Positions 1 through 34,989 of a stretch of DNA of 34,989 bases are shown here, in pieces. The stretch lies in IMG/VR virus record IMGVR_UViG_3300014499_000016, positions 1 to 34,989 of that record. One strand, given 5' to 3'. The notes beneath the pieces were generated by a model. The model saw only the letters and a list, made by a program, of their open reading frames with translations. It was not told where the DNA came from and ran no database searches. Within the stretch, counting starts at the first letter, position 1. Each line of letters starts with the position of its first letter. A program made the position numbers and the translations under genes. This DNA is from a virus.

Positions 1-1
1 G

Positions 2-364
2 AAGAAAATGCAACCTCCACCGATTGATCTTTTAGTAAAAAGACTTGCTCAGATTAGCAGAGCAGCGGGAGTGCATATAGTAATTGCTACTCAAAGACCT
101 TCGATTAAGGTAGTAAGCGGGGATATAAAAACTAATTTCGCTGGGCGTATTTGCTTCAAACTCCCATCTATGATGGATTCAAGAGTTATTCTTGATGAAA
201 ATGGAGCAGAGAAGCTCTTAGGCAAGGGAGATTATCTTTATAAAACTTCAACATCTGAGAATGTTAAACGTGCTCATAGTGCTTTTGTGAGTATAAATGA
301 CATTGCGACGATAATCACACAATCTGAGGAACTAAGGAGACAATATGCAAATCAAAGAGAATGA
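2..364 (+). CDS. FtsK/SpoIIIE-type DNA translocase, C-terminal fragment
   Basis: This is the 3' end of an ATP-driven double-stranded DNA pump; the reading frame is open to the left window edge, so the gene is partial. The visible part matches the end of the FtsK RecA-like motor: RLAQISRAAGVHIVIATQRP (the beta strand and ATQRP sensor after Walker B), then IKTNF, DSRVILDENGAEKLLGKGD and a YLYK strand. FtsK motors normally continue into a winged-helix gamma domain that reads chromosome polarity signals. Here the protein stops about 30 residues after the motor, so that domain is missing. The next gene starts inside its last codons (345-364), so the two are translationally coupled. In a phage such a motor could act in DNA movement or segregation; its role is not shown here. 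Confidence 0.88.
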   Translation, partial: KKMQPPPIDLLVKRLAQISRAAGVHIVIATQRPSIKVVSGDIKTNFAGRICFKLPSMMDSRVILDENGAEKLLGKGDYLYKTSTSENVKRAHSAFVSINDIATIITQSEELRRQYANQRE

Positions 365-689
365 GCTAGTCTTACTCCCTCTCCAATGGTTTATCATTCA
401 GCGTTTAAAAGACTCTGTTGATAAGATGTGGCGGCTGCGAACTCCAGCATGGGCGTATGTATCGCAAAAAACCGCTGAAGATGTAATAATCAGGCTGAGA
501 AGTCTGTTTAGCGTATGGGAATATGAAGCTATTCCATACACTCTTGATCTTATGTCTTTAGGAAATCAGTTAATTCAAGAGGCTGTTGAGGTAGAGAAAA
601 TAGCTCCTGTTAAAGAGCTAAAAGAGAGGAAAGTGGTAAAAGTTCCTGCCAAAAAGAAAAAACTAGGCAACTCGTCAGAGGGCACGTAG
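345..689 (+). CDS. Hypothetical protein coupled to the FtsK-like gene
   Basis: I do not recognise this 114-residue protein. The ATG lies 20 bases before the end of the translocase gene in another frame, which suggests coupled translation. The first 85 residues look like a compact helical domain rich in Trp and aromatics (KMWRLRTPAWAYVSQKTAED, then FSVWEYEAIPYTLDLM). The last 25 residues are a lysine-rich tail (VKVPAKKKKL) that could contact nucleic acid. It does not resemble the FtsK gamma winged helix, so I do not think it is a frameshifted end of the translocase. Its position makes it a candidate partner of the translocase, which is inference only. Confidence 0.6.
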   Translation: MQIKENELVLLPLQWFIIQRLKDSVDKMWRLRTPAWAYVSQKTAEDVIIRLRSLFSVWEYEAIPYTLDLMSLGNQLIQEAVEVEKIAPVKELKERKVVKVPAKKKKLGNSSEGT

Positions 690-730
690 GGGGAGGCCCC
701 CCTTTGAGAGGGGGAAAGGGGGTCAACCCC
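689..730. other. G-run/C-run structured block after the FtsK operon
   Basis: Directly after the stop codon of the preceding gene are runs GGGGG (689-693), CCCCCC (697-702) followed by TTT, GGGGG (710-714), AAA plus GGGGG (718-722), and CCCC (727-730). They allow competing hairpins: 689-693 with 698-702, or an 8-bp stem of 698-705 with 715-722, or 719-722 with 727-730 around a TCAA loop. It may end transcription from upstream, but it lacks a good U-tract. No gene is apparent from 690 to 792. Confidence 0.5.
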
Positions 731-756
731 TTGAAAATGAACGCTTTACGCCCCTC

Positions 757-786
757 TTGACAGGTGTATACACCCCCTGCTACACT
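757..786 (+). promoter_or_regulatory. Sigma-70-type promoter for the RHH regulator gene
   Basis: A perfect -35 box TTGACA (757-762) is followed by an 18-bp spacer and a good -10 box TACACT (781-786). The expected transcription start falls at about 792-794, on or next to the ATG at 793. It is the clearest promoter in the window and reads into the early operon. Confidence 0.8.
763..774. promoter_or_regulatory. Palindromic operator candidate inside the promoter spacer
   Basis: GGTGTATACACC is a perfect 12-bp palindrome lying between the -35 and -10 boxes. Ribbon-helix-helix dimers commonly bind such symmetric sites, and the first gene downstream encodes a protein with that fold signature. A protein bound here would block RNA polymerase, so negative autoregulation is likely. 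Binding itself is inferred. Confidence 0.6.
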
Positions 787-792
787 GCACTT

Positions 793-1086
793 ATGCCTAC
801 AAGCTCGCAAGGTTCAAAAAAGAATACTTCAATCCGTACTACGCCGAAGACATTTAGGATAACTCATACTCAGCATTTCATTCTAAGCAAAGCTGAGATG
901 AAGACTAGATCTTCTGCGATAGTACGGGTTCTTCTTTCTTTATACTTGAATAAGAAATTAGAACATCTTCGAGTAGATGAGCTTGTGGATAATGAGATTG
1001 GAGCAGCGAAGAAAGCTGAGGCATTGACGCTTCAGAGATTTAGGGATAAGTTGATAATTCAGAAAGATCAAAAGAGAGGAATTTAA
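793..1086 (+). CDS. Ribbon-helix-helix-like DNA-binding regulator, probably leaderless
   Basis: The 97-residue product has a short basic N-terminus, then a beta strand (KTFRIT, about residues 19-24) followed by two helices, the second reading TRSSAIVRVLLSLYLNKKLE. This strand-helix-helix pattern, with the Arg-Ser-x-x-Ile-Val-Arg-x-Leu-Leu helix, is typical of ribbon-helix-helix (Arc/MetJ/CopG) regulators. The C-terminal half (about residues 58-97) is charged and helical. I chose ATG 793 because the frame upstream runs through the promoter; the nearby -10 box leaves essentially no 5' leader, and no ribosome binding site is visible. The palindrome in its promoter suggests it represses itself and the genes after it. 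Family assignment is by pattern only. Confidence 0.65.
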   Translation: MPTSSQGSKKNTSIRTTPKTFRITHTQHFILSKAEMKTRSSAIVRVLLSLYLNKKLEHLRVDELVDNEIGAAKKAEALTLQRFRDKLIIQKDQKRGI

Positions 1087-1088
1087 GA

Positions 1089-1724
1089 ATGGAATTAACC
1101 CAAGCAACTTCTAAGACATGTAGAGCATGTCTTGAGTCGAATCTAACTGAGGATATAAAACTAGCTAGATGCGCTAAGTGTAACTCAGTTTACTGTATTC
1201 ACTTTGCTTCTAAGCTTGATCCTAGTCAATGTGTGGAATGTTTAGCAGATGTCTCCTTGTATAAGGAAGTAATAACAAAGAGTTATATACATGAGAGTTA
1301 TAATGAAGAGACTGATACAGTGACTACTACGGAGTATAAGAGAAAAGCGAGGTCTATTCGTTTAGAAGGAATGGACTGGCTCTTTGCACAGAGAAAGATT
1401 CATACTTTAACAGATGAGTCTCTTGAACTTGCAATAGAGTATCATAGAGAGATTCTAAGTGGGATGCTTGCAGAACGTGAGCAACGTAGAGCTGAGTATA
1501 GGCATAGATATGCAGGAGTTAAAGAAGTTCCTTCTCCCTCTGGCTCTGTGGATAAGTCTTTACAGACAAATACGACAGTAAAGAGGACTAGAACTATATC
1601 CTCGACAAAAGCGGCAGCTACGGCAGATTCTATTCTTCAGAGTATGCTTGCTGGTGGGGCAGATATTAGTAAGATAATGGAGATGTTGGAAAAAGCATCT
1701 AAGGGAGGGGTTAAGAATGGCTAA
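1089..1724 (+). CDS. Zinc-finger (FYVE/RING-like cross-brace) protein, unknown role
   Basis: This is a 211-residue protein. The first 51 residues hold four ligand pairs: C11/C14, C28/C31, C36/H38 and C48/C51. This spacing resembles treble-clef FYVE or RING domains, which bind two zinc ions. A middle charged helical region follows (residues about 90-150, with HREILSGMLAEREQRRAEYR). Then comes a Ser/Thr-rich linker and a C-terminal helix (ADISKIMEMLEKASKGG). It sits between the regulator and the DUF3310 gene, overlaps the latter by 8 bases and has a GAGAGGAA ribosome binding site. The domain may serve as a DNA- or protein-binding adaptor in the replication operon; no enzyme motif is visible. 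Confidence 0.6.
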   Translation: MELTQATSKTCRACLESNLTEDIKLARCAKCNSVYCIHFASKLDPSQCVECLADVSLYKEVITKSYIHESYNEETDTVTTTEYKRKARSIRLEGMDWLFAQRKIHTLTDESLELAIEYHREILSGMLAEREQRRAEYRHRYAGVKEVPSPSGSVDKSLQTNTTVKRTRTISSTKAAATADSILQSMLAGGADISKIMEMLEKASKGGVKNG

Positions 1725-1959
1725 GAATGAAAAGCAGACCCTACCTGACCTAATAAATCATCCAGCGCATTATACTTTTGGAAAGTATGAAGTAATAGAT
1801 GTCCTAATGGCCTGGTTTCCTAAACAGCCTCTTTTATGGCAAGTGGTTAAGTATATAGCAAGAGCTTCTCATAAGGGGGAAGAGATTCAGGATTTAAAAA
1901 AAGCTCAGTTTTATTTGAATAGAGAGATTGAGAGGTTAGAAAGTGAGCTTAAATACTGA
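1717..1959 (+). CDS. DUF3310 family phage protein
   Basis: The 80-residue protein matches the phage DUF3310 family. It contains the hallmark INHPAHYT near the start, then GKYEVIDVLMAWF, WQVVKYIARASHKG and DLKKAQFYLNREIERL at the end. Members are common in replication and nucleotide-metabolism regions of phages and are sometimes annotated as nucleotide kinases, but no Walker A motif is present and the biochemical role is not established. The gene overlaps both neighbours by 8 to 17 bases, so it is part of a tightly packed operon. Confidence 0.85.
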   Translation: MAKNEKQTLPDLINHPAHYTFGKYEVIDVLMAWFPKQPLLWQVVKYIARASHKGEEIQDLKKAQFYLNREIERLESELKY

Positions 1960-3046
1960 GTTATATAGGGCTGCTGGATATTCCTTAAGAGAGATGAATA
2001 ATCTTCAATGTTTTCTAGCTCTCTATGAGGATATTCACTGGATAACTCTTAACCATGAGACAGGAATTTATGAGCTAACTCTTGATAATCAGATATTCTC
2101 TACCTTTAGAGCTTGTCCTGCTCATTTTATAGAGCTTTATGTAAGAGGACTTACTTTAAAAGGTACAGGAGGACGTTCGTGGTATCTTGAGTTTGGTATT
2201 CTTTTTCATAAGATGATTGAACTTTATTATAAGACTTTTAGAACTCCTGGATTTATACTCCAAGAGTGGGCGGTTAATACTGGGATAGAGGAGTGGAATA
2301 AGCAAAATTTAGACTTCTTCTCAGATCATAAGGAGTATAAGCTTATAGGTGGGAGAATGGGGTTTATAGGACTTCTTATCGCCTATGCAGAGCGATTTAG
2401 TGCAGAGAATGAGCGTATTAGAGTAATAGGCACTGAGATTTCATTTGGAAAAGCTCATGAAGTATCTTTAGGCTTTGGCAAAGCTAATAATACTAGGTAT
2501 CTTGAGGTATTTCTTTCTGGAAGAATGGACCTATTAGTAGACGACGGAAATTCAATAGCTCCGATGGATCATAAGACTATGGCTTCTTTTAGAAATGATC
2601 CTACGCTTAAATTCGAGCTTGATGAAGGACCATGTGGGTATATCTACGCAGTTAATCAAATTCTTCCAACGTTCTTAAAAGAGCATAATCTTGAGCATCT
2701 TATTAATAGAAGTTGTAATAAGATTATCATGAATTTTATTTCAAAGAGTATCCCAAAGGAAGGGGAGAGATTTAAGAGGATTCCTATTCTTAAATCAACT
2801 GAACAGCTTGAATCTTATAGACTAAGGATGCTTGATACCGCTGAGGATATTTTCAAGTGTCTTGTTAGGTATGTAGATAATGGGATAGTCTATAGGAATA
2901 CAAGTGCTTGTACTAATTGGTATATGCATGACTGTACTTATCTTCCAATTCATAGGCAGAATTCTAAGGCTAATGAATTGATTATGATTGATGCAATGTA
3001 CGAGAAAAAAACAATCTGGAATACAGAGAATGTAGGAGGTGAGTAA
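1943..3046 (+). CDS. PD-(D/E)XK nuclease, RecB/Cas4-like
   Basis: This is probably a DNA exonuclease or endonuclease for recombination or replication. In the 367 residues the PD-(D/E)XK motifs appear in the RecB order: H89 in GILFHKMIE, E165 in TEISF, D196 in GRMDLL, and D209-H-K211 in APMDHKT. A cysteine sits at C58 before the core, and C323, C331 and H337 lie near the C-terminus. This resembles the four-cysteine iron-sulfur staple of Cas4/AddB with the last ligand replaced by His. The start is GTG at 1943, inside the end of the DUF3310 gene. With the Sak4-like ATPase and SSB-like genes downstream it would form a phage recombination set (nuclease, strand-annealing ATPase, SSB). Confidence 0.8.
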   Translation: MSLNTELYRAAGYSLREMNNLQCFLALYEDIHWITLNHETGIYELTLDNQIFSTFRACPAHFIELYVRGLTLKGTGGRSWYLEFGILFHKMIELYYKTFRTPGFILQEWAVNTGIEEWNKQNLDFFSDHKEYKLIGGRMGFIGLLIAYAERFSAENERIRVIGTEISFGKAHEVSLGFGKANNTRYLEVFLSGRMDLLVDDGNSIAPMDHKTMASFRNDPTLKFELDEGPCGYIYAVNQILPTFLKEHNLEHLINRSCNKIIMNFISKSIPKEGERFKRIPILKSTEQLESYRLRMLDTAEDIFKCLVRYVDNGIVYRNTSACTNWYMHDCTYLPIHRQNSKANELIMIDAMYEKKTIWNTENVGGE

Positions 3047-3180
3047 TGTCAGCAGCTAATTCGGATAATGAGATAGAGGTTCTTGAGGATTTAGGTTTTA
3101 ATCCTGATGAGCTTGATGATGATTTTGCAGGTTTTGATGATGATGAAGAAGATGATGATGAAGAAGAGGAGGAGGAATAA
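3046..3180 (+). CDS. Small highly acidic protein (44 residues)
   Basis: The ATG overlaps the stop of the nuclease gene (TAATG) and follows a near-consensus AGGAGGT site; its own stop overlaps the ATG of the next gene in the same way. The product begins with a short mixed segment (residues 1-22) and ends in an almost uninterrupted Asp/Glu tail from residue 23 on, interrupted by FAGF. Such a charge pattern suggests a disordered protein that binds a basic partner or mimics DNA. No family is recognised. The paired TAATG overlaps and ribosome binding site are the main support for it being a gene. Confidence 0.7.
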   Translation: MSAANSDNEIEVLEDLGFNPDELDDDFAGFDDDEEDDDEEEEEE

Positions 3181-3524
3181 TGAGTGTAACTTTTGAACGG
3201 CTACGAAGTCCTAAACACTTCATAGGGAAGTGTCAAGGGATGCTTTCTAATCATATGCAATGTACTAAAGGTGCATCTTACCTTCAGACAGATGATTCAA
3301 CTGCCCCACCAACAGAGCAGCAATTCTGCACTGCTCATATTAAAGCTAATATAAATGCTCTGACAGGGAAGCCGCAAGAGCAACTTGATACAGAATTTCA
3401 AGACCCTATTGAGAAAATTACTATTCAAACTGAGACTAAAAAAGAAGAACAAAAAGAAGAGACTTTAAAAAAGGATGTAAAACCCAATGTCAACACAGCC
3501 GCAGCTAGTACCACAAGCACCTAA
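3180..3524 (+). CDS. Small protein with putative C..C..CxxH zinc site
   Basis: This is a 114-residue protein of unknown function. The N-terminal 60 residues carry C18, C28, C50 and H53 (GKCQ, MQCTKG, QFCTAH), a plausible single zinc site. The rest is a polar, Lys/Glu/Thr-rich tail likely to be disordered. Its start overlaps the acidic gene and its end overlaps the ATPase gene by 38 bases, placing it firmly in the recombination operon. It could be an accessory factor for its neighbours; nothing more can be said. Confidence 0.6.
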   Translation: MSVTFERLRSPKHFIGKCQGMLSNHMQCTKGASYLQTDDSTAPPTEQQFCTAHIKANINALTGKPQEQLDTEFQDPIEKITIQTETKKEEQKEETLKKDVKPNVNTAAASTTST

Positions 3525-4344
3525 TCCATACGAGGGAATAACTGGTGCTATTCCTTTAACACAGGTTGAACAGACAGAGCATTTAAAGGTAGCTATTATA
3601 GGGCCGCCTAAGAATGGTAAAAGTTGGTTTGCTGCTACGGCACCGGGGAATAAGTTAGTATATGACTTTGATGATCGTCTTATATCCTTAGCAGGAAAGC
3701 CTAATATTCAAGGAAAAACTCTAAGAGATACACAAAGTAATCCAACCGTAGTCAAAGCATTAGAGACGGATATATCAAATTTTCAATATCGAAAAGCAAA
3801 GGGACTTCCAATTCCTGATACTTTTATCTTTGATACTGTTTCTAATTTAATCTCAAATGGTATAAAGAATGAATATCTTAGGAATAATCCGAAAGATGGA
3901 CGTTCTTTTAGAATGGGAGGTACTATGGTTCAGATTGGTATCTCTTATGATTTATTGAACACTACTAATGGTTTTCTTAATTATCTTCTTACGGAATATA
4001 ATGCTTTAGGGAATGTTATATTCGTATTCCATGAGAGGGATGAGAAGGATAAAGCAGAATCAAAGCCGAATGAGATTAAATATACAGGTTTAATCACAAT
4101 AGAACCACAATTTGCAGCGAATATCCTGACTTATTTTAATGAAGTTTTTAGGATTAAAGTAAATTGGGAAGGGAAGTATTCAGTATCATGCAAGCCGAAT
4201 CAGGAGGTTACGGCGTCAACTACACTTTTACTTGATGCTACGGAGCCTCCTGATCTTATGGCTATGATTATGAAACATAGACAAAGGAAAGCTGAACAGG
4301 ATAAATTGAAATTAAATCAAACTGAAACTAAGGAGAATAAGTAA
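3487..4344 (+). CDS. Sak4-like RecA-fold ATPase (single-strand annealing/recombination)
   Basis: This 285-residue protein has a P-loop GPPKNGKSW (residues 39-47) and a Walker B strand TFIFDTV with D116, followed by a region with FVFHERDEKD, the layout of the AAA_24/Sak4 phage ATPases. These act with a phage SSB to anneal or exchange DNA strands. The SSB-like gene lies immediately downstream and a RecB-type nuclease upstream, matching the usual set. The N-terminal 30 residues are proline/glutamine-rich and look disordered, and the C-terminus is a charged Lys/Glu/Gln tail. The ATG at 3487 lies inside the preceding gene, preceded by AAAAAGGATG. Confidence 0.8.
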   Translation: MSTQPQLVPQAPNPYEGITGAIPLTQVEQTEHLKVAIIGPPKNGKSWFAATAPGNKLVYDFDDRLISLAGKPNIQGKTLRDTQSNPTVVKALETDISNFQYRKAKGLPIPDTFIFDTVSNLISNGIKNEYLRNNPKDGRSFRMGGTMVQIGISYDLLNTTNGFLNYLLTEYNALGNVIFVFHERDEKDKAESKPNEIKYTGLITIEPQFAANILTYFNEVFRIKVNWEGKYSVSCKPNQEVTASTTLLLDATEPPDLMAMIMKHRQRKAEQDKLKLNQTETKENK

Positions 4345-4345
4345 T

Positions 4346-4870
4346 ATGGCTTTTAAAATGGGAATGAGCAAAGAGGATTTGTCGGGACCGCCCCCAGTTC
4401 CTCAGGGTGTTTATGAACTTCAAGTAACTGGATTTCGTCCAAAGATCGCTAAGAGTGGAGAATCCCTTAACTACAATCTGGAAGCTACGATTGTAAATAA
4501 TCCAAAGTTTGAGAATAGGAAAGTGTTTCATCCACTTAATACCTCATTTGCAGTAGCAGTGAGAGATTTTGCTCATGCTTGTGGGATTGATATGGAGAAG
4601 ATTACAGTCCTTACGACAGCAGATACCCCACAGCATGAGGAGTTTGTACTGCCTGGAATTTTTGAGGGTGCAGCAGAGAATCCTGATGATCCTTCTAAGT
4701 GGGGAAAGTATATTGGCCCATTGACGAATAAGATTTTCAAGGCAGAGTTGGCTATTACGGTGTATCAGGGAAAAGAGAAGAATGAAGTTAGAGTCTTCTT
4801 TTGTGCTTATTCAAACTGTGCGGTTGAGTATCCTGATATTAAACATTCTAGCAATTTAATCAAGGGTTAA
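4346..4870 (+). CDS. SSB-like / DUF669-like single-strand DNA-binding protein
   Basis: This is a 174-residue protein with an OB-fold-like pattern of strands: QGVYELQVTGFRPKIAKSG, LNYNLEATIVN, RKVFHPLNT, and IFKAELAITVYQGKEKNEVR. Proteins of this shape next to a Sak4-like ATPase are usually the phage single-stranded DNA-binding partner, sometimes placed in DUF669. It should coat single strands during replication and recombination. It begins one base after the ATPase stop codon and is the last gene before a hairpin terminator, closing this operon. An acidic tail as in E. coli SSB is not present; the end reads NLIKG. Assignment rests on strand pattern and neighbours. Confidence 0.6.
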   Translation: MAFKMGMSKEDLSGPPPVPQGVYELQVTGFRPKIAKSGESLNYNLEATIVNNPKFENRKVFHPLNTSFAVAVRDFAHACGIDMEKITVLTTADTPQHEEFVLPGIFEGAAENPDDPSKWGKYIGPLTNKIFKAELAITVYQGKEKNEVRVFFCAYSNCAVEYPDIKHSSNLIKG

Positions 4871-4905
4871 CCACTAGCAGATTTTGGCCCTGCTATGGTT
4901 TTGAC

Positions 4906-4935
4906 AGGAGGAGCGTAAAAGCTCCTCCTATTTTT
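4906..4935 (+). terminator. Rho-independent terminator after the recombination operon
   Basis: AGGAGGAGC (4906-4914) and GCTCCTCCT (4921-4929) form a perfect 9-bp stem around a GTAAAA loop, followed by ATTTTT. It ends or attenuates the operon that starts at the regulator gene, so polymerase genes downstream would need read-through or antitermination or another promoter. The stem also contains an SD-like GGAGG, which is not near a start codon. Confidence 0.85.
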
Positions 4936-4957
4936 AGAGTCTAAAAAGGATAATTAA

Positions 4958-6052
4958 GTGCCATTTATTCATCCGAAAGGTTCGCCAACGTCGCGTATTT
5001 GGGTAGTAGTAGATGCTCCGTTGTCTACTGATATAGCAAAGGGATTTCTCTTCTCAGGTGGTCTTGGTTATGTTTTTGATAAGATGATGATGGATGCTGG
5101 AATTGGGGATTATTATGTAGTCTGCCGGCGACCAAATACAGATGTGCCAGAAGCTTTTCATATCATAGAGAATGAGCTTAATCAGTATAAGCCTCCTTTT
5201 ATAATTGCAATAGGAGCTACTGGCTCTTTCTTTTGTGAAGCTTTAAAACCGAATAATAAGCATAAAAGTTATGTAACTCAGCTTGGGAAGTATGTAGGCT
5301 CGTTACTTAAAGCCTCGTATAAGTCTCTGAACTTCGAGCATTATATAATGCCTATGTATGATGTATCGAAGTTTGTACAAGGTTGGGCAGAGAGAAATAT
5401 TACTACTTATTTTGATATGCAGAAATTAAGAGAAGAGTACACATACTGGAGAATTCATGGAAAACTTCAAGAGTTACCACAGAGAGAACTTTTGTACAAG
5501 GATATGGACTTAGATAATTTACTTTTATTGTTTAGAAGATTTAAACAATCTAAGCTTATCTCTGTTGATATTGAGACTTGTTATCCTAAGGGAGATTCTG
5601 TTTTTAAGCCTCATCCTGGGTATCCAATTACAATAGGTATTGCAGATTCTCCAAGTTTTGGAATTTCTTTTAATCTATTTCGTGAGTCACCTAGAGAAAC
5701 TGTTATTCTTTGGAGAGAGTTAAATGAAGTATTTAGAAGCGTACCCAATCTCGGTCAAAATTATTTTAATTTTGACGCACATTTCCTTAATAGCTTGGGG
5801 TTTGATATTGATTTACGAACTATTCAAGATACTCTTATCAGGCATCATGTCTTGTGGCCTGAGCTTCCTCATAAATTACAGTTTATGACGAGGCAGTATA
5901 CAAGAGAGCCTTATTATAAGGATGAAGGTCATGCTTGGAATTTGAAGAGTATGAATAAGTTAAGAAGGTATAATTGTTTGGATGTTTGTGTCACGTATGA
6001 GATTTATCTTCAGCAAGAGGAAGAATTTAATGAGAGGAAGTATTTGAGATGA
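4958..6052 (+). CDS. DNA polymerase I-type, N-terminal half: UDG-like domain plus 3'-5' exonuclease
   Basis: The 364-residue product is the proofreading half of a family A phage polymerase. Residues about 12-170 resemble the uracil-DNA-glycosylase-like domain found at the front of some phage polymerases (RIWVVVDAP, FIIAIGATGSFF). Residues about 195-355 are a DnaQ/PolA exonuclease: Exo I D204-I-E206 (ISVDIETC), Exo II N268 to D273 (NYFNFD), Exo III Y338 to D342 (YNCLD). The protein ends just after Exo III, and the polymerase domain is encoded separately at 7970-9445. It starts with GTG after AAAAAGGATAATTAA, 23 bases past a terminator hairpin. Its stop overlaps the next ATG (ATGA). The split falls at the domain boundary, so both parts may still assemble. 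Confidence 0.85.
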   Translation: MPFIHPKGSPTSRIWVVVDAPLSTDIAKGFLFSGGLGYVFDKMMMDAGIGDYYVVCRRPNTDVPEAFHIIENELNQYKPPFIIAIGATGSFFCEALKPNNKHKSYVTQLGKYVGSLLKASYKSLNFEHYIMPMYDVSKFVQGWAERNITTYFDMQKLREEYTYWRIHGKLQELPQRELLYKDMDLDNLLLLFRRFKQSKLISVDIETCYPKGDSVFKPHPGYPITIGIADSPSFGISFNLFRESPRETVILWRELNEVFRSVPNLGQNYFNFDAHFLNSLGFDIDLRTIQDTLIRHHVLWPELPHKLQFMTRQYTREPYYKDEGHAWNLKSMNKLRRYNCLDVCVTYEIYLQQEEEFNERKYLR

Positions 6053-6333
6053 GTAAAAGTCAGGAATCAATGAGGCGGGAGTATATAGGAAAGCCTGGAT
6101 GTTCGTATTGCGGTCCTGTGTGCTACGGCGGCGCAGCGCATAACGCGAGAGTAGAAGATAGTACTAAGAAAACCACGCCGGAGCCAGTAGCTCTTACACT
6201 GAGGGAACGGATTGAAAGGCACGTAGCCAATGGGCATGGTTACAGAGATGTGTACCATAATGCCGTTCAAGAAACTACTGCTCGCATTATGAGTGAACTA
6301 GAACTCGCCGCCGAGCGGAAGGAGCAGCCATGA
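6049..6333 (+). CDS. Hypothetical protein at the left edge of the island
   Basis: This is a 94-residue protein with no recognised family. The start ATG overlaps the stop of the exonuclease gene, and its own stop overlaps the next start, both as ATGA. A cysteine cluster (GKPGCSYCGPVC, residues about 15-26) could bind a metal. The second half is helical and charged (LTLRERIERHVANGHGYRD, then MSELELAAERKEQP). The ATG at 6070 is an alternative start without such overlap. The composition becomes GC-rich partway through this gene, so it may straddle the insertion junction. Confidence 0.5.
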   Translation: MSKSQESMRREYIGKPGCSYCGPVCYGGAAHNARVEDSTKKTTPEPVALTLRERIERHVANGHGYRDVYHNAVQETTARIMSELELAAERKEQP

Positions 6334-6650
6334 GTGAGCAAAAGCACATCAACAAATACGAAGCACCGACGCTCTATAACGAAGCAGGCTCTCCACTGAT
6401 TGCAAGTCGCGGCTTCGAGGTAGTCAAGTACGAAGAACACCGCGCAGCCGTCGAGAAGCTAATAGCCGAGAACGACAGAATCTCTCACGCTCTTAGCAAT
6501 GCTGATAATCGTAATAATGAGATGGAGGCGCTGCTGAGGGAAATAATTGTGGATTACGACGAGCGCAATCGTGCGTGGCCAAGTATGCCAGATCGACAGC
6601 ACCGCGTTCGCGTTATAGAAAATGCGCGACAAGCATTGGAGGGGAAATGA
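6330..6650 (+). CDS. Hypothetical coiled-coil phage protein
   Basis: This 106-residue protein has a central heptad-like helix (HRAAVEKLIAENDRISHAL and NNEMEALLREIIVDYDE), the kind of small accessory protein often found in the early regions of temperate phages. No catalytic motif is visible. It is joined by ATGA overlaps to the genes on both sides, and has GGAAGGAGC upstream of its ATG. The function is unknown. Confidence 0.55.
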   Translation: MSEQKHINKYEAPTLYNEAGSPLIASRGFEVVKYEEHRAAVEKLIAENDRISHALSNADNRNNEMEALLREIIVDYDERNRAWPSMPDRQHRVRVIENARQALEGK

Positions 6651-6916
6651 GCGACACGCAAAAACATCCGTTACTGAAGCATCTCGAAGGGCAAGCCTAT
6701 GTGTCCCTACTAAAACACGCTGAGAAATGCGACACAGATATTGACTATGACTGGGATAAGTTATCAAGAGATCGCCGCCATGCTGTAAACGCCGCATTAG
6801 ATTTGAAAGATTGTATTGAGCACATCACTAAACTAGAGGCCGAGAACCTGCAACTGCGCGAGGAGACAACGCGGCGCGTTGCACACGCCCTTTACGCCTT
6901 ACGCCCAGCACGTTGA
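6647..6916 (+). CDS. Hypothetical coiled-coil protein
   Basis: This is an 89-residue product. I chose the ATG at 6647 because it follows GGAGGGGAA and overlaps the preceding stop (ATGA). The first part is polar and helical; residues about 60-85 form a short leucine-zipper-like stretch (HITKLEAENLQLREETTRR). The last residues are encoded by DNA that in another frame matches a tyrosine recombinase. The C-terminus may therefore have been created when the recombinase remnant was joined on. No function is recognised. Confidence 0.5.
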   Translation: MSDTQKHPLLKHLEGQAYVSLLKHAEKCDTDIDYDWDKLSRDRRHAVNAALDLKDCIEHITKLEAENLQLREETTRRVAHALYALRPAR

Positions 6917-7026
6917 ATCGGGCGCTCAAGCGTATCCCTGTGAAGATTGAGCACTTTACGGTTCACGATCTGCGCAGGACAGCGGCCACACCCTGGTTCA
7001 CATCTCGGACAAGCGCGATCCAGTAA
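6898..7026 (+). pseudogene. Tyrosine recombinase (integrase) remnant
   Basis: In frame 1 this stretch reads LTPSTLNRALKR, then KIEHFTVHDLRRTAAT, which is the box II region (His-x-Leu-Arg-Arg-Thr) of tyrosine integrases. The homology stops abruptly after RRTAAT, and a stop codon follows at 7024. The upstream catalytic Arg/Lys part and the C-terminal Tyr are absent, and there is no start codon with a ribosome binding site. It is a truncated gene fragment and marks recombination of the island. The 7027-7102 stretch shows no recognisable coding content. Confidence 0.7.
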
Positions 7027-7102
7027 GGATCGATGCCAAGGCGGCGTTTGGGGCAACAACTTTAGCGGGGATACTGGAGTAGGAATCGGTCAGGAGAATA
7101 GC

Positions 7103-7621
7103 ATGGGTTGCGACATCCACAGTTTCGCAGAAGTACGCCGTGATGGGAAATGGGAGCAGAGCGGAGCGGTATTCCCGCTGGATGAGTTTGGCCAGGGATG
7201 GGAGAAACGAAGTCACACAGAACATCCGTTCGATTGGCGCAGTTACGGCTTGTTTGGGTTTCTCGCCAATGTCCGCAACTACTCCTGCGCTCCCTGCATT
7301 CAGGAACCCACTTACGAACTCCCGTTCGACGTTTCGGATAAAGTGCGAGAGGAGTTTGAAGGTTCAGATTGGCATTCAATCAACGTCCTCACACTCAAGC
7401 AATTGCTCGATTACGATTATGAGCAAACGTTTTGGGACCGTCGAGTTACTAAAGAAGTGCGCCCCGGGTACTTTGATGGGGCGGCATTGGCCGAAGAAGG
7501 TGAAGGAGAGACCAAAAAACTTCGGGACTTTCTTGGACTCGATTTTTTCCGCGATTTGGATGTGCTTAATTCCCTTGGCGATCCAGAAAATGTGCGCATT
7601 ATCTTTGCTTTTGACAATTAA
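7103..7621 (+). CDS. MGCDIH-family conserved hypothetical protein
   Basis: The 172-residue protein starts with MGCDIHSFAEVRRDGKW, a hallmark of a conserved family of hypothetical proteins I recall from phages and bacteria. Other shared features are RSYGLFGFLANVRN, LPFDVSDKVREE and DWHSINVLTLKQLLDYD. The function is unknown; conserved Cys, Asp and His near the N-terminus could bind metal. The start was set at ATG 7103 because CAGGAGA lies just upstream and the family begins here. It is GC-rich like the rest of the island and is free-standing after the integrase scar. Confidence 0.75.
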   Translation: MGCDIHSFAEVRRDGKWEQSGAVFPLDEFGQGWEKRSHTEHPFDWRSYGLFGFLANVRNYSCAPCIQEPTYELPFDVSDKVREEFEGSDWHSINVLTLKQLLDYDYEQTFWDRRVTKEVRPGYFDGAALAEEGEGETKKLRDFLGLDFFRDLDVLNSLGDPENVRIIFAFDN

Positions 7622-7700
7622 CCTCGTAAGGCCAAGAGCACTTGCGCTCCCCAGCCAATATCCGACAACCACAACCACTAACCCACAAAGGACAATCACA

Positions 7701-7778
7701 ATGCCAAGTGAGAACCTGATTACGCCCGACTCCCGCGCCGCAGCAAGCGCGACAGTAACCACAAAGGAGAATAAATAA
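7701..7778 (+). CDS. Possible 25-residue micro-ORF
   Basis: An ATG at 7701 preceded by AAAGGAC opens a 25-codon frame that ends immediately before the ATG of the next gene, with AAAGGAG near its end serving that gene. The peptide is Ala/Thr/Ser-rich (SRAAASATVTTKENK). It may be a leader for coupling, the end of a lost gene, or chance. Weakly supported. Confidence 0.3.
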   Translation: MPSENLITPDSRAAASATVTTKENK

Positions 7779-7967
7779 ATGATCTTATGCCAAGCAATAA
7801 TCTGGCTTACTGATAAATCTAACACTTACTGTATGCGTGAAATGGGACATAAAGGGAAGTGCTCGCCTGAGCCAGATAAGAAACCTACAACTCTTGGAGA
7901 GTTAACTCCAGAACAACAGAAAGAAGTTTTATCTCGTACTCATATTGGCTATGGAACTAAGGGTTAA
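7779..7967 (+). CDS. Small Cys/His protein, zinc-knuckle-like
   Basis: This is a 62-residue protein with C4, C18, H24 and C29 (YCMREMGHKGKCS), a C..C-x5-H-x4-C spacing that could hold one zinc. The rest is polar and ends two bases before the polymerase start. Base usage is AT-rich like the phage backbone, so the island ends just before it. An AAAGGAG site precedes the ATG. It could be an old neighbour of the polymerase. Function unknown. Confidence 0.55.
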   Translation: MILCQAIIWLTDKSNTYCMREMGHKGKCSPEPDKKPTTLGELTPEQQKEVLSRTHIGYGTKG

Positions 7968-7969
7968 GA

Positions 7970-9445
7970 ATGACTAATCGTATATCCTCTTCCTATCTTC
8001 ATCAACTTCAACGTGTCTACTATAATATAGGAGATAGAGGAATTCGTGTTGCTATGCTTCGTGTCGAGGCGAATAAATTAAAGATCAAAACCTTGATAAA
8101 TGAGCAACTTGAAATAGCCTCTAAACAATGGAGTTGCGTAGTCTATGTCGGAGCAGCTAATAAGCCTGCTGATGATAAGACCTCTGTTAATCTAAACTCT
8201 ACGCAAGGTGAGAGAGCACTTCTTTCTAAGCTCAAAGAGCTAGGATATAAGATTCCCTCTATTAATAAGAAAAACACAGATAGAGAGTATGAGTCTAAAT
8301 TCAGTACAGGAGAGCTTGCACTCCAGAAAATGCTTGTTGAAAATCAGTTTAACTATCCCGCAGGTGATCCAGCGATTCGCGCCATTCTTAAAGTTCGGGA
8401 ACTTGGAAAAATTTCCTCTGTATATCTTAATTCCAGACTTCGGTATACAAATAACGAAGCTTTCTTTTTATCTGTATATAACGTCGCAGGAACACTTACA
8501 GGAAGAAGAACATCTCGCAAGCATATCTTTGGATTTGGGAATAATTCTCAGAATTTCCCGCATCACTCTAGTAGTGCTAGATACTTCAGAGAGTGTCTTA
8601 TTCCCAGAGAAGGTAATATCTTCCTAATGTGCGATCAGATGCAAGCTGAAGAGTGGCCTGTATCTGCGCTTTCTTCTAATATGACTGCATTAGAAGAGTT
8701 AAAAACAGGAGTAGATAGACATTCTAAACTTGCTTCTGCTGTATTTTCTGAGTATATCCCAGCTAAGTCCTCTCCTGATTGGGATAAAGCAAAGCATGAG
8801 ATGAAGCGTTATCTGGGAAAAAAGATTAAGCATGCTCGTAATTATGGAATGAAGAAAAAAAGAATGGCTGAATCTCTTGCTCAAGAAGGGTTTGCAGTAT
8901 CGGAGCAGCTGTGTGAGATTTTACTTAATAAAGCCAGAGAAGTTGACCCTACTGTTGACTCTGTTTTTCATGCTTATATTCAAGAGCAGTTAAGTAACTT
9001 TCATATGCTAAAGACTCCATTTGGAATGGAGAGAATGTTCTTAGGAGCGCGTCCTAATGCTGACAATAGTACATTTTTTAACAAGGCATATTCTTATATT
9101 CCCCAATCTGTTGTGGGGTGTAATACTGGTTTTGCTGTTTTTGAGTTGGAAGAGGATTATCCAGAAGAGGAGAGACAAATTGTACAAGAAGGACATGACT
9201 CAATCGTGCAAGATATACGAGCGGAACCGGAGAATATTCTTAGGTATATCGAAAGAACCGTGAAGGCTTTTAACAGAGAGATTGAGTTTCATAATGGGAT
9301 TAGGATTAATATTCCTATTGAATTTGAATTAGGGTTTGACTTTCAGACAACTGTCACACTTGAGTCCTTGACTCTTGAAGGAATAAAAATAGCTCTTGAT
9401 AAATTGAAAGTTGAGAGAGAGAAAATTGGCCAGACAACTTTTTAA
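7970..9445 (+). CDS. DNA polymerase I-type, C-terminal polymerase half
   Basis: The 491 residues hold the family A polymerase domain without an exonuclease. The start (HQLQRVYYNIGDRGIRV) is the usual beginning of the thumb. TGRRTS and NSQNFPH match the TGRxSS..PNxQN region. Motif A is MCDQMQAEEW with catalytic D222, Q and Glu conserved. Motif B is KHARNYGMKKKRM (N291-Y292-G293), with Tyr where many bacterial polymerases have Phe. Motif C is EGHDSIV: D410 is kept but the usual Glu is Ser. It should copy the phage genome with the exonuclease supplied by the product of 4958-6052. The start is ATG 7970, three bases from the preceding stop. It overlaps the next gene by about 20 bases. Confidence 0.87.
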   Translation: MTNRISSSYLHQLQRVYYNIGDRGIRVAMLRVEANKLKIKTLINEQLEIASKQWSCVVYVGAANKPADDKTSVNLNSTQGERALLSKLKELGYKIPSINKKNTDREYESKFSTGELALQKMLVENQFNYPAGDPAIRAILKVRELGKISSVYLNSRLRYTNNEAFFLSVYNVAGTLTGRRTSRKHIFGFGNNSQNFPHHSSSARYFRECLIPREGNIFLMCDQMQAEEWPVSALSSNMTALEELKTGVDRHSKLASAVFSEYIPAKSSPDWDKAKHEMKRYLGKKIKHARNYGMKKKRMAESLAQEGFAVSEQLCEILLNKAREVDPTVDSVFHAYIQEQLSNFHMLKTPFGMERMFLGARPNADNSTFFNKAYSYIPQSVVGCNTGFAVFELEEDYPEEERQIVQEGHDSIVQDIRAEPENILRYIERTVKAFNREIEFHNGIRINIPIEFELGFDFQTTVTLESLTLEGIKIALDKLKVEREKIGQTTF

Positions 9446-10685
9446 ACCGTGGTATGCCTCATTTGTCGAATGTTGTGAACCGCATACCGAAGCTCCGAGA
9501 CAGTATCTACTTTGGAGTGCTATTAGTGTGCTTGCTGGAGTTCTAAAGAATGATGTTTTTCTAAAGCGGGGATTGTACACACTTTATCCTAATCAGTTTA
9601 TTATCTTAACTGGACCGCCTGGAATTGGAAAAGGAACAGCGATTAATTTTGCCTGGAGAATGACAAAGATTACTAATTCAAGATTAGCGAATGTTCTGAC
9701 TGATAGAGCTACTATTCCTGAGCTTCTTAGGCTTATCGCTAAAGGCTGGCCGACGGTGCCTAAGATAATCAATGGTCAAGCTCTTATGGCTACTATGGAG
9801 CATTCTTGTACTATCATAGCCTCTGAGCTTCAGACACTTCTAGCAAGTGGGACTAAGGATACTCTTCAGGTCTTTTGTCAATTATGGGATCAGCAGGAGT
9901 ATGAGAATAGGACAAAAAATCAGGGTACGGATATTATTAGGGATATGTGTGTTAATTTAATAGGAGGGACAGTTCCTGACTATATCAGAGGAATGGAACG
10001 AGATTTAGGGGCTGTTATTGCTGGGGGATATACTGCGAGATGTATTTTTATCCACGCAGATAAGAAGTCTAAGGAGCTTCCAGATGAACCTACGATTGAG
10101 AGTATTCCAAAATCTTTGGAGTTGTATAATAAGTTAAAAAATGATCTTTTATATATCGCAAGTAATGTGAAAGGTGAGTTTAAGATTTCTGAAGAGGCGA
10201 GGCTTATATTCTCTAATTATTACCCCGCAACCTCAGCATTACCTGATGATTCAGATGCTATGCTTAATTTTAAAGAGCGGATTAAGACTCATATTTTTAA
10301 GTTAAGTATGATATTAAGCGCAGCAAGGAAAGATTCACTTATTATAGAAGGTCAGGATATAAGAGATGCGATCTTTCTCATAACCTCCGTTAGACGGCAG
10401 CTTGATAAGGTCTTCCGTGGGATAGGGTCTTCTCAGTTAGCTGAACCTACGGCTAAGGTACAGTCAATTATCGAAAGATATGGGATGTGCACTAAGCTAC
10501 AATTAATTCAATCTACGCATAGGCACTTTGATCCTGCTGTCTTAGACAGAGTGCTTTATGTACTCGAAACAATAGGATTTTTAACAATTCAAAAAAGAGG
10601 CGGTAAGATATACTACGTCCAGATTCCTAAAGGTAATCAAGGAATGGGTCTTGGTTCAGTTTCTAAATCAGTAAATATTCCATAA
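9426..10685 (+). CDS. DUF3987-like phage helicase/primase-type ATPase
   Basis: This is a protein of about 419 residues. The N-terminus (YASFVECCEPHTEAPRQYLLW) and P-loop GPPGIGKGT (residues 63-71 from TTG 9426) match DUF3987-type phage proteins, which often stand in for replicative helicase or primase-helicase. The motor is followed by a helical region, and the C-terminus (about residues 345-405) looks like a winged helix (AKVQSIIERYG, DPAVLDRVLYVLETIGFLT). I prefer TTG 9426, spaced after GAGAGAGAAAA; TTG 9411 is an in-frame alternative giving 424 residues. It overlaps the polymerase gene, consistent with a shared role at the replication fork. Confidence 0.65.
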   Translation: MARQLFKPWYASFVECCEPHTEAPRQYLLWSAISVLAGVLKNDVFLKRGLYTLYPNQFIILTGPPGIGKGTAINFAWRMTKITNSRLANVLTDRATIPELLRLIAKGWPTVPKIINGQALMATMEHSCTIIASELQTLLASGTKDTLQVFCQLWDQQEYENRTKNQGTDIIRDMCVNLIGGTVPDYIRGMERDLGAVIAGGYTARCIFIHADKKSKELPDEPTIESIPKSLELYNKLKNDLLYIASNVKGEFKISEEARLIFSNYYPATSALPDDSDAMLNFKERIKTHIFKLSMILSAARKDSLIIEGQDIRDAIFLITSVRRQLDKVFRGIGSSQLAEPTAKVQSIIERYGMCTKLQLIQSTHRHFDPAVLDRVLYVLETIGFLTIQKRGGKIYYVQIPKGNQGMGLGSVSKSVNIP

Positions 10686-10695
10686 GGAGTTTTAA

Positions 10696-11337
10696 ATGTC
10701 AGAGACAACACAACAAAAAGGTGCGGTAGAGTTAGTCGAGCGTGGTTTTCTAGCTCGTCAAGAAGAAACGCAGAATATCATTGTACGAGATGATGGAACT
10801 AATACGGCTTCTATTCCAGGTTTTCCTTATATCTTCGAGGCTATGGGAGATAAGATTCTCGTGGCCGTGGATGTTTATAAGAGTGGTTATGAATGTAAAG
10901 AATGTAAGGGAACTGGGAAGATTACATCACATTGTGCTTGTGAGGATAGTGGCCGGCCAGGTTATAAGTATGTAGAACCAGCAAATGACGTACAGAAAGA
11001 TATGAAATGTCCTGAGTGTCTTGGAGATTTTATCTCTAAAAGAGTAGATAAAGAGTGCTCTGAATGTAAAGGTAAAGGTGCTCTTATCTGGATTCCAGAT
11101 CAGTCTAAATCCATGCCTACTACAGGTGTGATAGTATCAGTAGGATCAGAGGTAAAGAATCTTAGGTTAAAGAATCATTCTCGTGTACTCTTTGGTGCTT
11201 ATACAGGAGTGATGATTCCAACTAAGGCTCCTGGGGTTGTGTTCAAAGTTCTTCGTGATATTGAAGTTCTTTGTACAATTCAAGGAGGGGAAGACATGGC
11301 GGTATTTGACTTTGTAGTAACAGATAAGGAGCTTTAA
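10696..11337 (+). CDS. GroES-like co-chaperonin with inserted DnaJ-type zinc finger
   Basis: This 213-residue protein has GroES strands at both ends: GDKILVAV (51-58), then TGVIVSVGS (143-151), RVLFGAYTGVMI (163-174) and FKVLRDIEVLCTI (183-195). Between the first strand and the rest is a cysteine-rich block of about 65 residues with four DnaJ-like repeats: C67-C70 (CKECKGTG), HCAC at 79-82, C105-C108 (CPECLGD), and C121-C124 (CSECKGKG). The block ends where GroES has its mobile loop; ALIWIPDQ (129-136) would be the GroEL-binding hydrophobic segment. An N-terminal extension of 45 residues precedes the fold. It could cap host GroEL with altered client handling during capsid or tail folding. AAGGAG precedes the ATG. 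Confidence 0.8.
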   Translation: MSETTQQKGAVELVERGFLARQEETQNIIVRDDGTNTASIPGFPYIFEAMGDKILVAVDVYKSGYECKECKGTGKITSHCACEDSGRPGYKYVEPANDVQKDMKCPECLGDFISKRVDKECSECKGKGALIWIPDQSKSMPTTGVIVSVGSEVKNLRLKNHSRVLFGAYTGVMIPTKAPGVVFKVLRDIEVLCTIQGGEDMAVFDFVVTDKEL

Positions 11338-11338
11338 G

Positions 11339-11620
11339 ATGAAAAGAATTATATTTCTTACTTTATTCTTCTGTGCGTTAGCTATTACCTACGCTCAGAT
11401 TCAACTTCCACCACGTTTAAGCACAGCAGATGTTTTTACTATCCAATCACAGCTTAGGGTTATCCAAGAAGCAAAGGATAAGATCGGCACGGTAATTAGA
11501 GAGTGGAATCAGGCTCATCCAGGGTATAGGATAAATCCTCAGACGTATCAAGTAGAAGCTACTTCAAAGCCTTCAAAAGGTGTTGTAAAACCAACGGGGA
11601 TAGATAAGCAAGGAAAGTAA
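11339..11620 (+). CDS. Small secreted protein with Sec signal peptide
   Basis: The 93-residue product starts with MKRIIFLTLFFCALAITYAQ, a typical signal peptide with basic start, hydrophobic core and a predicted cut after TYA. The mature part of about 74 residues is helical then polar (VFTIQSQLRVIQEAKDKIG, and a Lys/Pro-rich tail). It begins one base after the chaperone stop and is the last gene before the convergent terminator. It would act in the periplasm or outside. Role unknown; a lysis or envelope-modifying part is possible but unsupported. Confidence 0.65.
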   Translation: MKRIIFLTLFFCALAITYAQIQLPPRLSTADVFTIQSQLRVIQEAKDKIGTVIREWNQAHPGYRINPQTYQVEATSKPSKGVVKPTGIDKQGK

Positions 11621-11633
11621 AAGAGGATAAAAG

Positions 11634-11662
11634 AAAAGGCTCCCAAGAATAGGGAGCCTTTT
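11634..11662. terminator. Bidirectional terminator between convergent operons
   Basis: AAAAGGCTCCC (11634-11644) and GGGAGCCTTTT (11652-11662) form an 11-bp stem around a 7-base loop. T-runs follow on both strands (TTTTTATT on plus, TTTTCTTTT on minus). It separates the early plus operon from the late minus operon. Confidence 0.9.
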
Positions 11663-11682
11663 TATTGCTTGATATTAGATTT

Positions 11683-13056
11683 CTAAGTAGTCGGCCAGCA
11701 GATGTAATTATACACGTCTGAAGTACCTACTGAATTTGTAATAGTAATACTTGATGATGATACAGTAGCTACCATAGTAGACATATGAGCTGGGGTTGTG
11801 GTATCGAAGTAGGTGCAGACAGGAGCATGGCTAAGACTTGCAAGACTATGACTTCCTGTTCCGCTTGAGAGTGTGATAGTTCCTTGATTGTTTGAGTTTG
11901 CATTAGTACCAGTTTGAATAAGAGGTGTAGCTATTCCCCCGTCATCAGAAATACCACTGGTAACTGTAAGACCCTGAAAATCAGTCTCATTCTCGAAAGT
12001 GAATATTCCATTTGTACAACCAATCCATGCAACTTCATTTCCATTGGTGAAAAAGTTTACTGTTCCTATACCGCCTTGTGTGTTTACGCAGGAGGCATTA
12101 TTTTGAGTTCCTAGGTCAAAACCAATACTTGAAGCAAGATAGGTATTATCTGCTCCTGATAGAGGATTAGTCCCAGCGGCTGAGCCAGGAATGCCTATGA
12201 TTATAGCTTGAGAGAGGTCATCTTCCATACTAACTTCAGAAGCGCTATCATCAGAGTTAGAAAGGATAGTTTCAATCTCAGCAGAAGAAGAGCCCAGTGC
12301 TGCATCTATAACAGTTAAAATAGCATTTCCTGATCCTACACTCATTTCAACAGCAGCGCCACCTATATTAACCTGAAAATCCTCAGTACTTGTCAATGAA
12401 GTTCCATTATCACATATAGGAGAGGCTGTTAGAGTTGTAGTATTCGTAACTGCTTCTGGAATACATCCTACAACTACTGAGCCAGTAAAACTTCCAGCTC
12501 CAGCACAACTCCAAGTGCTACCATTATAATTCCGAGTGCAAGGGATTACGTTATTATAATAAGTCGCACCTGGATTTAGATTAGAGACCTCAACATCAGC
12601 ATAGCCAAAATTCCCAGCTATTCCTGGAAATCTAGGAGCTGTTATAGCTGCGTTTATAAGTGATGATATATCTTGAGTTCCTCCTGTAGCAGTAAAGAAG
12701 ACTTGAGGAGAGCAGCTTGAGTTTGAAGTATCTGAACAGACGGAGATGAACCATGAAGTTCCAGAGGGGGTTATCATATTCGTGGTATACACCGAGGTAG
12801 ATAACTGTCCTGAGCTATTCAGATTACCACTTTGAAAAGCTATCGTAGGATTAAGTGGTGCTCCGTTTATATAATAACAAGAGAGCTGAGTACAGTTATG
12901 TCCGAAGACTAGGCTAAGCTGATAATGAGCATTAGCCCAAGCAGTGCTATCTGAATCAGTCACAGTAGCGGTTATAGTAGTCATCTGGGCAAGAGCGTGA
13001 ACACTTCCTAAGAGAAGAAAGTATCCGAGGATAGAGAGTAGTTTTTTCATTTTCAT
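11683..13056 (-). CDS. Secreted fibre-like protein A (Sec signal peptide)
   Basis: This is a 457-residue protein. Residues 1-24 form a signal peptide ending LALAQ. Residues about 25-190 form a beta-rich domain paralogous to that of the next gene (shared features: TATVTDSDSTAW, YINGAPLNP, ITPSGTSWF, FTATGG, and paired Cys). The rest is Ser/Thr/Gly-rich beta structure with motifs such as DFQGLTVTSGISD and a C-terminal piece GTITLSSGTGSHSLASLSHA. This is similar in style to fibre or surface proteins. It sits at the distal end of the late operon, where tail fibres usually are. A signal peptide is unusual for a virion protein, so it may be exported to the host surface. The start ATG follows AAAGGAG. 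Confidence 0.65.
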   Translation of the reverse strand: MKMKKLLSILGYFLLLGSVHALAQMTTITATVTDSDSTAWANAHYQLSLVFGHNCTQLSCYYINGAPLNPTIAFQSGNLNSSGQLSTSVYTTNMITPSGTSWFISVCSDTSNSSCSPQVFFTATGGTQDISSLINAAITAPRFPGIAGNFGYADVEVSNLNPGATYYNNVIPCTRNYNGSTWSCAGAGSFTGSVVVGCIPEAVTNTTTLTASPICDNGTSLTSTEDFQVNIGGAAVEMSVGSGNAILTVIDAALGSSSAEIETILSNSDDSASEVSMEDDLSQAIIIGIPGSAAGTNPLSGADNTYLASSIGFDLGTQNNASCVNTQGGIGTVNFFTNGNEVAWIGCTNGIFTFENETDFQGLTVTSGISDDGGIATPLIQTGTNANSNNQGTITLSSGTGSHSLASLSHAPVCTYFDTTTPAHMSTMVATVSSSSITITNSVGTSDVYNYICWPTT

Positions 13057-13077
13057 ATTCTCCTTTAGAAGTGGGTC

Positions 13078-14508
13078 TTATAACCACTTACAAGCTGAAC
13101 CTTGAATTATAGTCAGAGCATCAGAAGCATTTGCGGTACTTCCATAGATTGTTACGATTGCAGCATTTGTGCTTGTTTGCATGTTAAACCATATATGCAC
13201 GTGATAGTAATTAGCAGATCCAGAAGTGGCTGGAGTTACTGTTGCTACTGTAATTACTGTATTATCATTTATCTCTGGCCCCCATTCTGTGTTTGCAGTA
13301 GTGCTTGTCCAGAGATTAGCGCCGTATGTTATATAGGAAGTGTTAGCACTTACTCCGAGTCCTATGTGAATTCCCGCGGCGGCTGTTGCTTGATAATAAC
13401 CAAGATCACAAGTTCCACGCACTAAGGTAGAACTGGGAACAGAGGGCAAGGCTAATATATCTGTGTAACTTGTATTAACTGTTGTAATTGTTAACGTAGA
13501 AGCTACTGAGACAACAGGAGAAGCTGAAACTGCCGAGACTGCTGTTGCTACAAAAGCTGTAGTAGCAATTTGTGTTGTATTTGTACTAGCTGCCGCTGTA
13601 GGAGATGTTGGAGTTCCTGTTAATGCGGGTGATACAAGTGGGGCAGCGCCAATAGTTCCGGGGCTGACTGTAACAGCCGCAGAGCCATTAAAAGTAGTTC
13701 CCGGAGAGGCTCCACCTGTTGTAGCAAAAGTTAAAGCATCAGTAGTGGTTCCTCCGCCTGCTGTAATAGTACACGTACTTCCAAGTACACAAGATTGTCC
13801 ATTTACAGTTGTAGAGTCGTATTGTAATGCTGCATTAGGAACAGGTCCAGCAGTTACGTTTAAAGTTGGTGTAGTCGCTGGATCAATTACTGTTGGAACT
13901 AACCAAGAAGGCCAACTACCAGATGGGGCATTGAAATATGTAACTGTACCAGGATTAGAACCTGAAGTAAGACAAGCCCAACTTGAACCTGAGTATCCTC
14001 GATAACAGTCCTGAGTTACATTGTAATAAATACTTCCAGGAGCTAGTTGAATAATAGCCTCTGTGTCGATGTAACCATAAGCTCCTATAGTAGCTCTATA
14101 GCGTGGAGCTTGAATTAGGCTATTGATAAGAGTAGAGAGATTCATAGAACTCCCTGTAGCTATAAAAGGAATATTAGCACAAGGAGCAGATGCATAAGGA
14201 CAGATATTAATTGTCCATGAGCTGCCGGCTGGAGTTATTACACTATTCTGATACACGGTAGCACTGAGGACTCCTGAGCCATTTAGACTTCCTGATTGCG
14301 TAGTAACAGAGGGAGAGAGTGGAACTCCGTTGATGTTATAATTATTAATATTCGGATTATTAAAATTTGGAACAAACTGTAAACGCCAGGGACCACTAAA
14401 CCACGTAGTCCCATCTGCGTCTATGACTGTAGCACTCAGAGTCGTATTCTGCGCGACTCCTATACTAGATAAGAGAGAGATAAAAGAAAGCAAAAGAATC
14501 TTTTTCAT
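13078..14508 (-). CDS. Secreted tail-fibre-like protein B (Sec signal peptide)
   Basis: The 476-residue protein opens with a signal peptide (MKKILLLSFISLLSSIGVAQ) and a beta-rich domain to about residue 185 paralogous to protein A. The middle contains the phage tail-fibre signature LTGTPTSPTAAASTNTTQIA (TTAFV next), preceded by FNGSAAVTVSPGTIGAA. This repeat is common in receptor-binding fibres. The C-terminal 150 residues are a distinct beta domain ending SACKWL. It should therefore be a receptor-binding or surface protein, but the signal peptide suggests export. It is TAATG-coupled to a micro-ORF upstream and has a GAGGAG site inside that ORF. Two paralogues in a row suggest duplication with diverged tips. 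Confidence 0.7.
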   Translation of the reverse strand: MKKILLLSFISLLSSIGVAQNTTLSATVIDADGTTWFSGPWRLQFVPNFNNPNINNYNINGVPLSPSVTTQSGSLNGSGVLSATVYQNSVITPAGSSWTINICPYASAPCANIPFIATGSSMNLSTLINSLIQAPRYRATIGAYGYIDTEAIIQLAPGSIYYNVTQDCYRGYSGSSWACLTSGSNPGTVTYFNAPSGSWPSWLVPTVIDPATTPTLNVTAGPVPNAALQYDSTTVNGQSCVLGSTCTITAGGGTTTDALTFATTGGASPGTTFNGSAAVTVSPGTIGAAPLVSPALTGTPTSPTAAASTNTTQIATTAFVATAVSAVSASPVVSVASTLTITTVNTSYTDILALPSVPSSTLVRGTCDLGYYQATAAAGIHIGLGVSANTSYITYGANLWTSTTANTEWGPEINDNTVITVATVTPATSGSANYYHVHIWFNMQTSTNAAIVTIYGSTANASDALTIIQGSACKWL

Positions 14509-14585
14509 TAGAACTCCTCTATTCCTAAATCTTCACAGATACAATCCCAGATATGTTGATAGAAGTTATGCCCCATTAATTTCAT
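14508..14585 (-). CDS. 25-residue micro-ORF between ATP-grasp and fibre genes
   Basis: The minus strand reads a 25-codon frame (MKLMGHNFYQ, then HIWDCICEDLGIEEF). Its ATG overlaps the TAA of the ATP-grasp gene, and its TAA overlaps the ATG of fibre gene B, both as TAATG. The peptide is acidic at the C-terminus and has two Cys. It may be a real microprotein or a ribosome-coupling device. Both overlaps and the GAGGAG near its end support translation. Confidence 0.45.
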   Translation of the reverse strand: MKLMGHNFYQHIWDCICEDLGIEEF

Positions 14586-15895
14586 TATCGTAACCATCCC
14601 CAGTCTCGAATTTGTTCATATCTCCTTGTCGTGCTCTTCTCTATATCAGTTCTATACTGACAGTTTGGAATATTAATCTTCTCCATTTTTCCTTTTATAA
14701 TACCAAAAGCTCCCTCTATAGAATTCGATGCGCTTAATACAGCTCCGATATAGCCAAAATTACCACTTGTCTCTAGTTTCCCTTTTACAACCATAGCGTC
14801 ATAAAGATATATCTCCATAAGCTCTGCTAAGTCTTTCGGATCAATTCCTTCAATCGGAACTCCCTTAGCCTTCGGGACTCTAATCTCTGTGGGGTACGGA
14901 GGAATAGATAAAGTAACAGCAGCACCAAAAGAACCGCCGCCCCATTTAATAGTAGGATTTTTTCCGCTGGAAATATCAAAGAGCATATCACCAAAACCAT
15001 CACCATACATCGTAGCAATGGTCGGATCAGAGACGTAGCCGAAACGTGGTGTCCATTCAAGACCATAGAAGGTATCCTCTGTTACAATTGAATTTAGATC
15101 AATTATTCCTCGGTAACGCATTTGCCGAAGGATAGGTTCGACTTTCGCTAAACCTTCTTTATAAATCTTCATCTCTTCGTTCATGGCAAAAACAAGATTT
15201 CCTGAGCATCCTGTATTTGGACCTTTGTTATCATTCATAAACTTCTTCTCTTCAAGAGTCCCTGTCTGGAGGAAGAATTGAGTTCCATTGAAATAAGCAG
15301 CAACTCCTATTTCCTCCCCTGTTACGAATTCTTGAAGGATAAAAGGATTATTCTTCGATCTTTTCCATAGGTCGTCGATGAATTCGATTAAATCTTCAGC
15401 ACTCTTAGCTACATAGGTAAGAGATTTATCATCTGATCCTCCACTACCTTCGTAGGGTTTATATACATAACGCTTGCCTGTTTTTTTAATAAACGCTTTT
15501 CCTTCTGAAGCAGTCTCAAAACGCTCAAAAGGAGGGACATTTATCCCTGCCTCTTTCATGGTATTAAGACCAAATTCTCTATCATCCTCAAGCATGTGTT
15601 CTATATAACCATCACCGAAGGTTGGAACTCCTTCTAGACGACAAGCCTCAGCTTGTTTTTGTGTGCCGGTAAGATCAAAAAGGCTAAGATCATATCCTTT
15701 ATAAGATGGAAAGCCATAACCTAGAAGATGCCGGCGCTGATCTACATGATGAACCTTAGGCTCAGGAATCAAGCCACGTAGCACATCTTCATATTCCGGT
15801 TTAGATAAGAAATAATCCACCTTATGCCCTTCAGCTATTAAACGAAGGACAAACCAAGCACCCATTCCAGAATATGAAGACATTGCTATTTTCAT
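14585..15895 (-). CDS. PurD-like ATP-grasp ligase
   Basis: The 436 residues show an N-terminal Rossmann-type pre-ATP-grasp domain (about 1-105), then an ATP-grasp fold: YVYKPYEGSGG (143-153, nucleotide-binding Lys146 and glycine loop), ILQEFVTGEE (186-195), NKGPNTG (223-229, as in PurD DxGPNTGG) and GLEWTPRFG (278-286, metal-binding Glu). The family relative is GAR synthetase, which joins glycine to phosphoribosylamine, but the second metal-site Asn of PurD is Thr here and the substrate may differ. The gene sits in the late structural operon next to fibres, not with purine genes. It may modify a small molecule or protein. It follows a TAAAATG coupling with the small gene at 15897. Confidence 0.75.
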   Translation of the reverse strand: MKIAMSSYSGMGAWFVLRLIAEGHKVDYFLSKPEYEDVLRGLIPEPKVHHVDQRRHLLGYGFPSYKGYDLSLFDLTGTQKQAEACRLEGVPTFGDGYIEHMLEDDREFGLNTMKEAGINVPPFERFETASEGKAFIKKTGKRYVYKPYEGSGGSDDKSLTYVAKSAEDLIEFIDDLWKRSKNNPFILQEFVTGEEIGVAAYFNGTQFFLQTGTLEEKKFMNDNKGPNTGCSGNLVFAMNEEMKIYKEGLAKVEPILRQMRYRGIIDLNSIVTEDTFYGLEWTPRFGYVSDPTIATMYGDGFGDMLFDISSGKNPTIKWGGGSFGAAVTLSIPPYPTEIRVPKAKGVPIEGIDPKDLAELMEIYLYDAMVVKGKLETSGNFGYIGAVLSASNSIEGAFGIIKGKMEKINIPNCQYRTDIEKSTTRRYEQIRDWGWLR

Positions 15896-15896
15896 T

Positions 15897-16049
15897 TTAT
15901 TTTCCTTGCTGTGCTACTTTTTCACACAGTTCAGTGTGGCCCATTCCACCCTTCTTCTTCGGACCCTGGTGCATTTGATTATCTGCACTTGTCCGATCCT
16001 GTTGTGCTTTTGCTTCTTTTATAGAGAGAGTTGCATCTTGTCCACTCAT
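15897..16049 (-). CDS. Small hydrophilic 50-residue protein
   Basis: The ATG at 16049 lies just after the stop of the previous gene (TAAAATG) and is preceded by AAGGAGTGAATAA; its stop is next to the ATP-grasp start. The product is polar and helical, with a Lys/Gly-rich patch (GPKKKGGMGHTELCEKVAQQ) and one Cys. No family is recognised. Spacing, ribosome binding site and coupling on both sides support it as a gene. Confidence 0.6.
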   Translation of the reverse strand: MSGQDATLSIKEAKAQQDRTSADNQMHQGPKKKGGMGHTELCEKVAQQGK

Positions 16050-16050
16050 T

Positions 16051-17940
16051 TTATTCACTCCTTCTTCGGCTTCGCCGAGTTCTATGATGCGTTGTATGCT
16101 CTTCCGAGGTAGTAGGAAAGAGTATATGTGAGAGAGGTTTACCTAGTACAGGAATAGTCTGCTGAAGAATATCACGGCCTAGAGGTTTTTTAGTCTTTCC
16201 TTCTCCGGCATTTACGACATCTTCTATATCAGTTACGCCCGTTCCAATCATAGGTCCAAGAAGAGCATTTGCTAATCTATGTCCTTTGATTGCATTTGTA
16301 TAGTTGTAAAAAGCTCCTGCTGCACCTATATGTGCGAGCATATCAAAGTAGGTAGAGGTAAAGCTTCCTACTCCATTTTGAAAAGCTAGATTAGAATAGT
16401 CTTTATTAAGTTCTTCTTTTGATTGTTTTAAAGACCCCGTTCTACCAAATAACTCAGCACTCTTTAATAGGGGAGCTACGGCAGGAAAAACTATTCCAAG
16501 AGTTCCTACAAATTGTGCAATTCCTTTTATATCTCCTGCTTTACTCATCTTAACAAGTTCTCTTCTGAGATAGGCAGTTTCAGAGTTTATAAAAGAATGA
16601 TACATAAAAGCTCCTCGTGCTATGAAATTCCTATTCTGAAGAAGAGAGTTATCTATTGTTTTTTGAAAGAAGAATCTATTATTTACAAAATGATATACCC
16701 CTTTTTGAAGTTGTTCTTCTGTTAGTTTTCCTTGTTGTTTGATTACGTCCTCGGGGTTTATGCCCATTTCAGCTAATTCAGCTAAGGCTCTCTTATTCCC
16801 TTTAAGTGCTGCATTAGCCCAGAAGATTGCGGAATGAAATCCAACTGCTCCGGCAGCACTTAGTTGTTTCAAACGAAACCAGTTAAAAAGTGGCTGATGG
16901 ATACTTTTCTGAATAATAGAAGCTGCTGTAGGACTTTTAGTCCACTCGGCTATTTTCCCTGAGCGTGCTAGGAGGTCAGAGTGAATAACATCCCACATAG
17001 TAGTTGCATGAATTGAAGAGGATTCAACAGTTTTAAGCATTGAATCTTTATCTACTTGTAAAAGTGCTTTACCTATTGCTGAGATAGGAGCACTCATAGG
17101 TAAGTGAAAGTATTGTCCTATGTGGGGAATAGCGACTAAGGGAATTTGCATTGTTCTGAAAAGAGAACTTGCTACTCGTTCCCATTCCTTTGGACTTGTA
17201 TAAGTTGGTTCTGTGTTGAGAAGAGGAATTTGTCGAGCCTCTGAATTTCCTTGTCTTCTGAATTTATTTACGATAGAAAACTGCCTATTCATCTCTACAG
17301 CGGAGCCTGCTTGGGGAGTTTTAGTTCCCTTAGCAAATGTTGTATCTTTTAATTCATTAGATACAATAGAGGCAAGTCTCTGACCATTCATTTGAATCCT
17401 GGGATCGGTATGCTCTAGTTGCTCTGCTATGATAGGAGCTATGTTCTCATAGTGTGCTCCAAGAGATCCGACAATTCCATCAAGTCTAGCTTGGGCTCTA
17501 TGGTATAAATTAAGTTGCTCAAGAGTCATTTGTGAGCTATTCGAGAGTCCAGTCTGGGGATTTAGATTCTGCCCAAGAATCTTCTTTGTTACATTTTGAA
17601 TAGGTTGATTATTCTTTACAGCATAGTCATGAATATCCCCTATTGTAGAAGTCTTTAAAGGAAGAGCATTCCTAGCTGCATCTGAACTTTGATGCCAATT
17701 TTTCAAAGCATCTACGTTCTTAGAATACTCCCCAAGAGCGCTAAGTCTGATTCTATGATACTCTGCTAATTGCTCTCCTACTACTTTTCCTCCGGCAGTT
17801 AGACCTGTTTCCCACTCCTTATTTCCAGCAAGAGAAAGAATATCCCTACCTAAAGAAGTCTTTTCTAAAGTGCCAGCAATAGCTTCTGCACCTTCTCCTT
17901 TAGTAAAAGAATCCGCAGCTAAGGCTAAAAGTCCACCCAT
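16051..17940 (-). CDS. Large internal virion/ejection protein candidate
   Basis: This is a 629-residue protein with no recognised enzyme motif. It is mostly helical with hydrophobic stretches (LVAIPHIGQYFHLPMS, IAQFVGTLGIVFPAVAPLL, FYNYTNAIKG) and a very basic C-terminus (HHRTRRSRRRSE). Size, helical content and position after the tail genes fit an internal core protein that is ejected into the host cell envelope with DNA, like T7 gp15/gp16 or P22 gp16/gp20. It starts with TAATG overlap at the end of the 869-residue gene. Role is inferred from context. Confidence 0.55.
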   Translation of the reverse strand: MGGLLALAADSFTKGEGAEAIAGTLEKTSLGRDILSLAGNKEWETGLTAGGKVVGEQLAEYHRIRLSALGEYSKNVDALKNWHQSSDAARNALPLKTSTIGDIHDYAVKNNQPIQNVTKKILGQNLNPQTGLSNSSQMTLEQLNLYHRAQARLDGIVGSLGAHYENIAPIIAEQLEHTDPRIQMNGQRLASIVSNELKDTTFAKGTKTPQAGSAVEMNRQFSIVNKFRRQGNSEARQIPLLNTEPTYTSPKEWERVASSLFRTMQIPLVAIPHIGQYFHLPMSAPISAIGKALLQVDKDSMLKTVESSSIHATTMWDVIHSDLLARSGKIAEWTKSPTAASIIQKSIHQPLFNWFRLKQLSAAGAVGFHSAIFWANAALKGNKRALAELAEMGINPEDVIKQQGKLTEEQLQKGVYHFVNNRFFFQKTIDNSLLQNRNFIARGAFMYHSFINSETAYLRRELVKMSKAGDIKGIAQFVGTLGIVFPAVAPLLKSAELFGRTGSLKQSKEELNKDYSNLAFQNGVGSFTSTYFDMLAHIGAAGAFYNYTNAIKGHRLANALLGPMIGTGVTDIEDVVNAGEGKTKKPLGRDILQQTIPVLGKPLSHILFPTTSEEHTTHHRTRRSRRRSE

Positions 17941-20549
17941 TAGAAGTCAATCCTTTCTCTATCTCCAGTAGAAGTAAGAAGATCACTTATAGAGGTATCT
18001 ATATCAGCGATCTTCTCTTGTGATTTTAAATTCTTAGCTCCTTTTTGAAACAGAGCAAAACGATCTCCAGATAGAATCTTATGCGCTGCTAAAGCAGCTT
18101 TCTTAGCTTTAGGATCACCTGAGAACATCTCTTTAAGATTCTTCTGCTCTTCTAAAGTCTTTTCTACAAGAAGTTGATGTTGCCATTGCGTAGGATTCCA
18201 CATATCTCCTTGAGTACTTCTGAAGATATTATGCGCTTTCGGCCATCTCCCACTTCCTAAGAAGTTATCGACATGATTATAGATAGCTTTAGCATAATAT
18301 GCTAATTGATCCTCAGTTGGCCGCCGGCCACTCATAAACTTCTGAGCTTTTGTAGATTCTGTTAGACGCTCTTCAAGAGCCTTACCAAATTCTTTAGGCA
18401 TCCCTTTTATGTAGTTATACATAAAGCCGAGAAAATTAGGATTCTGTACACCTTCTCTAGTATTCTGATGTTCAAAATACACTCCCGCATCTTTAAGAGC
18501 TTTGGGATAGAAATGCGCACTTAAATCTTTAGCAAAATCCTCATCATCCATATCAGTAAAGAACTCAGTTAGGGTCTTTCCCTGAGCTTTAGCTTTTTTT
18601 ATATGTTGCTGGAGCCTTATTTTATAATCAGGAGTAGCCTGATACCTAGCTGATGGTTGGCCGTATTTATCAACAGTACGTTCTGATCTAATTTTTAAAG
18701 CTGGAGCATCTTTCCGTCTCTTAGCGATTTTTGTAGCCTTCTCAGGAGGGTCAGTGCCTAGTACATCTTCAGCCTTTGCTCCTACCTTTTGCACGGCTTT
18801 AGCATACTCTTGTTCAGCCATCTTTTTAATATCTTCAGGCTTCATCATCTTAACAATGGCTGGCCCTTGTTTAGCTACCTTAGCAGTTACTTTGGCTATA
18901 TAATATTCAAGAGTATTCTTAGCCGCGGGCTTTGCTAGAGTCTTAGGTACAGTAGTTTGCGTTACCTCCTCAAGTCCTTTTACATTCTTACTAAGCTCCG
19001 AGCCTGCTTTAGTCATAAGCTCATTTAATCTTGAATTCAAATACTTTGCATCCTCGCTCCCTGGTTCTATATCAGAAAGTCTCTTACCTGTTGCTCCTAA
19101 GAGTGCTCTAATATATCGAGCAGATGAAAGTACCGGACCCCAACGAGCAGGGTCTTCACTCATAAGTCCAAGTTCCTTATCTTTAATACTCTCCCTTGTA
19201 AGTCCTGATTGTTCCGTATCATGGATATGATGTAAAGCATCTAGGAATATAGACTGCTGAGCAGGTACTCCGCCAGCGATAAGATTATTCCCTATCTCAG
19301 TCTTATGATCTTCATAAATTTCCTCAGAGGTAGCTCTTCTTTTTCCCTCTTTTCCCAGATCAAGAGTCTCAGCTTTCTTTGCCCACTTTTCAGGAGCTAG
19401 GTCTATTAACTTCTTAAGTCCTAATCCAACAACATCCATAACACCATGAAAAACAGTAAAATTAAGAGCATCTCTCCATGCTTGACCTTTATCTCCTTCA
19501 GGACGTGTTGCAACTCCATAAGCCAAGCCCTCAGTTCCAGCCATTAGATAACCAAAAGTCTTCTTACCTAGCGGAGTCTTTAAAAGGCTCCTTGTTAGTG
19601 GAGAACCCTCAGCAACAGCTTCTAAAGGTGCCATTCCGAGGGATAAAGCCGCAAAAATAGGAAACTGCCCAGCCGCCTCTGCTGTGCCTCCAGTAGCTTT
19701 AGACAAAAGCCCACCATAAGTAGGCATAGCCTCTGCCCAGAACTCATGATTCTCAGCTTGAATTCTAGCTCCCCTGGCAACTACACTCTCCTTATGCTGC
19801 ACCGAGGTAATCTGATTATGTAAACTCATCATTTGCTCATGCCAGGGTTTTCTTAAATCAGCCTGTCTTTGAGCATCTGGTTTAGCTCTCTCAGCTTGTT
19901 GATTATGATAAAGAGCTACGACATCATCAATTGTATTGCCTAGAGCATTTGCTAACATCCCATAAACCCTAGCAGTTGAGGCAAGGCCGCTATCTAAACC
20001 ATGCTTTAGATCATGAATCATAGAGTTATTATAAGCATCATCGATATTATAATTAACAGCCTCTTTATAAGCCTGCTTCATCCATAGACTCTTATCAATA
20101 GGGTCCATATGAAGCTGACTAGGCTCGGAACCGTATAGAGGCCGAATCATCTTATCATAATAATGCGAAGCAACTCTTTCTTTCTGTTTATCATCATAAT
20201 TTGAGAGCATAGCATCATTAGCAACAGTCTTCCATCTATGAAGACTATTAGAAAGTCCGTCATAGGGATCATCTAAAAGATAAGGATTAAGCTGGGTGTT
20301 CTTCAGCGCCTCTATCTTATTAGCTTTATCCAATGAGCTAATAGATGAGTATTTTTGCCTTATCTTATCATCTGCCGCCTCAGCTCTCTCTACAGCAATC
20401 CCATAAGCCCCTGCATCTCTAGGAGAAAGCCTATCAGGAACTTTAGTTCTGATCTGATTCGTCGGGCTCTTCGTCTGTATCTGGGTTATAAGAGGCTGCG
20501 GAGCTAATTCCTGTCCCTGCGGCGCCTGTGGTATCGTCTGTGCTGGCAC
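17940..20549 (-). CDS. Large internal virion/ejection protein candidate (869 residues)
   Basis: This is the second largest protein in the window, helical, with a Pro/Gln-rich N-terminus (residues 1-30) and long charged helices (residues about 50-250). Gly/Ala-rich hydrophobic patches suggesting membrane contact lie around residues 285-360. A transglycosylase or peptidase motif was not recognised. The start is GTG 20549, supported by AGGAGGAAAGGAGGAA upstream, which places 107 bases of overlap with the preceding gene. Position and helical character again suggest an internal virion protein that enters the cell with DNA. Confidence 0.55.
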   Translation of the reverse strand: MPAQTIPQAPQGQELAPQPLITQIQTKSPTNQIRTKVPDRLSPRDAGAYGIAVERAEAADDKIRQKYSSISSLDKANKIEALKNTQLNPYLLDDPYDGLSNSLHRWKTVANDAMLSNYDDKQKERVASHYYDKMIRPLYGSEPSQLHMDPIDKSLWMKQAYKEAVNYNIDDAYNNSMIHDLKHGLDSGLASTARVYGMLANALGNTIDDVVALYHNQQAERAKPDAQRQADLRKPWHEQMMSLHNQITSVQHKESVVARGARIQAENHEFWAEAMPTYGGLLSKATGGTAEAAGQFPIFAALSLGMAPLEAVAEGSPLTRSLLKTPLGKKTFGYLMAGTEGLAYGVATRPEGDKGQAWRDALNFTVFHGVMDVVGLGLKKLIDLAPEKWAKKAETLDLGKEGKRRATSEEIYEDHKTEIGNNLIAGGVPAQQSIFLDALHHIHDTEQSGLTRESIKDKELGLMSEDPARWGPVLSSARYIRALLGATGKRLSDIEPGSEDAKYLNSRLNELMTKAGSELSKNVKGLEEVTQTTVPKTLAKPAAKNTLEYYIAKVTAKVAKQGPAIVKMMKPEDIKKMAEQEYAKAVQKVGAKAEDVLGTDPPEKATKIAKRRKDAPALKIRSERTVDKYGQPSARYQATPDYKIRLQQHIKKAKAQGKTLTEFFTDMDDEDFAKDLSAHFYPKALKDAGVYFEHQNTREGVQNPNFLGFMYNYIKGMPKEFGKALEERLTESTKAQKFMSGRRPTEDQLAYYAKAIYNHVDNFLGSGRWPKAHNIFRSTQGDMWNPTQWQHQLLVEKTLEEQKNLKEMFSGDPKAKKAALAAHKILSGDRFALFQKGAKNLKSQEKIADIDTSISDLLTSTGDRERIDF

Positions 20550-21795
20550 TGGGTTCCTCCTTTCCTCCTATGAGTTTTTGATAATAAGCAGTAGTTCCAT
20601 CTACTGTTTGTTTATATGTTTTAAGAGTCTCTTTAGCAGTGTTGATTTGCTCATCAAGGCTCTTGATAACTGATGGATCAGCTTTTACCATACTATTCTT
20701 TTGTGTCTCTAGCGATCCAATAGTCTTAGTAAGATCGGAAATAGTCTTTACCGAGTCTGTTTTAAATTTCTCATATGCCTTATTTTGCTCAATAGGATCA
20801 GCATCCTTAGTTTCAAGTTTCGCTCTAAATTCACTAATATTAAGTCCGGCTTGATTTGATTGCTCTAGTAATTTATATCCAAACTGAGTTCTCGCTAAAT
20901 CCTGCCTTCCTTGAATCTGGGCCTGAAGCCTATCCCAAGAATTCTGCGCTTGTACATAAGCTCTCGCATCCATTCTATTCTGCTGTAGAGCAGTCTTATC
21001 TAAATTCCCCTGAACAGTCATCTGAGTTCTTATCAAAGGAATCATAGCTTTCATAGTTTCCTGATTCAATTTCTGCTCTTGAAGCTGTGCTTGATATTTA
21101 GCAATAGCAGCTTGATTTGGAACAAGAGCCTGTGGTTGCGCCTGTTGAAACTGCTGTGCTAGACTCTGTGTTGCAGCTTCTTGTCCTTGCTGCACTCCCT
21201 TATGCTCAGCAGAAGCATTAGCTTTCGGGTCAGTAAAATCAATCTGAAATCCTTTAGCTATTCCTTTTCTCAGAGTATTATCTGCTAAGAGTTGATTCTG
21301 TCTTGATGTATTCCTTTCGATAACCACCTGCGCTTGAGCATACGCAGGTGAGTCTTTTGGAATCTGTTTTGCTTGATCAATCTGTGCTTGTAAGGTAAGT
21401 AATTGATGTGTCCCATCTGCAATCTTTTTTGACTTCTGATTCTCTATCGCAGTTTCAAATCCAGATACAGCGTTCATAGCTCCTGTGATAGCATTAGCTA
21501 TCCCTTGTCTGTGAGCATTTTTCCTACCTACAACAGGACGATTATCTGGATTGATAAAAGGAGCTTGCTTATTCTGCGCTTGATTTTGAAGTGGAACTCC
21601 TGGAGTCTCTCCTCCAAGCATAGGAGTAGCGGCTGCTTGAGCACTTTTTAGAAGCTCTGCATTTTGACCTGAGTACATAGATAAGAGTGAAGCTATATCA
21701 GAACCCCCACCTGACCCTGCGGCAGGTACAGCTCCTCCATTAGCTATATTAGTCGGAAGAATAGACCCGTTGTATGTAGAAACTCCATCACTCAT
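20443..21795 (-). CDS. Gln-rich coiled-coil internal virion protein candidate
   Basis: This is a 450-residue protein very rich in Gln and Ala. It has an N-terminal low-complexity region, a long helical middle (KYQAQLQEQKLNQETMKAMI and neighbouring helices, about residues 230-310), and a coiled coil at residues about 325-400 (ISDLTKTIGSLETQKNSM). The C-terminus is acidic and disordered (DTDEEPDESDQN). It lies between a small structural gene and the 869-residue gene and overlaps the latter by 107 bases. It may form part of the internal core. No enzyme motif is visible. Confidence 0.55.
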   Translation of the reverse strand: MSDGVSTYNGSILPTNIANGGAVPAAGSGGGSDIASLLSMYSGQNAELLKSAQAAATPMLGGETPGVPLQNQAQNKQAPFINPDNRPVVGRKNAHRQGIANAITGAMNAVSGFETAIENQKSKKIADGTHQLLTLQAQIDQAKQIPKDSPAYAQAQVVIERNTSRQNQLLADNTLRKGIAKGFQIDFTDPKANASAEHKGVQQGQEAATQSLAQQFQQAQPQALVPNQAAIAKYQAQLQEQKLNQETMKAMIPLIRTQMTVQGNLDKTALQQNRMDARAYVQAQNSWDRLQAQIQGRQDLARTQFGYKLLEQSNQAGLNISEFRAKLETKDADPIEQNKAYEKFKTDSVKTISDLTKTIGSLETQKNSMVKADPSVIKSLDEQINTAKETLKTYKQTVDGTTAYYQKLIGGKEEPSASTDDTTGAAGTGISSAASYNPDTDEEPDESDQN

Positions 21796-21810
21796 AAGAT
21801 ACTCCTCTCA

Positions 21811-22563
21811 CTAAATAGAACCCATAAATCCACCAATAGGTGTCCCACTACCTCCAAGAGAATTACCAGAGGCTAAGGCTGTTAAAGCTCCTCCCGTCGC
21901 AAGAGAACCTATACCACCCATAAGTGGGCCAGCTATTTTTGCAAGTCCTCCTAGAACATCTCCTAGATCAGTAAAAGGAGAAGATGCAACCTCAGCCTCA
22001 GCAGCTTGCTCAGTGCCACCTAGAATAGAGGCTTCTAAACTCTGTCCACTCTGTGTTAAATTAGCACTTTCTTGGCTAATAGAGCTAAACTCTTGAGCAC
22101 TTAAATTAGCATCTGCCAGAGCTGCAACAGAAGAATTAGCTGAAACTCCGCCTGCTCCAAGAGCTGCATTTGTATTAGCCTGAGCAGTTGCTTCCTGTGG
22201 AGCAAGGGATTGAATATACTCTTGTAACGTAGCTGAGTTAGTTCCGCCAATAGAATTTAGAAGATTATTTAAATCTCCTCCGATTCCAGCCCCATATATA
22301 TCTGTTAACTGCTGATCTGAAGCAGCAGCATTAGAGTTTGTTGATCCTGGATTTACAACAACAGTCCCAGAGGAACTTCCAACAGAAGAAACAGCAGTAG
22401 AAGTCGCTGCTGGTATAGTATAAGGATTATTAACACTCGATGCACTAGCCTGCCCTGGAGCCCCTACAATAGAAGTAGCCTTAGTCGTCCCGGCAGGAAT
22501 AGAAGGATTAGTCTGATTATTCCCCGCTGGATTAGAAAAAGGAATCTGCGATGAAGTACCCAT
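21811..22563 (-). CDS. Small internal virion protein candidate, Ala/Ser/Gly-rich
   Basis: This 250-residue protein starts with a Ser/Thr/Pro/Asn-rich disordered segment (about 1-80). A helical region follows (TLQEYIQSLAPQEATAQANT), then a Gly-rich hydrophobic C-terminus (LGGLAKIAGPLMGGIGSLAT) that could insert into a membrane. Short helical and glycine-rich proteins next to the tail adaptor, like T7 gp14 or P22 gp7, are often ejected first. The start overlaps the adaptor stop (TAATG). No family is recognised with certainty. Confidence 0.5.
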   Translation of the reverse strand: MGTSSQIPFSNPAGNNQTNPSIPAGTTKATSIVGAPGQASASSVNNPYTIPAATSTAVSSVGSSSGTVVVNPGSTNSNAAASDQQLTDIYGAGIGGDLNNLLNSIGGTNSATLQEYIQSLAPQEATAQANTNAALGAGGVSANSSVAALADANLSAQEFSSISQESANLTQSGQSLEASILGGTEQAAEAEVASSPFTDLGDVLGGLAKIAGPLMGGIGSLATGGALTALASGNSLGGSGTPIGGFMGSI

Positions 22564-23294
22564 TATTGTACTCCTATTCTAAGTCTAAGAGACTTTGTTG
22601 TAGTAGTCTGATCTCGCTCTTCTTGAGGGGTACGTTGGAAGATAAGACCAGGTTTTCCTTCTACTCCATTAGACATTTGAAACTTAGCATCTCCATAGAG
22701 CGCAGTATATAACTCATTTGCCTTACTCTGAAGATTCAAATCCCTGGCCGCTCGCATGGCGATTGAATAATACATAACATCTTTCCATGAATTAGGAAAG
22801 AATATCAAATCAGCATCGGTATCAAGAGGAAAAGGTTGCTCATGGATATATCTCATATACACTTGATAAGTCTGATCTGGAACGCAGCCAATCCATATAT
22901 TCCCCTCATGTCTTGTCCAAGCAGTAGGCATACCTGGGACATTGATAAGAACTTCAATATTATCAATTGTTTTGAATTTAAGATTAAACCCAGTATTCTG
23001 CTGATTTGGATCTGAGAGTTGAATATACCCGTTTGTATAGATAAAGAATGAGTCAACCTTATTAATTTCAAGTCCTTGATCTAGAGTACTTAGAAAGTAG
23101 TTAGGAGAATAAACTGCTTGCAGTGGGATTAGATTAACCACTGGTCCTGTAGTCTGAAGTCCTGGAAATTTATAATTCTCAGAGAATTCAAGTGCCGAAG
23201 CCTGTGCGTATTGTACAATAAGAGATGTCGGCAGCACTCTATTCTGAAGTAAAGAGGCTACATTCGGTTCAATCGAAGCGATCGAATAACTCAT
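22563..23294 (-). CDS. Tail adaptor / head-tail connector-like protein
   Basis: This is a 243-residue protein. The N-terminal helix pattern PTSLIVQYAQASALEFSENY and the C-terminal YYSIAMRAARDLNLQSKANE with a following helix are the usual layout of podovirus adaptor or tail-tube A proteins. There the first helix contacts the portal and the last packs in a ring. The middle is beta-rich. Its location next to the nozzle-like protein fits. Assignment is by pattern, not by a unique motif. Confidence 0.5.
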   Translation of the reverse strand: MSYSIASIEPNVASLLQNRVLPTSLIVQYAQASALEFSENYKFPGLQTTGPVVNLIPLQAVYSPNYFLSTLDQGLEINKVDSFFIYTNGYIQLSDPNQQNTGFNLKFKTIDNIEVLINVPGMPTAWTRHEGNIWIGCVPDQTYQVYMRYIHEQPFPLDTDADLIFFPNSWKDVMYYSIAMRAARDLNLQSKANELYTALYGDAKFQMSNGVEGKPGLIFQRTPQEERDQTTTTKSLRLRIGVQ

Positions 23295-23303
23295 AGAAAT
23301 CTC

Positions 23304-23705
23304 CTAAAATACATAAACAGTAGCATTAGCTGTAGCGTCTGATGGGGCTAGATAAATATTCTGTGAATTAGGTGTCTGAGTCTGCCAGATTACTAATTGC
23401 TTATCAGAGGATACTAAATGACAGCCAATTGGCTGTTTTAAAAGCCCGTGATTAATCACAATTCCCGTACTCGAAGTGCTCCAATTATTAGAATTTCCCG
23501 AAGCTCCACCAGAAGCTCCTATTCTAATAAGCGTTCCTGAAGTGTTACTCGGAGAGAATTGACTATAATTCCCCGTCGCATCTTTTCCAATAGGTAATCC
23601 CATTTCAATCTGCCCATTAACAGTCTTATGCAGAGATTGTGCCCACTGTAATAATGCTCGTGGCATACCCATTGCAAAATCGACAGGATTTAAACTCTGA
23701 CTCAT
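23304..23705 (-). CDS. Short fibre-like structural protein
   Basis: This is a 133-residue protein. The C-terminal half (GIVINHGLLKQPIGCHLVSS, then QNIYLAPSDATANATVYVF) matches the NHGLG...PSDATxxATVxVF pattern of small beta-barrel tips found on head or tail fibres of short-tailed phages. The N-terminal 40 residues are helical and may anchor it in the virion. It lies between nozzle and adaptor genes. A virion role is likely; receptor binding is possible. Confidence 0.5.
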   Translation of the reverse strand: MSQSLNPVDFAMGMPRALLQWAQSLHKTVNGQIEMGLPIGKDATGNYSQFSPSNTSGTLIRIGASGGASGNSNNWSTSSTGIVINHGLLKQPIGCHLVSSDKQLVIWQTQTPNSQNIYLAPSDATANATVYVF

Positions 23706-23714
23706 AGAAACTCC

Positions 23715-26447
23715 TTAAACAGGACGTTGCATCGGATCAAATGATCCATAGATTTGAATCTTAGTAATCCATACTTGAGCTGTTCCTGTGTCACTTAGGG
23801 GTGTGATGGTAAGTTGAAGCTGTGGCGAGTGCGCAGTGAATACTCCACTTGAGGTACTTGAGACATTTGGAAAAACCTGAAGCTCTATAGGAACTAAATC
23901 CAAGTGCTCTACATCAGGAATAGCATTAAACTGTGCCGGCGTCAACGTCGTAGTAGCAAATCCTGCACCATTAAAAAACCAATTTAATGTAACATTCTCT
24001 GATACATCAGCATTAAGTGCGATATAAAGCGCGTCAATTGTTACATCCCTTCCAAAGACAAGCTCTTCTTGCGGGAAGGTGATAATCGGTACATCCTCAT
24101 TCAACGTGTTTACATTAGGTACTCCATCGACTATAGAATAGAAACTAGGTACTTGAAGTACACTAGATGAATTAAAATACTGTGTCGCTACAATAGCAAG
24201 TCCGGTATCAAAATTACTACTATTCGCCGATCCCTGCTGTTGTGCAAGATTTCCAAGAAGTATCGTCTCGACAGTAAAATTAGGAATATCAATATCAAGA
24301 GAAAGATGCATCCATGTTTGATTATTCCCATTATACATGAAGATATTATCACTTAATAAGAATTGAATCAATGGGAATATATCCCCACCAAGAAATACCG
24401 AGCAAGCATTTGCACTCAAATGTGAGGTCAGATTCAAAGCTAATTCTGAGAATAATCTTGATTTAATCTTATCCCCGATAGGGCTGATTGAGTTAGAGAT
24501 TTGATAAACATTAGAATTCCCTACAAAAGCACCAGTCTGGTCGTATTGACAAACGAGAGCAGAACTCTGTGCCCCCTCACCCCTATCTCCTAGACCTATA
24601 TGAGCAAACTGAAAAGGATCAGTGCCACTTCCCAGTGCCGTAGCATAGCTTATTCCCTGTGAGCGGATGATAAAAGCTGTATTATTAGAGACAATTAATC
24701 CCGCTAGATAATCTCCAATATCAGCCAGTTGTGCAAAGCCTGCACCTGTAATATCACCTGATGTAGTTTCCGGTGCCCAAGTGTTCAAATCCCCTGCTGC
24801 CGTCCATGCAAAGATCATATTCTCATCTTGCGTAAACGTCCCAAGCTGTCCCGCTAAACCGAGTCCGATAAGCGAGCCAGCAAATTTTCTCAGCACAGTC
24901 ATGCCATTATAAAGAGTAGAAGTAGTAAATAATCCAGTCCCACTGAACTGTAAGATCATAGGACCAAGATTTCCTATATAAAGCGTTCCTCCGACTTCAG
25001 CAGTTGAGATATTTGAAAATGACAAAGGGGCAGTTGAGGTACCCGAGATCTGTCCACCTTCTAGTTTCGTAGCTACTAGACAAGAGAAGTAAAAAGCTGG
25101 GGGTAATGTTGTAACGGTATTAAAAGAGCTATCTAAGATAGATATAGTATTACCTCCGGTTCCAGGTATCTTAGATGTTAGAATAATCGAATATCCATCA
25201 ATACTCGTAGAGGCGGCTACAAAAGGATCAGCAGTATCATTATACGCTGCAAGCTGCGAGCCAACTACATATCCACCAGTTCCGGGACTTGTAACTGTAT
25301 AAGTCTCAAGAGAGCCTCCGCCACCTATAGTATCTACTTGAATCACTTCAGGAGTAAGACCAGGTAAAGCAGGTGTCGGCAGCAATGTTATATACTGTCC
25401 AACTACTAAATTCGCTCCTCCTGTAATCTCAGCATTTGTAATAGTACCACCACTTACTGTGATAACTAAAGCAGTAATATTACCAAAAGATGAATTTCCA
25501 TTTATTAATGCAACTAAACCTGAGACAGTAGAGGTTCTTGAATAACTATTCTCTGCGTCAATATTCGACACTGAGTAGGTATTTGAAGTAGAGCCATTTG
25601 TTACAGTCAATTGTGAATACGAAGGAGTGATAGGCTGAACATTAGCGGGGATGGGAACTCCTGCTCTGCCTACATAACCATATCCCGGATTTATAAGAAT
25701 CCAACCAGTTATAGCTCCTCCACCACCAATAGAAGTAACCTGCACAACACCTGTGCCATTAAATCCAGAAGGATTTGGAGCAGTTGTATTCTGTACAATA
25801 CTTAGATACTCACCTACAGTATAGTTAATTCCCCCTGAGACTGTAAGATTGCTGGTACTTAGAACAATATTATCAACAGCCTCACCACCTGATCCAGGGC
25901 CAGTAATCGTAACAATAGCTGAGCTACCTGCCGCACTTGAGACAGTATTAGTCGCTATACAATCAAGCTCTATACTTGCATACTGAGGCACTGGCTCTGC
26001 ATCGTATAAAGAGAGCTTAAGCGTATCATTCCAAAACTCCGTCACATTCTCAGGATTCCAAGAGGTCATGTAAAAAATATAATGAACTCCCGTAGGAGTA
26101 GTCCCTAAAGTCCCAAAAGCTGTTGCTACGTATCCCAAAGCATAATTCAATTGCCCAGTCAAGGAGTTATAAAATGTCCCAAAACCTATTAATCTAACCC
26201 CAGAAGTCCCACTCCATAATGTCGGAGTAGTATACAACTGAGGAGATATAACCACCAGCCTATTATCAATCACCAAGAAACTATCAGTAAATTCAGCAAA
26301 ACACGTTGGATCAATATAAGCCGGCGGAGCACTTGTATCCATTCCTCCAAAAGGAGACTCCTTCCCTCCATAGGTTATCTCAAGAAGAAGATTAGAAGTC
26401 TTCTCCCCGTTCTGACCTACTTGCTCTGAAGTCTTAACTGCTCCCAC
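23715..26447 (-). CDS. Tail nozzle-like protein (T7 gp12 / P22 gp10 type) with inserted beta repeats
   Basis: This 910-residue protein, the largest in the window, has a GTG start with AAAGGAG ahead of it. Residues about 30-160 and 480-800 have the propeller-like beta pattern of short-tail nozzle proteins (FLVIDNRLVVISPQLY; ENMIFAWTAAGDLNTWAPET; AFIIRSQGISYATALG; DRGEGAQSSALVCQYDQTGA). Residues about 180-400 hold two similar beta repeats (YTVGEYLSIVQ to IGGGGAITGWILINPGYGY; LVVGQYITLLP to IGGGGSLETYTVTSPGTGGY), as in decorative tail domains. It would form the tip of the tail through which DNA leaves. Ordering next to the adaptor and fibre supports this. Confidence 0.6.
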   Translation of the reverse strand: MGAVKTSEQVGQNGEKTSNLLLEITYGGKESPFGGMDTSAPPAYIDPTCFAEFTDSFLVIDNRLVVISPQLYTTPTLWSGTSGVRLIGFGTFYNSLTGQLNYALGYVATAFGTLGTTPTGVHYIFYMTSWNPENVTEFWNDTLKLSLYDAEPVPQYASIELDCIATNTVSSAAGSSAIVTITGPGSGGEAVDNIVLSTSNLTVSGGINYTVGEYLSIVQNTTAPNPSGFNGTGVVQVTSIGGGGAITGWILINPGYGYVGRAGVPIPANVQPITPSYSQLTVTNGSTSNTYSVSNIDAENSYSRTSTVSGLVALINGNSSFGNITALVITVSGGTITNAEITGGANLVVGQYITLLPTPALPGLTPEVIQVDTIGGGGSLETYTVTSPGTGGYVVGSQLAAYNDTADPFVAASTSIDGYSIILTSKIPGTGGNTISILDSSFNTVTTLPPAFYFSCLVATKLEGGQISGTSTAPLSFSNISTAEVGGTLYIGNLGPMILQFSGTGLFTTSTLYNGMTVLRKFAGSLIGLGLAGQLGTFTQDENMIFAWTAAGDLNTWAPETTSGDITGAGFAQLADIGDYLAGLIVSNNTAFIIRSQGISYATALGSGTDPFQFAHIGLGDRGEGAQSSALVCQYDQTGAFVGNSNVYQISNSISPIGDKIKSRLFSELALNLTSHLSANACSVFLGGDIFPLIQFLLSDNIFMYNGNNQTWMHLSLDIDIPNFTVETILLGNLAQQQGSANSSNFDTGLAIVATQYFNSSSVLQVPSFYSIVDGVPNVNTLNEDVPIITFPQEELVFGRDVTIDALYIALNADVSENVTLNWFFNGAGFATTTLTPAQFNAIPDVEHLDLVPIELQVFPNVSSTSSGVFTAHSPQLQLTITPLSDTGTAQVWITKIQIYGSFDPMQRPV

Positions 26448-26465
26448 AAGAATCTCCTTTTAGAG

Positions 26466-26744
26466 TTATTTTCCACCAGCAAGGAATAGATCAATCTCTC
26501 CTGTGAATGTACCAGAGAATATAATAGGAGCATCAAGCCATCCTAACTCATAAATAGGCATATAACCATCAGCACCTGTTGAAACAAACGTATACGATCT
26601 ACCCGCAGCATCAGTGATAATAAAAGTCTGCCCTGAGGCAGTAAAACCACTCCATTGTCCACCTTTAATCTTAGTATTCGCCCCTAGAGTAGCTGTACCG
26701 CCTGTAGTAATCTTCCATATTCGCCCTGTAAAATCATTAGCCAT
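26466..26744 (-). CDS. Small structural protein
   Basis: This 92-residue protein is Gly- and Thr-rich with beta strands (FTGRIWKITTGGTATLG, QTFIITDAAGRSYTFVST, IIFSGTFTGEIDLFLAGG). Such a compact beta protein between capsid and nozzle genes fits a head decoration or head-tail joining role. No family is recognised. An AAAGGAGG site precedes the ATG. Confidence 0.5.
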   Translation of the reverse strand: MANDFTGRIWKITTGGTATLGANTKIKGGQWSGFTASGQTFIITDAAGRSYTFVSTGADGYMPIYELGWLDAPIIFSGTFTGEIDLFLAGGK

Positions 26745-26778
26745 AGCTATTCCTCCTTTCTTTTACAGAGCTTTTTTC

Positions 26779-27489
26779 TTAGTTCAGATTATAAGAAACA
26801 TAAAGAACTACGCCATAGAACACAACCGTGGATGATCCAGGAGTAGTAAAATTCACATTAACCAATACCTCAGAATCTGCTGTAGTAATCATTGCCGGAC
26901 TTGCTACAGCTACATTCTTAACATAAGGCTGAGTCTGTGCAGCAGTTGGCAGACTATTAGTACCCAGAGCAATGATATTAGTAACCGCCGGTGCTGTGTT
27001 ATTTGCAAATGCAGTCTTTGTCAAACCAAGAGTAGCAGTAGTTAGAGCCGTAGTCCCTACAGCATAAATAACATCAACTCCTGTAATCTGCATACCCTTA
27101 GCAATCGGCCCACGCTGAATTCCAGCCCCTCCGACCGTACCACCTACCGTAGCCATATTAGCCGCAGTAATAGGAGGATACCCCGGAGACAAAGCCAATG
27201 GCCCACTTGTATTAGCAACCGCACTAGGTCCAGGCACCGCTGCTGCTGTACCAAATTGCTGCTGTGCCCCCGCCGCTGTTGCATAAACCGGAGTCCTAAG
27301 CAACATAGAAGAAACATTAGCAAATAACGTAGCTGATAATGAAGCAGCTAGATTCTTCGAGAATAGCCCCGCTGCTGAAGATGCACTTGTAGCATGCCCC
27401 GCAGTATCAATAAAATCAGAAGCTCCTACAAATATCTGCATCCCTGTTTGCGGAGTTCCCTGATCCCATACTCCATCTGTATAACTCAT
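26779..27489 (-). CDS. Structural protein, Ala/Thr-rich
   Basis: This is a 236-residue protein, alanine-, threonine- and glycine-rich, with a helical region (SASSAAGLFSKNLAASLSAT) followed by beta strands ending VVFYGVVLYVSYNLN. It lies between capsid and nozzle genes and is probably a virion protein, for example a minor head or joining protein. I recognise no family. Confidence 0.5.
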   Translation of the reverse strand: MSYTDGVWDQGTPQTGMQIFVGASDFIDTAGHATSASSAAGLFSKNLAASLSATLFANVSSMLLRTPVYATAAGAQQQFGTAAAVPGPSAVANTSGPLALSPGYPPITAANMATVGGTVGGAGIQRGPIAKGMQITGVDVIYAVGTTALTTATLGLTKTAFANNTAPAVTNIIALGTNSLPTAAQTQPYVKNVAVASPAMITTADSEVLVNVNFTTPGSSTVVFYGVVLYVSYNLN

Positions 27490-27509
27490 ATCTCAAACTC
27501 CCTTCTGCG

Positions 27510-27764
27510 CTAGAGCGCGAAATCCTCAGTTTCAGTATACTCATAAGGCTGTCTTAACTTCTCAACAGGAGCAAGTTCTTCTTTACCATCTTCTAAGATT
27601 GCAGCAATTTGAACTTCCCTATCCCCAAGCAACATCTTATCAACTGCTGCTGGACATTTAAGAACTCCTCTTTGCCACTGTGCGTCAGCGACTTTTACCT
27701 TCTCATCAGTAACACCACAGTAATACCACGGTCCTTGAAGATATGTATGTCTTAATTCACTCAT
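27510..27764 (-). CDS. Small conserved-type structural-region protein
   Basis: The product is 84 residues from ATG 27764, which follows AAAGGAGC; the longer frame would start inside the capsid gene. It has two Cys (YYCGV and LKCPAAVD) flanking a charged segment with DAQWQRG, similar in spacing to small phage zinc-ribbon proteins but with only two Cys. The C-terminus is acidic (YTETEDFAL). Located directly after the capsid gene; role unknown. Confidence 0.55.
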   Translation of the reverse strand: MSELRHTYLQGPWYYCGVTDEKVKVADAQWQRGVLKCPAAVDKMLLGDREVQIAAILEDGKEELAPVEKLRQPYEYTETEDFAL

Positions 27765-27808
27765 AGAACTTGCTCCTTTGATTGAGAATAGAGAGAATCT
27801 ACAGAACC

Positions 27809-28765
27809 CTACGGGCCATTCGATCCCCAGACACCCTGCCACCGAGTTGCTCCAGCACTCATTCTCAGTCTAATCTTCTGCTTCAGAGCATCAGAATCAA
27901 AATCATCATCAAAAGTAGTCTTAGGCTTTTCACGATGATATACTACAAGAGTCTGATCCTCTTTCTCAGCACTCATAAACCAAGCAGAAGCACTATTAAG
28001 CCATGGAATTTCCATGTGCTTATAATCCTCTGGCAGTAGAGAGTTAATCGTATTATCAGCAGTGTATGGCTTTCCACTCGATCCTAGAACCTCACGAACA
28101 AGGAATCTAAGCTCAGGAGGAGTAATCACATACTTCCAACGAAGACGAATTGGGAAGCCTTGATTATCAACCATTCTAGCTGCATGATTTGTAGCTAACT
28201 GAAGACCAGCTACGCTAAAATCAATATCAACAGAAGGTCGATTAGGCCACGTACCAGGAGCGTATATAACATTAGCAGCTCCCGGCGCTAGATTCGTAGC
28301 CGGAGTTCCGCCAAGTAAAGGATGCTCATCATAAAACAAAGGATTTCCATCTACTGTCTGAACATTAGAAGTAAATCCATTATTAAACGTATACCAAGCA
28401 ATCATCTCTTGAGTAAACGAGGCTGACCGCGCCAGAAGAACTGGCCCTTTCTTAACCAATCCATACTTATCATCATCCATTAGTTCCTTAGAAGTCCTAA
28501 TAGCCAATGAATAAGTAAGATGAATATAACGCTTTGACCCACCCTGGATCATCTCGTTATAAGCAGATGGGGAATTCTCAGGCTTTTCCTGAAGTGCAGA
28601 AAGCCCTGCCATTTCCATTTCCTGCTCATACTCATTATCTGACGTTTTTTCATGGAACACTTTTGGATAATCACTCATCTTCAACTGAGCATCCAGTGAA
28701 TCAAAGTATATCTTTGACTGTCCCAGAACCATAAGCTGTGGAAATTTTGCCCTAACCTGTGCCAT
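27809..28765 (-). CDS. Major capsid protein (HK97-fold, Mu gpT-like)
   Basis: This is a 318-residue protein. The N-terminal region (QLMVLGQSKIYFDSLD) and a helix-strand middle (SLAIRTSKELMDDDKYG, ARSASFTQEMIAWYTFNNG) match major head proteins of the Mu gpT/HK97 type. So do the loop DGNPLFYDEHPLLGG and the C-terminal FDSDALKQKIRLRMSAG with its final strand. It should be the shell subunit. AAAGGAGG before the ATG supports high translation. The scaffold and decoration candidates directly upstream and the portal further upstream agree. No protease domain is visible in it. Confidence 0.75.
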   Translation of the reverse strand: MAQVRAKFPQLMVLGQSKIYFDSLDAQLKMSDYPKVFHEKTSDNEYEQEMEMAGLSALQEKPENSPSAYNEMIQGGSKRYIHLTYSLAIRTSKELMDDDKYGLVKKGPVLLARSASFTQEMIAWYTFNNGFTSNVQTVDGNPLFYDEHPLLGGTPATNLAPGAANVIYAPGTWPNRPSVDIDFSVAGLQLATNHAARMVDNQGFPIRLRWKYVITPPELRFLVREVLGSSGKPYTADNTINSLLPEDYKHMEIPWLNSASAWFMSAEKEDQTLVVYHREKPKTTFDDDFDSDALKQKIRLRMSAGATRWQGVWGSNGP

Positions 28766-28782
28766 TTATTATCCTCCTTTCC

Positions 28783-29421
28783 TTAGTATTGAATTTGCTG
28801 TGCGGCTGCGAGGAATACAAAGCGAACACGAGCGTTCACGATGAGTCCATCGAGCGGATTAATCCCTACAATCTGAACAACCGCATCAGAACCAGTGACT
28901 CCAGCATCAACATACCAGAAGCCATTTGCATCTACAGTTAACCCAAGCTGTCCTGCACTTGTATTAACCATAGCCTGTGTAGGAGTGTAATTCGCTGCAA
29001 CTGTCCCAGTCGAGTTATCAAAAACAGCCTCGAAGATATTATCCACATTCGCAGCGACATAAAGCGTCCGACCATCTGAGATCGGAGTTCCTAGTGCGAT
29101 ATTAACAGCATTAGGCTCATTAAGAACAAAGCCATAAGTCTGAATCGCTCCAGGAGGTCCAATCGGTCCAAAAGGTACACCCGGAGCACCTTTACCAGAT
29201 GTTCCAAGATTCAACCCAGGAGATTCAGATACTCCAAGAATTGCCCCTGTATACGAAGTACCATTCCAAGCCGTCGCATAACCAGAGATACTGGAGATAG
29301 GAGTACCGTATTTAAAGGTTTGACCAGCAGCTTCAGCTAATGCTTGTGTTAGTGGCGTTGTATTCGCCCTATTCATAATGGAAAGAATAGGAGTATGATA
29401 GGTAATATTTGGCCCTGCCAT
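28783..29421 (-). CDS. Capsid decoration/cement-like protein
   Basis: This 212-residue beta-rich protein has GQTFKYGTPISSISGYATAW, AILGVSESPGLN and a collagen-like stretch (GAPGVPFGPIGPPGAI). The C-terminus, GLTVDANGFWYVDAGVTGSD then NARVRFVFL, resembles decoration proteins encoded just ahead of the major capsid protein. It probably sits on the outer head surface. The collagen-like loop is a plausible surface-exposed part. Confidence 0.5.
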   Translation of the reverse strand: MAGPNITYHTPILSIMNRANTTPLTQALAEAAGQTFKYGTPISSISGYATAWNGTSYTGAILGVSESPGLNLGTSGKGAPGVPFGPIGPPGAIQTYGFVLNEPNAVNIALGTPISDGRTLYVAANVDNIFEAVFDNSTGTVAANYTPTQAMVNTSAGQLGLTVDANGFWYVDAGVTGSDAVVQIVGINPLDGLIVNARVRFVFLAAAQQIQY

Positions 29422-29464
29422 TTTTTATGTCCTTTCTCCAGAGTTACTGGATTTTTGGTTAATC

Positions 29465-30178
29465 TTATAAGGATTTAGCGAACAGTTCAGAACTTACTTC
29501 CTGTCCTTTCATATCCTCCGGCTCGTAGAAACTCATAGCATCCCTATGAATAGCAGACGCAAGACGATCATCTTTTCCAATCTCTTGATTCATCTTAGCT
29601 TGAACTTGACCTTTTCCATGTATAGTCATGGTTTTTAGATAATTACGTTTAATTGCCCCAAAGTATCTTGATTTAAGAATCTTCAAGCAAACAGTATCAC
29701 CATAAGCATAATGGTCATTTGCATCAAAGTTTAAGAACTTAGGAAACTGTGGGTCAAGGTCTTCAGGTATTACAAAACTCCAACCTGTTGCAAGACATAC
29801 TCCTAAACGCTCAGGAAGAATATGAACCCAACGAGGAATATAATTCTTATCCAAAAGCTTCACATTTAAAAACTCAGGAGCATCTTGTTGGATAGTTTGA
29901 ATTGGGATATTAAGATTTGTAATATCCTTTTCAGAAATCTTTGTCCAGTCTACTTCTGGCTCTTTATCTACAGAGTTCTCAGCCTTAGCAGCAACTCTTA
30001 CAGTTGCTGCTACTTGTTGTTTAAGCTGAAAAACTTCTTTGATAAGTTTTGTTAGTTCTGGATTAGGTGTTTCTGGTTTAACTTCCGTAACTACTCCCGC
30101 CTTAGTCTCAGCACCATTCTGCTCTTGTTTCGCAGCTACCACTGGATTTTGAGTTACTTTAATCGGATCGTTAGACAT
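29465..30178 (-). CDS. Head-region protein with helical N-terminus
   Basis: This 237-residue protein is read from ATG 30178, which follows GGGGGAGC; a TTG at 30184 would add two residues. The first 90 residues are polar, Gln/Lys/Glu-rich and partly coiled (ELTKLIKEVFQLKQQVAATV). The rest is a folded domain (LLDKNYIPRWVHILPERLGV, ATGWSFVIPEDLD, YGDTVCLKILKSRY). Its start overlaps the scaffold candidate stop. I recall similar proteins in other phage head clusters, but no function is known. Confidence 0.5.
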   Translation of the reverse strand: MSNDPIKVTQNPVVAAKQEQNGAETKAGVVTEVKPETPNPELTKLIKEVFQLKQQVAATVRVAAKAENSVDKEPEVDWTKISEKDITNLNIPIQTIQQDAPEFLNVKLLDKNYIPRWVHILPERLGVCLATGWSFVIPEDLDPQFPKFLNFDANDHYAYGDTVCLKILKSRYFGAIKRNYLKTMTIHGKGQVQAKMNQEIGKDDRLASAIHRDAMSFYEPEDMKGQEVSSELFAKSL

Positions 30179-30893
30179 ACTCAAGCTCCCCCGCTTCTGC
30201 TGCTCTGGTAACTATAGCAAGCGCATCATCATCACTCAACCCTGTTAGACGTGCCATTCGCTTAATATCCGCTGTGAGTTCAATAACAGGCTTTTCCTTT
30301 GAGTCCTTATCCGAACCCTTAATATTCGACGAAGCAGAGGCAAAACGAGATTTAATCTTCCCATCGTTAATCTCTTTCATATGCTTACCTACGATAGTAT
30401 GATAAACATTCTCAACAGATGCGGGGTTATTTCTAAAAGCAAGAGGCTGTGCGGCAAGAACGGTGTTTACCTCTTTCTTCAAGTCTCCTGTATAATAAGG
30501 AAACTCATCCTCCCTATCCTCAAATACCTGCCTCCGAACATTTTCAGCCATTACTCCAAGAATAGCTTCTGCTTGTGGTTTAGTTACCTCATTAATTACC
30601 CCTTTTGGATCGGTAAGAATATTCTCAAGGAGATCGTCATCTCTATTCTTATCTGCCTCAAGCTTTATCTTATCGGCCGCAGCCTTATCCGCCCTCTCCT
30701 GCCTTGTCTTAATATCCGTAACAAAGGCAGTAATAGAATCAAGCCCCTTAAGTCTCTCATCAATACTTGATACCTTAGTATCAAGAGCATCTACTTTATC
30801 AAACTGTGTTTTTAACTCAGGAGGAAGTTCCATCTTCTCCTCTTTCTTATCATTCTTATCATCCGTCAACCATGATGGTTTCCAAACAGCCAT
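30171..30893 (-). CDS. Scaffolding protein candidate
   Basis: The product is 240 residues from ATG 30893. The sequence is almost fully charged and helical: coiled-coil segments at about 25-90 (LKTQFDKVDALDTKVSSIDE), a middle segment with EAILGVMAENVRRQVFEDRE, and a basic/acidic C-terminus (ELTADIKRMARLTGLSDDDA). Charged helical proteins between portal and capsid genes are usually scaffolds that guide head assembly and leave the mature head. The ATG at 30905 is an alternative but has no spaced ribosome binding site. No protease is visible. Confidence 0.6.
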   Translation of the reverse strand: MAVWKPSWLTDDKNDKKEEKMELPPELKTQFDKVDALDTKVSSIDERLKGLDSITAFVTDIKTRQERADKAAADKIKLEADKNRDDDLLENILTDPKGVINEVTKPQAEAILGVMAENVRRQVFEDREDEFPYYTGDLKKEVNTVLAAQPLAFRNNPASVENVYHTIVGKHMKEINDGKIKSRFASASSNIKGSDKDSKEKPVIELTADIKRMARLTGLSDDDALAIVTRAAEAGELEYV

Positions 30894-30894
30894 A

Positions 30895-31209
30895 TTAAGC
30901 ACCATCCTTTGCTAATGGGTCAGAGGCAGCCACCTTCATCTGAGCTACTTTAGCATCTCTATCCACATTCTGATTCTTCAAATACTCAACAATCTTCGGA
31001 AGATCAATTAACGTACCAAGAGCATTTATAACATCAAGCTTTGCAGCTACCTGTTCATGATTCTTAGCTACATCCTTAGTCAAAAGCAATTCCTGAAGCA
31101 ACTGTTTCTGACTAACTTGAAGGAATTCCACCAGAATCTGAAAATCCGCCTGTTGGTATAGCGCCTTTAAATCCGCCAATTTGGGAATTAAATCCTGTAT
31201 CGCCTGCAT
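30895..31209 (-). CDS. Small helical protein overlapping the portal gene
   Basis: This 104-residue helical protein begins at ATG 31209, directly after GGAGGAGCTA; it overlaps the portal 3' end by 98 bases in another frame. Leu- and Gln-rich heptads (FQILVEFLQVSQKQLLQELL) suggest coiled-coil assembly. Its position between portal and scaffold candidates suggests a head-assembly accessory. The start four codons earlier (ATG 31221) is possible, but the Shine-Dalgarno favours 31209. Confidence 0.55.
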   Translation of the reverse strand: MQAIQDLIPKLADLKALYQQADFQILVEFLQVSQKQLLQELLLTKDVAKNHEQVAAKLDVINALGTLIDLPKIVEYLKNQNVDRDAKVAQMKVAASDPLAKDGA

Positions 31210-33055
31210 TAGCTCCTCCATTACCCTTCGGTGGGTTTAGCTGTGGTATCTCAGGAAGTAAACGAGATACATCATCATGATTAAAATTACGAAGAATCGT
31301 CTTATAAAGAGCCATGTTAGCTAGAAGAACACCACCGTAATACTCTGATAAAGCAGGAGGCATATTCGGCTGACCCATAGCCTGCAGCATCTGAGCATTT
31401 TCTTGATAAAACCTACTCAAAGCTCCAGCTAAGAGAATATCATTCTGTCTCTCAAGCTCTTTATTATTCGATGCTGTAGTTGGCCGCAGTCTGAATCCAA
31501 GTGTTCCACTTTTAAACGCCGCAAATGCTTTCTTTAAAGTCTCTGAATTATCTCCATACTTCCCTAACTTCTTCCCAATTCCTATCGAAGCGTACATAGA
31601 AAGAAGCTTAATCGCCATTCTTACATGAGCTGATCTCATATCACTCATTCGTAGATTATTTCGATTATTCTGTTGGATAAGCATCATTGAGGTACCCGAT
31701 GCAGAGTATATCCCACGTTTATTATTAACCAAACCCCCACCAGTACCAGAAATAGCAGGATCAATCCCAGCTCTTTCCTTTGCACAACTCATGATAAACT
31801 GATCCGAGCTATTATCCTCTCCTATATCCGAGCCAGATTTAATCTGCTCAATCTCTCCCTCTTTCGCAGGAATCATTACTCCAGGATACATTTGAAGAAT
31901 AGAACTTAACTTCGACGCCGGATCAACTCTGATAATTCCAAGCATAGAGAAGTTTCTATTATTAGTACGCCAGTTAGAGTTCTGAGAGAGTTCCTTCTGA
32001 TAAGACCTAAGCATCTGAGCATATCCTGTGCCAAAGTAATTCTCATCATCATAACTCAACTTAACATCTTCCACTGGTTGAATATTATCAGGGTAGAAAT
32101 TATAAATCGTATACAACACTTTATCACTTTTCTTATGATACTTTGCAAAAAGGGAAAAAGTCCTATTCCCTTTTCTATATCGAATATAACAGTTATAAAA
32201 ATCCCACTCAGCTCCGCCATGCTCAGTTGTAGAAGACTCTACAGCATTCTCCTGAGCTACCTCAAACTGCATCTGAGCTTGTTCTGTACGGTCAGGAGAA
32301 CCTAGAATCCAATCTAATTTCTCATCCTCACCTTCATAAAGCGCACTCTTAGTCTTTAACTGCCGCACCTGCCAGTAATTAAGAGTCTCAATAGTATAAT
32401 AAAAATCAGCATCCCCAAGAACAGGAATCCTTGGATCAATACCAAATTTATTCAACGGCACTAACTTCGGATGAGGACTATCCCTCTTAACAATCTCGTC
32501 AAATTTATATGAAATCTTATTCTCCTCAGTCGATCCTCCAGAGATATAAGAATACTTCTCCTCAACATCATACTCCCAGGGAAATTCAGTAATCCCTGTC
32601 CCATACTTAATCGCACTGTTAAAAAAAGCCTGTTCTACTCTATAAAAATCAAGAGCCGCAGGATCATAAGCCTCATCCATTAAGAACTTCTCTAATACCC
32701 TCTTCATATCCTCTCCCTCTTTTGTAGGAGAATCTCCTGAGAGTGAGATCGCAAAGAGAGGATCGTACATATAAATAGCCCCCAAAATACGTGAGAGCAA
32801 CTCATCACAGAAAGTTCCTATTAACTGAATTACCAAATTAGCAGCCCCCGGCCAGGGGAAGTCTTGTTCCTTATTCTTCGGAAGACCTTTATAAAGTCGA
32901 ACATATTCAGGCAATCTATCTGTTCTAAAATTCTCTAACTTAGAATCAATAGACTTCACATTCTGCCTTATAAATTGTTCCAAGTCAAGAATATCCTCAG
33001 CGGTAAACCCACTGATAGAATCGACTTTTACCTTAACCGGAGGCTCGTAGGGCAT
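31112..33055 (-). CDS. Portal protein
   Basis: This 647-residue protein shows portal features: EQDFPWPGAANLVIQLIGTF near residue 65, with helical SRILGAIYMYDPLFAI after it. DFYRVEQAFFNSAIKYGTGI lies near 135, the conserved KYGTG being the region before the wing. The C-terminal region is disordered (GGANAGDTGFNSQIGG). The protein would form the dodecameric ring through which DNA enters the head and to which the tail attaches. Size fits portals of short-tailed phages. It lies upstream of the scaffold and capsid genes as expected. Large terminase is not in this window. Confidence 0.8.
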   Translation of the reverse strand: MPYEPPVKVKVDSISGFTAEDILDLEQFIRQNVKSIDSKLENFRTDRLPEYVRLYKGLPKNKEQDFPWPGAANLVIQLIGTFCDELLSRILGAIYMYDPLFAISLSGDSPTKEGEDMKRVLEKFLMDEAYDPAALDFYRVEQAFFNSAIKYGTGITEFPWEYDVEEKYSYISGGSTEENKISYKFDEIVKRDSPHPKLVPLNKFGIDPRIPVLGDADFYYTIETLNYWQVRQLKTKSALYEGEDEKLDWILGSPDRTEQAQMQFEVAQENAVESSTTEHGGAEWDFYNCYIRYRKGNRTFSLFAKYHKKSDKVLYTIYNFYPDNIQPVEDVKLSYDDENYFGTGYAQMLRSYQKELSQNSNWRTNNRNFSMLGIIRVDPASKLSSILQMYPGVMIPAKEGEIEQIKSGSDIGEDNSSDQFIMSCAKERAGIDPAISGTGGGLVNNKRGIYSASGTSMMLIQQNNRNNLRMSDMRSAHVRMAIKLLSMYASIGIGKKLGKYGDNSETLKKAFAAFKSGTLGFRLRPTTASNNKELERQNDILLAGALSRFYQENAQMLQAMGQPNMPPALSEYYGGVLLANMALYKTILRNFNHDDVSRLLPEIPQLNPPKGNGGANAGDTGFNSQIGGFKGAIPTGGFSDSGGIPSS

Positions 33056-33070
33056 ATTATCCTTTTATAC

Positions 33071-33352
33071 CTAAACTGAATCTTTAGGCGTACTTGCTAA
33101 AACTCCCTGAACAAGTTTATCTAACTTATTCGAGACAGTCTCCTCAGAGATAAAGAAAGGAGTGTTTAAAATATTAAGCGTAAGAACTTGCTTCAATGAA
33201 TCATAAAGCCAGCCTACCTCTACTCCATGAGTCTCAGTAGAACCGGTATAGCCTGAAATAGCAAGTCCTTGATTATGAGCTTCAGTCATAAGAGCATTAA
33301 ACTGATTCTCCGTCAGACCATTAAACACAAGTGAGCTAATCTGATGTCCCAT
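33071..33352 (-). CDS. Hypothetical protein upstream of portal
   Basis: This is a 93-residue soluble-looking protein (QISSLVFNGLTENQFNALMT, YTGSTETHGVEVGWLYDSL, FISEETVSNKLDKLVQG). Its ATG overlaps the stop of the Tat-signal gene (TAATG), so it is translated from the same message. No motif is recognised. It may be a head-assembly helper because it lies next to the portal. Confidence 0.5.
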   Translation of the reverse strand: MGHQISSLVFNGLTENQFNALMTEAHNQGLAISGYTGSTETHGVEVGWLYDSLKQVLTLNILNTPFFISEETVSNKLDKLVQGVLASTPKDSV

Positions 33353-33963
33353 TATATCGCCGCCTTTGCAAGAGTTGGATCAGCTTTAACAATACCATTC
33401 CACTGAGCCTTATAATCCGCTACATAAGAGTGTAAGAAATAATGCCTCAGATGCTTTCTTCCATGATGATTAAACTTCATCTTTGCCTCTGAGACTTTTT
33501 TCATACTCAACGAAATCATCTTATAAGACGCATCAATAATCTCTGGCTCATCTATAGACTTTCGCATCTCCGACACCGTCGGAATCGGCAGCGCACTAAG
33601 AACAGCATCTAAGCCTGCTACAAGAACATCAATCAACGGTCCAATATTCCCACCTAATGGAATATCATTAGTCACAACTACTAAAGTATTAAGTGCCTGA
33701 ATAACATCAGCAACAGGGCCACCACCTACCCATGAAGCCTCAGCAGTTTGAAGTCCTTTAATAGCAGCTTGAAATTCAGGAAGCCATGAAGCTCCTGAAT
33801 CTGCAACAGCAACTACAGCCGCAGCAGATACAAGTGCTATATTAATAAGATTCTCAATCTCCTGTGTAGACATTGAGCAACCTTCAACAGATAACAGAGT
33901 AGGAGCAGTCAAAGCTACTGCTCCTACTCTCATAGAACTAGCTAGAAAACTTCTACGATTCAT
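33352..33963 (-). CDS. Putative Tat-exported lipoprotein
   Basis: The 203-residue product begins with a twin-arginine signal (NRRSFLASSMRVGAVALTA, R3-R4 then SFL), followed by a hydrophobic stretch and LSVEGC, a possible lipobox with Cys29. The -2 residue Glu is atypical, so lipidation is uncertain. The mature part is Ala/Val-rich and helical (NIALVSAAAVVAVADSGASW, FQAAIKGLQTAEAS, DVLVAGLDAVLSALPIPT) and then charged and helical up to the C-terminus. It would be a periplasmic or membrane-anchored protein made in the late operon. A spanin or envelope role is possible but not shown. GAGGAGGG precedes the ATG. Confidence 0.6.
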   Translation of the reverse strand: MNRRSFLASSMRVGAVALTAPTLLSVEGCSMSTQEIENLINIALVSAAAVVAVADSGASWLPEFQAAIKGLQTAEASWVGGGPVADVIQALNTLVVVTNDIPLGGNIGPLIDVLVAGLDAVLSALPIPTVSEMRKSIDEPEIIDASYKMISLSMKKVSEAKMKFNHHGRKHLRHYFLHSYVADYKAQWNGIVKADPTLAKAAI

Positions 33964-33983
33964 TCACACCCTCCTCGGTGAGT

Positions 33984-34136
33984 TTAATTATGAACATATC
34001 CAAGAGCATAAGCTATCGTAAGAACTAAACAAAGCACTCCAAGAATACCTCCACCTACTCTATAACGAGGTTCTGGGAATACAAAAACACTTCCAAAGTT
34101 CATAAGAGTGAGAATAATCAAAATTACGAGAATCAT
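33984..34136 (-). CDS. 50-residue membrane protein with two transmembrane segments
   Basis: The small ORF from ATG 34136 to the stop at 33986-33984 encodes two hydrophobic helices (MILVILIILTLMNFGSVFVF and GILGVLCLVLTIAYALGYV) joined by a short PEPRYRVGG loop, reminiscent of small DUF3309-like membrane proteins. GGAAGTGGAG lies before it. It lies between two phage genes with no other use for the space and could be a holin-type protein. No experimental class can be assigned. Confidence 0.6.
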   Translation of the reverse strand: MILVILIILTLMNFGSVFVFPEPRYRVGGGILGVLCLVLTIAYALGYVHN

Positions 34137-34151
34137 TTAAATCTCCACTTC

Positions 34152-34430
34152 CTAAAGTTTAAAACCAGCATCAGCGCAAGCAGCCTTAACATCAGGCCAG
34201 ACCGCAATTAAATCTTTCAACTGTGTAGCATCCATTGGGATATTAATCAATCCTGTAGGATTTGCTGCATCTCCTAGTCCATCTGTTACGACTTTATCAA
34301 CTGCAAGAAAGAGATTAATAAGAGCAGAGATAAGAGCCGGACCTTTGAAGATAAGATTCTTCAAATTCTTCAGCCAATGTGCTACGTCCTCAAAAGGAAT
34401 CTCAACATTTCCAATAACTACATTAGCCAT
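34152..34430 (-). CDS. Small protein with a hydrophobic helix
   Basis: This 92-residue protein is read from ATG 34430, which follows AAAGGAG; the longer upstream frame runs through the neighbouring gene. A hydrophobic stretch (LIFKGPALISALINLFLAVD) may be a membrane or amphipathic helix. The C-terminus is soluble with one Cys (DVKAACADAGFKL). It lies in a run of short membrane-type proteins and may belong to a lysis or envelope group. Confidence 0.5.
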   Translation of the reverse strand: MANVVIGNVEIPFEDVAHWLKNLKNLIFKGPALISALINLFLAVDKVVTDGLGDAANPTGLINIPMDATQLKDLIAVWPDVKAACADAGFKL

Positions 34431-34434
34431 TTTA

Positions 34435-34743
34435 CTACTCCTTTGCGATAACTGTATTCGGTAGTTGAAAAGTGCTACTAGATATATTCCCTGCCGAACT
34501 CGTAAGTGTTGAAATAGTAGTCCCAACCCCAGGCACAGTAGTAACACTCCCCACCGGCGGATTCTTAATAAAAGACTTAAAATCCAATACAATCGCAGAA
34601 AGGAAATTATACAAAGCCTTATACCAAACACCACCATATTCCACCGGGCTAGGTAAAGATTGAACAAGAGCACTAGCAACTAATAGAATAATATACATCA
34701 TCAACATATGTTCAGCAGTCGGACTAGCTAGAAAATTATACAT
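34435..34743 (-). CDS. Small membrane protein with N-terminal transmembrane segment
   Basis: This 102-residue protein has one transmembrane segment (about residues 11-30, MLMMYIILLVASALVQSL), a second aromatic helix (WYKALYNFLSAIVLDFKSF) and a Val/Thr/Ser/Gly-rich C-terminal tail. An AGGAGGT site precedes the ATG. A holin-like or envelope role is possible, but the sequence gives no family match. Confidence 0.55.
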   Translation of the reverse strand: MYNFLASPTAEHMLMMYIILLVASALVQSLPSPVEYGGVWYKALYNFLSAIVLDFKSFIKNPPVGSVTTVPGVGTTISTLTSSAGNISSSTFQLPNTVIAKE

Positions 34744-34757
34744 CTCTCAAATACCTC

Positions 34758-34982
34758 CTAAAGATGTGCAACACTGTGCACAGCTATATCTGCTATGATA
34801 GTAACAAAAATACCCACAAGCAGCCAGACCATCCTATTTAAATTTGAAGAAATACTAGCCACTGTCTTCTCCGTCAACGTAACACGAGTAGCCAAAGAAG
34901 GATTATTCTGTCCTCCATCGATCATTACAAAATCATGAAGTTTTTCAAACTCATCTGTTAGATGTTCCAGATCAACACCCAT
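34758..34982 (-). CDS. Coiled-coil protein with C-terminal transmembrane segment
   Basis: The 74-residue product has a charged helical N-terminal half (HLTDEFEKLHDF; RVTLTEKTVASISSNLNR) and a single C-terminal transmembrane helix (MVWLLVGIFVTIIADIAV). This topology resembles XhlA/haemolysin-type holin-associated proteins. The ATG at 34982 is seven bases from the window edge with GGGAAGG ahead of it; an earlier start beyond the edge cannot be excluded. Confidence 0.55.
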   Translation of the reverse strand: MGVDLEHLTDEFEKLHDFVMIDGGQNNPSLATRVTLTEKTVASISSNLNRMVWLLVGIFVTIIADIAVHSVAHL

Positions 34983-34989
34983 CCTTCCC

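Follow-up and report, generated by a model that had tools for sequence, protein, structure and literature searches.

The window, the whole 34,989-nucleotide stretch of viral record IMGVR_UViG_3300014499_000016, contains two plus-strand genes, A and B, that correspond to successive stretches of a single protein family (phrog_17) and of the solved Klenow structure 1kfs. Gene A (4958-6052) is an intact open reading frame with a GTG start, encoding a 364-residue protein with a UDG-like fold (residues 1-165) and a DEDDy 3'-5' exonuclease domain (residues 176-364; exonuclease part at 5483-6049, plus strand). All the motifs characteristic of the PolA exonuclease are present: DxE in Exo I (D204/E206, codons at 5567-5575), N(x)nD in Exo II (N268 at 5759, D273 at 5774) and YxxxD in Exo III (Y338 at 5969, D342 at 5981). 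None of these residues varies in an alignment of 37 sequences. The last ~40 codons of A vary in groups, and two of the homologous loci, L036 and L037, differ mainly at A codons ~281-340. A structure comparison using the AF2 model of A (pLDDT 86) matches Klenow 1kfs residues 328-523 (Z 15.3), as well as the family 4 UDG 1ui1 (Z 16.6 over 149 residues). The initial annotation stated that the first gene keeps the UDG-like domain, which is true of the fold and not of the catalytic residues. The family 4 catalytic motifs (GEAPG..., HP[SA]) and the four Fe-S cysteines are missing from A; in the clade as a whole, G, A, E or D mostly takes the place of the His of HP[SA] and GEAPG has been lost, while the window's UDG-like domain contains only 2 cysteines. 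Judged by its residues, this domain is a pseudo-UDG.

Gene B (7970-9445, plus strand) starts with ATG and is likewise intact, encoding a 491-residue family A DNA polymerase comprising thumb, palm and fingers (PF00476, E 2e-19). The thumb, motif A (D222 at 8633), O-helix (K284 at 8819, Y292 at 8843) and motif C (H409/D410 at 9194-9199) are all found in B, which thus carries the motif A Asp, O-helix Lys/Tyr and motif C Asp that define the family (PF00476/phrog_17); R179 lies at 8504. D222, K284, Y292, H409 and D410 do not vary among 34 sequences. The motif C sequence is HDS instead of HDE, as also seen in several further phage members of the family. The AF2 model of B (pLDDT 85) matches Klenow 1kfs residues 520-928 in the structure comparison (Z 29.4). 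On the 1445-position phrog_17 profile, A aligns to positions 480-831 and B to 841-1237. The cut therefore falls at the exonuclease/polymerase boundary, as initially annotated, with Exo I-III in A and the thumb, motifs A and C and O-helix in B.

That neither gene is damaged had also been claimed, and is borne out by the intact reading frames, the invariant catalytic residues and median dN/dS values of 0.069 (A) and 0.074 (B), indicating strong purifying selection on both. A pseudogene reading of either gene is rejected on the grounds of those residues and a dN/dS of ~0.07. A Shine-Dalgarno-like sequence precedes B in 27 of 41 loci, compared with a background of 20%. Own starts, ribosome-binding sites and purifying selection together make it very likely that both parts are produced, in agreement with the earlier suggestion. 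The A-B distance correlation in a mirror-tree analysis (0.933) is not above that with neighbouring genes (0.88-0.95), and as the correlations of all neighbouring genes fall at 0.83-0.95 the analysis is uninformative on interaction. Upstream lies a gene conserved in the clade with a weak match to ssDNA-binding protein (4346-4870, plus strand), and the gap before A is roughly as variable as that between A and B. The downstream DUF3987/DNA primase-like gene (9411-10685, plus strand) also adjoins the polymerase in one-gene relatives.

The split is shared by a large clade of uncultivated phages. All 41 distinct viral loci encoding both halves are divided at one and the same point, with A and B kept together and in one order throughout, and the 37 loci taken into the tree form a single clade (support 100/100). 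Recurrence in 41 distinct loci places the two-gene arrangement far from chance. An assembly error joining two contigs, which the initial annotation named as fatal to its claim, is ruled out by the identical split in the 40 other loci. No prophage relatives in cellular genomes were found in the scan. Among more distant phages, single-gene UDG-exo-pol homologues are encoded by vir526, Microcystis phage Mel-JY34 and Desulfofustis phage LS06; these are the intact relatives of equal domain order that had been proposed as a check, and their existence fits A and B being genes in pieces.

The gap between A and B in the window (6053-7969) measures 1917 bp and is the longest of the 41 homologous gaps, which begin at -4 bp (an ATGA overlap) and in the relatives are -4, 109, 143-163 or 301-1626 bp. 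A block at ~6050-7780 has a G+C content of about 48-56%, compared with about 33-42% in the flanking genes. This apparently foreign block begins with an ORF of 94 codons (6049-6333) that forms an ATGA overlap with the stop of A, followed by ORFs of 106 (6330-6650) and 89 codons (6648-6916), the latter coiled-coil-like; none of the three has a significant family match. Next come a possible 37-residue fragment of a tyrosine integrase (6913-7026), read from a FTVHDLRRTAAT box and with a Phage_integrase match at E 0.17 only, and a 172-codon ORF (7103-7621) of phrog_10141, a widespread phage family with no assigned function. Outside the block, a 62-codon gene (7779-7967) belongs to a TYCMRxxGHKGKC family that is also represented in the gap of four other loci (L015, L020, L021, L022). 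All of these ORFs are on the plus strand. A nucleotide search among phages found no source for 6050-7778, and no HNH gene was found in the window's gap.

HNH endonuclease genes do occupy the gap in 5 of the 41 loci (L004, L012, L039, L069, L091), at several separate places on the tree, and a remnant is present in L090. Three loci, L053, L069 and L090, are mostly at least 0.9 alike over upstream A and 95-99% alike at the start of B. Across the final ~450 bp of A and the start of the HNH gene, L069 and L090 are identical to one another and only 53-78% like L053, whose junction is known from one contig only. The last 32 bp of the L069 HNH gene share 90.6% identity with the end of A in L053. The trio records a homing-like event in which the HNH gene came in together with 450 bp that replaced the end of A, leaving 32 bp of the old end behind. 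This exchange, from an L053-like state to L069, went into an already split site. Since L053, which has no HNH gene at this site, is already split there, the HNH gene in L069 is a late invader and not the proven maker of the cut. No second clean tract of this kind was found in L012/L013 or L039/L032/L026/L033.

We propose, with a probability of roughly three in four, that A and B are subunits of one proofreading family A polymerase that was cut long ago, and that the gap is an invaded slot. The ancestral UDG-like/exo/pol protein would have been encoded by one gene, as it still is in more distant phages, and cut in the ancestor of the clade within the linker at Klenow residue ~520-523. The subunits would then be translated separately, B from its own start and sometimes through ATGA coupling. 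Most likely, each folds into complete domains and the two come together again non-covalently, giving a Klenow-like enzyme. As the cut is proposed to be harmless, the gap could have become a tolerated slot. HNH homing endonucleases would enter it through double-strand-break repair, in which the neighbouring end of A is co-converted, and would subsequently decay or be lost, while small phage genes may also gather there. In the window, a ~1.7-kb G+C-rich block of genes from other phages would have come to lie between A and the older gap gene.

The initial annotation attributed the split to a 1.9-kb insertion, yet every close relative is split too. That an insertion in the window phage divided a gene left intact in its close relatives is scarcely credible: the block is indeed G+C-richer than its surroundings and the family of its ORF at 7103-7621 is one found in other phages, but the other 40 loci are cut at the identical point with gaps down to -4 and 109-163 bp, and four other gaps contain relatives of the gene at 7779-7967. 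As all 41 loci share the cut, the split is old and the 1.7-kb block came later; as those gap-gene relatives sit elsewhere in the clade, 6050-7778 was added beside an older gap gene. The G+C-rich block is therefore a later insertion into an existing gap. A spliced group I intron is very improbable. HNH-bearing introns of this type are common in the phrog_17 polymerase genes of Bacillus phages (PMC11878797), and HNH genes lie in some A/B gaps. However, an intron would not fit into gaps of -4, 109 and 143-163 bp, which excludes it in those relatives and not formally for the 1.9 kb of the window, while the stop codon of A comes just after a conserved C-terminus and B is provided with a start and a ribosome-binding site of its own. 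An Rfam search of the window's gap gave no intron match even at E 10, although its sensitivity is limited, as a control, the likely intron of Bacillus phage Goe26, matched weakly and below the gathering score (16.6 bits, E 0.19).

Whether the first cut was the work of an HNH endonuclease that most lineages have since lost or replaced is a separate matter compatible with the two-subunit reading, and we consider it possible at somewhat less than even odds. HNH genes occupy the gap at several separate tree positions, one homing-like event is on record, and this is how nrdA of phage Aeh1 was split by mobE (PMC2988022). On the other hand, the L053 site was split before that event, most gaps lack HNH genes, and a frameshift or stop within the linker, followed by re-start at ATGA, would give an equal end state. 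A direct competitor to reassembly is that the halves are uncoupled, with A acting on its own as an exonuclease or DNA-binding protein and B as a polymerase without exonuclease. The polymerase and exonuclease centres of Klenow are separable, PHROGs contains families of stand-alone exonuclease subunits (phrog_403, phrog_192), and A and B are each predicted to fold as complete domains. We nonetheless judge uncoupling unlikely: gene order and association are preserved in 41/41 loci despite the gap being a recombination spot, both are equally constrained, and the position of the cut in a linker favours reassembly. There is also a precedent in phage 25, whose gp43A and gp43B co-purify and are active (PMC2988022). 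The best reading is a functional two-subunit polymerase that would reassemble non-covalently. A bolder extension, which we hold to be rather doubtful, is that the gap is a true homing site, with an HNH gene and a diverged 3' half of the exonuclease gene travelling together, sparing the carrier's polymerase gene and cutting the A genes of competitors. If so, polymerase halves would be swapped between phages as modules, each new A would have to fit the resident B, and the two-gene state would be retained since it permits this exchange.

Split phage polymerases are already known, and the clade-wide form with this cut is a new variant. In the T4-like Aeromonas phages 25 and 44RR, the gp43 polymerase is split into 43A and 43B, and a review notes that an endonuclease may have entered a gene that was split beforehand (PMC2988022). 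As with A and B, the replicative polymerase of a phage is divided between two genes that flank either an endonuclease gene (seg43) or non-coding sequence; gp43 is, however, a family B enzyme, with two phages named and activity shown, whereas the family A enzyme described here is known from sequence. The MEP401-type marine OM43 phages encode PolA in two ORFs, for which the authors suspect an intron (PMC10580990). That polymerase is also of family A, with a small unknown ORF between halves kept in most group members, but its cut divides PF00476 within the polymerase domain, while ours lies exactly between exonuclease and thumb. The nrdA gene of Aeh1 similarly consists of two ORFs on either side of a homing endonuclease and specifies an essential phage enzyme; that enzyme is a ribonucleotide reductase, and there the endonuclease insertion is the cause, whereas here it is documented as a later invader only. 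The group I intron-interrupted polymerase genes of SPO1 and Bastille (PMC11878797) are phrog_17 members with HNH genes inside, but splicing restores one chain. The Goe26 interruption lies near motif A (profile 535/541 of 799), compared with 381/392 for the window. A cut at this same linker (382/387 in ctLwi270) occurs in Podoviridae sp. ctLwi270 (MW202554) and IMG/VR locus L127, which have separate UDG-exo and pol genes with a small ORF between, although they represent a distant lineage with a well-conserved UDG domain. Joining their split to the clade is marginally rejected (p-AU 0.031), so theirs is probably a second, independent cut. Caulobacter phage Kuura and Vibrio phage VS-ABTNL-3 also have two-gene polymerases with small genes between, but are cut between Exo II and Exo III (341/355) and before motif A (549/554), respectively.

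The polymerase family has thus been cut at several points, namely exo/thumb (at least once, probably twice), Exo II/III and before motif A, which makes it a good system for studying the origins of genes in pieces. L053, L069 and L090 provide a before, after and decay series of homing-endonuclease exchange at a split gene, so that whether an endonuclease split a gene or invaded one already split is now directly testable. A separate proofreading polypeptide maintained across a diverse phage clade is a natural test of the need for a covalent exonuclease-polymerase link in family A.

The window, which spans a complete 34,989-bp IMG/VR virus record, encodes its family A DNA polymerase in two genes separated by 1917 bp. 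Gene A (4958-6052) encodes a 364-residue protein whose structure model (pLDDT 86) contains a uracil-DNA-glycosylase (UDG) fold at residues 1-165 (1ui1 match, Z 16.6) and a Klenow exonuclease domain at residues 176-364 (1kfs residues 328-523, Z 15.3). Gene B (7970-9445) encodes a 491-residue protein modelled (pLDDT 85) as the Klenow polymerase domain (1kfs 520-928, Z 29.4). Since A ends at 1kfs residue 523 and B begins at 520, the cut lies at Klenow residue ~520-523, the boundary of the exonuclease and polymerase domains. A and B also cover positions 480-831 and 841-1237, respectively, of PHROG family 17. By homology, A and B are thus consecutive parts of a single protein, confirming the initial annotation of a polymerase in two genes.

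Judging from sequence conservation, A and B are both alive as genes. Residues D204, E206, N268, D273, Y338, and D342 of the exonuclease are invariant across 37 diverse A sequences. The same holds, across 34 B sequences, for the Asp of motif A, the Lys and Tyr of the O-helix, and the His-Asp pair of motif C. Median pairwise dN/dS is 0.069 (A) and 0.074 (B), and B has a Shine-Dalgarno-like sequence ahead of it in 27 of the 41 loci, where the background rate is 20%.

Those 41 distinct viral loci carrying both halves, the window included, were recovered in three IMG/VR scans, with identities to the window of 35-64% (A) and 43-59% (B). The initial annotation attributed the split to a 1.9-kb insertion. 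This is not borne out: all 41 loci have two genes with an identical cut point, while the gap measures -4, 109, 143-163, 301-1626 or 1917 bp, the last being that of the window. The 37 loci usable for tree building group in a single clade (100/100) under maximum likelihood, separate from one-gene phages. The one-gene relatives vir526, Microcystis phage Mel-JY34, and Desulfofustis phage LS06 have UDG-like, exonuclease, and polymerase domains in the same order, and a DUF3987/primase gene directly follows the polymerase, as in the window. Cellular PolA, like that of most phages, is a single polypeptide. Given this and the shared domain order, the ancestral state was likely a single gene, the cut likely arising in an ancestor of the split clade. 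The split is therefore old and clade-wide, and the gap was later invaded, the window being the longest case.

Other members of the polymerase family are cut too. In Podoviridae sp. ctLwi270 (MW202554) and locus L127 the cut falls at the same linker, and different small genes separate the halves; L128 has the same separate B gene, and the gap of this type in L105 holds an NrdR-type zinc ribbon ORF (2391-2651, E 2e-14). A tree uniting ctLwi270 and L127 with the window clade is rejected, though marginally (p-AU 0.031) and with long branches involved; a second cut therefore probably arose independently, but this is not certain. In Caulobacter phage Kuura the polymerase cut separates Exo II from Exo III, and in Vibrio phage VS-ABTNL-3 and Bacillus phage Goe26 it falls before motif A; the Goe26 cut, with an HNH/NUMOD4 gene, resembles the SPO1-type intron position.

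Within the window, the gap contains a G+C-rich block (6050-7778) with four small ORFs and, possibly, an integrase shred (E 0.17 only). One of the ORFs (7103-7621; protein beginning MGCDIH) belongs to phrog_10141, a widespread family with members in phages as different as those of Enterobacter (EcP1), Paenibacillus, and Brevundimonas. Relatives of the small ORF immediately 5' of B (7779-7967) occur in this gap in four other loci, so sequence comparison marks the G+C-rich block as added to a gap that already existed. Across the clade, a 50-aa gene occupies the gap of 14 loci, further small genes are present, and HNH endonuclease genes occur there in five (L004, L012, L039, L069, and L091). Five of the 13 HNH genes fall in the gap, which makes up 5.5% of the bases (binomial probability 0.0004 under a crude, length-only null), but the slot upstream of A is equally variable. 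That slot, flanked by the ssB-like gene and A, also contains HNH genes in L031, L032, and L002, and these run right up to the A start in L031 and L032.

Three closely related loci illustrate such an invasion. In L053, whose A/B junction is represented by one contig only, A and B overlap by ATGA with no intervening gene. In L069, a 146-aa HNH gene immediately follows A and overlaps B by ATGA; L090 has the same gene with an internal deletion. L069 and L090 are identical from A codon ~226 through the A end into the HNH gene, but only 53-78% alike to L053 over this tract. Upstream, A identity among the three is mostly at least 0.9, and the B start is 95-99% identical. Between the final 32 bp of the HNH gene and those of L053 A, identity is 90.6%. 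On the simplest reading, break repair substituted the HNH gene and ~450 bp of a foreign A 3' end for the resident A end, and 32 bp of the old end would have stayed behind, now encoding the HNH tail. Read this way, the alignments carry a homing endonuclease's co-conversion signature. Since the L053 site is already two genes, the comparison shows the L069-type HNH gene entering an existing split, a possibility raised for phage 25 gp43 (PMC2988022). L036 and L037, nearly identical elsewhere, differ sharply (0.73-0.87 identity) at A codons ~281-340, toward the 3' end of the gene, and at B codons 121-140, apparently another minor exchange close to the gap.

Other genes of the window include an FtsK/SpoIIIE-like translocase C-terminal part (8-364, +; phrog_1358, E 8e-32), truncated by the record start. 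A GroES/Cpn10-like protein (10696-11337, +; E 4e-7 over residues 123-194) carries a DnaJ-like zinc-finger stretch of repeated CxxCxGxG-type motifs, an insertion or fusion. An apparent auxiliary metabolic gene (14585-15895, -) encodes two domains of the purine-synthesis enzyme phosphoribosylglycinamide synthetase, the ATP-grasp (GARS_A, E 3e-11) and C domains.

The A and B proteins would each fold as complete domains and most likely rejoin non-covalently into one polymerase. Rejoining without a covalent link has been demonstrated for gp43A/B of phage 25 (PMC2988022), whereas for the window we infer it. The UDG-like domain of A has lost the HP[SA] motif, the GEAPG motif, and the Fe-S cysteines, and so probably lacks glycosylase activity; the UDG family match of the ctLwi group is far stronger (E 1e-30) than that of the window clade. 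The domain may instead be a DNA-binding or docking part. Once it had arisen, the two-gene state may have persisted as a neutral trait, or its retention may reflect the slot's tolerance of selfish genes.

Follow-up and report, generated by a model that had tools for sequence, protein, structure and literature searches.

Co-chaperonins are usually viewed as caps whose flexible loop is short, and in the zinc domain of DnaJ the cysteine motifs pair as 1 with 4 and 2 with 3. For the phage T4 co-chaperonin gp31, loops of 22 versus 16 residues, the absence of roof loops and a chamber that is 8% larger have been described (PMC6318259). According to PMC4428491, which cites Linke 2003, zinc centre I of DnaJ is needed for substrate binding and zinc centre II for the interaction with DnaK. 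Here we analyzed a stretch of viral DNA of 34,989 nt (in the following ‘the window’), in which one gene encodes a co-chaperonin-like protein, here named GroES-Zn, with a cysteine module inserted into its mobile loop. This architecture is described in no cultured phage record and in none of the open-access literature that we searched; a paper on soil viral chaperonins (PMC8390657) was considered as a precedent and set aside, as it treats GroEL-like proteins and not GroES. The gene, its parts and its direct neighbours in the window are as follows:

9411-10685, + strand: primase-like gene directly upstream of GroES-Zn (phrog_14296, E = 9e-43; same order in the clade relatives)
10684-10689, + strand: AAGGAG where the primase open reading frame ends, a Shine-Dalgarno-like site just ahead of the GroES-Zn ATG (direct reading)
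10696-11337, + strand: GroES-Zn gene; its product (213 aa) is co-chaperonin-like and has a cysteine module inserted (open reading frame, profiles, fold)
10828-10887, + strand: residues 45-64 (YIFEAMGDKILVAVDVYKSG), covering strand 1 of GroES and the mobile loop's N-terminal arm (AlphaFold strand 53-58; alignment)
10894-11079, + strand: inserted DnaJ-like cysteine module, residues 67-128
10894-10905, + strand: motif 1 (C67, C70), predicted to form the outer zinc site together with motif 4 (cysteines invariant in 54/54 relatives)
10933-10941, + strand: motif 2 (C80-x-C82), predicted to form the inner zinc site together with motif 3 (inner cysteines all-or-none in relatives)
10942-11007, + strand: motif 2-3 tip (hypervariability of the equivalent stretch was seen between near-identical relatives, not in the window itself)
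11008-11019, + strand: motif 3 (C105, C108), predicted partner of motif 2 in the inner zinc site (inner cysteines all-or-none in relatives)
11056-11067, + strand: motif 4 (C121, C124), predicted partner of motif 1 in the outer zinc site (cysteines invariant in 54/54 relatives)
11080-11118, + strand: putative GroEL-contact segment of the mobile loop, ALIWIPDQSKSMP, residues 129-141 (hhalign to GroES IIIPDTAKEKP)
11119-11283, + strand: GroES beta-barrel, residues 142-196, with the roof hairpin short or absent (profiles, AlphaFold, hhalign)
11339-11620, + strand: small exported-looking open reading frame after GroES-Zn (no PHROG match)
11634-11662, no strand assigned: hairpin resembling a terminator, with the replication operon on one side and the opposite-strand fibre genes on the other

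RESULTS

The ends of the protein are GroES-like

The first-pass annotation of this DNA had read both ends of the protein as GroES and the stretch between them as a DnaJ-type zinc finger, and had proposed structure prediction and profile searches as checks. For the ends, both agree with that reading. The Pfam model Cpn10 (PF00166) matched residues 123-194 at E = 4.3e-7 (30.3 bits, above the cut-off of 21.1) and 48 of 54 non-redundant relatives at E ≤ 0.01, and a profile of these 54 relatives matched solved GroES/Cpn20 at 1e-9 to 1e-13. Aligned by hhalign with one bacterial GroES, GroES-Zn reached a probability of 97.8% (E = 1e-12), with its IWIPD paired to the IIIPD of GroES; the hydrophobic segment preceding the proline is kept across most of the family. 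AlphaFold, run on all 213 residues as a monomer with the 54-member alignment, folded the ends as GroES (mean pLDDT 84.5, pTM 0.70), and a Foldseek search with the full model found GroES as best match (3.7e-5), followed by T4 gp31 (1g31, 1.8e-3) and gp31 on GroEL (2cgt, 0.024). The roof of the family is short, with a gap of about 9 residues compared to GroES. GroES-Zn is therefore best described as a predicted co-chaperonin lid, which is well supported by sequence, modelled fold and gene context.

A cysteine module is inserted into the mobile loop

Located in the N-terminal arm of the mobile loop, after strand 1 (GDKILVAVD...KSG) and before ALIWIPDQSK, the insert holds eight cysteines (C67, C70, C80, C82, C105, C108, C121 and C124). 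As the annotation had it, the cysteine pairs all fall within this one insert, according to profiles, AlphaFold/Foldseek and conservation in the 54 non-redundant relatives, and conservation across the 54 ruled out a chance cysteine pattern. Its count of four CxxCxGxG-like repeats held in part: motifs 1 (CKECKGTG) and 4 (CSECKGKG) are canonical and are the only ones that are, whereas motif 2 is CxC (C80-A-C82) instead of a CxxC at 79-82, and motif 3 (CPECLGD) is degenerate, without the second glycine. Four CxxC motifs are present in several relatives (e.g. L057, L072 and L077). The proposed search with the DnaJ_CXXCXGXG model (PF00684) likewise gave a divided result, as the model matched residues 67-128 of the window member at E = 0.0016, below its cut-off, but 29 of the 54 relatives at E ≤ 0.01. 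The family profile matched the solved BSD2 zinc chaperone at E = 0.007, and no J-domain was found by Pfam search in the 213 residues. Modelled in isolation the module reached a pLDDT of 74.3, with lambda Q and the zinc fingers of DnaJA2 and DNAJA3 as best folds, all at E > 0.6. The label ‘DnaJ-type’ is thus favoured by the motif layout, by the Pfam DnaJ/BSD2 matches in relatives and by an inner pair that is either complete or absent, but not by the fold comparison of the isolated module.

We observed that the outer cysteine pairs (motifs 1 and 4) are kept in all 54 non-redundant members. The inner region contains 4-5 cysteines in 46 of the 54 and none in the other 8, never 1-3. When the tree is built from the sequences with the module left out, one-zinc members turn up at scattered positions, and at least five changes are required by branches with good support. 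Since the inner motifs are kept or lost together and the outer ones are constant, the data fit two separate sites, 1+4 and 2+3, as in DnaJ. This is the pattern expected for two zinc sites, which we predict here by analogy with DnaJ. One of the one-zinc members (L012:3992-4540) carries a Trp/Arg-rich insertion (RWRRRIEAGWWQKFLWWLSNDSVYRRN) close to where GroES has its roof.

The module is conserved in a family of uncultured phages

Searching IMG/VR with the GroES-Zn protein alone returned no relatives. The first ones were reached via the neighbouring genes (DNA polymerase and primase), with GroES-Zn in the same place, and profiles built from them were used to scan IMG/VR; 101 relatives were found and 80 kept, of which 54 non-redundant members were analyzed. 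As one collecting pattern had held the first cysteine, the scans were repeated for each clade with cysteine-free patterns of the GroES half. These gave 30 loci, and the module was present in 25 of 25 examined (L110 is cut by its contig end), although distant zinc-less relatives may escape such scans. Twelve positions are invariant in the 54 members (D59, G64, E66, C67, C70, C121, C124, G126, G144, S148, G150 and G171), and the module segments span 42 to 91 residues. The design is conserved over a large uncharacterised family of uncultured phages. The zinc form was found in none of 50,697 records of cultured phages and not in the plasmids searched; a Bacteroides phage match, considered as a cultured relative, proved to be an ordinary 87-aa GroES. 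Among bacterial genomes the sole match of the zinc form, obtained with a narrow profile, was L015 (JARLJL010000016.1), a 47.7-kb contig binned as Sulfuriferula, which is likely a phage contig in the bin because its gene order is identical to that of clade A phages; alternatively it could be a host lead. In IMGVR_UViG_3300018013_000015 (L011/L013) the contig ends overlap by 123 bases within the GroES-Zn gene, and for this reason the record is probably circular or terminally redundant.

Pairwise dN/dS was 0-0.38 for the module and 0.04-0.19 for the barrel where estimable; the gene is under purifying selection. In two groups of relatives (L023/L024/L026/L027/L030/L034 and L033/L035) we noticed a hypervariable stretch between motifs 2 and 3 within nearly identical flanks. 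L023 and L027 share mostly 91-100% identity in the upstream 1.3 kb and 91-93% for the greater part of the barrel; at nt 391-480 of the GroES-Zn gene their identity is 58%. The differences between L033 and L035 are almost all located between motifs 2 and 3. Most simply, the tip would touch a variable partner, be swapped by recombination (cassette exchange), or both. When the tip was compared with the downstream fibre gene, phage pairs sharing one tip turned out to be clones.

Two clades differ in gene neighbourhood

The family tree splits into two clades, A and B, with 100/98 support. In clade A, which includes the window, GroES-Zn follows a split DNA polymerase and the primase and often faces exported-looking fibre genes in convergent orientation. 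In all 33 clade B loci it shares its strand with a terminase large subunit gene and lies 0-2 kb upstream of it (phrog_38 at 2e-24 to 7e-61 in the four loci scanned). The clade B gene thus sits in the packaging module, a neighbourhood that only suggests a gp31-type role in capsid protein folding. Neither the window nor any of 24 relative records (45-51 kb) yielded a Cpn60 (phage GroEL), and the same set contained at most one Cpn10 match per record.

Some further observations concern the window itself. With 35 kb compared to about 48 kb in relatives, the record is probably incomplete. Between the halves of the split DNA polymerase (4958-6052 and 7970-9445), the region 6000-8000 shows a GC content of up to 0.49, compared to 0.36-0.43 elsewhere, and many overlapping short open reading frames. 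The fibre-like proteins at 11683-13056 and 13078-14508 (both − strand) have Sec-signal-like starts (MKMKKLLSILGYFLLLGSVHALAQ; MKKILLLSFISLLSSIGVAQ), which seem unusual for phage fibres and are also present in relatives. A 318-aa protein encoded at 27809-28765 (− strand) matches families of head maturation proteases as well as of major head proteins and is a candidate client.

A J-domain match was present in 19 of 20 near-complete clade A records (E 5e-10 to 2e-5). All 12 of the fetched clade A J proteins (L127-L138) have an intact HPD; they comprise about 185-330 residues with a C-terminal J-domain and do not contain the four-motif zinc finger of DnaJ. In the two records where the distance was worked out, the J gene lies about 14-16 kb upstream of GroES-Zn. 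The window, which stops short of the region carrying the J gene in the compared relatives, has no J match. None was present in four near-complete clade B records either, and both the J gene and GroES-Zn are absent from three cultured phages with which the polymerase and primase are shared. A tie between loss of the inner site and the J gene was considered, and no association was found, as clade A members without the inner site keep the J gene.

DISCUSSION

We lean towards the view that GroES-Zn is a phage lid for host GroEL that folds virion proteins and carries its zinc module as a partner-contacting tip. The protein would probably assemble as a GroES-like heptamer and take the place of host GroES on host GroEL via the I-W-I-P segment of the mobile loop, aiding the folding of phage virion proteins as T4 gp31 does. 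Each mobile loop would then carry one DnaJ-class zinc module in its N-terminal arm. The outer site (motifs 1 and 4) would shut the insert at its base and hold the GroEL-contact segment in place, and the distal part (motifs 2 and 3 with the tip) would jut out as a variable partner-contacting tip. Its partner would most likely be a client protein, before or during capture. A client-binding lid had already been suggested in the first-pass annotation, and we infer that the hypervariable tip strengthens this idea.

A dedicated phage co-chaperonin with a partner-contacting zinc tip is, with modest confidence, also the best explanation of the data as a whole. Several lines point to it: the Cpn10 match and the GroES fold including gp31, the constant outer and all-or-none inner cysteines with the one-zinc form scattered on the tree, cysteine-free scans that gave only module-bearing members, the terminase neighbourhood of clade B, no Cpn60 and at most one Cpn10 in the window and the 24 relatives, low dN/dS in module and barrel, and differences between close relatives concentrated in the motif 2-3 stretch. 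The division of labour reported for the two DnaJ zinc centres (PMC4428491, citing Linke 2003) is also in line with it. However, the clade A gene sits in the replication operon, away from head genes, the fold matches of the isolated module are insignificant, and the distal half is repeatedly missing as a whole (8 of 54 members), which is unexpected if client capture needs this half. Moreover, variation driven by a host partner or by defence, or recombination, could explain the hypervariable tip instead of clients. A more far-reaching version, in which Hsp40-like capture takes place in a GroES cap, the tip sets the client and, in the clade paired with a J protein, the phage controls the handover of virion proteins from Hsp70 to GroEL, is put forward tentatively, and we give it perhaps one chance in four.

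Alternatively, the insert may be a spacer, i.e. a zinc-stiffened collar at the junction of lid and cage that lifts the dome and widens the cage for a large phage client. This would extend the principle of gp31 with its longer mobile loops and missing roof (PMC6318259), and the family roof is indeed short. We nevertheless regard it as unlikely: motifs 1 and 4 would join the ends of the insert, which should then hang off the loop and not lengthen it, and neither the hypervariable tip nor module segments of 42-91 residues would be explained. The J gene of clade A raises another option, which may coexist with the partner-contacting tip, namely a relay from Hsp70 to Hsp60 in which the module contacts DnaK or the phage J protein, like a DnaJ in two pieces. 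The frequent J match with intact HPD, the three cultured primase relatives lacking both genes and the DnaK interaction reported for zinc centre II (PMC4428491) would fit, but J matches are absent from the four near-complete clade B records and, within clade A, inner site and J gene do not track each other, so that we consider this relay still less likely than the spacer.

Slightly less probable again is a repurposed GroES fold that is no folding lid and either blocks host GroEL or makes lambda Q-like contacts with nucleic acid or RNA polymerase. The nearest fold of the isolated module is lambda Q (E = 0.63), phrog_127 (Q-like) matches GroES-Zn at 0.0017 and the clade A gene belongs to the replication operon. 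These matches are weak, though, and the likeness is of the general CxxCxGxG kind; furthermore, the strongest constraint lies on barrel and mobile loop, and the clade B gene is in the packaging module. Least probable is a module that governs lid docking in infection, either as a switch responding to redox state or zinc or as a weak thiol oxidoreductase, for although invariant CxxC pairs adjoin the GroEL-contact segment and the thiol-reductase activity of DnaJ depends on its zinc domain (PMC4428491), the conserved structural glycines suggest a stable fold, no link between the GroES-Zn gene and redox genes was found and a hypervariable tip is not predicted.

If GroES-Zn is a lid with a partner-contacting tip, a family with a predicted zinc module in the lid loop, one part of which varies sharply, would offer a direct handle on whether the lid selects its client, as well as a modular building block for studies of chaperonin specificity. 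Phages may in this way remodel protein folding in the host by a route that has gone unrecognised, and the conserved design suggests that they evolved a lid for the folding cage that may hold a partner protein as well.

Compared with known systems, GroES-Zn resembles T4 gp31 in its GroES fold (the 1g31 match), in being phage-encoded without a phage GroEL and in its missing or short roof, but gp31 has no cysteine module and its mobile loop is longer but simple (PMC6318259). Barrel and mobile-loop segment align with bacterial GroES/Cpn10 (PF00166; E = 1e-12), from which GroES-Zn differs by a mobile-loop insert of about 35-85 residues, a short roof and an extra N-terminal segment. With the DnaJ zinc domain (PF00684) and BSD2 (PF25436) most members share four CxxCxGxG-like motifs in one module, of which the inner two are lost or kept together. 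Unlike these proteins, GroES-Zn has neither a J-domain nor a peptide-binding domain and carries the module inside a GroES; motifs 2 and 3 are degenerate in the window, and some members have motifs 1 and 4 only. Helicobacter pylori HspA is likewise a co-chaperonin with an added metal-binding region, which is however a nickel-binding C-terminal extension and not a loop insert (PMC7824444). Finally, chloroplast Cpn20/Cpn23 gave the best PDB sequence matches and are also bigger than standard co-chaperonins, but they consist of tandem GroES domains with no zinc insert, whereas GroES-Zn places its predicted zinc module within the mobile loop.
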